Shown here piece by piece: positions 1 through 40,726 of a stretch of 40,726 nt of DNA. The stretch is from Sulfurimonas sp. (GTDB taxonomy: Bacteria > Campylobacterota > Campylobacteria > Campylobacterales > Sulfurimonadaceae). Every line of letters begins with the position of its first letter. The first letter of the stretch is position 1. Location: contig JANEIH010000007.1 in assembly GCA_024513425.1 (NCBI GenBank), positions 1 to 40,726 of the forward strand, given 5' to 3'. The notes under the pieces are model-generated. The model made no database searches. It saw only the letters and a list, made by a program, of their open reading frames with translations, and was not told where the DNA came from. Position numbers and translations under genes: made by a program.

Positions 1-637
1 ATTTCACTAATTTATAAAAAGTAGATTCTTTTCCAAATTTTCTTGGCTTATAATTCAACAAAAATTTACCTTTTTCTCTATATTTGGAAAAAGAACCATG
101 ATGAAATGGTGAATCAACTAAGATTTTTAAAAGCCTTGTTTGACTTTGAGCCTTTTCATTGCTCCAATTCTCTTTCTCAATTCTATAAATTGCACTATAT
201 ATGACAGCTCTTCCATATCCATGATAGCAATGTATTAAAATGGGGTAGTTATCTTTGTTGTCAATAACTTTGAAGAATGCTTTTAAAGTTTTTTTAGTTG
301 GAATTTGATGAGATGGAATATTTATATGGCGTATATTTCTGCCATATTTTTTATTTAACTCTTCTATAGCCCTATCTTCGGCATCAATATTTTCTTGCTT
401 CCCAGGGTTTGGAGCATCTTGGACACCGGGATCAAGCAGGTCAACTACTGTTTTTATGTTGCGTGGTATTAAAAATTCTTCTAATTTATCAGGAGGAATT
501 AATCCAGATTTATAAACTAAATTTGGCGTGATTGTTCTTAATCTAAAATTGAGTTGATTGTACCAAAAAGAGAATAAACCTATTGCCAATGCAAAAATCA
601 AGAAAAGAGCTACAAATGCTTTGAGAAATTTTTTCAT
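1..637 (-). CDS. Membrane-anchored CX5R tyrosine/dual-specificity phosphatase-like protein (3' end outside window)
   Basis: Reading the minus strand from the ATG at 637 gives 212 open codons that run off the left edge, so the C-terminus is missing. Residues 6-27 form one hydrophobic segment, an N-terminal anchor or signal. A 'VYKSG' stretch (41-45) resembles the 'VYRSGQ' motif of DSP-like phosphatases. The P-loop is HCYHGYGRA, with Cys137 and Arg143 in exact CX5R spacing, so the catalytic nucleophile and phosphate-binding Arg are present. An AGGATT Shine-Dalgarno lies just before the ATG. The protein probably acts in the periplasm or at the membrane face. The substrate is unknown: phosphotyrosine proteins, inositol phosphates or lipid phosphates are all possible. 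It is divergent from pyrG and has no operon partner in view. Confidence 0.72.
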   Translation of the reverse strand, partial: MKKFLKAFVALFLIFALAIGLFSFWYNQLNFRLRTITPNLVYKSGLIPPDKLEEFLIPRNIKTVVDLLDPGVQDAPNPGKQENIDAEDRAIEELNKKYGRNIRHINIPSHQIPTKKTLKAFFKVIDNKDNYPILIHCYHGYGRAVIYSAIYRIEKENWSNEKAQSQTRLLKILVDSPFHHGSFSKYREKGKFLLNYKPRKFGKESTFYKLVK

Positions 638-810
638 AATAATCCTATATTTAAATTTATCATATAATAAATTATGATAGTATCAAAACTTTTCTGCAAA
701 TTTCTTCTCAATTTTACAATCGTGTTCCAAATCTTCTCACGCAACACTCTCTTTTTCTATAACGGCGTTTTAAAAAAGCCAGAAAAGCTTTCATAATTTA
801 ATAAGCCATT

Positions 811-856
811 ATATACTATAATCACGATAACAATTACGATTTATGGAGATTTTTAT
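811..856 (+). promoter_or_regulatory. Promoter and ribosome binding site of the pyrG operon
   Basis: A TATAAT -10 box sits at 817-822 with no clear -35, as is usual in Campylobacterota. GGAG at 845-848 is the Shine-Dalgarno, 8 bases before the ATG at 857. The divergent phosphatase gene must have its promoter in the same 219-base gap. Confidence 0.55.
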
Positions 857-2476
857 ATGACGAAATACATTTTTGTTACCGGAGGCGTTTTGAGCTCTCT
901 TGGAAAAGGGATTACAGCAGCTAGTGTCGGTACACTACTCAAACACTCCGGTAAAAATGTTGGGATGTTAAAAATCGATCCATATATCAATGTTGACCCT
1001 GGAACGATGAGCCCCTTAGAGCATGGAGAGGTCTTTGTTACTAAAGATGGAGCCGAAACCGATCTCGATATCGGAAACTATGAGAGATTTCTTGACACCT
1101 CATTTTTAAAAAGCTCTAACTTTACGACAGGACAGGTTTACTCCTCTGTAATTGAGCGTGAACGCGCAGGCGGTTATTTGGGTCAAACGATTCAAGTTGT
1201 TCCTCATATTGTCGGTGAGATAGTTTCACGCATCAAAAAAGCGGGTGAGGGACATGACATCTTAGTTGTTGAGCTTGGTGGAACAGTTGGCGATATTGAA
1301 GGGCTTCCATTTATGGAGGCAATTCGCCAGATGAAACATGATGATGAAGTCGCAGGCACATTTTTCATCCATGTAACACTTGTTCCTTACATTAAAGCAG
1401 CCGGAGAGATGAAATCTAAGCCGACACAACACTCTGTTCAGGAGCTTCGTCGTATCGGAATTACACCACAAATGATCATTGCAAGAAGTGAAAATGCACT
1501 TCCTAAAACTTTTAAGAAAAAGCTTGCAATGAGTTGTGATGTATCACACGATAGTGTGATTGAAGCGCTTGATGCTGCAAGTATCTATGATGTTCCTATG
1601 AGTTTTTTACGCCAGAATATCTTAAAGCCTATTGCCAAAGAGCTTAAGCTCGGTGAGCTTACTCCAGATATGGAGGAGTGGGATAATCTTGTTAAGAAGA
1701 TCGTACAACCAAAAGGGCGTGTTGTTATTGGTTTTGTTGGAAAATATCTTGCTCTTAAAGAGTCCTACAAATCACTTACTGAAGCCCTTATTCACGCAGG
1801 TGCACATCTTGACAGCCGTGTCGAGATCTGCTGGGTGGATTCTGAGGAGATACAAGAGCGTGGTGCCGAAGAACTGCTCCGTGACTGTGATGGAATTCTT
1901 GTTGCCGGTGGCTTTGGAAGCCGTGGTGTTGAGGGTAAAATTAAAGCAATCGAGTATGCCCGTATAAGCAAAATTCCTTCTCTTGGCATCTGTCTTGGAA
2001 TGCAACTTATGCTTGTGGAGTATGCAAGAAATGTACTTGGTCTTGAGGGTGCAAACTCTGTAGAATTTGACGAAAATACACCACACCCTATGATCTATCT
2101 TATCGATAATTTTTTAGATCAAAGTGGTGGAGTGCAACTTCGTACACATCAATCTCCAATGGGCGGGACACTCCGTCTTGGAGAGTATCCATGTAATACA
2201 AAAGAGGGTTCAATCCTGCGTGATGCATATAGTGGAACCAAGATAATCTATGAGCGTCACCGTCACCGCTATGAAGCAAATACCGTTTACCGTGAAGCAC
2301 TTGAAAAAGCGGGAATGATTGTAACGGGAGAGTCTAACGGGCTTATTGAAACCGTAGAGGTAAAAGATCATCCATGGTTCTTAGGCGTACAGTTTCACCC
2401 TGAGTTTACTTCACGCCTGCAAACTCCAAACCCATCCATACTTGCATTTGTAAACGCTAGCTTGAATGCTGAATAA
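857..2476 (+). CDS. pyrG: CTP synthase (glutamine-hydrolysing)
   Basis: Converts UTP to CTP using ATP and glutamine-derived ammonia, the last step of pyrimidine nucleotide synthesis in the cytoplasm. The N-terminal synthetase domain (about 1-270) begins with the diagnostic [11 protein letters not shown]-loop. The C-terminal class-I glutamine amidotransferase domain has the nucleophile Cys379 in GICLGMQ and the His514/Glu516 pair in FHPEF, so the triad is complete. At 539 residues it is the normal family length. It is the first gene of an operon: recJ starts inside its last 11 bases, implying translational coupling. The next gene, a WD40-type protein, again overlaps. Function is certain from motifs and length. 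Confidence 0.98.
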
Positions 2477-4064
2477 ACCTCCTTTTATAACAAAATCAGA
2501 TCTCTTTGAGATTCTCTCTTTGAGGTTTGAGAGTGATAAAAAGCTCTCTCAAATTCCAGATCCATCTCTCTTGCATGATGCAAGCAAAGCTGCAAAACGC
2601 ATTGCTTATGCAATACAAAAGAGCGAGCGTATTGCACTTGTAGGGGATTATGATGTTGATGGTGTCAGCTCTACAGCTATTATGGTTGATTTTTTTAGGC
2701 AGATCCCCTACCCGCTTGATGCCATCATCCCAAATAGATTTAGTGATGGTTATGGAGTGAGCCCAACTGTACTAGAACGCATTGATGCCGATCTCATCAT
2801 TACGGTCGATAATGGAATTACCGCTATTGAAGCAGCGGAAATTTGCAAACAAAGAGGCATTGATCTTATCATTACAGACCATCACACGCCAGGAGATGAG
2901 ATCCCTGATGCCTATGCGATTGTCGATCCAAAACTCTCAAAGTGCAACTACCCTTTTAAGGAGATATGCGGAGCAGAGGTTGCATGGTTGCTTTTAGCAC
3001 TGCTCAAACAAGAGCTCTCACTCAGTATCGATATGCACCAATTTTTAGATATACTCTCGATTGCTATTATTGCAGATATTATGCCACTAATTGATATCAA
3101 TAGAGCACTTGTAAAAGAGGGGTTAAGGCTACTGCAAAAATCATCACGGCCCGCTTCTATCATCATTCGAGACTTTCTTAATAAATCAACTATTAGCAGT
3201 GAAGATATAGCCTTCTCAATAGCACCTCGCATCAATTCCGCCGGGCGTCTTGAAGATGCTTCTATTGCACTTGATCTCTTTATTGCAAAAGATAGACACA
3301 GTGCCTATAAGCAGTTTGAACTCTTAGGGCAACTCAATGAGTTGAGAAAAGAGAGAGAGGCTCAAGCAACAAAAGAGGCGATAGCATGCGTGAGAGAAGA
3401 AGAGAGCATTGTTGTTGTAGCAGGAGAAGATTGGCATGAGGGTGTTGTAGGTATTGTTGCCTCACGCTTGGTTGAGAGATTTCAAAAGCCTGCTATTGTA
3501 CTGAGCATAAATGGTCGGAGTGCAAAAGGGAGTGCTAGAAGTATCGGAGATATCAATATTTACGAGCTTATAAAAGAAAATGAACACTTGTTAACTAAGT
3601 TTGGTGGGCATAAAATGGCTGCCGGACTAGGGCTTAAGACGATAGATATTGATCCTTTTAGAGAGGCCATCAACAAGAGTGCACAAAAGATAGCCCCTGA
3701 AGATTTTTTACCTGCGGAATCACTTACCGGTATCTTGGCAATAGATGATATTGATTTAGAGTTATTGCATCTTTTAGAGCGTTTTGAGCCTTATGGAGAG
3801 GCCAACGCAAAGCCTAGTTTTTTACTGTATGAAGCTGAAGTTATCAGTATTAAACTTATGGGGGCAGATAGATCACACTCACGCATCGAAGTAAGGCAAT
3901 ATCCACACCAAAGAAAAAGAGTTGAGCTTATTGCTTTTCGAACCGTTTTTGAGATGCCTGCAAATAGAAAAATAAGCTGTTCTTATACAGTTACAAAAAA
4001 TGAATTTAACGGCAGAGTATCCCCTCAGCTTTTAATTAAAAAGATATATAATGCGTTATCTTGA
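2466..4064 (+). CDS. recJ: Single-stranded-DNA-specific 5'-3' exonuclease RecJ
   Basis: DHH-superfamily nuclease that degrades single-stranded DNA 5' to 3' in recombinational and mismatch repair. Visible motifs are DYDVDG (Asp61, Asp63, Asp65), VDNG (115-118), the DHH signature at 138-140, and the DHHA1-type [10 protein letters not shown] motif in the C-terminal half. At 532 residues it is slightly shorter than E. coli RecJ (about 577), as expected for this phylum. The ATG at 2466 overlaps the 3' end of pyrG and has no good Shine-Dalgarno, so it is probably translated by coupling. Its own end overlaps the following gene by 14 bases. Confidence 0.95.
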
Positions 4065-6174
4065 AACACTGAAACTTCATACAGATATCTTTGTTCTTGA
4101 AAAAGCAAATAGAGAGTTCATTACTATTGCTAGTCATCTCAAAAATATAAAAATAGTCTCCACTGAGCCTCTAACAATAGAAAAAAATATCTATTTTGAG
4201 CTTTTAGAAGAAAAGACAACTGCACTGACCTTCCATCCATCACTACCGCTTGTGGCAATAGCAAATGGCGAAATGCTCTCTATTTTAGATATTAACAAGC
4301 GAAATATTTTGCAAACTATCATGACTTATGATGGCGTGATTGAGAAACTCTTATTTATAGAAAATGAACCTTATCTCATCAGTGGAACAAAAAACGGTAG
4401 AGTTATACAATACCGATATGAAGGCAAAATTCACATCGCAAGACTCTGCTCTTTTCCTTCTACTTCTGTTGCTTATAAGAGGAGTTTAAGTAACAATTAT
4501 GTCAGTGCCATAGCCTATAATGATGAGTATGTTGCAGCAAGTGGCTATGGTGGTGCCGTTACTCTTGTAAAATTTTATTCTCAGACAAGAAAGTTTAGCT
4601 TTGAGAGTTCCAAAACAAAAATCAATGCTATTGTCTTTGCAGAAGATAAACATATAATATTTACCAATGTTGAGGGCATACTCTTTATAGCAAAGATAAG
4701 GGAAAATGCTCATATCACGCAGGTAGATATACATACACGCGATATTCTACAACTGCTGAAAATACCTCAAAGTAATTATATTTTAATTATTTCAAACTCT
4801 AACAATATTATGCTCTTTGATATAAAAGCAAAAAAAATCATTAAAAGAAACTTTTTGAGTTTTGATGCAAATGTTCACTCTGCTCTACTTTTAAGTAGAG
4901 ATACACTGCTTGTTACTCTTGGAGACAACAGCGTTCAAAAGGTATCTCTTGGCTCACAAAAAATATTGCGTGAGCTTTTAGAAAAAAGAGAACTTCTTGA
5001 GATTTTCAAGTCAATAGAGTCCAATCCTATGCTTGAAAAAACTCCCGAGGCACAAGAGGCCAAAAAGCTATATGAAAAGCTATGTAGCAAAGTGCTTTTA
5101 GAGTTGATAATATCAAAAAAAGAGGAATTTTTAGATAAGCTAAAACCCTTTGAAGTAGTGAAATCAAAAAAAGAGAGTGTCAAAAATCTGCTACTTGCCT
5201 ATGAGAACTATCCAAAGTTGCAAAGCTTTTATAGTGAGTATAAATATGCTCTTGCCTATGCACTTTGTGAAAAATTTCCTGCACTGCAACTCACGCCTCT
5301 GTATAAAAAGATGGAGAGTATCTATACAAAAAGTTTTACTTTGGCTCAAAAAAAGTTACTTCTGCAAAGACCATACCAGGCAGAGGCACTTCTTGAACCA
5401 TTTATGGCCATCAGTTCCAAACGAGTTATGATACAGCTTCTTTTACGACAAAATAAAGAGTTTTTAGCATTTGTAAAAGCTATTGGCGACAAAAACTATG
5501 AAGAGGTGAATAGACTTGTCAAAATAAGCTCTGTATTTCAAGAAGTATCTTCCTATAAAGCACTTCTCAAGGAGACCAATAAGCATATAGAAGATATCTA
5601 TAAACTAATCGCAGATGCAAAGCTCACTGAAGCAGTAGAGATGATAGAGAAACTCCAGCATATCTCTGTGCTTCAAGAGAAGCTTTGTGAGCTTTATGAC
5701 CTCACGCAAGAGGCAAAAAAACTACTTAACTATTATGAGAAGAACAATCTTGTCAAATGCTACGAAACATTAGATGATAACAGTGAGCTTGAGTTTATGC
5801 AGTTGGCAAAACTGCTTGAGGATCACTGGAAAAAGCGTATAAAGAAGTGTGAACTCTTTGCACTAGAAGGTAATTTTAAAGCAGTAAAAGAGATGCTTGG
5901 AGAGCTTATTCATATAAATACTCGTAGAGAGAAGATCGGTAATCTGCTTCGCGTTAGTTTTTATGCAAAGATAAAAAAAGAGCTAGAGTGCTACAACTAC
6001 AAAAGTGCAGAAAATACAATCTACTCCTATATCGATATCTTTGGAACGGATAGCGATATAGAAGAGTTGATAAGAGGTTTTGAGAAGGCTCTACATATAA
6101 AATTTGCCATTACAATTATGCAAAAAGAAGATAAAGACCGAAATGCTTGGGCTCTTTCGGATATTATGAATTAG
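4051..6174 (+). CDS. Unrecognised WD40-like / helical-repeat protein
   Basis: A 707-residue protein that I cannot name. Residues about 50-310 look like degenerate WD40 or beta-propeller blades: repeated short beta-strand stretches such as 'ALTFHPSLPLVAIANG', 'YNDEYVAASGYGGAV' and 'DTLLVTLGDNSVQKVSL'. From about 320 to the end the protein is highly charged and helical (many Lys, Glu and Leu), with TPR- or coiled-coil-like character and no catalytic motif. There is no signal peptide or membrane segment, so it is probably a cytoplasmic scaffold. It overlaps recJ by 14 bases and is the last gene of the pyrG operon. It converges on fliI with an 11-base overlap. Propeller-plus-solenoid architecture is common in trafficking proteins of eukaryotes but unusual in bacteria. 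A link to RecJ is suggested only by position. Confidence 0.75.
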   Translation: MRYLETLKLHTDIFVLEKANREFITIASHLKNIKIVSTEPLTIEKNIYFELLEEKTTALTFHPSLPLVAIANGEMLSILDINKRNILQTIMTYDGVIEKLLFIENEPYLISGTKNGRVIQYRYEGKIHIARLCSFPSTSVAYKRSLSNNYVSAIAYNDEYVAASGYGGAVTLVKFYSQTRKFSFESSKTKINAIVFAEDKHIIFTNVEGILFIAKIRENAHITQVDIHTRDILQLLKIPQSNYILIISNSNNIMLFDIKAKKIIKRNFLSFDANVHSALLLSRDTLLVTLGDNSVQKVSLGSQKILRELLEKRELLEIFKSIESNPMLEKTPEAQEAKKLYEKLCSKVLLELIISKKEEFLDKLKPFEVVKSKKESVKNLLLAYENYPKLQSFYSEYKYALAYALCEKFPALQLTPLYKKMESIYTKSFTLAQKKLLLQRPYQAEALLEPFMAISSKRVMIQLLLRQNKEFLAFVKAIGDKNYEEVNRLVKISSVFQEVSSYKALLKETNKHIEDIYKLIADAKLTEAVEMIEKLQHISVLQEKLCELYDLTQEAKKLLNYYEKNNLVKCYETLDDNSELEFMQLAKLLEDHWKKRIKKCELFALEGNFKAVKEMLGELIHINTRREKIGNLLRVSFYAKIKKELECYNYKSAENTIYSYIDIFGTDSDIEELIRGFEKALHIKFAITIMQKEDKDRNAWALSDIMN

Positions 6175-7483
6175 TTTCTGTATCCATAATGGAGATAAGC
6201 TCTTCAACTGCTTTATCGAAGTGGACAATATGCGTTGCTCCTTGGACAATAAATTGTTTCATTGCATCTTTTTTCTCTATCGCCTCATCAAGTTCAGCGT
6301 CACTTCCTTGTAGATAAGCACCAATGCGAATAAGTGTTTCATTCTCTTTGAGCAGTGTATAGAGACGACGAAATTTCACAACCGCTTGAAAATGTTTTTG
6401 AGAAATTATGTCATTCATCACGCGTGAGGCTGAGTTTAAAATATGTACAGGGGGATAGATTCCAAAGTTTGTCATCTCACGCGAGAGAACAATATGCCCA
6501 TCTAAAATTGAGCGGGATTGATCAGCAATAGGATCACCCATATCATCGCCCTCTATTAAAATCGTAAAAAAAGCAGTAATACTCCCTTTGCCATCCTCTT
6601 TCCCCGCACGCTCCATTAGTTGCGGTAAAAGTGTCAATGAAGATGGTGGGTATCCTTTGGAGGTTGGCGGTTCACCAAGGGCAAGTCCAATCTCACGCTG
6701 TGCCATTGCAAAGCGTGTTACAGAGTCCATAATAAAGAGTACATCCTGATTTTTATCTTTAAAGTACTCTGCAACGCTCATTGCAGCGAAGGCTCCATAT
6801 TTACGCATTAAAGGAGAGTCGTCAGATGTTGCTACGACAATAACGGTATTTGTCAAGTCGCCACCAAGATTTTTCTTGATAAACTCTGGAACTTCGCGTC
6901 CACGCTCACCGATAAGTGCCACAACTTTAATAGGTGCATCAGCACCGCGTACTATTGTTCCTATTAATGTCGATTTACCAACACCGCTTCCGGAAAAAAT
7001 ACCTAACTTCTGTCCTTTCCCACAAGTTAAGAGTCCATCTATGCTCTTAACACCGACAGAAAAAACCTCATCTATCATACCCCGCTTCATGGCAGCAATC
7101 GGTGTCTTTATAATAGGAGTAAGTTTTGAAAGCTTCAACGGACCTTTAGAGTCAATAGGGCGCATAAAAGGATCAACCACACGACCTAAGAGTGAATCTC
7201 CTACTGGAATAGTAAGCCCCGTAGAGTCTAAAAACACTTTGTCTCCCGAGCGAAATCCTTCTACAAATGAAAAGGGTGTGATATAAAAGACCGCACTATC
7301 AATCTCTGTTACCATACCGACAGTCTCTAAATTTGTCTCATTTGAGACAATTTTGGTCATATCACCAATGCTTACATTTAGGTTTTTTGCCACAATAGTA
7401 GTTGCATTAATCTTTACTACTTCTCCAAAAGATACTGAGTGGTTTTTGTTTGAGAGTTTTTCTTTTAAAGAAGAGAGTGGCAT
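6164..7483 (-). CDS. fliI: Flagellar type III export ATPase FliI
   Basis: F1-beta-like hexameric ATPase of the flagellar export apparatus at the cytoplasmic face of the basal body, working with FliH and FliJ. Walker A is GSGVGKST (165-172). Walker B ends in Asp253 (DVLFIMDS). The family stretch SLTLLPQLMERAG is present in the C-terminal half. At 439 residues it is the usual length. It directly follows folE: the folE stop at 7484-7486 abuts the ATG at 7483, so the two are co-transcribed although functionally unrelated. No other flagellar gene is nearby, which fits the scattered flagellar genes of Campylobacterota. Its presence suggests a motile organism. Confidence 0.96.
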   Translation of the reverse strand: MPLSSLKEKLSNKNHSVSFGEVVKINATTIVAKNLNVSIGDMTKIVSNETNLETVGMVTEIDSAVFYITPFSFVEGFRSGDKVFLDSTGLTIPVGDSLLGRVVDPFMRPIDSKGPLKLSKLTPIIKTPIAAMKRGMIDEVFSVGVKSIDGLLTCGKGQKLGIFSGSGVGKSTLIGTIVRGADAPIKVVALIGERGREVPEFIKKNLGGDLTNTVIVVATSDDSPLMRKYGAFAAMSVAEYFKDKNQDVLFIMDSVTRFAMAQREIGLALGEPPTSKGYPPSSLTLLPQLMERAGKEDGKGSITAFFTILIEGDDMGDPIADQSRSILDGHIVLSREMTNFGIYPPVHILNSASRVMNDIISQKHFQAVVKFRRLYTLLKENETLIRIGAYLQGSDAELDEAIEKKDAMKQFIVQGATHIVHFDKAVEELISIMDTETNS

Positions 7484-8065
7484 TTAGTATCTGTTTCCTA
7501 TTGGAGAGTTGATGAGAGAAAAGAACTCCGCACGCGTTTTTTTATCACTTTTAAAAAGACCTCTGAGTGCGGAAGATGTTGTTGTAGAGTTTATCTTTTC
7601 AACTCCACGCATCTCTATACACATATGGCGTGCCTGAATAACAACTGCCACACCTTTTGGTATGATAGTATCCATAATAGCATCTGCAATCTGTTCAGTG
7701 AGTTGCTCTTGAATCTGCATACGGCGTGCAAAAACATTAACTACACGGGGAATCTTTGAGAGTCCTACTACTTTTCCATCTGGAATGTAGGCAACATGTG
7801 CACGCCCTATAATTGGTAGCAGATGATGCTCGCAAGTTGAGTAGAACTCTATATCTTTAACAAGCACCATCTCATCATTACTTGTCGCAAAAAGAGCCTT
7901 TTTTAAAATCGCTTCGGGGTCTTCTTTATATCCACCATAGATAAACTCATATGACTTACGCACACGCTCTGGAGTATCTAACAATCCGTCACGCAAGGGG
8001 TCTTCCCCAATATGTTTCATCATGGTTTTTACTGCATTTTCAAATGTTTTGTTATTGTTTGACAA
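7484..8065 (-). CDS. folE: GTP cyclohydrolase I (FolE, type IA)
   Basis: Converts GTP to 7,8-dihydroneopterin triphosphate, the entry to folate synthesis and, in many bacteria, queuosine precursors. The zinc-binding residues are visible: Cys78 and His81 in CEHHLLP and Cys149 in RHMCIEMRG. At 193 residues it is the normal length. The start is a TTG at 8065, chosen because an AAAGG Shine-Dalgarno lies about 8 bases upstream on the minus strand and the reading frame begins typically. It is the first gene of the folE-fliI pair. Confidence 0.96.
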
Positions 8066-8142
8066 GTTTTTTGCCTTTTGTGATTTTATTGATGATAGAA
8101 TATCAAGAGTTTGCTGAGAAAATGATTTGTAAAGAGAAGTAG

Positions 8143-8167
8143 CTCACCTAAGAGGTGAGAACTTTTT
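8143..8167. terminator. Hairpin between rnj and folE, possible terminator
   Basis: CTCACC (8143-8148) and GGTGAG (8154-8159) form a perfect 6-bp stem with a 5-base loop. On the + strand it is followed by TTTTT (8163-8167), the classic form, but no + strand gene enters it. On the minus strand it follows the rnj stop codon directly and has only a T-poor tail. It most likely ends rnj transcription imperfectly and may also block antisense readthrough. Confidence 0.4.
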
Positions 8168-10034
8168 AGTGGATAAAGATATGCGGAACAATAAGAGGGT
8201 ATTTTTTCATCTTACGGTAAATATATTTTCTCACTACCTGACGCAGGTCTCCCTCTAAAGTTTTTGGGTTGCTGATAAGCCCCGGCTTCATATTGATAAG
8301 GAAGTTTTCAATGACATCTTCCATCTCTTTTGCAAAAGCTTTATCTCGTCTATCTGCGACGATACCAAATGTTGTTACCTTTGGCTTATCTATCATTTTA
8401 GCAGTCTGTTCACTTACTTGAGCAACAATCATAACAACACCGTCATTTGCAAGTTTTTGACGGTCAAGAATGATATCATCTTCAATTTCATAATTGTTTT
8501 GATTGTCAATATATGTTTTGCCTGTCTTGACAGTTTTTACTTTTTTCATATATTTTGGTGCAACTTCTATCTGTTCACCATCTGTCATGAGTAGAATATT
8601 TCTCTCTGGAACACCACACATCATAGCAGTCTCTTTATGCTTCACAACATGGTTGTATTCACCATGAACCGGCAAGAAGAATTTAGGGTTGACAAGACGA
8701 AGCATTAACTTTTGTTCTTCGATTGAAGCATGACCTGAGACATGAATATCTTTATCCATTGCTATTTTTGCGCCACATTTTTGTAAGTGGTTTTGCATTT
8801 GAGATATACTTCCTTCATTTCCTGGAATAGCACGAGAGGAGAGAACAATCAAATCATTTGGTTTGACTTTTACATGTCTATGCTCACCTATACTCATTCT
8901 AAAGAGTGCCGAGTTTGCTTCACCCTGTGAACCTGTTGTAATAATAAGAATCTCTTTATCATTTATGCGTGAGACCTCATCTGCATCAATAAAGATATTT
9001 TTTGGAAAACGGATATAATCATACTGCAATGCAACTTCAATGTTTCTCTCCATTGAGCGACCAATAATACATACCTTACGCCCATATTTAACACCACATT
9101 GAATAGCCTGATAAACACGGTGAATATTTGAACTGAATGTTGAGAGGATTATTCGCCCCTCAGCCTTAGAAAATACACGATCAAGTGCAGGAGCAACACT
9201 TAACTCCGATGGAGTAGGGTTTGGGTTGTGTGAGTTTGTAGAATCACTCAGCAAGCAAATTACTCCTTTATCTCCATAGTATGCTAAACGATGCAGATCT
9301 GCCGTGCAACCATCAACCGGTGTATGGTCTATTTTAAAATCACCTGTATGAATGATCGTTCCTGCTTCTGTTGTAATGGCAATAGATGACGAGTCTAAAA
9401 TAGAGTGTGTCATATGCATCCACTCAATTTCAAAATCATTTCCTATTTTATAAATTTCACGCTTTTGTACCGGACGGAAATATTTTCTATGCTCTTTTAG
9501 ATGATGCTCATCAAACTTATTGCTTATCATCGCAAGTGGAAGCGGTGTTCCATAGATCGGAAACTGCATCTCTCTAAAGAGATATGGTACTGCACCGATG
9601 TGGTCTTCGTGAGCATGCGTAATGATGATACCGACGATTTTATTTTTAATCTCACGGATATATGAAAAATCAGGGATTAAAATATCTACACCGTGCATTT
9701 CATCATCTGGAAAGCTCATTCCTACATCGATAAGAATTGCCTCTTTTTCTGTCTCAAATACAGCGATATTCCCACCAATTTCACCGAGTCCACCGAGTGG
9801 TGTAATGCGTATTTTCGCTTTAGAATTTAGATCTAGTTTAAAATGTGGGTTAAGTCTTTGCTTATGAGCTTCTTGATTTTTAACAACAAATGATTTTAAC
9901 TGCTCATCAACAGGGGCGGGACCTCTTTTGTGACGATTACGATTTTTATTGCGATTGTTGTTTCTTCTGTTGTTTGGTTTGCGGTCTGTTTGAGGTTTGC
10001 TCTGTTGAGCTGCCTCTTGTTTCTCTTCTGCCAT
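8166..10034 (-). CDS. rnj: Ribonuclease J with basic N-terminal extension
   Basis: Metallo-beta-lactamase/beta-CASP ribonuclease, in Campylobacterota the main mRNA-degrading enzyme (endonuclease and 5'-3' exonuclease). In Helicobacter pylori it pairs with the DEAD-box helicase RhpA. The zinc motif HAHEDH is at 140-145, and a second metal motif (GDFKID) follows. The first 40 or so residues are a disordered tail rich in Asn, Arg, Gln and Lys, like the extended N-terminus of H. pylori RNase J, and probably bind RNA or partners. The full length is 622 residues. An AAAGGAGC Shine-Dalgarno precedes the ATG. It lies 15 bases downstream of ksgA in the same operon. Confidence 0.95.
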   Translation of the reverse strand: MAEEKQEAAQQSKPQTDRKPNNRRNNNRNKNRNRHKRGPAPVDEQLKSFVVKNQEAHKQRLNPHFKLDLNSKAKIRITPLGGLGEIGGNIAVFETEKEAILIDVGMSFPDDEMHGVDILIPDFSYIREIKNKIVGIIITHAHEDHIGAVPYLFREMQFPIYGTPLPLAMISNKFDEHHLKEHRKYFRPVQKREIYKIGNDFEIEWMHMTHSILDSSSIAITTEAGTIIHTGDFKIDHTPVDGCTADLHRLAYYGDKGVICLLSDSTNSHNPNPTPSELSVAPALDRVFSKAEGRIILSTFSSNIHRVYQAIQCGVKYGRKVCIIGRSMERNIEVALQYDYIRFPKNIFIDADEVSRINDKEILIITTGSQGEANSALFRMSIGEHRHVKVKPNDLIVLSSRAIPGNEGSISQMQNHLQKCGAKIAMDKDIHVSGHASIEEQKLMLRLVNPKFFLPVHGEYNHVVKHKETAMMCGVPERNILLMTDGEQIEVAPKYMKKVKTVKTGKTYIDNQNNYEIEDDIILDRQKLANDGVVMIVAQVSEQTAKMIDKPKVTTFGIVADRRDKAFAKEMEDVIENFLINMKPGLISNPKTLEGDLRQVVRKYIYRKMKKYPLIVPHIFIH

Positions 10035-10049
10035 CCAAGCTCCTTTTAT

Positions 10050-10823
10050 TTATATAATTTTATAGAGTTGGTGATAGTCCTTCGTGCTAACTTGATGAGG
10101 GCGAATCATTAATGTAAGTTTAAGCTCTTTAAAAGCCCCTTGTAGCTTTGCTTTCTCATACTTAGAAGAGAGATTTTTCATTAAAGTTTTTCGAGGCTGC
10201 GTGAATGCAACTCTAAGCATATCCTCAAACGCTTTATCACTTCTATCTCTGCTCTTTTGTATGAGAAAAACAGCAGAGTCTATTTTGGGCTGTGGATCAA
10301 ATGCAGTTGGCGGAACTTTTGTGACGATTTTTGCCACTCCCACACTTTGAGTAATAATACCCAAAGAACCAAATGCTTTCTCTCCGCTTGTTGCACAAAA
10401 CTTCTCTGCTACTTCAAGCTGTACCATTGCAAGTATATTTTTACACATCGGATCTGCGAGTGCTTTGAGTATGATGTTCGTAGCTATATAGTAAGGCAGG
10501 TTTGCCACTAAGTCATACGGCTCATCTATCAAAGTACTCTTCCAAGCTTCTAAAACATCTCCACAATGTAAGTGGAGTCGCTTGGTAGCGATCTCTTCTT
10601 TAAATATATTTTGTAACAGTTTACATAAGTCGGTATCTACCTCAAAAGCTTCTACACTTTTGACATCAACTAAAAATTTAGTTAAATCACCTAAGCCAGG
10701 TCCAATCTCTACAACTTTGTTGTCACTCTTGGGCATCGCTTCGACGATTTTTCTTAAAACAGACTCATCTTTTAGAAAGTTTTGTCCAAACTTCTTCTTT
10801 GCTACAACACTCTCTTTATCCAT
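10050..10823 (-). CDS. rsmA: 16S rRNA (adenine1518/1519-N6)-dimethyltransferase KsgA/RsmA
   Basis: SAM-dependent enzyme that dimethylates two adjacent adenines in helix 45 of 16S rRNA late in 30S assembly. Visible are the family start 'KKFGQNFLKD' (10-19), SAM motif I EIGPGLGD (39-46), and the catalytic NLPYY motif (108-112). At 257 residues it is standard. No Shine-Dalgarno is seen. A TATAAA box on the minus strand at 10838-10833 lies only 9 bases before the ATG, so the mRNA may start within two or three bases of the start codon. It leads an operon with rnj, a common pairing in this phylum. Confidence 0.96.
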   Translation of the reverse strand: MDKESVVAKKKFGQNFLKDESVLRKIVEAMPKSDNKVVEIGPGLGDLTKFLVDVKSVEAFEVDTDLCKLLQNIFKEEIATKRLHLHCGDVLEAWKSTLIDEPYDLVANLPYYIATNIILKALADPMCKNILAMVQLEVAEKFCATSGEKAFGSLGIITQSVGVAKIVTKVPPTAFDPQPKIDSAVFLIQKSRDRSDKAFEDMLRVAFTQPRKTLMKNLSSKYEKAKLQGAFKELKLTLMIRPHQVSTKDYHQLYKII

Positions 10824-11127
10824 AAAAGCTAGTTTATACTAAAAATACTTATAAAAAGGTAACAAATCAAAGAAATTGCATAATTTCCACCAAAATCCTC
10901 TAAAAACTTAACTTCAAGAGTTTGGCAATAGAATCATCTATGTCTCATCTATTATAAAAAAGATTGGTTTATAAAGTTTTTAAGAGAGAGAAGCTAATAA
11001 AAGTTTATTGGATATAGACACACTGCGAGTAGGACAAATACTAACAAAACATAGAGACCATAAACTTAGTCCCATCCACTTCTAATTTAGCTAAGTTTTT
11101 CAGCTAACTTTTTATAAATATCTCACT
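10824..11127. other. Intergenic gap between ksgA and mutY; no gene recognised
   Basis: AT-rich 304-base gap. It holds the ksgA promoter at its left end. On the + strand a short open frame without ATG (about 10984-11085, ending TAA) could be read from TTG at 11008 as a 25-residue peptide, but it has no ribosome binding site and resembles nothing I know; it may be a gene remnant. The right end carries two small inverted repeats: TTAGCT/AGCTAA at 11087-11092/11102-11107 and TATCTC/GAGATA at 11119-11124/11131-11136. The second overlaps the mutY stop and may be a weak terminator. Confidence 0.4.
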
Positions 11128-12060
11128 TTAGAGATAATTGCTTGGCAGATTTGCTATTGCTTTTTTTATAAGTGAGGAGAGTGGGGCGTTGTGTAGGGCA
11201 TAAGGAGCAATCCAGACTGCTTCTTGTGGTGCTTCTTCGCACCTGTAAAGTTTGACTGTAAGACGGTACTTTGTATAGGCATGTTTAAAGCTAGTGATAT
11301 AAGCATCTTCTATTGGGTCAATTTTAGGCAGAGTAAGCATCCCTTTGTACATATTGCCATCACTCTCTATAAGCGCTATCTTTCCATCACTTATGCAAAC
11401 CCCATAAAAGAGATCCATCGCCTTATATCTTCTCTTTTGTGTCTGCGTGTAGAGTTCCGGCTCTTCTCTTCCTTGGCACTCTGATACAAGTGGACACTCT
11501 TGGCATTTTGGATTTTTTGGCAGACAGACTAGAGAGCCTAGATCCATCAACGCCAAGTTGTGTGCGCGTGGTTCTTTGTTATTAAGCACTTTTGCAGCTT
11601 GACGAGTAAGCTCTTTTTCACTTGGATCTATCAGTGCAAAGAGGCGTTTAATAACTCTTTTGATATTTGTGTCAAGAACCGGAAGGTTTTGATGATATCC
11701 AAAAACACAGATGGCACTAGCTGTGTAGCTTCCGATTCCCGGAAGCTTTAGAAGCTCTTCATAACTCTTGGGTAGTTCATTTTTGCAGAGTTTGGCAGTT
11801 TTGTGAAGATTGCGTGCACGCGAGTAGTAGCCAAGACCGCTCCAAGCGGCAAGCACTTCACTCTCTTGTGCATCAGCCAAACTTTTTAGTGTCGGAAATT
11901 TTGCTAAAAATTGTGGATAGTACTCATCTCTCACGCGATTGACCTGTGTTTGTTGCAACATTATCTCGCTGAGATAAACAGGGTAGATATCTGTGATGTT
12001 TCTCCAAGGAAGTTCGTGACGACCATTTTTTTCATACCACTGTAGAAGTCTTTTTTGCAT
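11128..12060 (-). CDS. mutY: A/G-specific adenine glycosylase MutY
   Basis: Removes adenine mispaired with 8-oxoguanine in base excision repair. The helix-hairpin-helix is LPGIGSYTA (106-114). The catalytic Glu32 lies in SEIMLQQTQV and catalytic Asp130 in VLDTNIKRV. The [4Fe-4S] ligands Cys179, Cys186, Cys189 and Cys195 show the Cx6Cx2Cx5C spacing. The C-terminal NUDIX-like 8-oxoG recognition domain is short, giving 310 residues in total. The start is supported by AAGGAG 11 bases upstream and by the family N-terminus. A TATAAT at 12159-12154 (minus strand) is a likely promoter, giving a leader of about 90 bases. Confidence 0.95.
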   Translation of the reverse strand: MQKRLLQWYEKNGRHELPWRNITDIYPVYLSEIMLQQTQVNRVRDEYYPQFLAKFPTLKSLADAQESEVLAAWSGLGYYSRARNLHKTAKLCKNELPKSYEELLKLPGIGSYTASAICVFGYHQNLPVLDTNIKRVIKRLFALIDPSEKELTRQAAKVLNNKEPRAHNLALMDLGSLVCLPKNPKCQECPLVSECQGREEPELYTQTQKRRYKAMDLFYGVCISDGKIALIESDGNMYKGMLTLPKIDPIEDAYITSFKHAYTKYRLTVKLYRCEEAPQEAVWIAPYALHNAPLSSLIKKAIANLPSNYL

Positions 12061-12216
12061 TAGAGTAACTGCTCCTTGATAAATTTCCGGTAGTGCCTCT
12101 CTTGGCTTCGGTATGGGAATCTGTATAATAAGGAATATCTTTTCTATGAGAGAATTATATCTTATTTAAATCTAAAGCTGTTTTATAAAAGAAGAAAATT
12201 TTATATATAATTTAAA

Positions 12217-12446
12217 ATTAAAATATTTTTACTTGCGACAATTTTTGTAGCAATAACACTCTCATTAGAAGCAGGAAATATCAATTCTCAAAAAAAGGAA
12301 TCTTTAAAAAGGAACAAAAGTTCTATCAGTTCGATGAGTATGATTTTTCAGAACAAGGAGTAGATCCTAAAGACTTAGAGACGATTGAAGTCATTAAGCC
12401 CGAGAATGATTTTGATATTACAGATGTTTATAGGGATGATATCTAG
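12217..12446 (+). pseudogene. Frameshifted small secreted-protein gene
   Basis: From 12217 the frame reads a good signal-peptide-like stretch (KIFLLATIFVAITLSLEA), then hits a stop after about 50 codons. A different frame, entered at a run of seven A's (12290-12296), continues as an acidic tail rich in Asp, Glu and Tyr and ends '...YRDDI' with TAG at 12444-12446. Adding one A to the run joins both halves into one protein of about 76 residues. The position where ATG is expected is ATT (12217-12219), and no Shine-Dalgarno is seen, so there appear to be two lesions. It is therefore probably a decayed periplasmic or secreted small protein rather than phase-variable, though a sequencing error in the A-run cannot be excluded. 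The stop overlaps the convergent gltX stop. Confidence 0.55.
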
Positions 12447-13840
12447 TCATCCGCTGTATGCGTGAGAACTGCTTTTGTAATGCGTGAGAGTGTCTCATTG
12501 CGACCTAGAACTGCCATAACGGTATCAAGCCCCGGTCCACCCATCTTACCAAGTAGTGCGATACGAAGCGGTTGACCGATTTTTCCAAAACCTATCTCCA
12601 TCTCTTTAATTACCTTCTCCATTATATGGTGATAATCACTTGGAAGGTGTAATTCGCTTGCCTCTTCAAGGCGATTTGCAAAAATCTCTAGAATTTTAAC
12701 GGCGTTTCCTTTAAAGGCCTTTTTTACTGCTTTTTCATCATAGCTTGTCGGTGTCTGGATAATCTCTTCAACCATGAGTGCCAACTCTTTAAGTGTTTTT
12801 GCACGCTCTTTAAGAGCATTGAGAAGTATCTCTTTTTTATCATGTGAACTAAGGAGTATTCCAAATTCTGTAAGAAGTTCCGTAAGCTTTTCATTTGAAA
12901 TTTTCTTGATATAGTGAGCATTGAGCCAATCTAGTTTTTCTGTATTGTAGATGGAGGCTGATCTGTTAATATCTTTTGGGTCAAAAAGTTCTCTCATCTC
13001 TTCTGCGGAGAAGATCTCCTGATCGCCATGGCTCCAACCAAGACGCACTAAAAAGTTTAGAAGTGCTTCTGGAAGATAGCCCATCTCTTTGTACGCCATA
13101 ACATCTGTTGCACCGTCGCGTTTTGAGAGTTTTTTACCCTGTTGGTTGAAAATCATCGGCACATGGTAAAACTTTGGAATATCAAAGCCTAGCGCCTCAT
13201 AAACGACTATCTGTTTTGGAGTATTTGAGAGGTGGTCATCTCCACGAATAACTTCATTGATACCCATCAGAGCATCATCAACGGCAACAACAAAGTTGTA
13301 AGTCGGACTTCCGTCGGCACGGGCAATAACAAAATCATCTAAGATATCTTCTGCTTGAAAGAGTATATCTCCTTTTACGCCATCATGTACAATTATCTCT
13401 CCGCTAAGCGGTGCTTTGATGCGGATAACAGGCTCAACTCCTTCTGGAGGTGTACCATCAAAGTTACGGTATCTTCCGTCATACTTTGCACGCTCTTTGT
13501 TTGCCATCTGCTCCTCACGCAAGGCGTTAAGCTCTTCTTTTGACATATAACACTTATAGGCTTTGTCTTCATCAAGAAGTTGTTGTATATATTTTGCATA
13601 GATAGCATCGCGTCTGCTTTGGTATGTTATTTCGCCGTCAGCTTCAAGGCCAAGCCACTCAAATGCCTTTAAAATAGCCTCTGTAGCCTCTTTGGAATTT
13701 CTTTTTTTATCTGTATCTTCGATACGCAGAACAAATTTTCCATTGTTTTTTTTAGCCCAAAGGTAAGAAAAAAGTGCTGTACGAAGTCCTCCGATATGAA
13801 GATATCCCGTAGGAGATGGAGCAAAACGAGTAACAACCAT
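12443..13840 (-). CDS. gltX: Glutamyl-tRNA synthetase (GltX1-like)
   Basis: Class-I aminoacyl-tRNA synthetase that charges tRNA-Glu. The HIGH-type motif is HIGG (15-18) within FAPSPTGYLHIGGLRTALF, and the second signature is KLSKR (237-241). At 465 residues it is full length. Campylobacterota usually carry two paralogues. The 'GYLHIGGLRTALF' signature resembles the canonical GltX1 type of Helicobacter rather than the tRNA-Gln-specific one, but gene numbering differs between genera, so the tRNA specificity is inferred. AAAGG lies a few bases upstream of the ATG. It is divergent from the SurA-like gene. Confidence 0.95.
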   Translation of the reverse strand: MVVTRFAPSPTGYLHIGGLRTALFSYLWAKKNNGKFVLRIEDTDKKRNSKEATEAILKAFEWLGLEADGEITYQSRRDAIYAKYIQQLLDEDKAYKCYMSKEELNALREEQMANKERAKYDGRYRNFDGTPPEGVEPVIRIKAPLSGEIIVHDGVKGDILFQAEDILDDFVIARADGSPTYNFVVAVDDALMGINEVIRGDDHLSNTPKQIVVYEALGFDIPKFYHVPMIFNQQGKKLSKRDGATDVMAYKEMGYLPEALLNFLVRLGWSHGDQEIFSAEEMRELFDPKDINRSASIYNTEKLDWLNAHYIKKISNEKLTELLTEFGILLSSHDKKEILLNALKERAKTLKELALMVEEIIQTPTSYDEKAVKKAFKGNAVKILEIFANRLEEASELHLPSDYHHIMEKVIKEMEIGFGKIGQPLRIALLGKMGGPGLDTVMAVLGRNETLSRITKAVLTHTADD

Positions 13841-13951
13841 GATAGACCTTTATAATATAATTAGTGAAATTTTAGGCTATTGTTGGTTAAAGGTTGGTAA
13901 AATACAAAAGAGTTTCGTAAGAAGTCTCATAAATAAACTAAGTGGATTAAG

Positions 13952-14791
13952 ATGATAAAATTAATATTGATACTTTTTATAGTAGCCTCACTTCAGGCAA
14001 AAGTATATGATGGCGTGGCTGTAGTCGTGGAAGATAAGGCAATAACACTCTTAGATATTAAAAAAGAGATGCAAACGAAACATATCAATGTAAAAAAAGC
14101 AATAGATATTTTGATCCGTAAAAAGCTTGAGAGTATTGAGATAAAAAAGAGAAATATCTCTGTAGGCTCTTCAGAAGTGTATGATGACATCAAGAAAATG
14201 GCACAAAGAAACAATGTAAGTGTGAGCAATCTTTATGATGCTGTGCGTGAGGCTAACGGACTGACATCAGAGCAGTTCAAAGTTAAGATAAAGCAGAAAC
14301 TACTTTTGCAAAAACTCTATAATGCCGTTACAATATCTTCTATGAGTGAGCCAAGCCAAGAAGAGATAAAAGATTATTTTGAACTACACAAGAGTGACTT
14401 TAAGCATCCTCTCTCTTTTACAGTTGTTATCTATGATACAAAACAAAAAGAACTTCTTCGGGAAAAAGTAGATAATCCGATGTTTTATTCACCACAAATT
14501 GCAAGTAACGAACAGGTGTTACCATACAACAGAATCTCTCCTGAGCTTGCATCTTTACTTTCAAAAACAGCAGTTGGACATTTCACGCCGGTTATTCCAA
14601 ATGGAAAAGGTGGATTTATGAGCTTTTATATAAAATCTGTCGAGTCAGCAAAAGATACAGGAGTAGAGAGTATGAAACCACAGATTATCAATACTATTAT
14701 GATAGAAAAACGCGAAGCGATTTTAAGTGACTACTTTGCAAGACTGCGTGACAATGCAGATATCAATATCATAAGAGTGCAGGAAGAATAA
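13952..14791 (+). CDS. SurA-like periplasmic chaperone / peptidyl-prolyl isomerase
   Basis: A signal peptide (residues 1-16, cleaved near LQA-KV) sends it to the periplasm. The stretch after it, VYDGVAVVVEDKAITLLDI, matches the start of SurA N-domains, and residues 20-150 are the helical chaperone domain. The C-terminal part (about 150-260) is a divergent parvulin-like region without clear catalytic signatures, so isomerase activity is doubtful. At 279 residues it is shorter than E. coli SurA (two parvulin domains). By family it helps outer-membrane proteins such as the porin in this window to fold. Its stop overlaps the next gene's ATG by one base, so the pair is coupled. A gltX-divergent SurA-like gene is, from memory, also seen in Campylobacter. 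Confidence 0.82.
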   Translation: MIKLILILFIVASLQAKVYDGVAVVVEDKAITLLDIKKEMQTKHINVKKAIDILIRKKLESIEIKKRNISVGSSEVYDDIKKMAQRNNVSVSNLYDAVREANGLTSEQFKVKIKQKLLLQKLYNAVTISSMSEPSQEEIKDYFELHKSDFKHPLSFTVVIYDTKQKELLREKVDNPMFYSPQIASNEQVLPYNRISPELASLLSKTAVGHFTPVIPNGKGGFMSFYIKSVESAKDTGVESMKPQIINTIMIEKREAILSDYFARLRDNADINIIRVQEE

Positions 14792-15228
14792 TGTTAAGCG
14801 ATATAAACTTCATCAATATTGCTGTAGAGATTGCCTCAGCTTCAAAGTGTGTCTCTAAGCAGGTCGGTGCCGTCATTGTAAAAGATGGGCGTATCCTCTC
14901 CACCGGTTACAATGGTACTCCGGCAGGATATACAAACTGTTGTGAGCAGTGGAATGATGAGTACACGCATGAACATCATGATTGGAGCAAGACCTATGAG
15001 ATTCATGCAGAGATGAATGCTATTATCTGGGCGGCACGCAAGGGAATCAGCATTGAGGGTGCGACAATCTATGTAACGCTTGAGCCTTGCAGTGAATGCA
15101 GTAAAAATCTTATCGCTTCGGGTATCAAGCGTATAGTATTTTTAAAAGAGTACGAGCATACCTACTCCGAGGTTGTCTCTACATTTTTAACAGATAATGG
15201 CGTGAGTATCGAGAAGCTGGAAGTTTAA
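14791..15228 (+). CDS. dCMP deaminase-type cytidine/deoxycytidylate deaminase
   Basis: Zinc-dependent deaminase of the dCMP/ComEB family, expected to convert dCMP to dUMP for thymidylate supply. The zinc and proton-shuttle motif is HAEMNA (His72, Glu74), and the second zinc motif is PCSEC (Cys100 and Cys103). The N-terminal 'SKQVGAVIVKDGRILSTGYNG' region is typical of dCMP deaminases. At 145 residues it has normal length. It begins inside the stop of the SurA-like gene (ATAATG junction). Confidence 0.88.
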   Translation: MLSDINFINIAVEIASASKCVSKQVGAVIVKDGRILSTGYNGTPAGYTNCCEQWNDEYTHEHHDWSKTYEIHAEMNAIIWAARKGISIEGATIYVTLEPCSECSKNLIASGIKRIVFLKEYEHTYSEVVSTFLTDNGVSIEKLEV

Positions 15229-15279
15229 GCTTCTAAAAGCTCTTTTCTGTGTATAATTAAAGAAAAACCGGATGTATTT

Positions 15280-16545
15280 ATGCAAGAACTCAATATCTAT
15301 CTTATACCCGTTACTGTTTTAGGAGTATTTTTTACTACTCTTTTTTTGTATCTCAAAGAAAAGGGTGAAAAAGAGAGGTATAAAAGAGAGAGCAAACAGT
15401 TACTTGAAGCGATGGAGCTAAATGCACAACTGCAAGAGCAAAACCAGACGCTTCAACTGCAAAATGCAGTACTGCAGAGTAAATATGAGAGCCAGATACA
15501 ATCAGCAGGGGAGAAGATAAAACTCTTACAAAATGCAAAAGATGAGCTCTCGCGTGAATTTAAAAACCTCTCAAACAAAATTTTTGAAGATAAATCAAAA
15601 CAGTTTTCATCTCTCAATAGAGAACAGCTAGAGCTTCTTTTAAAACCTTTCCGTGAACAGATAACAAATTTTTCCAAAGAAGCACGCGCACAGTTTGAAG
15701 AGGAGCTAAAAGATAGACACCTGCTTAAAGATGAGCTCAAACATTTAAAAGGGATGAATGCACAACTTGCCGAAGAAGCACTCAACCTCACGCGGGCACT
15801 CAAAGGAGAAAATAAAACCCAAGGAAACTGGGGTGAGCTTGTTTTGGAAAATATTTTAGAACAATCCGGTCTGCGTGAGGGTGTTGAGTATGAGCTCCAA
15901 GCCTCACGCAAATCAGAGGAGGGTAAAAGCTATCGCCCGGATGTCATCATTCATATGCCACAAGAGCGTGATATTGTCATCGACTCTAAAGTATCACTCT
16001 CTGCATATGAGCGTTTTGTCAATGAAGAGAATCCAGAACTAAAACCAAAATATTTAAAAGAGCATTTAACAAGTATTGCTTCGCACATCAAAGAGCTGAG
16101 TGAGAAGAAGTATGAGCGGCTTGAAGGCATCAATACTCTTGATTTTGTTTTAATGTTTATGCCGATAGAGGGGGCTTTTTTACTTGCACTTGAACAAGAT
16201 GGCGAGTTTTTTAAGCGTGCCTATGAGAATAATATCTTAGTAGTTTCACCTTCTACACTTCTAGTAACTTTGCGTACGATTGAGCATATCTGGCGAACAC
16301 AACGCCAAGAAGAACACGCGAAGCAGATAGCAAAAGAGGCAGAGGCTATGATTGAAAAACTTGCCGGTTTTGTTGAAGAGCTGCAAAAGGTGGGAACACA
16401 TCTTAGTCGTGCTCAAGAGTCTTACGACACAGCAGTAGCAAGACTCCACACCGGTCGAGGCAATGTGATTCGACGAGCACAAAATATTGTAAAGTTAGGA
16501 TTGAAACCTAAAAAAGAACTGCCGCTAAAAAGTGAGGAAGAGTAA
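15280..16545 (+). CDS. rmuC: DNA recombination protein RmuC
   Basis: RmuC-family protein, linked in E. coli to limiting DNA inversion at repeats and thought to have a PD-(D/E)XK-like nuclease fold. An N-terminal membrane segment (about 7-24) is followed by a long coiled coil (25-170) rich in Glu, Gln, Lys and Leu, then the RmuC domain with the family stretch GNWGELVLENILEQSGL and 'YRPDVIIHMP...DSKVSL'. At 421 residues it is the usual size. A TATAAT box at 15252-15257 suggests its own promoter in the 51-base gap. It converges on the next gene with a 2-base gap and no terminator. Confidence 0.93.
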   Translation: MQELNIYLIPVTVLGVFFTTLFLYLKEKGEKERYKRESKQLLEAMELNAQLQEQNQTLQLQNAVLQSKYESQIQSAGEKIKLLQNAKDELSREFKNLSNKIFEDKSKQFSSLNREQLELLLKPFREQITNFSKEARAQFEEELKDRHLLKDELKHLKGMNAQLAEEALNLTRALKGENKTQGNWGELVLENILEQSGLREGVEYELQASRKSEEGKSYRPDVIIHMPQERDIVIDSKVSLSAYERFVNEENPELKPKYLKEHLTSIASHIKELSEKKYERLEGINTLDFVLMFMPIEGAFLLALEQDGEFFKRAYENNILVVSPSTLLVTLRTIEHIWRTQRQEEHAKQIAKEAEAMIEKLAGFVEELQKVGTHLSRAQESYDTAVARLHTGRGNVIRRAQNIVKLGLKPKKELPLKSEEE

Positions 16546-16547
16546 GA

Positions 16548-17105
16548 CTAAGGGTGTCTTACTTTGATGGTTGAATTTAAACTCCAACCAATAGCCAACA
16601 TAAAGAGAATAGTACCAAGAGAGGGTAAAATTTCATAGGCATTTAAAAGGTACACCAGCCACAACAGGATTGCGCCAAGCGGTGTCGGTACTCCTGTGAA
16701 ATATTTGTCTATCTCTCCGGCATCCGTATTGAGATTGAAGTGAATCAGACGGCGAAGACCAGAAATCACATAATATATGCTTACGCCAGCTGCAATGATA
16801 AGCCAAAACATATCTAGATTTGGTGCATATGAGGCTTGAAAAATCAAAAATACAGGAACAAGAACAAAACTTAAAAAGTCTGCAAAACTGTCAAGTTGCA
16901 CTCCAAATTCATTCGAGAGCTTATACTTTCTTGCGATCTTTCCATCAAATATATCAAATGCACCCCCAATCCAGGCAAGAACAATGGCTAGAGTGAAATT
17001 GTTTTGCGTGATAAAGTAGGTTGCCATAAGTCCTGCGGTAATATTAACAAAAGTAAAGAGGTTTGCTAGGTTGAAATGAGAAGAGGGTTTCCATAAAAAT
17101 TTCAT
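16548..17105 (-). CDS. CDP-alcohol phosphatidyltransferase (PssA-like)
   Basis: Integral membrane enzyme of the CDP-alcohol phosphatidyltransferase family. The signature DIFDGKIAR...G...D...D is complete (Asp51, Asp54, Gly55, Ala58, Arg59, Gly68, Asp72, Asp76). Four to six hydrophobic helices cover most of the protein. At 185 residues it is shorter than many PssA proteins (about 240). Phosphatidylserine synthase is the most likely function because of the N-terminal 'NLANLFTFVNITAGL' pattern, but phosphatidylglycerophosphate synthase-like or other head groups cannot be excluded. AAGGACAA precedes the ATG. It stands alone, facing feoAB across a 240-base gap. Confidence 0.82.
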   Translation of the reverse strand: MKFLWKPSSHFNLANLFTFVNITAGLMATYFITQNNFTLAIVLAWIGGAFDIFDGKIARKYKLSNEFGVQLDSFADFLSFVLVPVFLIFQASYAPNLDMFWLIIAAGVSIYYVISGLRRLIHFNLNTDAGEIDKYFTGVPTPLGAILLWLVYLLNAYEILPSLGTILFMLAIGWSLNSTIKVRHP

Positions 17106-17256
17106 AAAGTATTGTCCTTAAAATATGCAAGAAGTCTATTAAGCTCCTATATGCAAATAATTTCATATAAACAAATATCAGTTTTTGCACTAGAACCTAA
17201 TGTCGAATTATAGCAAAATCAGATAAAATAGTTCAAAATAAAAGCCCAAATATTAG

Positions 17257-17279
17257 ATAATGATAATATTTATCATTAT
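17257..17279 (+). promoter_or_regulatory. Fur box upstream of feoAB
   Basis: A perfect palindrome: ATAATGATAA, a 3-base spacer TAT, then TTATCATTAT. It matches the classic Fur consensus GATAATGATAATCATTATC closely and lies 66 bases before the feoA ATG. Iron-bound Fur is expected to repress feoAB here. The palindrome itself can hold -10-like sequence, and a second candidate -10 is TATACA near 17323. Confidence 0.88.
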
Positions 17280-17345
17280 TCAGAGGATTGTAAGTAAGTT
17301 TCTATTATCATTTAAGTAGAAATATACAATTAAGTAGGAGTAAAA

Positions 17346-17573
17346 ATGAATAATTTATTGGATTGCCATAAAGGTTGTAAGGCAAAAGTAAAAAAAATCA
17401 ATGCACAATATAATTTAAAACAGCGTCTTATCTCTTTTGGCATCATGAAAGGAGCCAAGCTTGAAGTTTTAGAGTATGCTCCAAGAAAGAAGACAATCGA
17501 GATTAAGATAGGGAAGATGCGTATTGCACTTAGAGCGCAAGAGGCGGAATTTATAGAGGTGGAAGAGGTATGA
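17346..17573 (+). CDS. feoA: Ferrous iron transport protein FeoA
   Basis: A 75-residue SH3-like protein that assists FeoB at the cytoplasmic face. It shows the family pattern of a short N-terminal segment, then 'LISFGIMKGAKLEVLEYAP' and a beta-rich C-terminus. An AGGAG Shine-Dalgarno lies before the ATG. The feoB ATG overlaps its stop by 4 bases (ATGA), so the two are translationally coupled. The strong Fur box upstream indicates iron regulation. Confidence 0.93.
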   Translation: MNNLLDCHKGCKAKVKKINAQYNLKQRLISFGIMKGAKLEVLEYAPRKKTIEIKIGKMRIALRAQEAEFIEVEEV

Positions 17574-19720
17574 GAGACAATATTGATCCAAAAGTCTGTC
17601 CTATTGTTGCAAATCATATCAAGGTTGCACTTGTAGGTCAGCCTAATGTCGGCAAAAGTATGCTTATCAATTCAGTGAGTAACGCACACCTGCATGTAGG
17701 AAATTTTTCCGGTGTAACGGTAGATAAGATAGAGGTACTGTTTGATTATAAAGATTACCATTTTACGGTTGTTGATCTGCCGGGAACCTACGCATTTACA
17801 GACTATACGATAGAAGAGCGAGTCACGCATGATTATCTCTGTACGGAAGATTATGACATTATCATCAATGTTGTAGATTCTACAAATCTGGAAAAAAATC
17901 TACAGTTAACATCCGAACTGCTTACAATGAGCAAGAAGATGATTATTGCGCTAAATATGAGTGATGAGATGGAAAAAGAGGGTATTGACATAGATGCAAA
18001 ATATATGTCAGGGCTTTTAGGAGTATCATGTGTTGAGGTCTCAGCTGCTACAAAAACAGGCATTGAAGATTTAATAGAAAGTGTATTGCAAGCGTATGAA
18101 AATCCAAAAAACGAACCAAAACTCATCTTTAGCGAACCGGTTGAAGAGGAGATAGAGGTTATTGTCTCCTATCTGCAAAAGCATAAGCTCCAAGCTACAA
18201 ATTCATATAGAAATATTGCAATAAACCTGCTCAAGAAGAATAAAAAAACATATGGAAAACTCCATGGTGATCCAATCTGGACAGAGCTACAGCCCACACT
18301 CGTAGAAGCGTTACGCCATATTGAACTACATCATGGCACAGATGATATCGAAGAGGCTTTTGCCGAAGAGTATGCCGCTTTTAATCGCGGTATCGTTGCA
18401 GAAGTGGTGCAACAGACAAAGAGATTTGGTAGTGAGCAAAAAACTTTGACAGAAAAGATAGACAATGTCTTAGTACATCCATTTTTCGGGATCCCGATTT
18501 TTCTCTTTTTGATGTGGGGACTTTTTCAGCTTACATTTGAACTTGGTGCAGTTCCAATGGATCTGATTGATGCCTTTTTTGGATGGCTTGGAGATGTTGT
18601 AGGTAGAAATATACCCAATGACGATATATGCTCTTTGATTGTTGATGGATTGATTTCCGGAGTGGGTGCGGTGATACTTTTTACTCCCAATATTATCATA
18701 CTTTTTATAGGAATTGCACTCTTGGAGACAACAGGCTATATGTCGCGGGTAGCTTTTTTGCTTGATGGTTTTTTTCATAAGTTTGGTCTGCATGGGCAGA
18801 GTTTTATCCCGCTTGTAACGGGTTTTGGATGTTCTATTCCTGCATATATGAGTGCAAGAATACTCAAAAATGAGAGGGACAGGCTATTGACACTCTTTAT
18901 CATCTCTTTTATGTCATGTGGGGCAAGACTCCCTGTTTATGTACTTTTTGCAGGGGCATTTTTTAGTGAAGCAGTTGCTGGAAATGTACTCTTTGCTATT
19001 TATATTACAGGTGCAGTTCTTGGACTTATAGCTGCAAAAATCTTAAAAATGACAGCTTTTAAAGGTGCAAATGAGCCGTTTGTTATGGAGATGCCAAAGT
19101 ATCGACTTCCGAGTTTTAAGCTGCTTTTTCATACAGTGTGGGGTGAGACAAAGATGTACCTCAAAAAAGCAGGTACATTTATCGCTGGAGCGACTGTGGT
19201 TATCTGGTTTTTAAGCAACTATCCACACAATGAAGAATTAGAGAAAAATTATGCTCAGAAAATTGAAACTGCTGTTTCACAGAAAGAGAAAAATCTTTTT
19301 ATCAATGAGCTTGCAAAAAAGCAGTTAGAAGAGAGCTATCTTGGACACATTGGGCATTTTACCGAACCTCTTTTTGAGCCTATCGGTCTTGATTGGAAGA
19401 TGGCTGTTACTTTAGAGGCCGGTATCGCGGCAAAAGAGGTAGTCGTATCTACGCTTGGGGTACTCTATTCGTTGGGAGAGGGTGTTGATGAGGAGAGCGG
19501 ATCACTCAAGGGTGCCATAAGTAGAAATATTTCTTTGGCATCTGCCGTAGCATTTATTGTGGTTATTATGATCTACTTGCCATGTTTTGCAGCATCAATT
19601 ATTTTTACAAGAGAAGCCGGAGGGGTAAAATATTTTTTCTATCTCTTGGCATTTACATCAATTAGTGCATATGTTTTGGCGTTTTTTGCCTATCGTATCA
19701 CGCTACTGCTTGGATATTAA
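17570..19720 (+). CDS. feoB: Ferrous iron transporter FeoB
   Basis: Large inner-membrane Fe(II) transporter with an N-terminal G-protein domain. Visible are G1 GQPNVGKS (23-30), Thr50 as the G2 residue, G3 DLPG (69-72) and G4 NMSD (129-132). A helical GDI-like spacer follows to about 270, then the membrane domain with repeated Gate motifs, including 'LVTGFGCSIPAYMSARIL' and 'IISFMSCGARLPVYVLF'. At 716 residues it is within the usual range. The short N-terminal extension 'MRDNIDPKVCPIVANH' is His/Cys-containing but not obviously functional. It is the distal gene of the Fur-controlled pair; no terminator is evident. Confidence 0.97.
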   Translation: MRDNIDPKVCPIVANHIKVALVGQPNVGKSMLINSVSNAHLHVGNFSGVTVDKIEVLFDYKDYHFTVVDLPGTYAFTDYTIEERVTHDYLCTEDYDIIINVVDSTNLEKNLQLTSELLTMSKKMIIALNMSDEMEKEGIDIDAKYMSGLLGVSCVEVSAATKTGIEDLIESVLQAYENPKNEPKLIFSEPVEEEIEVIVSYLQKHKLQATNSYRNIAINLLKKNKKTYGKLHGDPIWTELQPTLVEALRHIELHHGTDDIEEAFAEEYAAFNRGIVAEVVQQTKRFGSEQKTLTEKIDNVLVHPFFGIPIFLFLMWGLFQLTFELGAVPMDLIDAFFGWLGDVVGRNIPNDDICSLIVDGLISGVGAVILFTPNIIILFIGIALLETTGYMSRVAFLLDGFFHKFGLHGQSFIPLVTGFGCSIPAYMSARILKNERDRLLTLFIISFMSCGARLPVYVLFAGAFFSEAVAGNVLFAIYITGAVLGLIAAKILKMTAFKGANEPFVMEMPKYRLPSFKLLFHTVWGETKMYLKKAGTFIAGATVVIWFLSNYPHNEELEKNYAQKIETAVSQKEKNLFINELAKKQLEESYLGHIGHFTEPLFEPIGLDWKMAVTLEAGIAAKEVVVSTLGVLYSLGEGVDEESGSLKGAISRNISLASAVAFIVVIMIYLPCFAASIIFTREAGGVKYFFYLLAFTSISAYVLAFFAYRITLLLGY

Positions 19721-19775
19721 CTTCTTATTAGTCCATATCTGTTAAAATCAAAAGCAAAGGTAAAGGAGAAGAGAA

Positions 19776-20438
19776 GTGCAAAAAATATTGATGATTGAAG
19801 ATGATTTGGAACTTGCCGAGATACTTACGGAGTACCTTGAACAGTTTGACTTTGAAGTAATAACAGAAGATGATCCTTTTAAAGCGGTAAGCATTTTAAA
19901 ACTAGAGCATTTTAATCTAGTAATACTTGACTTAACACTGCCGGGAATGGATGGGCTTGAGGTATGTGAAGCGATACGCGAGCGTCAAGATATTCCTATT
20001 ATTATCTCAAGTGCAAGAAGTGATGTGACAGACAAGATAAAAGCACTTGAGCTGGGTGCTGATGATTATCTGCCAAAACCTTATGATCCGCGTGAGCTTG
20101 AGGCACGCATTCGTTCAGTACTGCGTCGTTATGAAGCAAAAACCTCTGCAAAAGAGGAAAATAAAAGCGATTTTAAATGTGATAAATCAACGATGACGAT
20201 TACATACAAAGGGCGTAATATCGATCTGACAAATGCAGAGTTTGGGATACTCTCTTATATGATAAGTAAACAGGGGCTTGTTGTCTCACGCGAGGATCTC
20301 ATCCATAATGTAAACGCGATAAATGAAGACTCTTCAAACAAAAGTATTGATGTGATGGTAGGGCGTATCCGAAACAAACTAGGCGATAAGTCACTCATAG
20401 AATCTGTGCGTGGCGTGGGGTATAAACTTCTTAAATAA
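19776..20438 (+). CDS. OmpR-family response regulator, ArsR-like (ArsRS system)
   Basis: Two-domain DNA-binding response regulator of 220 residues. The receiver domain has the acidic pair Glu8/Asp9, the phospho-acceptor Asp52 (LDLTLPG) and Lys101 (LPKPYDP). A winged-helix OmpR/PhoB domain follows (about 125-220), ending 'VRGVGYKLL'. The sequence strongly resembles the H. pylori acid-response regulator ArsR (HP0166), including the 'MIEDDLELAE' start and 'DIPIIISSARSD'. The start is GTG at 19776 with AAAGGAG upstream. Its stop overlaps the kinase ATG by one base (TAATG). The regulon here is not known. Confidence 0.9.
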   Translation: MQKILMIEDDLELAEILTEYLEQFDFEVITEDDPFKAVSILKLEHFNLVILDLTLPGMDGLEVCEAIRERQDIPIIISSARSDVTDKIKALELGADDYLPKPYDPRELEARIRSVLRRYEAKTSAKEENKSDFKCDKSTMTITYKGRNIDLTNAEFGILSYMISKQGLVVSREDLIHNVNAINEDSSNKSIDVMVGRIRNKLGDKSLIESVRGVGYKLLK

Positions 20439-21715
20439 TGAAAAAACATGCTGTTTTAATTACCATACTCTTTGCGTTAACAGTCTCTTTGGTAAGCGTA
20501 AGCGCAATCTTTTGGGAGTTCTATAAACTCAATTATGAGCAGTATATCGATCATATTTTTACAAAATACACAGTCATTACACAGATATACAAAGAGCATC
20601 AACAACGCCAAAGCTCTGAGATTATGCTTGAAGCCAATTTGGCTGTTTATGATCTTGAAGTTATTAAAGCAAAAGAGCAGAAAACCGAAATTCTCTCTAA
20701 AAGCAAACTCTTAAAACGAGAAGGTTTCAAAAGCTTTAACACCTCTTTGATGATTGATGAAAAGGGGATGTATGCGAAAAACACTGTAGCAAATCTTCGA
20801 GCTACAATGTTGCAGTATAGGCGAAAAATCTACTTCTATATCGAAACACCAAGCGGGTATATTCTTATTGAAGACAATAATCTAAAACCATATAATTATA
20901 TCAATATTCTTTATACCTATGCAACTATTTTTTTTATTATCAGTTTCTCTTTTGTTTTGGTTTTGCAAAAACTACGCCCACTGATCCGATTGCGAAAAAA
21001 GATAGCTCTCTATGGAGGGGGAGATATGAATGTCTCCTTTAAAACAAGAAGTGAAGATGAGATCGGTTCTGTTGCCGATGAGCTTGAGTATGCACGACGA
21101 AAAATCAACAACATCCTAGAGTCTCGCACACTCTTCTTGCGTAACTTGATGCATGAGTTAAAGACGCCTATTGCCAAAGGTACAATTGCTACACAGATGT
21201 TGCATTCCGACAAACAAAAAGAGCGTTTTAGCTCTATATTTAAACGCCTTGAGACTCTTGTAAATGAGTTTGCAATGATTGAAGAGGTGACAAGCCTTGA
21301 TAATAAAAAAGATTTTTCAGAGTACCGCCTAGTAGATATCATTGACGGTGCTATTGATATAGCAATGGTAGAGAGAGAGGAAGTGAGTGTTGAGGTGCCG
21401 ACTGATTTTAAACTACAGGCAAGCTACAGGCTCTATACAACTGCTATTAAAAATATGATTGACAATGCGATGAAATATTCGACAGATTCCTATATAAAAA
21501 TTCTTATCAACGAAAAGAGTGAACTCTGTTTTGAGAGTAAAGGAGAGTGTCTGAAACACCCATTGCAGTACTATATTGAACCTTTTACAAAAGAAAATCC
21601 TTCTAAGAACAGTTTTGGATTGGGTCTCTATTTAGTTGACTCAATCTTAAAAGCACATAGACAAGTTCTTGCCCATGAATATGAAGATGGTATTAATCGC
21701 TTTATCTTTGTATAA
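20438..21715 (+). CDS. Sensor histidine kinase, ArsS-like
   Basis: Membrane sensor kinase of 425 residues, partner of the preceding regulator. TM1 is at about 7-27 and TM2 at about 155-177, enclosing a periplasmic sensor domain of roughly 125 residues. A HAMP-like linker follows. The H-box is MHELKTPIAKG with phospho-acceptor His239, a pattern typical of the ArsS family of this phylum. The N-box (NMIDNAMKYS) and G-box (FGLGLYLV) are intact, so it should be active. The signal may be pH, as in H. pylori, but the periplasmic domain is variable and the ligand is inferred only. Confidence 0.9.
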   Translation: MKKHAVLITILFALTVSLVSVSAIFWEFYKLNYEQYIDHIFTKYTVITQIYKEHQQRQSSEIMLEANLAVYDLEVIKAKEQKTEILSKSKLLKREGFKSFNTSLMIDEKGMYAKNTVANLRATMLQYRRKIYFYIETPSGYILIEDNNLKPYNYINILYTYATIFFIISFSFVLVLQKLRPLIRLRKKIALYGGGDMNVSFKTRSEDEIGSVADELEYARRKINNILESRTLFLRNLMHELKTPIAKGTIATQMLHSDKQKERFSSIFKRLETLVNEFAMIEEVTSLDNKKDFSEYRLVDIIDGAIDIAMVEREEVSVEVPTDFKLQASYRLYTTAIKNMIDNAMKYSTDSYIKILINEKSELCFESKGECLKHPLQYYIEPFTKENPSKNSFGLGLYLVDSILKAHRQVLAHEYEDGINRFIFV

Positions 21716-21750
21716 GGAATTTTAAAAGAATTCTATTGTAAACTCACGCC

Positions 21751-23211
21751 ATGAATAAGATCTTTTACAGTGGCATAGCAATCTTTTTTGCTCTCTCTTT
21801 TTTTATTTTTGGTTGGTTGAGCCACAACATATATATGCCGAGCAAGCAAGGTGATAAAACATCATTGCTTGATAAAATTAAAAAAGAGAGAAGCTTAAAT
21901 GTTGTTTTGCTTAATGCCCCTTCTACATACTATATTGGAAATGAAGGACCACAAGGGTTTGAATATGATCTCTTAAAAGCATATGCAGATCATTTGGATG
22001 TGAAGCTCCATATTATCCCTGCACATACTGTGAAAGAGGCACTACAATTAAGCAACAATCCAGATGTCCATATCACATCTGCTTCGTTGGCAAAAACACA
22101 AAGCAGAGAAAAACTTTATAACTTCGGACCATCCTATTTTGAAGTGCAAGAGCAGGTTATTTGTAATCGTGGTATGCTTGGCAGTTCAAAATTTCCAAGA
22201 GATGTAGAGGGTTTAGGTGGTCTTACAATTACGCTAGGAGACGGTACTAGCTACAGTGAAACTTTTGAACGGCTCAAAGAAGATGGTTTCGATATAAACT
22301 TTACAGTAAGTTCAAAGCATACAACAGAAGGGCTTTTGGAAATGGTTGCAAAACATGAGATAGACTGTACCGTAGCAGATTCAAATATCTACTTGCTTAA
22401 CTTGAAGTTTTTTCCAGAGATTGCCCTTGCTTTTTCTGTTAGTGGACGGGAACAGCTTGCATGGTTGCTACCAAAAGGTGCAAAAAAACTTGAAGCAGAT
22501 ATGTATGCGTGGTTTAATGATTTTAATCAGCGAGGTAAAATTGCAGAACTCAAAGATCACTACTTCTCCCATGCCCTCTTTTTTGATTACTACAATACAA
22601 AGATGTTTTACAAGCGTATAAAATCGAGATTGTCAAAATATAAAAAGTATTTCAAAGAAGCAGGCGCACGCTTTGGAATTCCATGGACACTTCTAGCATC
22701 GGTCTCTTATCAAGAGTCACACTGGAACCCACGAGCAAAAAGTTTCACAGGTGTTCGCGGTCTAATGATGCTTACAGGCATAACAGCAAAGATCGTAGGT
22801 GTGAAAAACAGACTTGATCCAAAACAGAGTATTATAGGCGGAGCAAAACATCTCAAGCAGATGATGAAAGTGGTACCAAAATCTATTCATGGTGAAAATA
22901 GACTCAAGTTTGCATTGGGTGCATATAATATAGGAATGGGACATATTGAAGATGCTCAAAAACTTGCTAAAAAACTAGGGCTTAATCAGAATATTTGGAG
23001 TGATTTGAAAATTGTGCTGCCACTGCTGTCTCAAAAGAGATACTATGGAAACTTAAAGTATGGATATGCCCGTGGTGCAGAACCTGTGAAGTATGTAGAG
23101 GCGATTTACAACTATAAAGATATTTTAAAGAAGTATGAAAGAGAGAGGGCTTTAGAGAAAAAAAGCCCTTCACCGGTGAAAAAAAAGCTTACTAAGAAGA
23201 AAAAATCTTAG
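21751..23211 (+). CDS. mltF: Membrane-bound lytic murein transglycosylase F (MltF-like)
   Basis: Periplasmic peptidoglycan lytic transglycosylase, cleaving between MurNAc and GlcNAc to leave 1,6-anhydro ends. An N-terminal signal/anchor (1-25) is followed by a type-3 solute-binding-like domain (about 45-275) and an SLT domain (about 300-460). The catalytic Glu322 lies in [11 protein letters not shown], followed by GVRGLMML, and '[11 protein letters not shown]' completes the fold. The C-terminal tail is strongly basic. At 486 residues it matches MltF. It sits 35 bases after the ArsS-like gene and may be part of that transcript. Its stop overlaps the convergent rsfS by 4 bases. Confidence 0.93.
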
Positions 23212-23528
23212 TTGTTGCTTTCAAGCTCACTTAAAAATGTTTCCATATCATATTTGACTCTATATTCTGGTGTCATGATATGAATAAGAATATCACCTAA
23301 ATCAACAACAATCCAATCACCGCTCTCATCAACATTATTGAAGCTCTCATCGGGTTTGAGGGCTTTTTTGAGATGGTCAAGCAGTGCTGTTGTATGTTTC
23401 TGCCCAAATGATGATGCAATGATTGCATAGTTGACAAAATAGTTTTTATCACGCAGGTCAAACACCTCTATCGTTTCTGCTTTGTTTTTATCTAAAGTCT
23501 CTGTAATTTTTTCAATTCTTGTTTGCAT
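23208..23528 (-). CDS. rsfS: Ribosomal silencing factor RsfS
   Basis: Binds uL14 on the 50S subunit and blocks subunit joining when nutrients are short. Family features are '[33 protein letters not shown]' (read in parts) and '[26 protein letters not shown]'. I chose the ATG at 23528 (106 residues, 'MQTRIEKI') over an upstream in-frame ATG at 23564 because AAGGA lies about 6 bases before it and family members start there. It overlaps the end of nadD by 17 bases, a conserved pairing in Campylobacterota. Confidence 0.92.
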
Positions 23529-24060
23529 TGTGTTCCTTATAATATTGTGCAATTTCAAGTGCACATTTTTTTGGTAATTTTGAAATATCTAAACTCTTTC
23601 TCAATTCTGAAGAAGATATATTCTCATCAATTTTAAGTTGTATAAAATCTTTTTGTATCTTTATATTATCACGAGTTGCGACAATAAAAGTGACTTTGGT
23701 TTTAAGTTCATCATATTTATGCCATTTATGGAGTGAGGAGAAGTTATCTGCACCAATTACTACATAGATTTTGTCATACTCTTTAAATAGATGATTGACA
23801 CTCTCAATAGTAGGAACTTCTCTCTTTTTATCTACTTCATATGAATTTATCTCAACATTTGCATTCTCTGAAAATATTTTTTTAAGCCACTCTAGACGCA
23901 ACTCCGATGGAGCTGTAAAACTATCTTTAAATGGATTGAGATATGTTGGCATCACAATGATTTTATCTAAAAAATTTAGATTACTTAAAGTTTTTACAAT
24001 CGCTTCGTGAGCGATATGCGGAGGGTCAAATGAACCTCCATAAAGTGCTATTGTTTTCAT
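23512..24060 (-). CDS. nadD: Nicotinate-nucleotide adenylyltransferase NadD
   Basis: Adenylates nicotinate mononucleotide in NAD synthesis. The nucleotidyltransferase fold is marked by GGSFDPPHIAHE (9-20), including the HxxH, and the C-terminal ISSSELRKSL motif. At 182 residues it is slightly short but complete. No Shine-Dalgarno precedes the ATG. A TATAAT on the minus strand (24075-24070) ends 9 bases before it, which suggests a leader of only two or three bases. The next gene, rsfS, overlaps its 3' end. Confidence 0.95.
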   Translation of the reverse strand: MKTIALYGGSFDPPHIAHEAIVKTLSNLNFLDKIIVMPTYLNPFKDSFTAPSELRLEWLKKIFSENANVEINSYEVDKKREVPTIESVNHLFKEYDKIYVVIGADNFSSLHKWHKYDELKTKVTFIVATRDNIKIQKDFIQLKIDENISSSELRKSLDISKLPKKCALEIAQYYKEHNANKN

Positions 24061-24122
24061 TTAATACGAATTATAACTAATTTTAGATAAAATTACTGGA
24101 TTTTTTACTATTAGGATATAGA

Positions 24123-25124
24123 ATGGCACTCAAAATTGCAATAAACGGATTTGGCAGAATAGGTCGTTGTGTTGCTCGTATTGCGGCAAAGCGAGATGAT
24201 ATTGAGATTGTAGCTATCAATGATATGACTAGCATAGATATGATGCTTTATCTACTTAAAAATGATTCAGTTCACGGAACATTTGATAGCGAAGTGGAGC
24301 AAGTAGATGAAAACTACATTAGTATAGATGGAGAGAAAATCAGAGTATTTTCTGATAGAGACCCGAAAAATCTCAGTTTTGTTGATTGTGGTGCAGAAAT
24401 GGTTTTGGAGTGTACGGGCGTATTTCTTACGCAAGAGTCTGCTCAGGTTCATATTGACAATGGCATTGAAAAGGTTCTTTTTTCTGCTCCTGCGAAAGAT
24501 AAAATCACAGCAACATTTGTTATGGGTGTAAATGAAGAGAAGTATGACGGGCAGAAAATTGTATCAAATGCTTCATGTACTACAAATTGCCTTGGTCCTG
24601 TTGCGCGTGTTCTTGATGATGCGTTTGGAATTGAAAAAGGTTTGATGACCACAATTCACTCCTATACAAATGATCAAAACATCCTTGATGTAAAACATAG
24701 TAAAGATAAACGCCGTGCTCGTGCAGGTGCTGTTAATATGATTCCAACTACTACAGGTGCCGCAAAGGCTATTAGTCTTGTACTTCCTCAGCTCGAAGGA
24801 AAACTTCACGGTCAATCAGTTCGTGTGCCGACTCCAGATGTCTCTATGGTTGATTTAAATGTTGTTGTAAGAAAAAAAACTGCAAAAGAAGAAGTAAACG
24901 CAGCACTCAATGAAGCAGCAACAGGTCGTCTTAAAAATCTTCTGCTTGTAGATAAAGATATGAGAGTATCACAGGATTTTGTTGGTTGTGAGTATAGTTC
25001 GGTAGTCGCAGAGGATCTTACGCAGGTAATCGGCGGTGATATGGTAAAAGTGATGGCATGGTACGACAATGAGTGGGGTTACTCTATGCGTCTTTTAGAC
25101 ATGGCTCTACACATCTCAAAATAG
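24123..25124 (+). CDS. gap: Glyceraldehyde-3-phosphate dehydrogenase, type I
   Basis: Interconverts glyceraldehyde-3-phosphate and 1,3-bisphosphoglycerate. The NAD-binding site 'NGFGRIGR' (8-15) is followed by Asp34 in AINDMT, which favours NAD over NADP. The catalytic Cys152 is in [12 protein letters not shown]. At 333 residues it is the standard length. AGGAT precedes the ATG. It leads a gap-pgk-tpiA-fabI operon on the + strand, divergent from nadD. In an autotroph these steps probably run mainly in the gluconeogenic direction (inference). Confidence 0.97.
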
Positions 25125-25134
25125 GAAAGCGGTT

Positions 25135-26343
25135 TTGGAGCTACTACACTTAAAAAAGTTAGACCTCAAAGATAAAAAAGTTTTTATTCGTTGCGATTTT
25201 AATGTCCCTATGGATGAGTTTGGAAATATCTCTGATGATAGAAGAATCCGTTCTGCTATTGCTACGATTAACTACTGTTTGGATTTGGATTGTGCAGTAA
25301 TATTGGCTTCTCACCTTGGTCGTCCAAAAGGTGAAGTGGTTGAGAGATACTCTTTGGCACCGGTTGCAAGAAGATTGCAACAACTCCTCAAGCGTCATGT
25401 AGAGTTGGCTCCCGGTGTTGTTGATAATGCAACACTCAACATGGCGCAAGAGTTGCCACGCCATGAAGTACTTTTACTTGAAAATCTGCGTTTTGAAGCA
25501 GGTGAGACCAAAGATGACAAAGAGCTCTCACGCAAACTTGCTTCTATGGCAGAGTTCTATGTCAACGATGCCTTTGGCGTCAGTCACCGTGCGCACTCTT
25601 CTGTTCATGGGATTACAAAATTTTTTGATAATAAACACAAAGCTACAGGATTTTTACTAGAGCGTGAGATTACCTTTTTTGGAAAGCTTGTTAATAATCC
25701 CGTGCGTCCTTTTGCCGCCATTGTCGGTGGAAGTAAAGTATCCGGAAAACTTGAAGCCCTTGTTAATCTATTGCCGAAGGTAGATAAAATCTTCATCGGC
25801 GGTGGGATGGCGTTTACATTTTTAAAACAGATGGGCTATAATATTGGCGCTTCTTTGGTTGAAGATGAACTCTTGCAAGAGGCGCAAAATATTATGGATG
25901 AAGCAAAGAGACTAGGTGTAAAGTTTTATATTCCTATAGATGTTATTGCGGCTGAAAAGTTTTCTGAAGATGCCGTTAGTAAGATTGTAACGGCTCAAGA
26001 GATTCCAAATGGATGGATGGGACTAGATATCGGTCCTGCAACCGTACGACTTTACCGCGAGGGTCTTAATGATGTACAGACTATTCTGTGGAACGGTCCT
26101 ATGGGCGTCTATGAGATGGAAAAATTTGCTCGTGGAAGCTCCAAGATAGCACACTTTGTAGCAGACTCTTATGCGACAACTGTTGTTGGTGGCGGTGATA
26201 CTGCAGACTTGGTTCAGCGTGTAGGTGTTGATGATGAGATGAGTTTTATCTCTACAGGTGGCGGTGCATCGCTAGAGTTGCTAGAGGGTAAAATACTTCA
26301 TGGTGTTGAACCGCTTATGGTAGAGAAGAGTGAAGAGGAGTAG
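25135..26343 (+). CDS. pgk: Phosphoglycerate kinase
   Basis: Transfers phosphate between 1,3-bisphosphoglycerate and ADP. Characteristic stretches are '[12 protein letters not shown]' near the N-terminus, '[10 protein letters not shown]', and '[11 protein letters not shown]' in the C-terminal nucleotide-binding domain. At 402 residues it is the usual length. The start is TTG at 25135, supported by AGGA at 25123-25126, 8 bases upstream; no ATG is suitably placed. It lies 10 bases after gap and 3 bases before tpiA. Confidence 0.96.
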
Positions 26344-26346
26344 GGG

Positions 26347-27069
26347 ATGATAATCGCAGCGAATTTAAAAACAAACTTGACATGTCACGATACGGCTCTT
26401 TATATAGAAGAGTTGGAGAAATTTGTACAAAAAAGCAAGCAAGAAGTTTTAGTTTTTCCTGCAATCTCATCGCTAGACAATTTTTTTACAAAAGTAGAGA
26501 TCGGTACTCAAAATGCTTATCCGACGCTAAATGGTGCCTTTACCGGAGAGATAGGCATAGAACAGCTTAGTGAGTTCGGTATCAAAACTATCCTTATCGG
26601 TCATAGTGAAAGACGCCATATCTTAGGTGAGTCTCAAGAGTTTATTGCTCAAAAATTTGACTATTTTAAGAGAGAGGGTTTTAAGATAGTTTACTGTGTC
26701 GGTGAGCCAAAAAGTGTGCGTGAAGCCGGACGCAAGCAGATGTTAGAGTATATCTCTGCACAATATGCAGGCATTGATACATCGTATGAGAAGCTTATTG
26801 TCGCATACGAGCCTGTTTGGGCGATAGGTACAGGACTTACGCCAACATTTGAAGATATTGAAGATATTCACGCAGAGCTCAAAAAGAGATCCCACGCCCC
26901 ACTGTTGTATGGTGGCAGTGTAAAAGTGACAAACGCAAAAGATGTTTTAGCATTGAATAATGTAGATGGTATATTAGTCGGGAGTGCAGCACTCTATGTC
27001 GAACATTTCTGTACCATGATAGAGTATGCAGATGAACTTGAAAATCAAAATAATATTAAAGGAGAATAA
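26347..27069 (+). CDS. tpiA: Triose-phosphate isomerase
   Basis: Interconverts dihydroxyacetone phosphate and glyceraldehyde-3-phosphate. The TIM-barrel catalytic residues are Lys8 (AANLKTN), His86 (IGHSERR) and Glu155 (AYEPVWAIGTG), all present. The phosphate-binding 'LLYGGSV' and 'ILVGSAAL' loops are intact. At 240 residues it is close to normal for the phylum, slightly shorter than most bacterial enzymes. It starts 3 bases after pgk ends, in a tight operon. Confidence 0.96.
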   Translation: MIIAANLKTNLTCHDTALYIEELEKFVQKSKQEVLVFPAISSLDNFFTKVEIGTQNAYPTLNGAFTGEIGIEQLSEFGIKTILIGHSERRHILGESQEFIAQKFDYFKREGFKIVYCVGEPKSVREAGRKQMLEYISAQYAGIDTSYEKLIVAYEPVWAIGTGLTPTFEDIEDIHAELKKRSHAPLLYGGSVKVTNAKDVLALNNVDGILVGSAALYVEHFCTMIEYADELENQNNIKGE

Positions 27070-27891
<822 letters not shown>

Positions 27892-27945
27892 GCTCCTTTT
27901 AGTATTAGCATTTGAATTGCTTATATATTGTCAATAGTAGAGTTT

Positions 27946-28013
27946 TATAATGGTGCTGCCTCTCCATAGAAGAGGAGCTACAGTTAGTTGTTTCATATGG
28001 AAACTACGGCTAA
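27946..28013 (+). other. Promoter-like box followed by small hairpins (5' leader or small RNA candidate)
   Basis: A TATAAT box at 27946-27951 would start RNA near 27958. The first transcribed bases fold as CCTCT/AGAGG (27959-27963 and 27971-27975). A second hairpin, GTTTC/GAAAC, follows between about 27989 and 28004. There is no T-tract, so neither hairpin is a clean terminator for fabI. It may be a long porin leader or a small RNA; I do not recognise a known riboswitch. Confidence 0.3.
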
Positions 28014-28015
28014 AA

Positions 28016-28103
28016 AATGATAAATAATGATAATTTTTATGTAAAATTAAGAGAAGATTGTGTTATACTGTTTTTTGAAATTTGTAAAAACTAAGGAGAA
28101 TAT
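28016..28103 (+). promoter_or_regulatory. Porin promoter with Fur-like half-sites
   Basis: AATGATAA occurs twice, at 28016-28023 and 28026-28033, exactly 10 bases apart and in the same orientation; it is the same half-site as in the feoAB Fur box. A 19-base match to the Fur consensus at 28023-28041 agrees at 15 positions by my alignment. TATACT at 28064-28069 is the likely -10, and AAGGAG at 28093-28098 the ribosome binding site. The repeats lie about where a -35 region and upstream operator would be, so iron control of the porin is plausible but inferred. Confidence 0.5.
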
Positions 28104-29357
28104 ATGAAATTTACAAAAATGAGTTTAGTAGCAGCGCTACTGATTGGTTCAAGTGCGTTTGCTATTGACAACACTAAAGTTAATGGTAGTGCAGATCTAT
28201 TTTATAGTACATCAGATAAAGGAACAAAAAGCTTTTTCGATAAAGATAATTCAGCTGCTGGTATTGCTGTAAACTTAAATGTTACTACTGATTTAGTAAA
28301 AAATGATGCTGTAGCAATTACTGCAGGTGCCGGTTATACTGTTCTCTCTACGCTTGGTTTAGAAAACAGCTTAGTTTCTAATGTATGGGGTTCTGCTCTA
28401 TCGACGGGTGCGAAAGTTAAAAATGCAAGCTGGATAAGAGAAGCATGGGTAGCAGCAACAGCTGACAAAACTACACTTAAACTTGGTCGTATGGAATTAG
28501 ATACTCCATTAGCGTTTACTGAGACTTGGTCACTTGAGAAAAATACTTTTGAAGCTGCAGCGATAATCAATCAAGATATTCCAGATACTACATTAGTAGG
28601 TGCATATGTGGGTGCTGGAAATGGTACAGAAGCTCTTGGAGAAAATGCTAGCGGAAAGGTTTCTGGTGCTGAATTAGCAACAGGTGCGGTTGTGAATGAA
28701 AATGGTCACTTTACAACTTATGGCACAGATGGTGCGTGTGCTTTTGGTCTAATCAATAACTCTTTTAAACCATTAACTGTTCAAGCTTGGTACTACGACT
28801 TAAAAAGACTTGCTACTGCATACTGGTTGCAAGCTGACTTAAATATGGAAGGTATTTTAGCAGGTGTCCAATATTCTGCACAAGAGATGAAAGCTGATAA
28901 TAGTTTACACATTTCTAATACAGATGCTGCTTCTGTCTATTCTTTAATGTTAGGTTATGCGATGCAAGATGGTCCTAGTATTAAATTTGGATACTCTGCA
29001 GTAGATAAAAAAGGTTATTTGACTGCTGCAAATACTGCAACTCAAAGCCATGCTTCTAAGCTTTATACGGAAGCATGGTGGAACTATGGTAAAGTAACCC
29101 AACATGATACCAACTCTTTTAATGTAGTTGTTGAAGGTCAAGCTGGTGGTGTTGATTTAGGTCTTTACTGCACAAATGCCGATCAAACAGCTGCTGCTGG
29201 AGATAATGACTTGTCAGAAGTTACTGTTACTGCCGGTAGATCTTTCGGTGCTTTAGATACAACAATAGCATATACTTATGCTAACACTAAAACTAAAACT
29301 GTTGGTGATGAAGAAGCATCTAATATACTCCAAGCATACTTATCATTCAACTTCTAA
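28104..29357 (+). CDS. Major outer-membrane porin (Campylobacterota MOMP-like)
   Basis: A signal peptide of about 20 residues (MKFTKMSLVAALLIGSSAFA) is followed by alternating hydrophobic/polar strands typical of a beta-barrel. The last residues 'YLSFNF' end in Phe, the usual outer-membrane assembly signal. At 417 residues it fits the major porin/Opr-like proteins of Campylobacterota. Composition is rich in Ala, Gly, Thr, Asn and Asp, suggesting a highly expressed surface channel. Strong AAGGAG site, own promoter and a strong terminator make it a monocistronic unit. It carries no copies of the CTCACGC motif that is frequent elsewhere in the window. Confidence 0.85.
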   Translation: MKFTKMSLVAALLIGSSAFAIDNTKVNGSADLFYSTSDKGTKSFFDKDNSAAGIAVNLNVTTDLVKNDAVAITAGAGYTVLSTLGLENSLVSNVWGSALSTGAKVKNASWIREAWVAATADKTTLKLGRMELDTPLAFTETWSLEKNTFEAAAIINQDIPDTTLVGAYVGAGNGTEALGENASGKVSGAELATGAVVNENGHFTTYGTDGACAFGLINNSFKPLTVQAWYYDLKRLATAYWLQADLNMEGILAGVQYSAQEMKADNSLHISNTDAASVYSLMLGYAMQDGPSIKFGYSAVDKKGYLTAANTATQSHASKLYTEAWWNYGKVTQHDTNSFNVVVEGQAGGVDLGLYCTNADQTAAAGDNDLSEVTVTAGRSFGALDTTIAYTYANTKTKTVGDEEASNILQAYLSFNF

Positions 29358-29425
29358 TCTAACTTTAGATTAGAGACTTTAACTATCTCCCCTAGCGGGA
29401 GTTAGGTCTCCCTTATAATTTTTTT
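29353..29425 (+). terminator. Double-hairpin terminator of the porin gene
   Basis: First hairpin: 10-base arms TCTAATCTAA (29353-29362) and TTAGATTAGA (29365-29374), overlapping the stop codon. Second hairpin: CTATCTCCC (29383-29391) and GGGAGTTAG (29397-29405) with a 5-base loop. A T-rich tail follows up to 29425. This is the clearest rho-independent terminator in the window. Confidence 0.8.
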
Positions 29426-29426
29426 C

Positions 29427-30386
29427 ATGAAATTAGTGCTTAAAAAAATCTCTTACATTCTTTTTATGCTCCTTTTAATATCTATTATATCTTTTTTAGT
29501 AATTCACGCAACACCAAACTCTTTCTTTGGAGCAGGTGAATTAAATCCAAATATGACCAAAGAGTCCATAGCAAAGCTCAAAGCTGTTTATGGACTAGAT
29601 AGATCACTATTGCAGCAATATTTTGATTGGATGAAAAATATAGCGACGCTAAATTTTGGCATCTCTTTTGTCAGTGGAGAGGATGTAAGTTCTGAGATTT
29701 TAAAGCGTTTGCCTGTAACACTCTGGATGAATGTCATTACGATTATTGCTGTTTTTATTCTTTCACTTTATCTCGGTATAAGAGCAGCCCTTAATTACGA
29801 AAAGAGGAGTGACTATGTTATCCGTCAGCTCTCACTTTTCTCTTTCTCTATGCCCTCTTTTTATCTGGCACTGCTTTTTATTATTTTTCTCTCCATCAAA
29901 CTATCCCTCTTTCCTATAGCAGGACTACACTCCATAGAGACAAAGGAGGGTTTTGCAAATATTGTTGATATGGCATGGCATTTGATACTGCCAATAGGAG
30001 TTATGATATTTACAGGATTGGGAAGTATGATAATCTATATTCGTTCTTTGACTTTAGAGATACTCAAAAGCGATTACTACTACTTTGCGCGCTCACGAAG
30101 AGTAAGCAAAAAAGAGTTACTACACTACTATCTTCTGCCAAATCTGATGCCACCTATCATTACACTGCTTGGGCTTTCTCTACCGGGACTTATCGGCGGA
30201 AGTGTTATTTTGGAGTCTATCTTTGGAATTGAGGGGATGGGACAGCTGTTTTATCTCTCAGCACTCTCACGCGACTATCCAATCATTATGGGAATTTTGA
30301 TGATAACAGCACTTCTAACGCTACTAGGCAATATGCTAGCAGATTTGATTTTATTTAAGCTCAATCCATATATACAGAGAGCCTGA
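29427..30386 (+). CDS. ABC transporter permease, Opp/Dpp (DppB) type
   Basis: Inner-membrane permease with about six helices. Family signs are the N-terminal 'ISFLVIHATPNSFF', 'VYGLDRSLLQQYFDWMKN', and the C-terminal EAA-like loop 'LPGLIGGSVILESIFGIEGMG'. At 319 residues it matches OppB/DppB, which moves peptides, nickel or other solutes. It is an orphan: the second permease, ATPases and binding protein are not in the window. A TATAAT box at 29414-29419 lies only 7 bases before the ATG and there is no Shine-Dalgarno, so its mRNA may be leaderless; alternatively that box is only part of the porin terminator tail. Confidence 0.88.
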   Translation: MKLVLKKISYILFMLLLISIISFLVIHATPNSFFGAGELNPNMTKESIAKLKAVYGLDRSLLQQYFDWMKNIATLNFGISFVSGEDVSSEILKRLPVTLWMNVITIIAVFILSLYLGIRAALNYEKRSDYVIRQLSLFSFSMPSFYLALLFIIFLSIKLSLFPIAGLHSIETKEGFANIVDMAWHLILPIGVMIFTGLGSMIIYIRSLTLEILKSDYYYFARSRRVSKKELLHYYLLPNLMPPIITLLGLSLPGLIGGSVILESIFGIEGMGQLFYLSALSRDYPIIMGILMITALLTLLGNMLADLILFKLNPYIQRA

Positions 30387-30400
30387 TATAATATTTCTCT

Positions 30401-30446
30401 CAACAGATAAGCTTCTGTTGTCAATATGGGCTTTGCCCATATTGAC
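30401..30446. terminator. Perfect 12-bp palindrome between permease and nusA
   Basis: GTCAATATGGGC (30420-30431) and GCCCATATTGAC (30435-30446) form a perfect 12-bp stem with a 3-base loop. A smaller hairpin CAACAG/CTGTTG (30401-30406/30415-30420) precedes it. It sits between two convergent genes, as a bidirectional terminator would, but neither strand has a clear T-tract, so a factor-dependent site or protein-binding palindrome is also possible. Confidence 0.5.
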
Positions 30447-30451
30447 ATATA

Positions 30452-31585
30452 TTAATTAAACAGAGCCTCAAGTGCATCTACATTATCTTTTTTCTCTTCA
30501 ATCTCGCCATCTTCATTTGTTGTAGCATCTGTCTCAATAAGCTCTATCTGCATACCTGTTAGCATTGATGCTAGACGAATGTTGATACCGCTTTTTCCAA
30601 TCGCTTTACTTTTTTGGTCAGATGGAAGTGTAATGATCGCTTTTTCATTCTCACCTTCTCCATTTTTAACAATCTCTACATGAGAGATAATAGCTGGACT
30701 CATAACGCGTGAAACAAAAAGCTCAGGAATGTTTGTGTACTCGATACAGTCGATATTTTCACCGATAAGTTCCGCACTTACAGAGTTGATGCGTACCCCT
30801 TTTACGCCAACAGTGGCACCAACTGCATCAACTTGTGGATGTGTTGAGAGCAGTGCTGTTTTTGCTCTCTCACCCGGGATACGAGCTGATTTTTCGATAA
30901 TAACAGTACCGTCTGCAATTTCAGGTACTTCAAGTTCTAAAAGTGCCTCTAGGAACTTTGGTGATGTGCGTGAGAGCTCAATTGAGATGCCATGCTCTTT
31001 GTCCATATTTACACGGCGAACAACTGCTTTGATATGATCACCCACTTCAAAAATTTCACCCTTAATACGGCTTTTCATCGGTAATACTGCACGAATCTCA
31101 TTGACTTCTATGTAGGTTGCATTTTGCGCATCGACACGCGTCACACGCCCACTCACAAGTGTGCCTACTTTTGATTTGTACTTATTATAGACTTCATCCT
31201 CTACAAGTCTTTGGATGTGATACTCGATCTCACGGTGAAGTCCTGATGCCGCAGTTCTTCCATAATCTTCAAGGTCATGATCTATTTGTAGTTGGTCACC
31301 TAACTCTACTTGATCATCATACTCTCTAGCATCAGTGATTGAGATATACGCAGGTGCGATCTCCTCATCTTGCAGGCTCTCATCATCATTTTCAACAACT
31401 GTAATAGTTTGAACAATTTTTATATTTTTTGACTCTTCATCTATCATGGCTTCAAAAGCAAAGTTTGGGTTGATGACTCTTTTTGCAGTCTGAATAAATG
31501 CGGTCTTTAAAGCTTCTAAAACTTTTTCTGACTCAAGCCCTTTTTCATGAGCGATTGCTTCTGCAATGTCTAATATTTTTTCCAT
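30452..31585 (-). CDS. nusA: Transcription elongation/termination factor NusA
   Basis: Binds RNA polymerase and affects pausing, termination and antitermination. The N-terminal domain (1-125) starts 'MEKILDIAEAIAHEKGLESEKV'-like, read in parts. An S1 domain (about 135-200) contains 'VSGRVTRVDAQNATYIEV'. Two KH domains follow, with 'AIGKSGINIRLASMLTG' near the C-terminus. At 377 residues it lacks the acidic repeats of E. coli NusA but ends in an acidic segment, as usual for this phylum. AAGGAAA precedes the ATG. It is alone, divergent from the HP0268-like gene, with an unusual inverted-repeat promoter region. Confidence 0.95.
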   Translation of the reverse strand: MEKILDIAEAIAHEKGLESEKVLEALKTAFIQTAKRVINPNFAFEAMIDEESKNIKIVQTITVVENDDESLQDEEIAPAYISITDAREYDDQVELGDQLQIDHDLEDYGRTAASGLHREIEYHIQRLVEDEVYNKYKSKVGTLVSGRVTRVDAQNATYIEVNEIRAVLPMKSRIKGEIFEVGDHIKAVVRRVNMDKEHGISIELSRTSPKFLEALLELEVPEIADGTVIIEKSARIPGERAKTALLSTHPQVDAVGATVGVKGVRINSVSAELIGENIDCIEYTNIPELFVSRVMSPAIISHVEIVKNGEGENEKAIITLPSDQKSKAIGKSGINIRLASMLTGMQIELIETDATTNEDGEIEEKKDNVDALEALFN

Positions 31586-31603
31586 AGTTATTTCCTTAAA
31601 TTT

Positions 31604-31647
31604 TAAGAAATCTTTTTAACAATGATAACTCTTTGGAGGATTTCTTA
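31604..31647 (-). promoter_or_regulatory. nusA leader hairpin
   Basis: TAAGAAATC (31604-31612) and GATTTCTTA (31639-31647) are 9-base inverted arms that would fold in the nusA 5' leader. The loop side carries a CCTCC-like stretch on the minus strand. It could affect nusA translation; this is inferred from shape only. Confidence 0.35.
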
Positions 31648-31657
31648 TTGAAGTAAG

Positions 31658-31740
31658 GCATTGTACTTAAATTCTACTAAAAACATCTTTAATTAGCTTT
31701 TTAGTAGAATTTAAGTATAATGCAGAACTTTTATAATGCA
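31658..31740. promoter_or_regulatory. Mirror-image divergent promoters in a 26-bp inverted repeat
   Basis: Arms at 31658-31683 and 31698-31723 are inverted copies with one mismatch, separated by 14 bases. The right arm carries TATAATGC (+ strand, 31716-31723). The left arm carries TACAATGC on the minus strand (31665-31658), directing transcription of nusA. A further TATAATGCA copy lies at 31732-31740. The two promoters therefore share nearly the same sequence and spacing, suggesting joint control of nusA and the HP0268-like operon. Confidence 0.6.
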
Positions 31741-31755
31741 AAGGAAACTACTTAG

Positions 31756-32001
31756 ATGGATTTAAAATTAGCTAGAGCAGATTTAGGTGCAAAACCAAAA
31801 AAGATTAATTTGGCAAAGATTGAAGAGAAAGTTGTAAGAGAAGAGAGTGTGATTTTTTACTTCGACAGAGAAAATTCCCACAAAAATTTACTTGCATTGC
31901 AAGATCACTTTGAAGGGCAGGGTAGAAGTTTTTACATGAGTGAAGTGAAGTATGGATTGTCAGACAATGACTATATGTACCAAGTTCACATAATGAGCTA
32001 A
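31756..32001 (+). CDS. HP0268-family small nuclease-like protein
   Basis: An 81-residue protein resembling H. pylori HP0268, a small protein that has been reported as a nicking endonuclease and purine-specific ribonuclease. Matching stretches are 'VIFYFDRENSHKNLLAL' in the middle and 'DNDYMYQVHIM' at the end. There is no signal peptide. AAAGGAAA lies before the ATG. Position next to miaB and opposite nusA is conserved in the phylum. Nuclease function is carried over from HP0268 and not shown by a recognised catalytic motif. Confidence 0.75.
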   Translation: MDLKLARADLGAKPKKINLAKIEEKVVREESVIFYFDRENSHKNLLALQDHFEGQGRSFYMSEVKYGLSDNDYMYQVHIMS

Positions 32002-32013
32002 AACGGAATATCT

Positions 32014-33318
32014 GTGAGTAAAAAACTTTTTATTGAGACACTCGGTTGTGCGATGAATTCGCGTGATAGTGAACATATAATCGCATCTCTAAAAGAGAAA
32101 GAGGGTTATGAAACAACAGATGATATGAAGAGTGCCGATCTGATTTTGATTAACACTTGTTCAGTCCGTGAAAAACCTGTTGCAAAGCTTTTCTCAGAAC
32201 TCGGTGTGTTCAATAAAAAGAAGAAAGAGGGTGCAAAGATAGGTGTATGCGGTTGTACTGCTTCACACCTTGGTTATGAGATTATTAGGCGTGCCCCTTA
32301 TGTCAGTTTTGTATTGGGTGCTCGTAATGTTTCAAAGATTACGGAAGTACTACATAAAGAGAGGGCTGTTGAAATTGACATCAATTATGATGAGAGTGAA
32401 TTTGCTTTTGATGATTTTAGAACATCCCCCTATAAAGCCTATATTAATATCTCCATAGGTTGCGACAAACAGTGTGCCTTTTGTATTGTTCCAAAGACGC
32501 GGGGTGAAGAGATCTCTATCCCGGACGAATTAATCATACAAGAAGCACAGCGTGCAGTTGATAATGGTGCAAAAGAGATATTTTTACTCGGGCAAAATGT
32601 CAATAATTATGGTCGCAGATTCTCTTCGTCAGAGCATGAGAAGGTAAATTTTACAGAGCTCCTTCGCCGTCTTTCAAAGATAGAAAATCTTCGCCGTATC
32701 CGCTTTACTTCCCCACATCCTTTTCATATGGATGATGAGTTTATTGAAGAGTTTGCGAACAATCCGAAAATATGCAAGTCGATGCATATGCCACTGCAGA
32801 GTGGAAGTACAAAAGTGCTTAAAGCCATGAAGCGTGGCTACTCTAAAGAGTGGTTCTTAAATCGCGTGAAAAAACTTCGCTTGATTTGTCCTGAAGTAAG
32901 TATCTCTACTGATATCATTGTTGCTTTTCCCGGTGAGAGTGAAGAGGATTTTTTCGAGACGATTGATGTGATGAGAGAGGTGAAATTTGATCAGATATTT
33001 TCCTTTAAATACTCTGCGCGTCCTGAAACGGAAGCAGAGCATTTCCCTGATGTTATAGATCCAAAAGTTGCGTCTGATAGACTTTCATATCTACAGGCAT
33101 TCTATACGGAGATACTTGATGCAAAGAGCCAAAAACAGCTGGGAAAAGTTTATGAAGTCTATTTTGAAGAGCTCAATGCAGATGGGTATGTCTCAGGAAG
33201 AACAGATAATAATCTTGTTGTTAAAGTAAAAGGTTCAGAAGAGTTGCTTGGTAAGTTTAGGGATGTAAAAATCACAAAAATCGGACGAACAATTTATACA
33301 GGTGAGATTCTTGTTTAA
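32014..33318 (+). CDS. miaB: tRNA-2-methylthio-N6-dimethylallyladenosine synthase MiaB
   Basis: Radical-SAM methylthiotransferase that adds the ms2 group to i6A37 of tRNA. The radical-SAM cluster Cys150, Cys154 and Cys157 is in CDKQCAFC. The N-terminal UPF0004 domain supplies Cys12, Cys49 and Cys79/81 for the second cluster, and a C-terminal TRAM domain follows. At 434 residues it is normal. The start is GTG at 32014 with a weak GGAA upstream. It overlaps the following acyltransferase gene by 17 bases. Its cousin rimO lies nearby on the other strand. Confidence 0.95.
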
Positions 33319-33934
33319 AAAGTTCAGCCGTTCTTTGGCTCTACTTCTTGCCCCTTTTATCGGTTTTTTGACCATTCGTTTTTTATATTTTACAAACAAA
33401 AAATTTTTTTATGTACCAGAATCTATAACAGATGAGCCTGTGATCTTTGCCTGTTGGCATGGAGAGCTTCTTATGCTTCCTTACCTTTACAAACATTATC
33501 GCAAGAAACCACATGCAAAGGTGCTTATCTCTCCGCATTTTGACGGAGAGCTTATCTCTCACACTATCAAATACTTTGGGCTTGGAACACTTGCCGGCTC
33601 ATCAGATAAAAATCCGGTACGCGTGCTTATTCAGGCTATTAAGACCATTAAAGAGGGGTACGATATAGGCATTACTCCCGATGGTCCTAAAGGACCTTGC
33701 CATGAAGTAGCCGACGGCATTATTGTAATGGCACAGCAGGCAAAAGCTAAAATTGTTCTTGTTACAATAAAGCCGACAAAATTTTGGCAGTTAAACTCAT
33801 GGGATAGGTTTACAATTCCAAAACCTTTTGGTATACTTAACTATTATGCAAGCCCCGAGATAGATATTAGCGGTATGGAGCTTGAATCTGCACGCAAATT
33901 ACTCAAAGAGGAGTTACTTAAGTATGAATGCTAA
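33302..33934 (+). CDS. DUF374 lysophospholipid acyltransferase-like protein
   Basis: A 210-residue membrane-associated protein. Residues 9-30 are hydrophobic. The DUF374 pattern is clear: '[14 protein letters not shown]' (50-63), '[10 protein letters not shown]' (76-85) and 'TPDGPKGP' (125-132). By family it resembles lysophospholipid or lipid A/Kdo acyltransferases, so a role in envelope lipid acylation is likely, but the substrate is unknown. It overlaps miaB by 17 bases and the following gene by 11 bases. Confidence 0.85.
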
Positions 33935-34379
33935 AATACTCTTTCCTCTTGTCGCTTTTGGTCTTATAGTAGTCATGGCTGTCTATTTTTTGATTAATCC
34001 TTCGTATGAAAAATCCCTAGAAGCAAAATACTACTATGAAACAGGAGAGTATCAAAAAGCATACGAACTTGCAAATGAAGCCTTTAGTATAGATATTTAC
34101 AATCGTATGGCATCAACGATTATGGCACAGTCTCAGATATCTATGAAGTATAAAAAGTATGTAGATCAGGCAAAAGAGTATCTGCGTGAGATAAATACCA
34201 TAGCATCCAAGCAGAGTATATCAGATGCCGATAGAATAAAAATAAAACTTATGAGTGAGATAATGGTGGGTCTATATGTAAAACTTTCTCCTAGTGTGAT
34301 TACAGATGAGGCTTTAGTAAAAGAAGCAGCAACTTACTGCAAAAACTTTGAGCAACTTCTTGAAAAAGTCAATAGATAA
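33924..34379 (+). CDS. TPR-like membrane protein of unknown function
   Basis: A 151-residue protein from the ATG at 33924 (AGAGGAG 10 bases upstream; an earlier in-frame ATG at 33882 lacks this). One N-terminal membrane segment (about 4-22) is followed by a helical region with TPR-like 'YYETGEYQKAYELANEAF'. The rest is helical and charged, probably periplasmic. I do not recognise the family. It overlaps the acyltransferase by 11 bases and the Xer gene by 32 bases, so it belongs to the operon and may be an accessory to the envelope module that follows. Confidence 0.7.
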   Translation: MNAKILFPLVAFGLIVVMAVYFLINPSYEKSLEAKYYYETGEYQKAYELANEAFSIDIYNRMASTIMAQSQISMKYKKYVDQAKEYLREINTIASKQSISDADRIKIKLMSEIMVGLYVKLSPSVITDEALVKEAATYCKNFEQLLEKVNR

Positions 34380-35196
34380 GAAAAGAGTAGCTTTTTTAGA
34401 CTATTTACAAAAACAGCGAGGCTATTCTGAGCTTACTGTTAAAAGCTACTCAGAAACCTTAAAAGAAGCATTTAAATATATTGAAATTATTGATGAAAAA
34501 AAACATCTACTTTTTAATCTAATGCCGTATCGTATTCATATCGCTTCACTGAATGCAAAAACAATTTCAAAAAAACTCAGTGCTATAAGAAGTTTTGTTA
34601 AGTATCTTGGCGATAACGGTATGCAGGTGCTATTGTCTGCCGATGAGAGTATAAAAGTAGCAAAAACTCTGCCAAAACCGGTGTCGCACGAGCATATTAT
34701 GGAGGCATTAGAGAAAGCACAACCGCAGGAAAAACTTATTGTTTTGATGCTTTATACTTTAGGATTGCGTATCTCTGAACTAGCAACTCTAAAAGTAGAA
34801 GATATCAATGATGAGTGGATTCGTATTGTCGGAAAAGGTAATAAAGAGAGAGATATTCCACTTCTTGAGAGTGTAAAGAGATTAATTGATGAATATTTAT
34901 CAATTTTTACGGTAAAAAAATATCTTTTTGAAAAAAATGGCGAAAGATTAAGCGAAAATAGTCTAAGATATACGATAATTAAACTCTTTGGTCGTGTAGC
35001 CTTGAGTGTAACACCGCACCAACTTCGTCACTCCTATGCCTCATCGCTACTAAATAGCGGTGCGCCGATTGCCGATGTTAGTGAGTTGTTAGGTCACTCC
35101 TCTATGGCTACAACACAAATATATACAAAATTAGGTAGTGTATTGAAACAGCAAAATTATGACAAAGCACACCCTCTTTGCAAGGATGAAAAGTAG
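34348..35196 (+). CDS. Xer-type tyrosine recombinase
   Basis: A 282-residue tyrosine site-specific recombinase. An N-terminal SAM-like core-binding domain (about 12-90) is followed by the catalytic domain. Catalytic residues are all visible: Arg141 (GLRISEL), the hairpin Lys (GKGNK, Lys163/166), His224 and Arg227 (PHQLRHSY), His250 (LGHSS) and nucleophile Tyr259 (QIYTKL). The size fits chromosomal XerC/D/H rather than a phage integrase. It uses a TTG start at 34348 and overlaps the previous gene by 32 bases. No att or dif-like core was identified nearby. It may be the chromosome-dimer resolvase or a second Xer. Confidence 0.88.
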   Translation: MSNFLKKSIDKKRVAFLDYLQKQRGYSELTVKSYSETLKEAFKYIEIIDEKKHLLFNLMPYRIHIASLNAKTISKKLSAIRSFVKYLGDNGMQVLLSADESIKVAKTLPKPVSHEHIMEALEKAQPQEKLIVLMLYTLGLRISELATLKVEDINDEWIRIVGKGNKERDIPLLESVKRLIDEYLSIFTVKKYLFEKNGERLSENSLRYTIIKLFGRVALSVTPHQLRHSYASSLLNSGAPIADVSELLGHSSMATTQIYTKLGSVLKQQNYDKAHPLCKDEK

Positions 35197-36113
35197 TGTT
35201 TGCTAAATTTTTTGAAGCTCTATATCGGAAAGTTTTTATCAATATTATTGTCAAGCGTGCATCAACTGTTGTCTATGTAGAGTTGTATTCTAAAAAAGGG
35301 AGTGCCAACAATATTCACGCAGAGTTTGAGACTATACAGCTCGATGGAAAGCTTTTGGAGTTTATTCAAAACTATGTTAGAGAATCACCTTGTTGCTACA
35401 TTGCTCTTTTAGACTACTCAAACCTACAGGGTGCTTTGCCGACATGCTCAAAAGATCAACTACCATACTATTTTGATCTGAATAATTGTGAGTACAAGTG
35501 TTATAATGGAGAGTGGATCTACTATACATCAAAATCAGAACTGCGTGAGATAGAAAAAATCTACAAAGAGACGGGAGTCGATTTTATCTTCTCTCCATTT
35601 GTCGTACTTGCCAATTTTTTCAAAGATAACATAAGTGGAAATTTAGCACTCTATGCGCTTGTGCAGGAGAGTTTTATCTCTATAGCTGTTTTTGAAAATT
35701 CAAAACTGTTGTATGCTGAACATATAGATATGCAGACAACTAGTGAAATGGATGGTATTCTTTTGACAAATGATGTTGAGGATGATGGTCTTGAGTTGGA
35801 AAATATTGATGAATCCAAAGATGCCAAAGAGAGTCTCTTAGATGGTGATGATATTTTAGAAGAGGTTGATAACGGAAGCTTTAATGAAGATTATCAGCGT
35901 TTTTCACTTATTCAGACATCTGTTGCTCATTTTTATAAAGATGAGAAGTATGAGAGCGCTTTTTTAGAAAGTATCTATATCGCAGATGCAGTTGGCGTGA
36001 GCGGTGACTTGAAAAAGTATCTTGAAGAAGAGATGTTTCTAAATGTTTACATCAAAGAGGCAAAGATAGATGCAGAAGTATGTAAACTTGCAAAAGAGGA
36101 GCTTGGTTTATGA
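35196..36113 (+). CDS. PilM-like (actin-fold) inner-membrane assembly protein, divergent
   Basis: A 305-residue soluble protein with a GTG start in the xer stop. Most of it is unfamiliar, but the C-terminal part 'IQTSVAHFYKDE...' and 'SGDLKKYLEEEMFLNVYI' matches the final actin-like segment of PilM and GspL ('PGL..YL.EELG..V'). A very acidic insert covers about 195-235. It is followed without gaps by a PilN-like and a PilO-like gene, exactly the M-N-O order of type IV pilus/secretion inner-membrane complexes. The assignment rests on order plus this weak similarity. It could instead be a CtsX-type transformation protein or serve another envelope machine. Confidence 0.6.
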   Translation: MFAKFFEALYRKVFINIIVKRASTVVYVELYSKKGSANNIHAEFETIQLDGKLLEFIQNYVRESPCCYIALLDYSNLQGALPTCSKDQLPYYFDLNNCEYKCYNGEWIYYTSKSELREIEKIYKETGVDFIFSPFVVLANFFKDNISGNLALYALVQESFISIAVFENSKLLYAEHIDMQTTSEMDGILLTNDVEDDGLELENIDESKDAKESLLDGDDILEEVDNGSFNEDYQRFSLIQTSVAHFYKDEKYESAFLESIYIADAVGVSGDLKKYLEEEMFLNVYIKEAKIDAEVCKLAKEELGL

Positions 36114-36643
36114 AATACAGCTATATAAAACCACGCAAAAAGACCCCTTTTGCCGAAGATATACAGCTTATTATCATATTTTTTTCCATTACCATCATTA
36201 TATTATTATCAACTTACGCATTTTTATTCTTTAAAGATTACTCTTTTGTCACTGAGAGAGAGACTCTAGTAAAAAACCGCATAGATTTGAAAAAAAATAT
36301 AGAAGATATGGATAGTAAAATTGCCTATATTAAAAAACAAAAAACACTTTCAGAAAAAGTCTTTACACAAAATATGGTACTCAAAGATTCGATCGCCAAT
36401 CTTTTTGATCTTATACCTGATCGTATAACACTCTCGCGTGTAGAGCTTTTACAAAACGGTCTGATTTTATATGGTGTAACGCCAAACAAAGATCTATACA
36501 ACTTTATGTTACAAGCGCCACTGCATTCGATTTTTCAAAAGACATATACAAGTTTTTATCCGACAGATGGCGGTCGGCTATATTTTGTCTCAACAAACTA
36601 CATCAATAAAGATGAGAGTGAGGAGCTAAACAGTGAAGATTAA
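36110..36643 (+). CDS. PilN-like bitopic membrane protein
   Basis: A 177-residue protein with a short cytoplasmic N-terminus, one membrane helix (about 20-45), a charged coiled coil (50-85) and a periplasmic ferredoxin-like domain. The segment 'LIPDRITLSRVELLQNGLILYGVTPN' closely follows the PilN pattern ('LPDGVYLTSL...I.L.G...'). It overlaps the PilM-like gene by 4 bases and the PilO-like gene by 11 bases. In PilMNO complexes this protein docks to PilM at its N-terminus and heterodimerises with PilO in the periplasm. A secretin and ATPase are not in the window. Confidence 0.65.
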   Translation: MKYSYIKPRKKTPFAEDIQLIIIFFSITIIILLSTYAFLFFKDYSFVTERETLVKNRIDLKKNIEDMDSKIAYIKKQKTLSEKVFTQNMVLKDSIANLFDLIPDRITLSRVELLQNGLILYGVTPNKDLYNFMLQAPLHSIFQKTYTSFYPTDGGRLYFVSTNYINKDESEELNSED

Positions 36644-37190
36644 TATATCGCGTCATCAGATCTATATATTGCTTCTGTCTGCCTCTCTTTTTCTGTTTGT
36701 CTTGATTTTCTCTTTTGGACTTTTGATACCGGAAGGTCAGGAGTATCGTCTCAAGCGAACGGCGTTAAAAAAAGAGCTCAAAGAGTATAATCAGTACCAA
36801 GTTTTTCATGATGAGAGATTAAAAACACTTAAAGAGCTACGGGGCAAAAATAGAAATATCATTACGGCATTTGATAGAGCTTTTTCACCTGAGCGCTTTA
36901 AGAAGCAACATGAGTCACACTTTTCATCGCTGACAATCTCTAAGATTCAAAGAGCAAAAGATGGAGGGGACTTTAGTACTTATGAAGTCAATGCTACTCT
37001 GCATATCTCTTCACCGACAAACTTTTATGACTTTTTAGATGCACTAAACAAAGATGATTGGGTAATCGGTGTCAATTTTCCTATTAAATTTATGCGTGAT
37101 AAAAAGATGATAAAATCATCTTTTATAATGAAGGTTTATAGTAACAATAAAGACAAAAACTCTTCTGCTTGCGTATCTCCTGCCAAATAG
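36633..37190 (+). CDS. PilO-like bitopic membrane protein
   Basis: A 185-residue protein with one N-terminal membrane helix (about 10-30), a short coiled coil (35-70) and a periplasmic domain with 'FSTYEVNATLHISSPTNFYDFLDALNK', the typical PilO ferredoxin-like signature. It is the last gene of the operon and overlaps the convergent tilS by 55 bases, unusually long. Together with the two preceding genes it makes a complete PilM-N-O-like trio. The partner machine (natural transformation, type IV pilus or type II-like secretion) cannot be told from this window. Confidence 0.65.
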   Translation: MKINISRHQIYILLLSASLFLFVLIFSFGLLIPEGQEYRLKRTALKKELKEYNQYQVFHDERLKTLKELRGKNRNIITAFDRAFSPERFKKQHESHFSSLTISKIQRAKDGGDFSTYEVNATLHISSPTNFYDFLDALNKDDWVIGVNFPIKFMRDKKMIKSSFIMKVYSNNKDKNSSACVSPAK

Positions 37191-38125
37191 CCTCTAAGTT
37201 TTGGTTCTATCTTTAAGAGACGCATACTCTCCTTAAATGCTTTTGTCAGATTTTTTGCCTCTTTATAGGGTGCAATACAGATATACTCTGCTACTTGCGT
37301 GACAATATATTTTCGTCCCACGATAAGACTCTCTTTGTCTTTTAAGAGTTTTCTCTCTTTGCTTGTTATGATATGCCCGATGGATTTGAGATATTTGTCA
37401 ATATGATAAATATCTGAACGCTTATCTTGATGTTTGAAGCAGGCGAGCTGATTGATTTTTTTTATTTCGGTCTCTTGTATGAGTTGCCTTTTGTCCTCAT
37501 CAAGATAGGTGAAACTTTTTTTAATGCCTGAGAGATATTTCTCTAAAAGTGGTTGCGTGTGAGCTTTTCGAAAGTAGTTTCGACTATATTTTTCATCGCT
37601 ATTGCTTTGATCTTCAAAATAGTGTAGATTGTTCTCTTTTAGATAGACAAGCAGTTCTTTTTTTTCAAGGTGCAGGAGTGGACGAATTAGTCTATAATGC
37701 TCACGCAACTCAATCTCTTGCATACCGCTAAGCTCTACACAACCGGCACCTTTACAAAACTGCATCAAAAACCACTCAAATCTATCTCCTAAGTGGTGGG
37801 CAGTCAGAATATTGTCATAGTTATGTGAGTTGATAAGCTTTTCAAAAAATGAGTAGCGTATCTTGCGTGCTTCTGCTTCAAAATTACTATCAATTTTAGC
37901 AGCAGTTTGAATATGACACTCTATATTATATTTTTTAGCCAACTCTCGGGCATAAGCGATCTCCTCTTTGCTCTGTTTACGCAGACCATAATCAACAATG
38001 GCAATATCAAAAGGGATACTGCTCTCTTGCAGGAGAAAAAATAGAACTGTAGAATCAGCTCCAGCAGAGAAGGCTAGAAGGTTTTTTGAAGTCTTTAGGA
38101 GTGCTTTAGTCGTTTTTTTTAGCAT
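37136..38125 (-). CDS. tilS: tRNA(Ile)-lysidine synthase TilS
   Basis: Attaches lysine to C34 of tRNA-Ile(CAU), changing its specificity from Met to Ile codons. The PP-loop is SAGADS (20-25); the usual family motif is SGGxDS, so the first Gly is Ala here. The rest ('IVDYGLR', 'HHLGDRFEWFLMQ', 'RPLLHLEKKEL') is typical. At 329 residues it is the short form. It overlaps rimO by 20 bases at its start (same strand) and the PilO-like gene by 55 bases at its end. Essential in most bacteria. Confidence 0.92.
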   Translation of the reverse strand: MLKKTTKALLKTSKNLLAFSAGADSTVLFFLLQESSIPFDIAIVDYGLRKQSKEEIAYARELAKKYNIECHIQTAAKIDSNFEAEARKIRYSFFEKLINSHNYDNILTAHHLGDRFEWFLMQFCKGAGCVELSGMQEIELREHYRLIRPLLHLEKKELLVYLKENNLHYFEDQSNSDEKYSRNYFRKAHTQPLLEKYLSGIKKSFTYLDEDKRQLIQETEIKKINQLACFKHQDKRSDIYHIDKYLKSIGHIITSKERKLLKDKESLIVGRKYIVTQVAEYICIAPYKEAKNLTKAFKESMRLLKIEPKLRGYLAGDTQAEEFLSLLLL

Positions 38126-39434
38126 TATCTACGGTTGCTGTTAAGATATTACCGACAAGTTCTGTGATTTTTGTTTCATACGCTTTTGCAAAATCAAGCT
38201 CACTTGTATCATCTGTACGGTCATTGACATAGATCTCCCCATCAATCTCCGGAGCCCAGAGAAGTTTGCGTGCCGAGAGTAAGAACTCATGCTCATCGCT
38301 CTCACCATCAATGACAATTTTACATGTTTTTCCAACTTCTGCTTGAAGTGATTTCCGTGTACACTCAGCTGCGATATCACCTAAGATTTGGGTACGCTTT
38401 GCTTTTGTCTCATCATCAATCTTCTCTTTCATAGCATAGGCAGAAGTTGTCTCTTCATCAGAATAGGAGAAGAGATTGATTCTGTCAAAACCAAATGAGC
38501 TTGCAAAGTTGCACATCTCTTTAAACATTGCATCACTCTCATAGGGGTGTCCAACGATGAAACTTGTACGCACAAAAGAGTTTGGAAGAGAGCGCATGAA
38601 GTTGAGCAGTTTAAGCGTTTTTTCTTTGCCAAAACCACGCTTCATAATGCGTAGCATATCGTCATTTATGTGTTGAATCGGCATATCAAAGTAGTTATGA
38701 AAAACCTTACTTTTTGCAATATTTTGTAAAAGTTTTATAGTTGTTGTTGAGGGGTAGAGGTAGAGAATTCGTGCGCTTTTTACTCCTTGGATTAACTCAA
38801 TTCTTTGAATAAGTAAAGAGAGACCGTCTGTTACATTCTGGTCACGCAGGTAAGAGCTTGAATCTTGACTTACAAATGAAAAGTCCCAATACCCTTTTTC
38901 TACAAGCCCTTCAACCTCGCGTGCAATGGAATCTAGGTCGCGAGAGTGCAACTTGCCCTTAAAAGAAGGAATGGCACAAAAAGAACATGTCTGATTGCAC
39001 CCCTCTGAGAGTTTGATATAGGCATGATATATTGAACCCGTCACCACACGCTCTGCACCGTCAATAAGATAGACCTTTTCTGAAAAACGGCTCTTTTTTT
39101 CGATCAAAAGTTCATCGATTTTGTCATAATCTCCAACTCCCGTAAAGATATCTACTTCAGGAATCTGCTCCATCAATTCATCTTGATAACGCTCAGATAG
39201 GCACCCTGCCATGACAAGAAGAGAATCTTTTTTACGAGTTTTATGCAACGATAGTATAGTGTTTAGAGACTCCTCTTTCGCCGCATCGATAAAACCACAG
39301 GTATTGACAATGGTAACATCTGCATCTTCATTATTGTCTGTTAGTTCAAAGTTTTGAAGTTTCCCCATCATCACTTCGGTATCAACAAGATTTTTCGTGC
39401 ATCCAAGCGAGACGATATGAAGTTTGTTGGCCAT
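38106..39434 (-). CDS. rimO: Ribosomal protein S12 methylthiotransferase RimO
   Basis: Radical-SAM methylthiotransferase that modifies an Asp of ribosomal protein uS12. N-terminal cluster ligands are Cys12, Cys45 and Cys77. The radical-SAM cluster is Cys145, Cys149 and Cys152 in CNQTCSFC. The 'SLGCTKNLVDTEVM' start distinguishes RimO from MiaB. At 442 residues it is normal. GAGGAAAA precedes the ATG, and a minus-strand TATAAT at 39467-39462 is its likely -10. It is co-transcribed with tilS, an order also typical of Campylobacter. Confidence 0.95.
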   Translation of the reverse strand: MANKLHIVSLGCTKNLVDTEVMMGKLQNFELTDNNEDADVTIVNTCGFIDAAKEESLNTILSLHKTRKKDSLLVMAGCLSERYQDELMEQIPEVDIFTGVGDYDKIDELLIEKKSRFSEKVYLIDGAERVVTGSIYHAYIKLSEGCNQTCSFCAIPSFKGKLHSRDLDSIAREVEGLVEKGYWDFSFVSQDSSSYLRDQNVTDGLSLLIQRIELIQGVKSARILYLYPSTTTIKLLQNIAKSKVFHNYFDMPIQHINDDMLRIMKRGFGKEKTLKLLNFMRSLPNSFVRTSFIVGHPYESDAMFKEMCNFASSFGFDRINLFSYSDEETTSAYAMKEKIDDETKAKRTQILGDIAAECTRKSLQAEVGKTCKIVIDGESDEHEFLLSARKLLWAPEIDGEIYVNDRTDDTSELDFAKAYETKITELVGNILTATVDNAKKND

Positions 39435-39461
39435 TTTTCCTCTTTTTTAATTATTTGTGTA

Positions 39462-39482
39462 ATTATATCGTATAATCTCTTT
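39462..39482. promoter_or_regulatory. Back-to-back divergent -10 boxes (rimO / flavoprotein)
   Basis: ATTATA, TCG, TATAAT at 39462-39476 is a palindrome in which a minus-strand TATAAT (39467-39462) and a + strand TATAAT (39471-39476) are 3 bases apart. One drives rimO, the other the flavoprotein gene. RNA polymerase cannot occupy both at once, so the two promoters should compete. The + strand box ends 6 bases before the ATG at 39483, predicting a leaderless mRNA. Confidence 0.5.
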
Positions 39483-40664
39483 ATGAAAAACTATGATGTA
39501 CTTATTTTAGGTGCGGGTGCTAGCGGACTTATGTGCGCTGGAAATCTGCCAAAACGGCTCTCTGTCGGCATAATTGACGCCAATACAAAAGTGGCAAGAA
39601 AAGTAAAAATATCGGGTGGTGGCAAGTGTAATATCGCAAATACAGATATCGGTGTCCATAATTTTGATGCGCAACAACAGTTTTTAGAGAGACTCTTAAA
39701 AAAGTTCTCCCGAGATGATCTGCTTGACTTTTTAGAGAGAGGAGGTGTTGAGCTAGAGCTTAAAAAAGGAAGATACTACTTTTGTAAAAAAAGCTCCGAT
39801 GCGATCATTAATCTTTTACTGCGTCACGCAAAGCATACAGAGATAAGTTTAAACGAGAAGATTTTAGAGGTAAAAAAGAGCGGAGATAGTTTTGAGGTTC
39901 TTACAAATAGAGGTGTTAAAAGAGCGAAAAAAGTAGTAGTTGCAACCGGAGGAGAGAGTTTTAAGAGCATAGGTGCAAGCGATATCGGTCTTAAAATTGC
40001 AAAATATTTCAATATTCATATTCAAAGATTTGAACCGGCTTTAGTAGGTTTAACACTGCAAAAAGAGCAGTTTTGGATGAAAGCACTTAGCGGGCTCTCC
40101 TGTTTTGTGGAGATAAAAGTAGCAGATAGAACTCTGCGTGAGGAGATGCTTTTTGCACACAGGGGCATAAGTGGACCGGTGGTTTTATCAACTTCACTTT
40201 ATTGGAAAAAAGGGGATATTAGTATAAATTTCTTAGCAGATAAAGATATAGTCTCTTTGGTAAAAAAGGGCGGAAAGAGACTTATATCATCTATTGTTCC
40301 TCTGCCAAAGAGATTGTCAAAAGCACTCTTAGAGGCCATAGGGTTTAAAGATAAAGAGTGTAGTAGAGTTCAAAGTGAAGAACTTGTAAGGCTCACGCAA
40401 CTTCATAACTATACTTTTGCACCTGCGGGAAACTTTGGTTTTTCTAAAGCTGAGGTGAGTCGTGGAGGCGTTGTTGTAGATGAGTTAGATAATGAAACAC
40501 TAGAGGCGAAAAAAGTTAAAGGGATCTATTTTATAGGCGAAGTTGTTGATATAACAGGAGAGCTTGGCGGTTATAACTTTCAATGGGCATTTTGTAGTGC
40601 TTATGTCTGTGCAAAAGCTATAAAATTAGGTATAATAAACAAAAATAACTTTATCAAAAACTAA
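39483..40664 (+). CDS. NAD(P)/FAD-dependent oxidoreductase, HI0933/BaiN family
   Basis: A 393-residue flavoprotein. The N-terminal dinucleotide motif is 'LILGAGASGLMCAG', followed by the HI0933 signature 'KISGGGKCNIANTD'. The C-terminal 'GGYNFQWAFCSAYVCAKA' closes the FAD site. The family members are mostly of unknown substrate; some act on steroids or other electron acceptors. I start at 39483 ('MKNYDVLILG') since an upstream in-frame ATG at 39354 would run through the rimO N-terminus with non-protein-like sequence. No Shine-Dalgarno is present. It stands alone, divergent from rimO. Confidence 0.88.
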   Translation: MKNYDVLILGAGASGLMCAGNLPKRLSVGIIDANTKVARKVKISGGGKCNIANTDIGVHNFDAQQQFLERLLKKFSRDDLLDFLERGGVELELKKGRYYFCKKSSDAIINLLLRHAKHTEISLNEKILEVKKSGDSFEVLTNRGVKRAKKVVVATGGESFKSIGASDIGLKIAKYFNIHIQRFEPALVGLTLQKEQFWMKALSGLSCFVEIKVADRTLREEMLFAHRGISGPVVLSTSLYWKKGDISINFLADKDIVSLVKKGGKRLISSIVPLPKRLSKALLEAIGFKDKECSRVQSEELVRLTQLHNYTFAPAGNFGFSKAEVSRGGVVVDELDNETLEAKKVKGIYFIGEVVDITGELGGYNFQWAFCSAYVCAKAIKLGIINKNNFIKN

Positions 40665-40671
40665 AAAATAA

Positions 40672-40726
40672 TTATCAAACCATTACTCCTTAGAATGTAA
40701 TGATTGATAAATATATTATACGAGGA
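40672..40726 (+). promoter_or_regulatory. Inverted repeat plus promoter/RBS of the next gene at window end
   Basis: TTATCAA and CATTAC (40672-40678, 40681-40686) pair with GTAATG and TTGATAA (40697-40702, 40704-40710), a 13-bp stem with a small internal loop. Immediately downstream, TATTATAC (about 40714-40721) and GAGGA (40722-40726) look like a -10 and ribosome binding site for a gene starting just outside. The palindrome may be a terminator of the flavoprotein gene or an operator. Confidence 0.45.

Follow-up and report, generated by a model that had tools for sequence, protein, structure and literature searches.

A near-perfect inverted repeat between nusA and HP0268-miaB in a Sulfurimonas genome is probably a bidirectional promoter on a mirrored HP1043/HsrA-type operator

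Results

Genes and features of the nusA-HP0268 locus

We analyzed a 40,726-nt stretch of Sulfurimonas sp. DNA (contig JANEIH010000007.1; hereafter the window), in which nusA and an HP0268-miaB operon diverge from an intergenic palindrome. An initial annotation made from the letters alone had named both flanking genes, and their Pfam domains show these identities to be correct. The features of the locus are as follows.

30452-31585, minus strand: nusA coding sequence (Pfam NusA_N, KH_5, KH_NusA_C)
31604-31647, minus strand: hairpin with a C-rich loop, placed in what is presumed to be the 5' leader of nusA; its 3' strand has two alternatives within the family
31658-31683, no strand: left arm of the inverted repeat (from sequence)
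31660-31665, minus strand: nusA promoter -10 box TACAAT (from sequence; a -10 box at such a distance is common in relatives)
31677-31682, minus strand: proximal hexamer TTTTAG of the putative nusA-side operator (pattern analysis)
31688-31693, no strand: central hexamer TTTAAT / ATTAAA, common to both putative operators (pattern analysis)
31698-31723, no strand: right arm of the inverted repeat (from sequence)
31699-31704, plus strand: proximal hexamer TTTTAG of the putative HP0268-side operator (pattern analysis)
31716-31721, plus strand: HP0268-miaB promoter -10 box TATAAT, 29 nt after the C of CTTTAA
31732-31739, plus strand: TATAATGC, third copy, lying within the presumed 5' leader; considered not to work as a promoter
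31740-31747, plus strand: HP0268 ribosome-binding site AAAGGAAA (from sequence)
31756-32001, plus strand: HP0268-family gene (PF18618, E 1.3e-34)
32014-33318, plus strand: miaB (UPF0004, Radical_SAM and TRAM, MiaB-type domains)

HP0268 was detected in 144 of 151 genomes sampled from the family and in 199 of 200 sampled from the class; by this protein the nearest named relative among the search matches is Sulfurimonas indica NW8N (90%). A divergent nusA lies upstream of HP0268 in 174 of the 180 loci examined first, a set that includes duplicates of one genome, and in 66 of 70 loci of a class-wide sample. In that sample nusA had no match at L188, L237 and L254, and L225 was also counted as lacking it, its stretch having been set too far downstream of the place covered by L226. 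The gap between the two genes is mostly 160-190 bp. The window's own genome is 1.35 Mb at 99.96% completeness, and all same-genus genomes among the matches listed are larger (at least 1.5 Mb, mostly at least 2 Mb); it is perhaps a reduced, symbiont-like genome.

An exceptional intergenic palindrome

The inverted repeat lies between nusA and HP0268-miaB and consists of arms GCATTGTACTTAAATTCTACTAAAAA (31658-31683) and TTTTTAGTAGAATTTAAGTATAATGC (31698-31723), each of 26 nt, separated by 14 nt and identical at 25 of 26 positions. Its centre, 31690.5, is also the centre of TTTAAT (31688-31693). The description of this region as a 26-bp near-perfect inverted repeat is borne out, with one mismatch and scores well beyond chance. 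Its inverted-repeat score of 23 is the highest among 135 intergenic gaps, with a runner-up of 15; these gaps, 40 of them divergent, 78 tandem and 17 convergent, measure 40-600 nt, lie between ORFs called automatically and come from the window and from 400 kb of a sister genome, sampled as 20 stretches of 20 kb. A 19-mer of the arm, with up to three mismatches, has two matches in the window against 0.08 expected, and the predicted single-strand fold of the palindrome has a z score of -6.9 and was equalled by none of 200 shuffles. Two other kinds of element were considered and set aside. A DNA search of its own genome matched only the palindrome's own place and its own mirror image, which speaks against a dispersed repeat or mobile element, and an RNA family was dropped after an Rfam scan of the window returned no match at the gathering score.

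Two outward promoters without -35 boxes

Each arm carries one -10 box, as the initial annotation had noted: the minus-strand box is TACAAT (31665-31660), the plus-strand box TATAAT (31716-31721). We consider it very likely that the two arms are promoters facing away from each other, that is, a bidirectional promoter. The architecture, which is found far beyond this genome, supports the earlier proposal of mirrored outward promoters for nusA and HP0268-miaB, and its conservation also makes the suggested regulatory tie between nusA and miaB likely. The palindrome can be described as three A/T-rich hexamers in 11-bp steps, with each outer hexamer 11 bp from its outward -10 box. A consensus sigma-70 promoter scan listed neither promoter and no -35-like hexamer for either, a silence to be expected of promoters that lack a -35 box. 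The possibility that CTTTAA is boxA-like was dropped since the hexamer lies upstream of both presumed start sites; the replacement of CTTTAA by CTTAAT in L172 (titled Sulfuricurvum) and similar loci also speaks against it. The third TATAATGC copy proposed earlier is indeed present, but it is poorly conserved, with TANAAT at its offset in only 8 of 88 family loci, and is unlikely to be a useful promoter. It ends just before the ribosome-binding site (31740-31747), so its transcript would be expected to begin at or beyond that site and would probably lack it; it is best read as an A/T-rich leader.

Conservation was assessed in 153 distinct family loci, which come partly from searches favouring near relatives. 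The 88 loci used above were chosen from these for a CTTTAA core with a -10 box on each side, so that the invariance of CTTTAA among them is by construction. The distance from the core to the HP0268 -10 box is exactly 29 nt in 84 of the 88, and exact symmetry holds in 61, which were grouped into 35 clusters. The HP0268-side pattern HTTAAN-N5-HTTWAN-N11-TANNNT occurs in 129 of the 153 family loci and in 29 of 59 distinct loci of other families, counts in which loci with longer promoter-to-start-codon spacers score as misses. Shuffled controls gave means of 0.3 (family) and 0.25 (other families), and register-shifted controls, with both hexamers moved relative to the -10 box, gave 0-22 and 0-11. 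The nusA-side operator is less conserved than the HP0268 side: it is exact in 55 of the 153 family loci, window included, present only in a shifted form (-2, -1 or +1) in 27 more and found in none of the 59 other-family loci, and its shifted controls are not small.

The distance between the two -10 boxes falls into two main classes. In a spacing survey, 158 of 208 loci had the HP0268 operator and a left -10 box, with tied candidates in eight, including the window, where TACAAT at 50 bp ties with TAGAAT at 39 bp. Among the 150 loci with a unique best candidate, the distance was 39 bp in 35, 49 bp in 19 and 50 bp in 64; 10 near-identical loci had 73 bp, and 22 lay elsewhere. The two commonest distances thus differ by about one helical turn. 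The 39-bp form has a single hexamer pair that stands 11 bp from both -10 boxes, and the 50-bp form has room for a third hexamer one turn away, the centre being shared. The fit of the central hexamer to both sides at 39 and 50 bp is a consequence of the spacing and adds no independent evidence. Such evidence comes from the outer hexamer on the nusA side: among 71 loci of the 50-bp form, 58 match a loose HWTWAN there.

The presumed nusA leader carries a hairpin whose strands are TAAGAAATC (31647-31639, minus strand) and GATTTCTTA (31612-31604). Scored locus by locus, 101 of 139 distinct family leaders have a stem that at most 1 of 30 shuffles equals, and CCC lies in or beside the loop in 104 of the 139. 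The 3' strand occurs in two forms, GATTTCTTA and TTTTTTATGA, with much the same 5' partner; only 5 of 55 nusA leaders from other families pass the same stem test. The hairpin has no Rfam match, and RNAalifold found no consensus in a 56-sequence leader alignment that is full of gaps. We regard it as a candidate regulator of nusA.

Near identity of the arms is lineage-specific

The initial annotation had explained the repeat as a promoter duplicated in inverted orientation. This is not borne out: in L012, L039, L045 and L049 the two -10 boxes are both present, at a distance of 50 bp, and the arms clearly differ, and relatives of this kind make the likeness of the arms secondary. The expectation that the arms would be conserved along with the genes held in part; among relatives the promoter elements are conserved but arm identity is not. 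A promoter palindrome score of at least 15 occurs in only 11 of the 153 family loci, and the nearest relative seen (L004) keeps most of the palindrome, with 24-nt arms and one mismatch. Across the 35 clusters, hexamers match between arms about as often as composition predicts (185 versus 181.8, sd 2.7), and so do the -10 boxes (195 versus 195.5). In the 11-bp spacers, two arms of one genome agree more often than arms taken from different genomes (213 versus 191.7, sd 7.1; 33 of 20000 permutations), in a test that removed descent only by clustering at 85%.

Eight hand-picked pairs of relatives were compared pair by pair rather than counted on a tree, and they include the pairing-restoring two-arm changes of a template-switch quasi-palindrome. 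L141 and L146 differ at one position, where both arms have changed. Two positions of this kind separate L106 from L001, L004 and L103, and the remaining four pairs have no two-arm change. Template switching at quasi-palindromes is a known mutational process that makes such a pattern without selection (PMC8604942). The near identity of the arms is specific to the lineage and probably the product of concerted change of a quasi-palindrome by template switching, which fits better than duplication or long-term selection for identity. In L107, the nusA-HP0268 intergenic region holds a 75-bp stretch in the middle of the putative operator, with 12-bp inverted ends TTAAGGGCACCT and AGGTGCCCTTAA, which looks like a small mobile element.

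A candidate regulator of the HP1043/HsrA type

The arrangement resembles the sites of HP1043 (HsrA), an essential orphan OmpR/PhoB-type regulator of H. pylori, which has a consensus of two TTTAAG hexamers, 5 bp apart, immediately before the -10 box of promoters that lack a -35; about one third of its promoter sites are bidirectional, and translation arrest induces its targets (PMC5253667). The window's own genome encodes a close ortholog (G000:C69:8405-9073; E 8.7e-88 against 2hqr, HP1043). Aligned residue by residue with 2hqr, its DNA-binding domain is nearly unchanged, and it keeps all of R192, K197, T206 and R208, the residues named as fundamental for DNA binding (PMC8345958). The ortholog is present in 25 of 26 genomes of the genus. 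The window itself encodes a second OmpR/PhoB-type response regulator (C-terminal domain 20211-20429), which is not the HsrA ortholog.

By hand count, the right site, TTTAAT-N5-TTTTAG, has 10 of the 12 bases of the TTTAAG pair with the same 5-bp spacer, and the left site, ATTAAA-N5-TTTTAG, has 9 of 12. With respect to the most important bases, ttTAAG-N5-tTTAAg (PMC8345958), the right site keeps six of eight, departing by T for G in the first hexamer and T for the first A in the second; that consensus is the H. pylori one and may have drifted in Sulfurimonas. The site adjoins a -10 box without -35, its hexamers ending 11 bp before the box. If transcription starts near 31728, as we infer, the hexamers would span about -40 to -24, and the HP1043 footprint on Php1227, where the protein activates, covers -42 to -23 (PMC8345958). 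On these grounds the palindrome is likely to contain an HsrA-type operator with a shared central hexamer.

The promoters of hsrA itself in the genus (L283-L306) contain CTTTAA in all 24 with enough sequence, mostly within CTTTAAAGTAACCTAAAA-like sequence; in 22 of the 24 its distance to the -10-like box just downstream is 24 nt instead of 29. Autoregulation of hsrA is possible. The hsrA promoter was not among the sites matching the spaced-hexamer pattern in the scan of three genomes described below. In the literature searched, no paper mentions nusA together with HP1043, or nusA together with CosR and Campylobacter; nusA was likewise absent from the 15 of 45 matches listed in a broader search that covered HsrA. 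A passage search of one of two papers that mention both Sulfurimonas and transcription start sites also found no nusA.

The same architecture precedes other genes

A first pattern gave five matches in the window's own genome against one in its control, which was uninformative, whereas a more degenerate pattern separated clearly. HTTAA-N6-HTTWA-N12-TAYAAT has 10, 11 and 11 sites in the window's own genome and two relatives, and the reversed pattern has none in any of the three. With altered spacings the counts were 6, of which 4 were sites already matched by the pattern, 2 and 3. Of the 32 pattern sites, 27 lie outside nusA-HP0268. Sites precede purL, rplU, rpmJ, a c-type cytochrome gene and HP0268 in all three genomes, and nusA, atpE and a gene for a lipoprotein-like product in two. 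Three further sites occur in two of the three genomes, in each case once by site likeness alone: one at 16S rRNA, which Rfam confirms at L328 (L327 ends at a contig edge), one at an outer-membrane-type gene and one that has a TetR-type gene after it in just one of the genomes. The identities of purL, L21, L36 and ATP synthase C are supported by Pfam; for the cytochrome the match is weak, with E 0.0006 and 21.5 bits where the cut-off is 21.3.

In H. pylori, HP1043 has ChIP peaks at rpl36/rpmJ, atpE, cytc553 and 16S rRNA. The overlap with our sites is thus partial and holds for kinds of gene (rpmJ, atpE, 16S rRNA and a c-type cytochrome); nusA, HP0268, rplU and purL, among others, are absent from the 37-peak H. 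pylori table. These comparisons make HsrA the best candidate regulator. Highly expressed genes may also share a promoter design for reasons other than a common regulator. TTTAAG-N5-CTTAAA, the form of the H. pylori Php1227 site, occurs at G031:C52:108576-108609 and G001:C1:1994347-1994380; the G001 site precedes a gene for an outer-membrane-type protein.

Discussion

Our results support a model in which the palindrome is probably a bidirectional promoter on a mirrored, overlapping HP1043/HsrA-type operator. The basis in hand is the sequence architecture, its conservation, the regulator ortholog and the other genes with the same architecture, which overlap HP1043 targets. From these we infer binding and activation by HsrA, the start sites and any competition between the promoters. 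In the proposed mechanism, a dimer of the HsrA ortholog on the right hexamer pair would activate HP0268-miaB, and a dimer on the left pair would activate nusA. Since the central hexamer is shared, a single dimer would have to act on one side or the other, unless a higher assembly acts on both; competition between nusA and HP0268-miaB is possible and follows from the geometry. The near identity of the arms would be tolerated, since promoter function is all that is required of each arm.

The same region could instead consist of two ordinary back-to-back sigma-70-type promoters, with no shared regulator and with a symmetry that comes from a T-rich periodic upstream region plus TATAAT. C. jejuni promoters have a periodic signal and no -35 box, and T-runs that recur with a period near 10-11 are general in the promoters of Campylobacteria (PMC3847290). 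In the window and the sister genome, T peaks near -5, -16 and -26 before TANAAT sites, and in the hexamers and -10 boxes the two arms of one genome agree no better than arms of different genomes do, as this explanation would have it. However, TTTAA stands at exactly -28 at only 3 of 159 TANAAT sites upstream of ORFs, with HP0268 among the three; the N5/N11 spacing finds many more sites than the altered spacings, and the genes that carry it overlap HP1043 targets. A difference of about one helical turn between the two commonest -10 distances likewise argues against ordinary sigma-70 promoters, and we consider this explanation unlikely.

Selection on arm identity itself, whether for a cruciform or DNA hairpin or for the site of another dimeric regulator, is improbable. 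The strong predicted fold speaks for it, as do the perfect or near-perfect palindromes of L106, L141 and L146 and the concerted two-arm changes. Few family loci reach a high palindrome score, however, the excess arm matching sits in the spacer and not in the conserved hexamers, and template switching yields the same pattern without selection (PMC8604942). In addition, the repeat lies upstream of both presumed start sites and so in neither RNA. The regulatory role for a cruciform raised in the initial annotation finds no support beyond the predicted fold, and the mirrored promoter elements explain the symmetry. Least credible of all, and hardly to be entertained, is a recent inverted duplication of one promoter that made the second. 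It would account for the near-identical arms of the window but not for relatives with both -10 boxes and different arms, and both boxes are also found in many loci of other genera and families.

The mirrored HsrA-type operator that we favour resembles known HP1043/HsrA operators such as Php1227 in having two hexamers, separated by 5 bp and thus one helical turn apart, that immediately precede a -10 box with no -35; such operators often lie in bidirectional promoters, and the kinds of target overlap (rpl36, atpE, cytochrome c and 16S rRNA). The putative operator here differs in that two mirrored sites share a central hexamer and in its hexamers (TTTAAT/TTTTAG rather than TTTAAG), and nusA and HP0268-miaB are not among the listed HP1043 peaks of H. 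pylori. CosR of Campylobacter jejuni (Cj0355c), presumably orthologous to the HsrA-type protein here, is an essential OmpR-type regulator. HP1043 is named 13 times in a paper on CosR (PMC3139631). The palindrome shares a -10 box and a periodic upstream signal with the sigma-70 promoters of Campylobacteria that lack -35 (PMC3847290), but has in addition a TTAA hexamer fixed at -28 and, mirrored across it, a partner promoter that shares this hexamer. The homogenised arms and two-arm changes are like those of template-switch quasi-palindrome correction, although the work cited is on yeast coding DNA (PMC8604942) and the case here, divergent promoters, is read from sequence.

A broader proposal, which we regard as possible but doubtful as a whole, is that an essential orphan regulator on a three-hexamer mirror operator chooses between or bridges nusA and HP0268-miaB, with a geometry that evolves in helical turns (39 or 50 bp) across much of Campylobacteria, and so forms a switch linking transcription elongation to tRNA modification. 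The architecture HTTAAN-N5-HTTWAN-N11-TAYAAT can be scanned for in other Campylobacteria genomes, and the predicted regulon lies outside the pathogens in which the regulator was studied. The mirrored operator with its shared hexamer offers a testable case of two promoters competing for one dimer. If the model is correct, nusA, a core elongation factor, would be placed under an HP1043-type master regulator, and expression of this transcription gene might be coupled to, or in competition with, that of a tRNA-modification operon.
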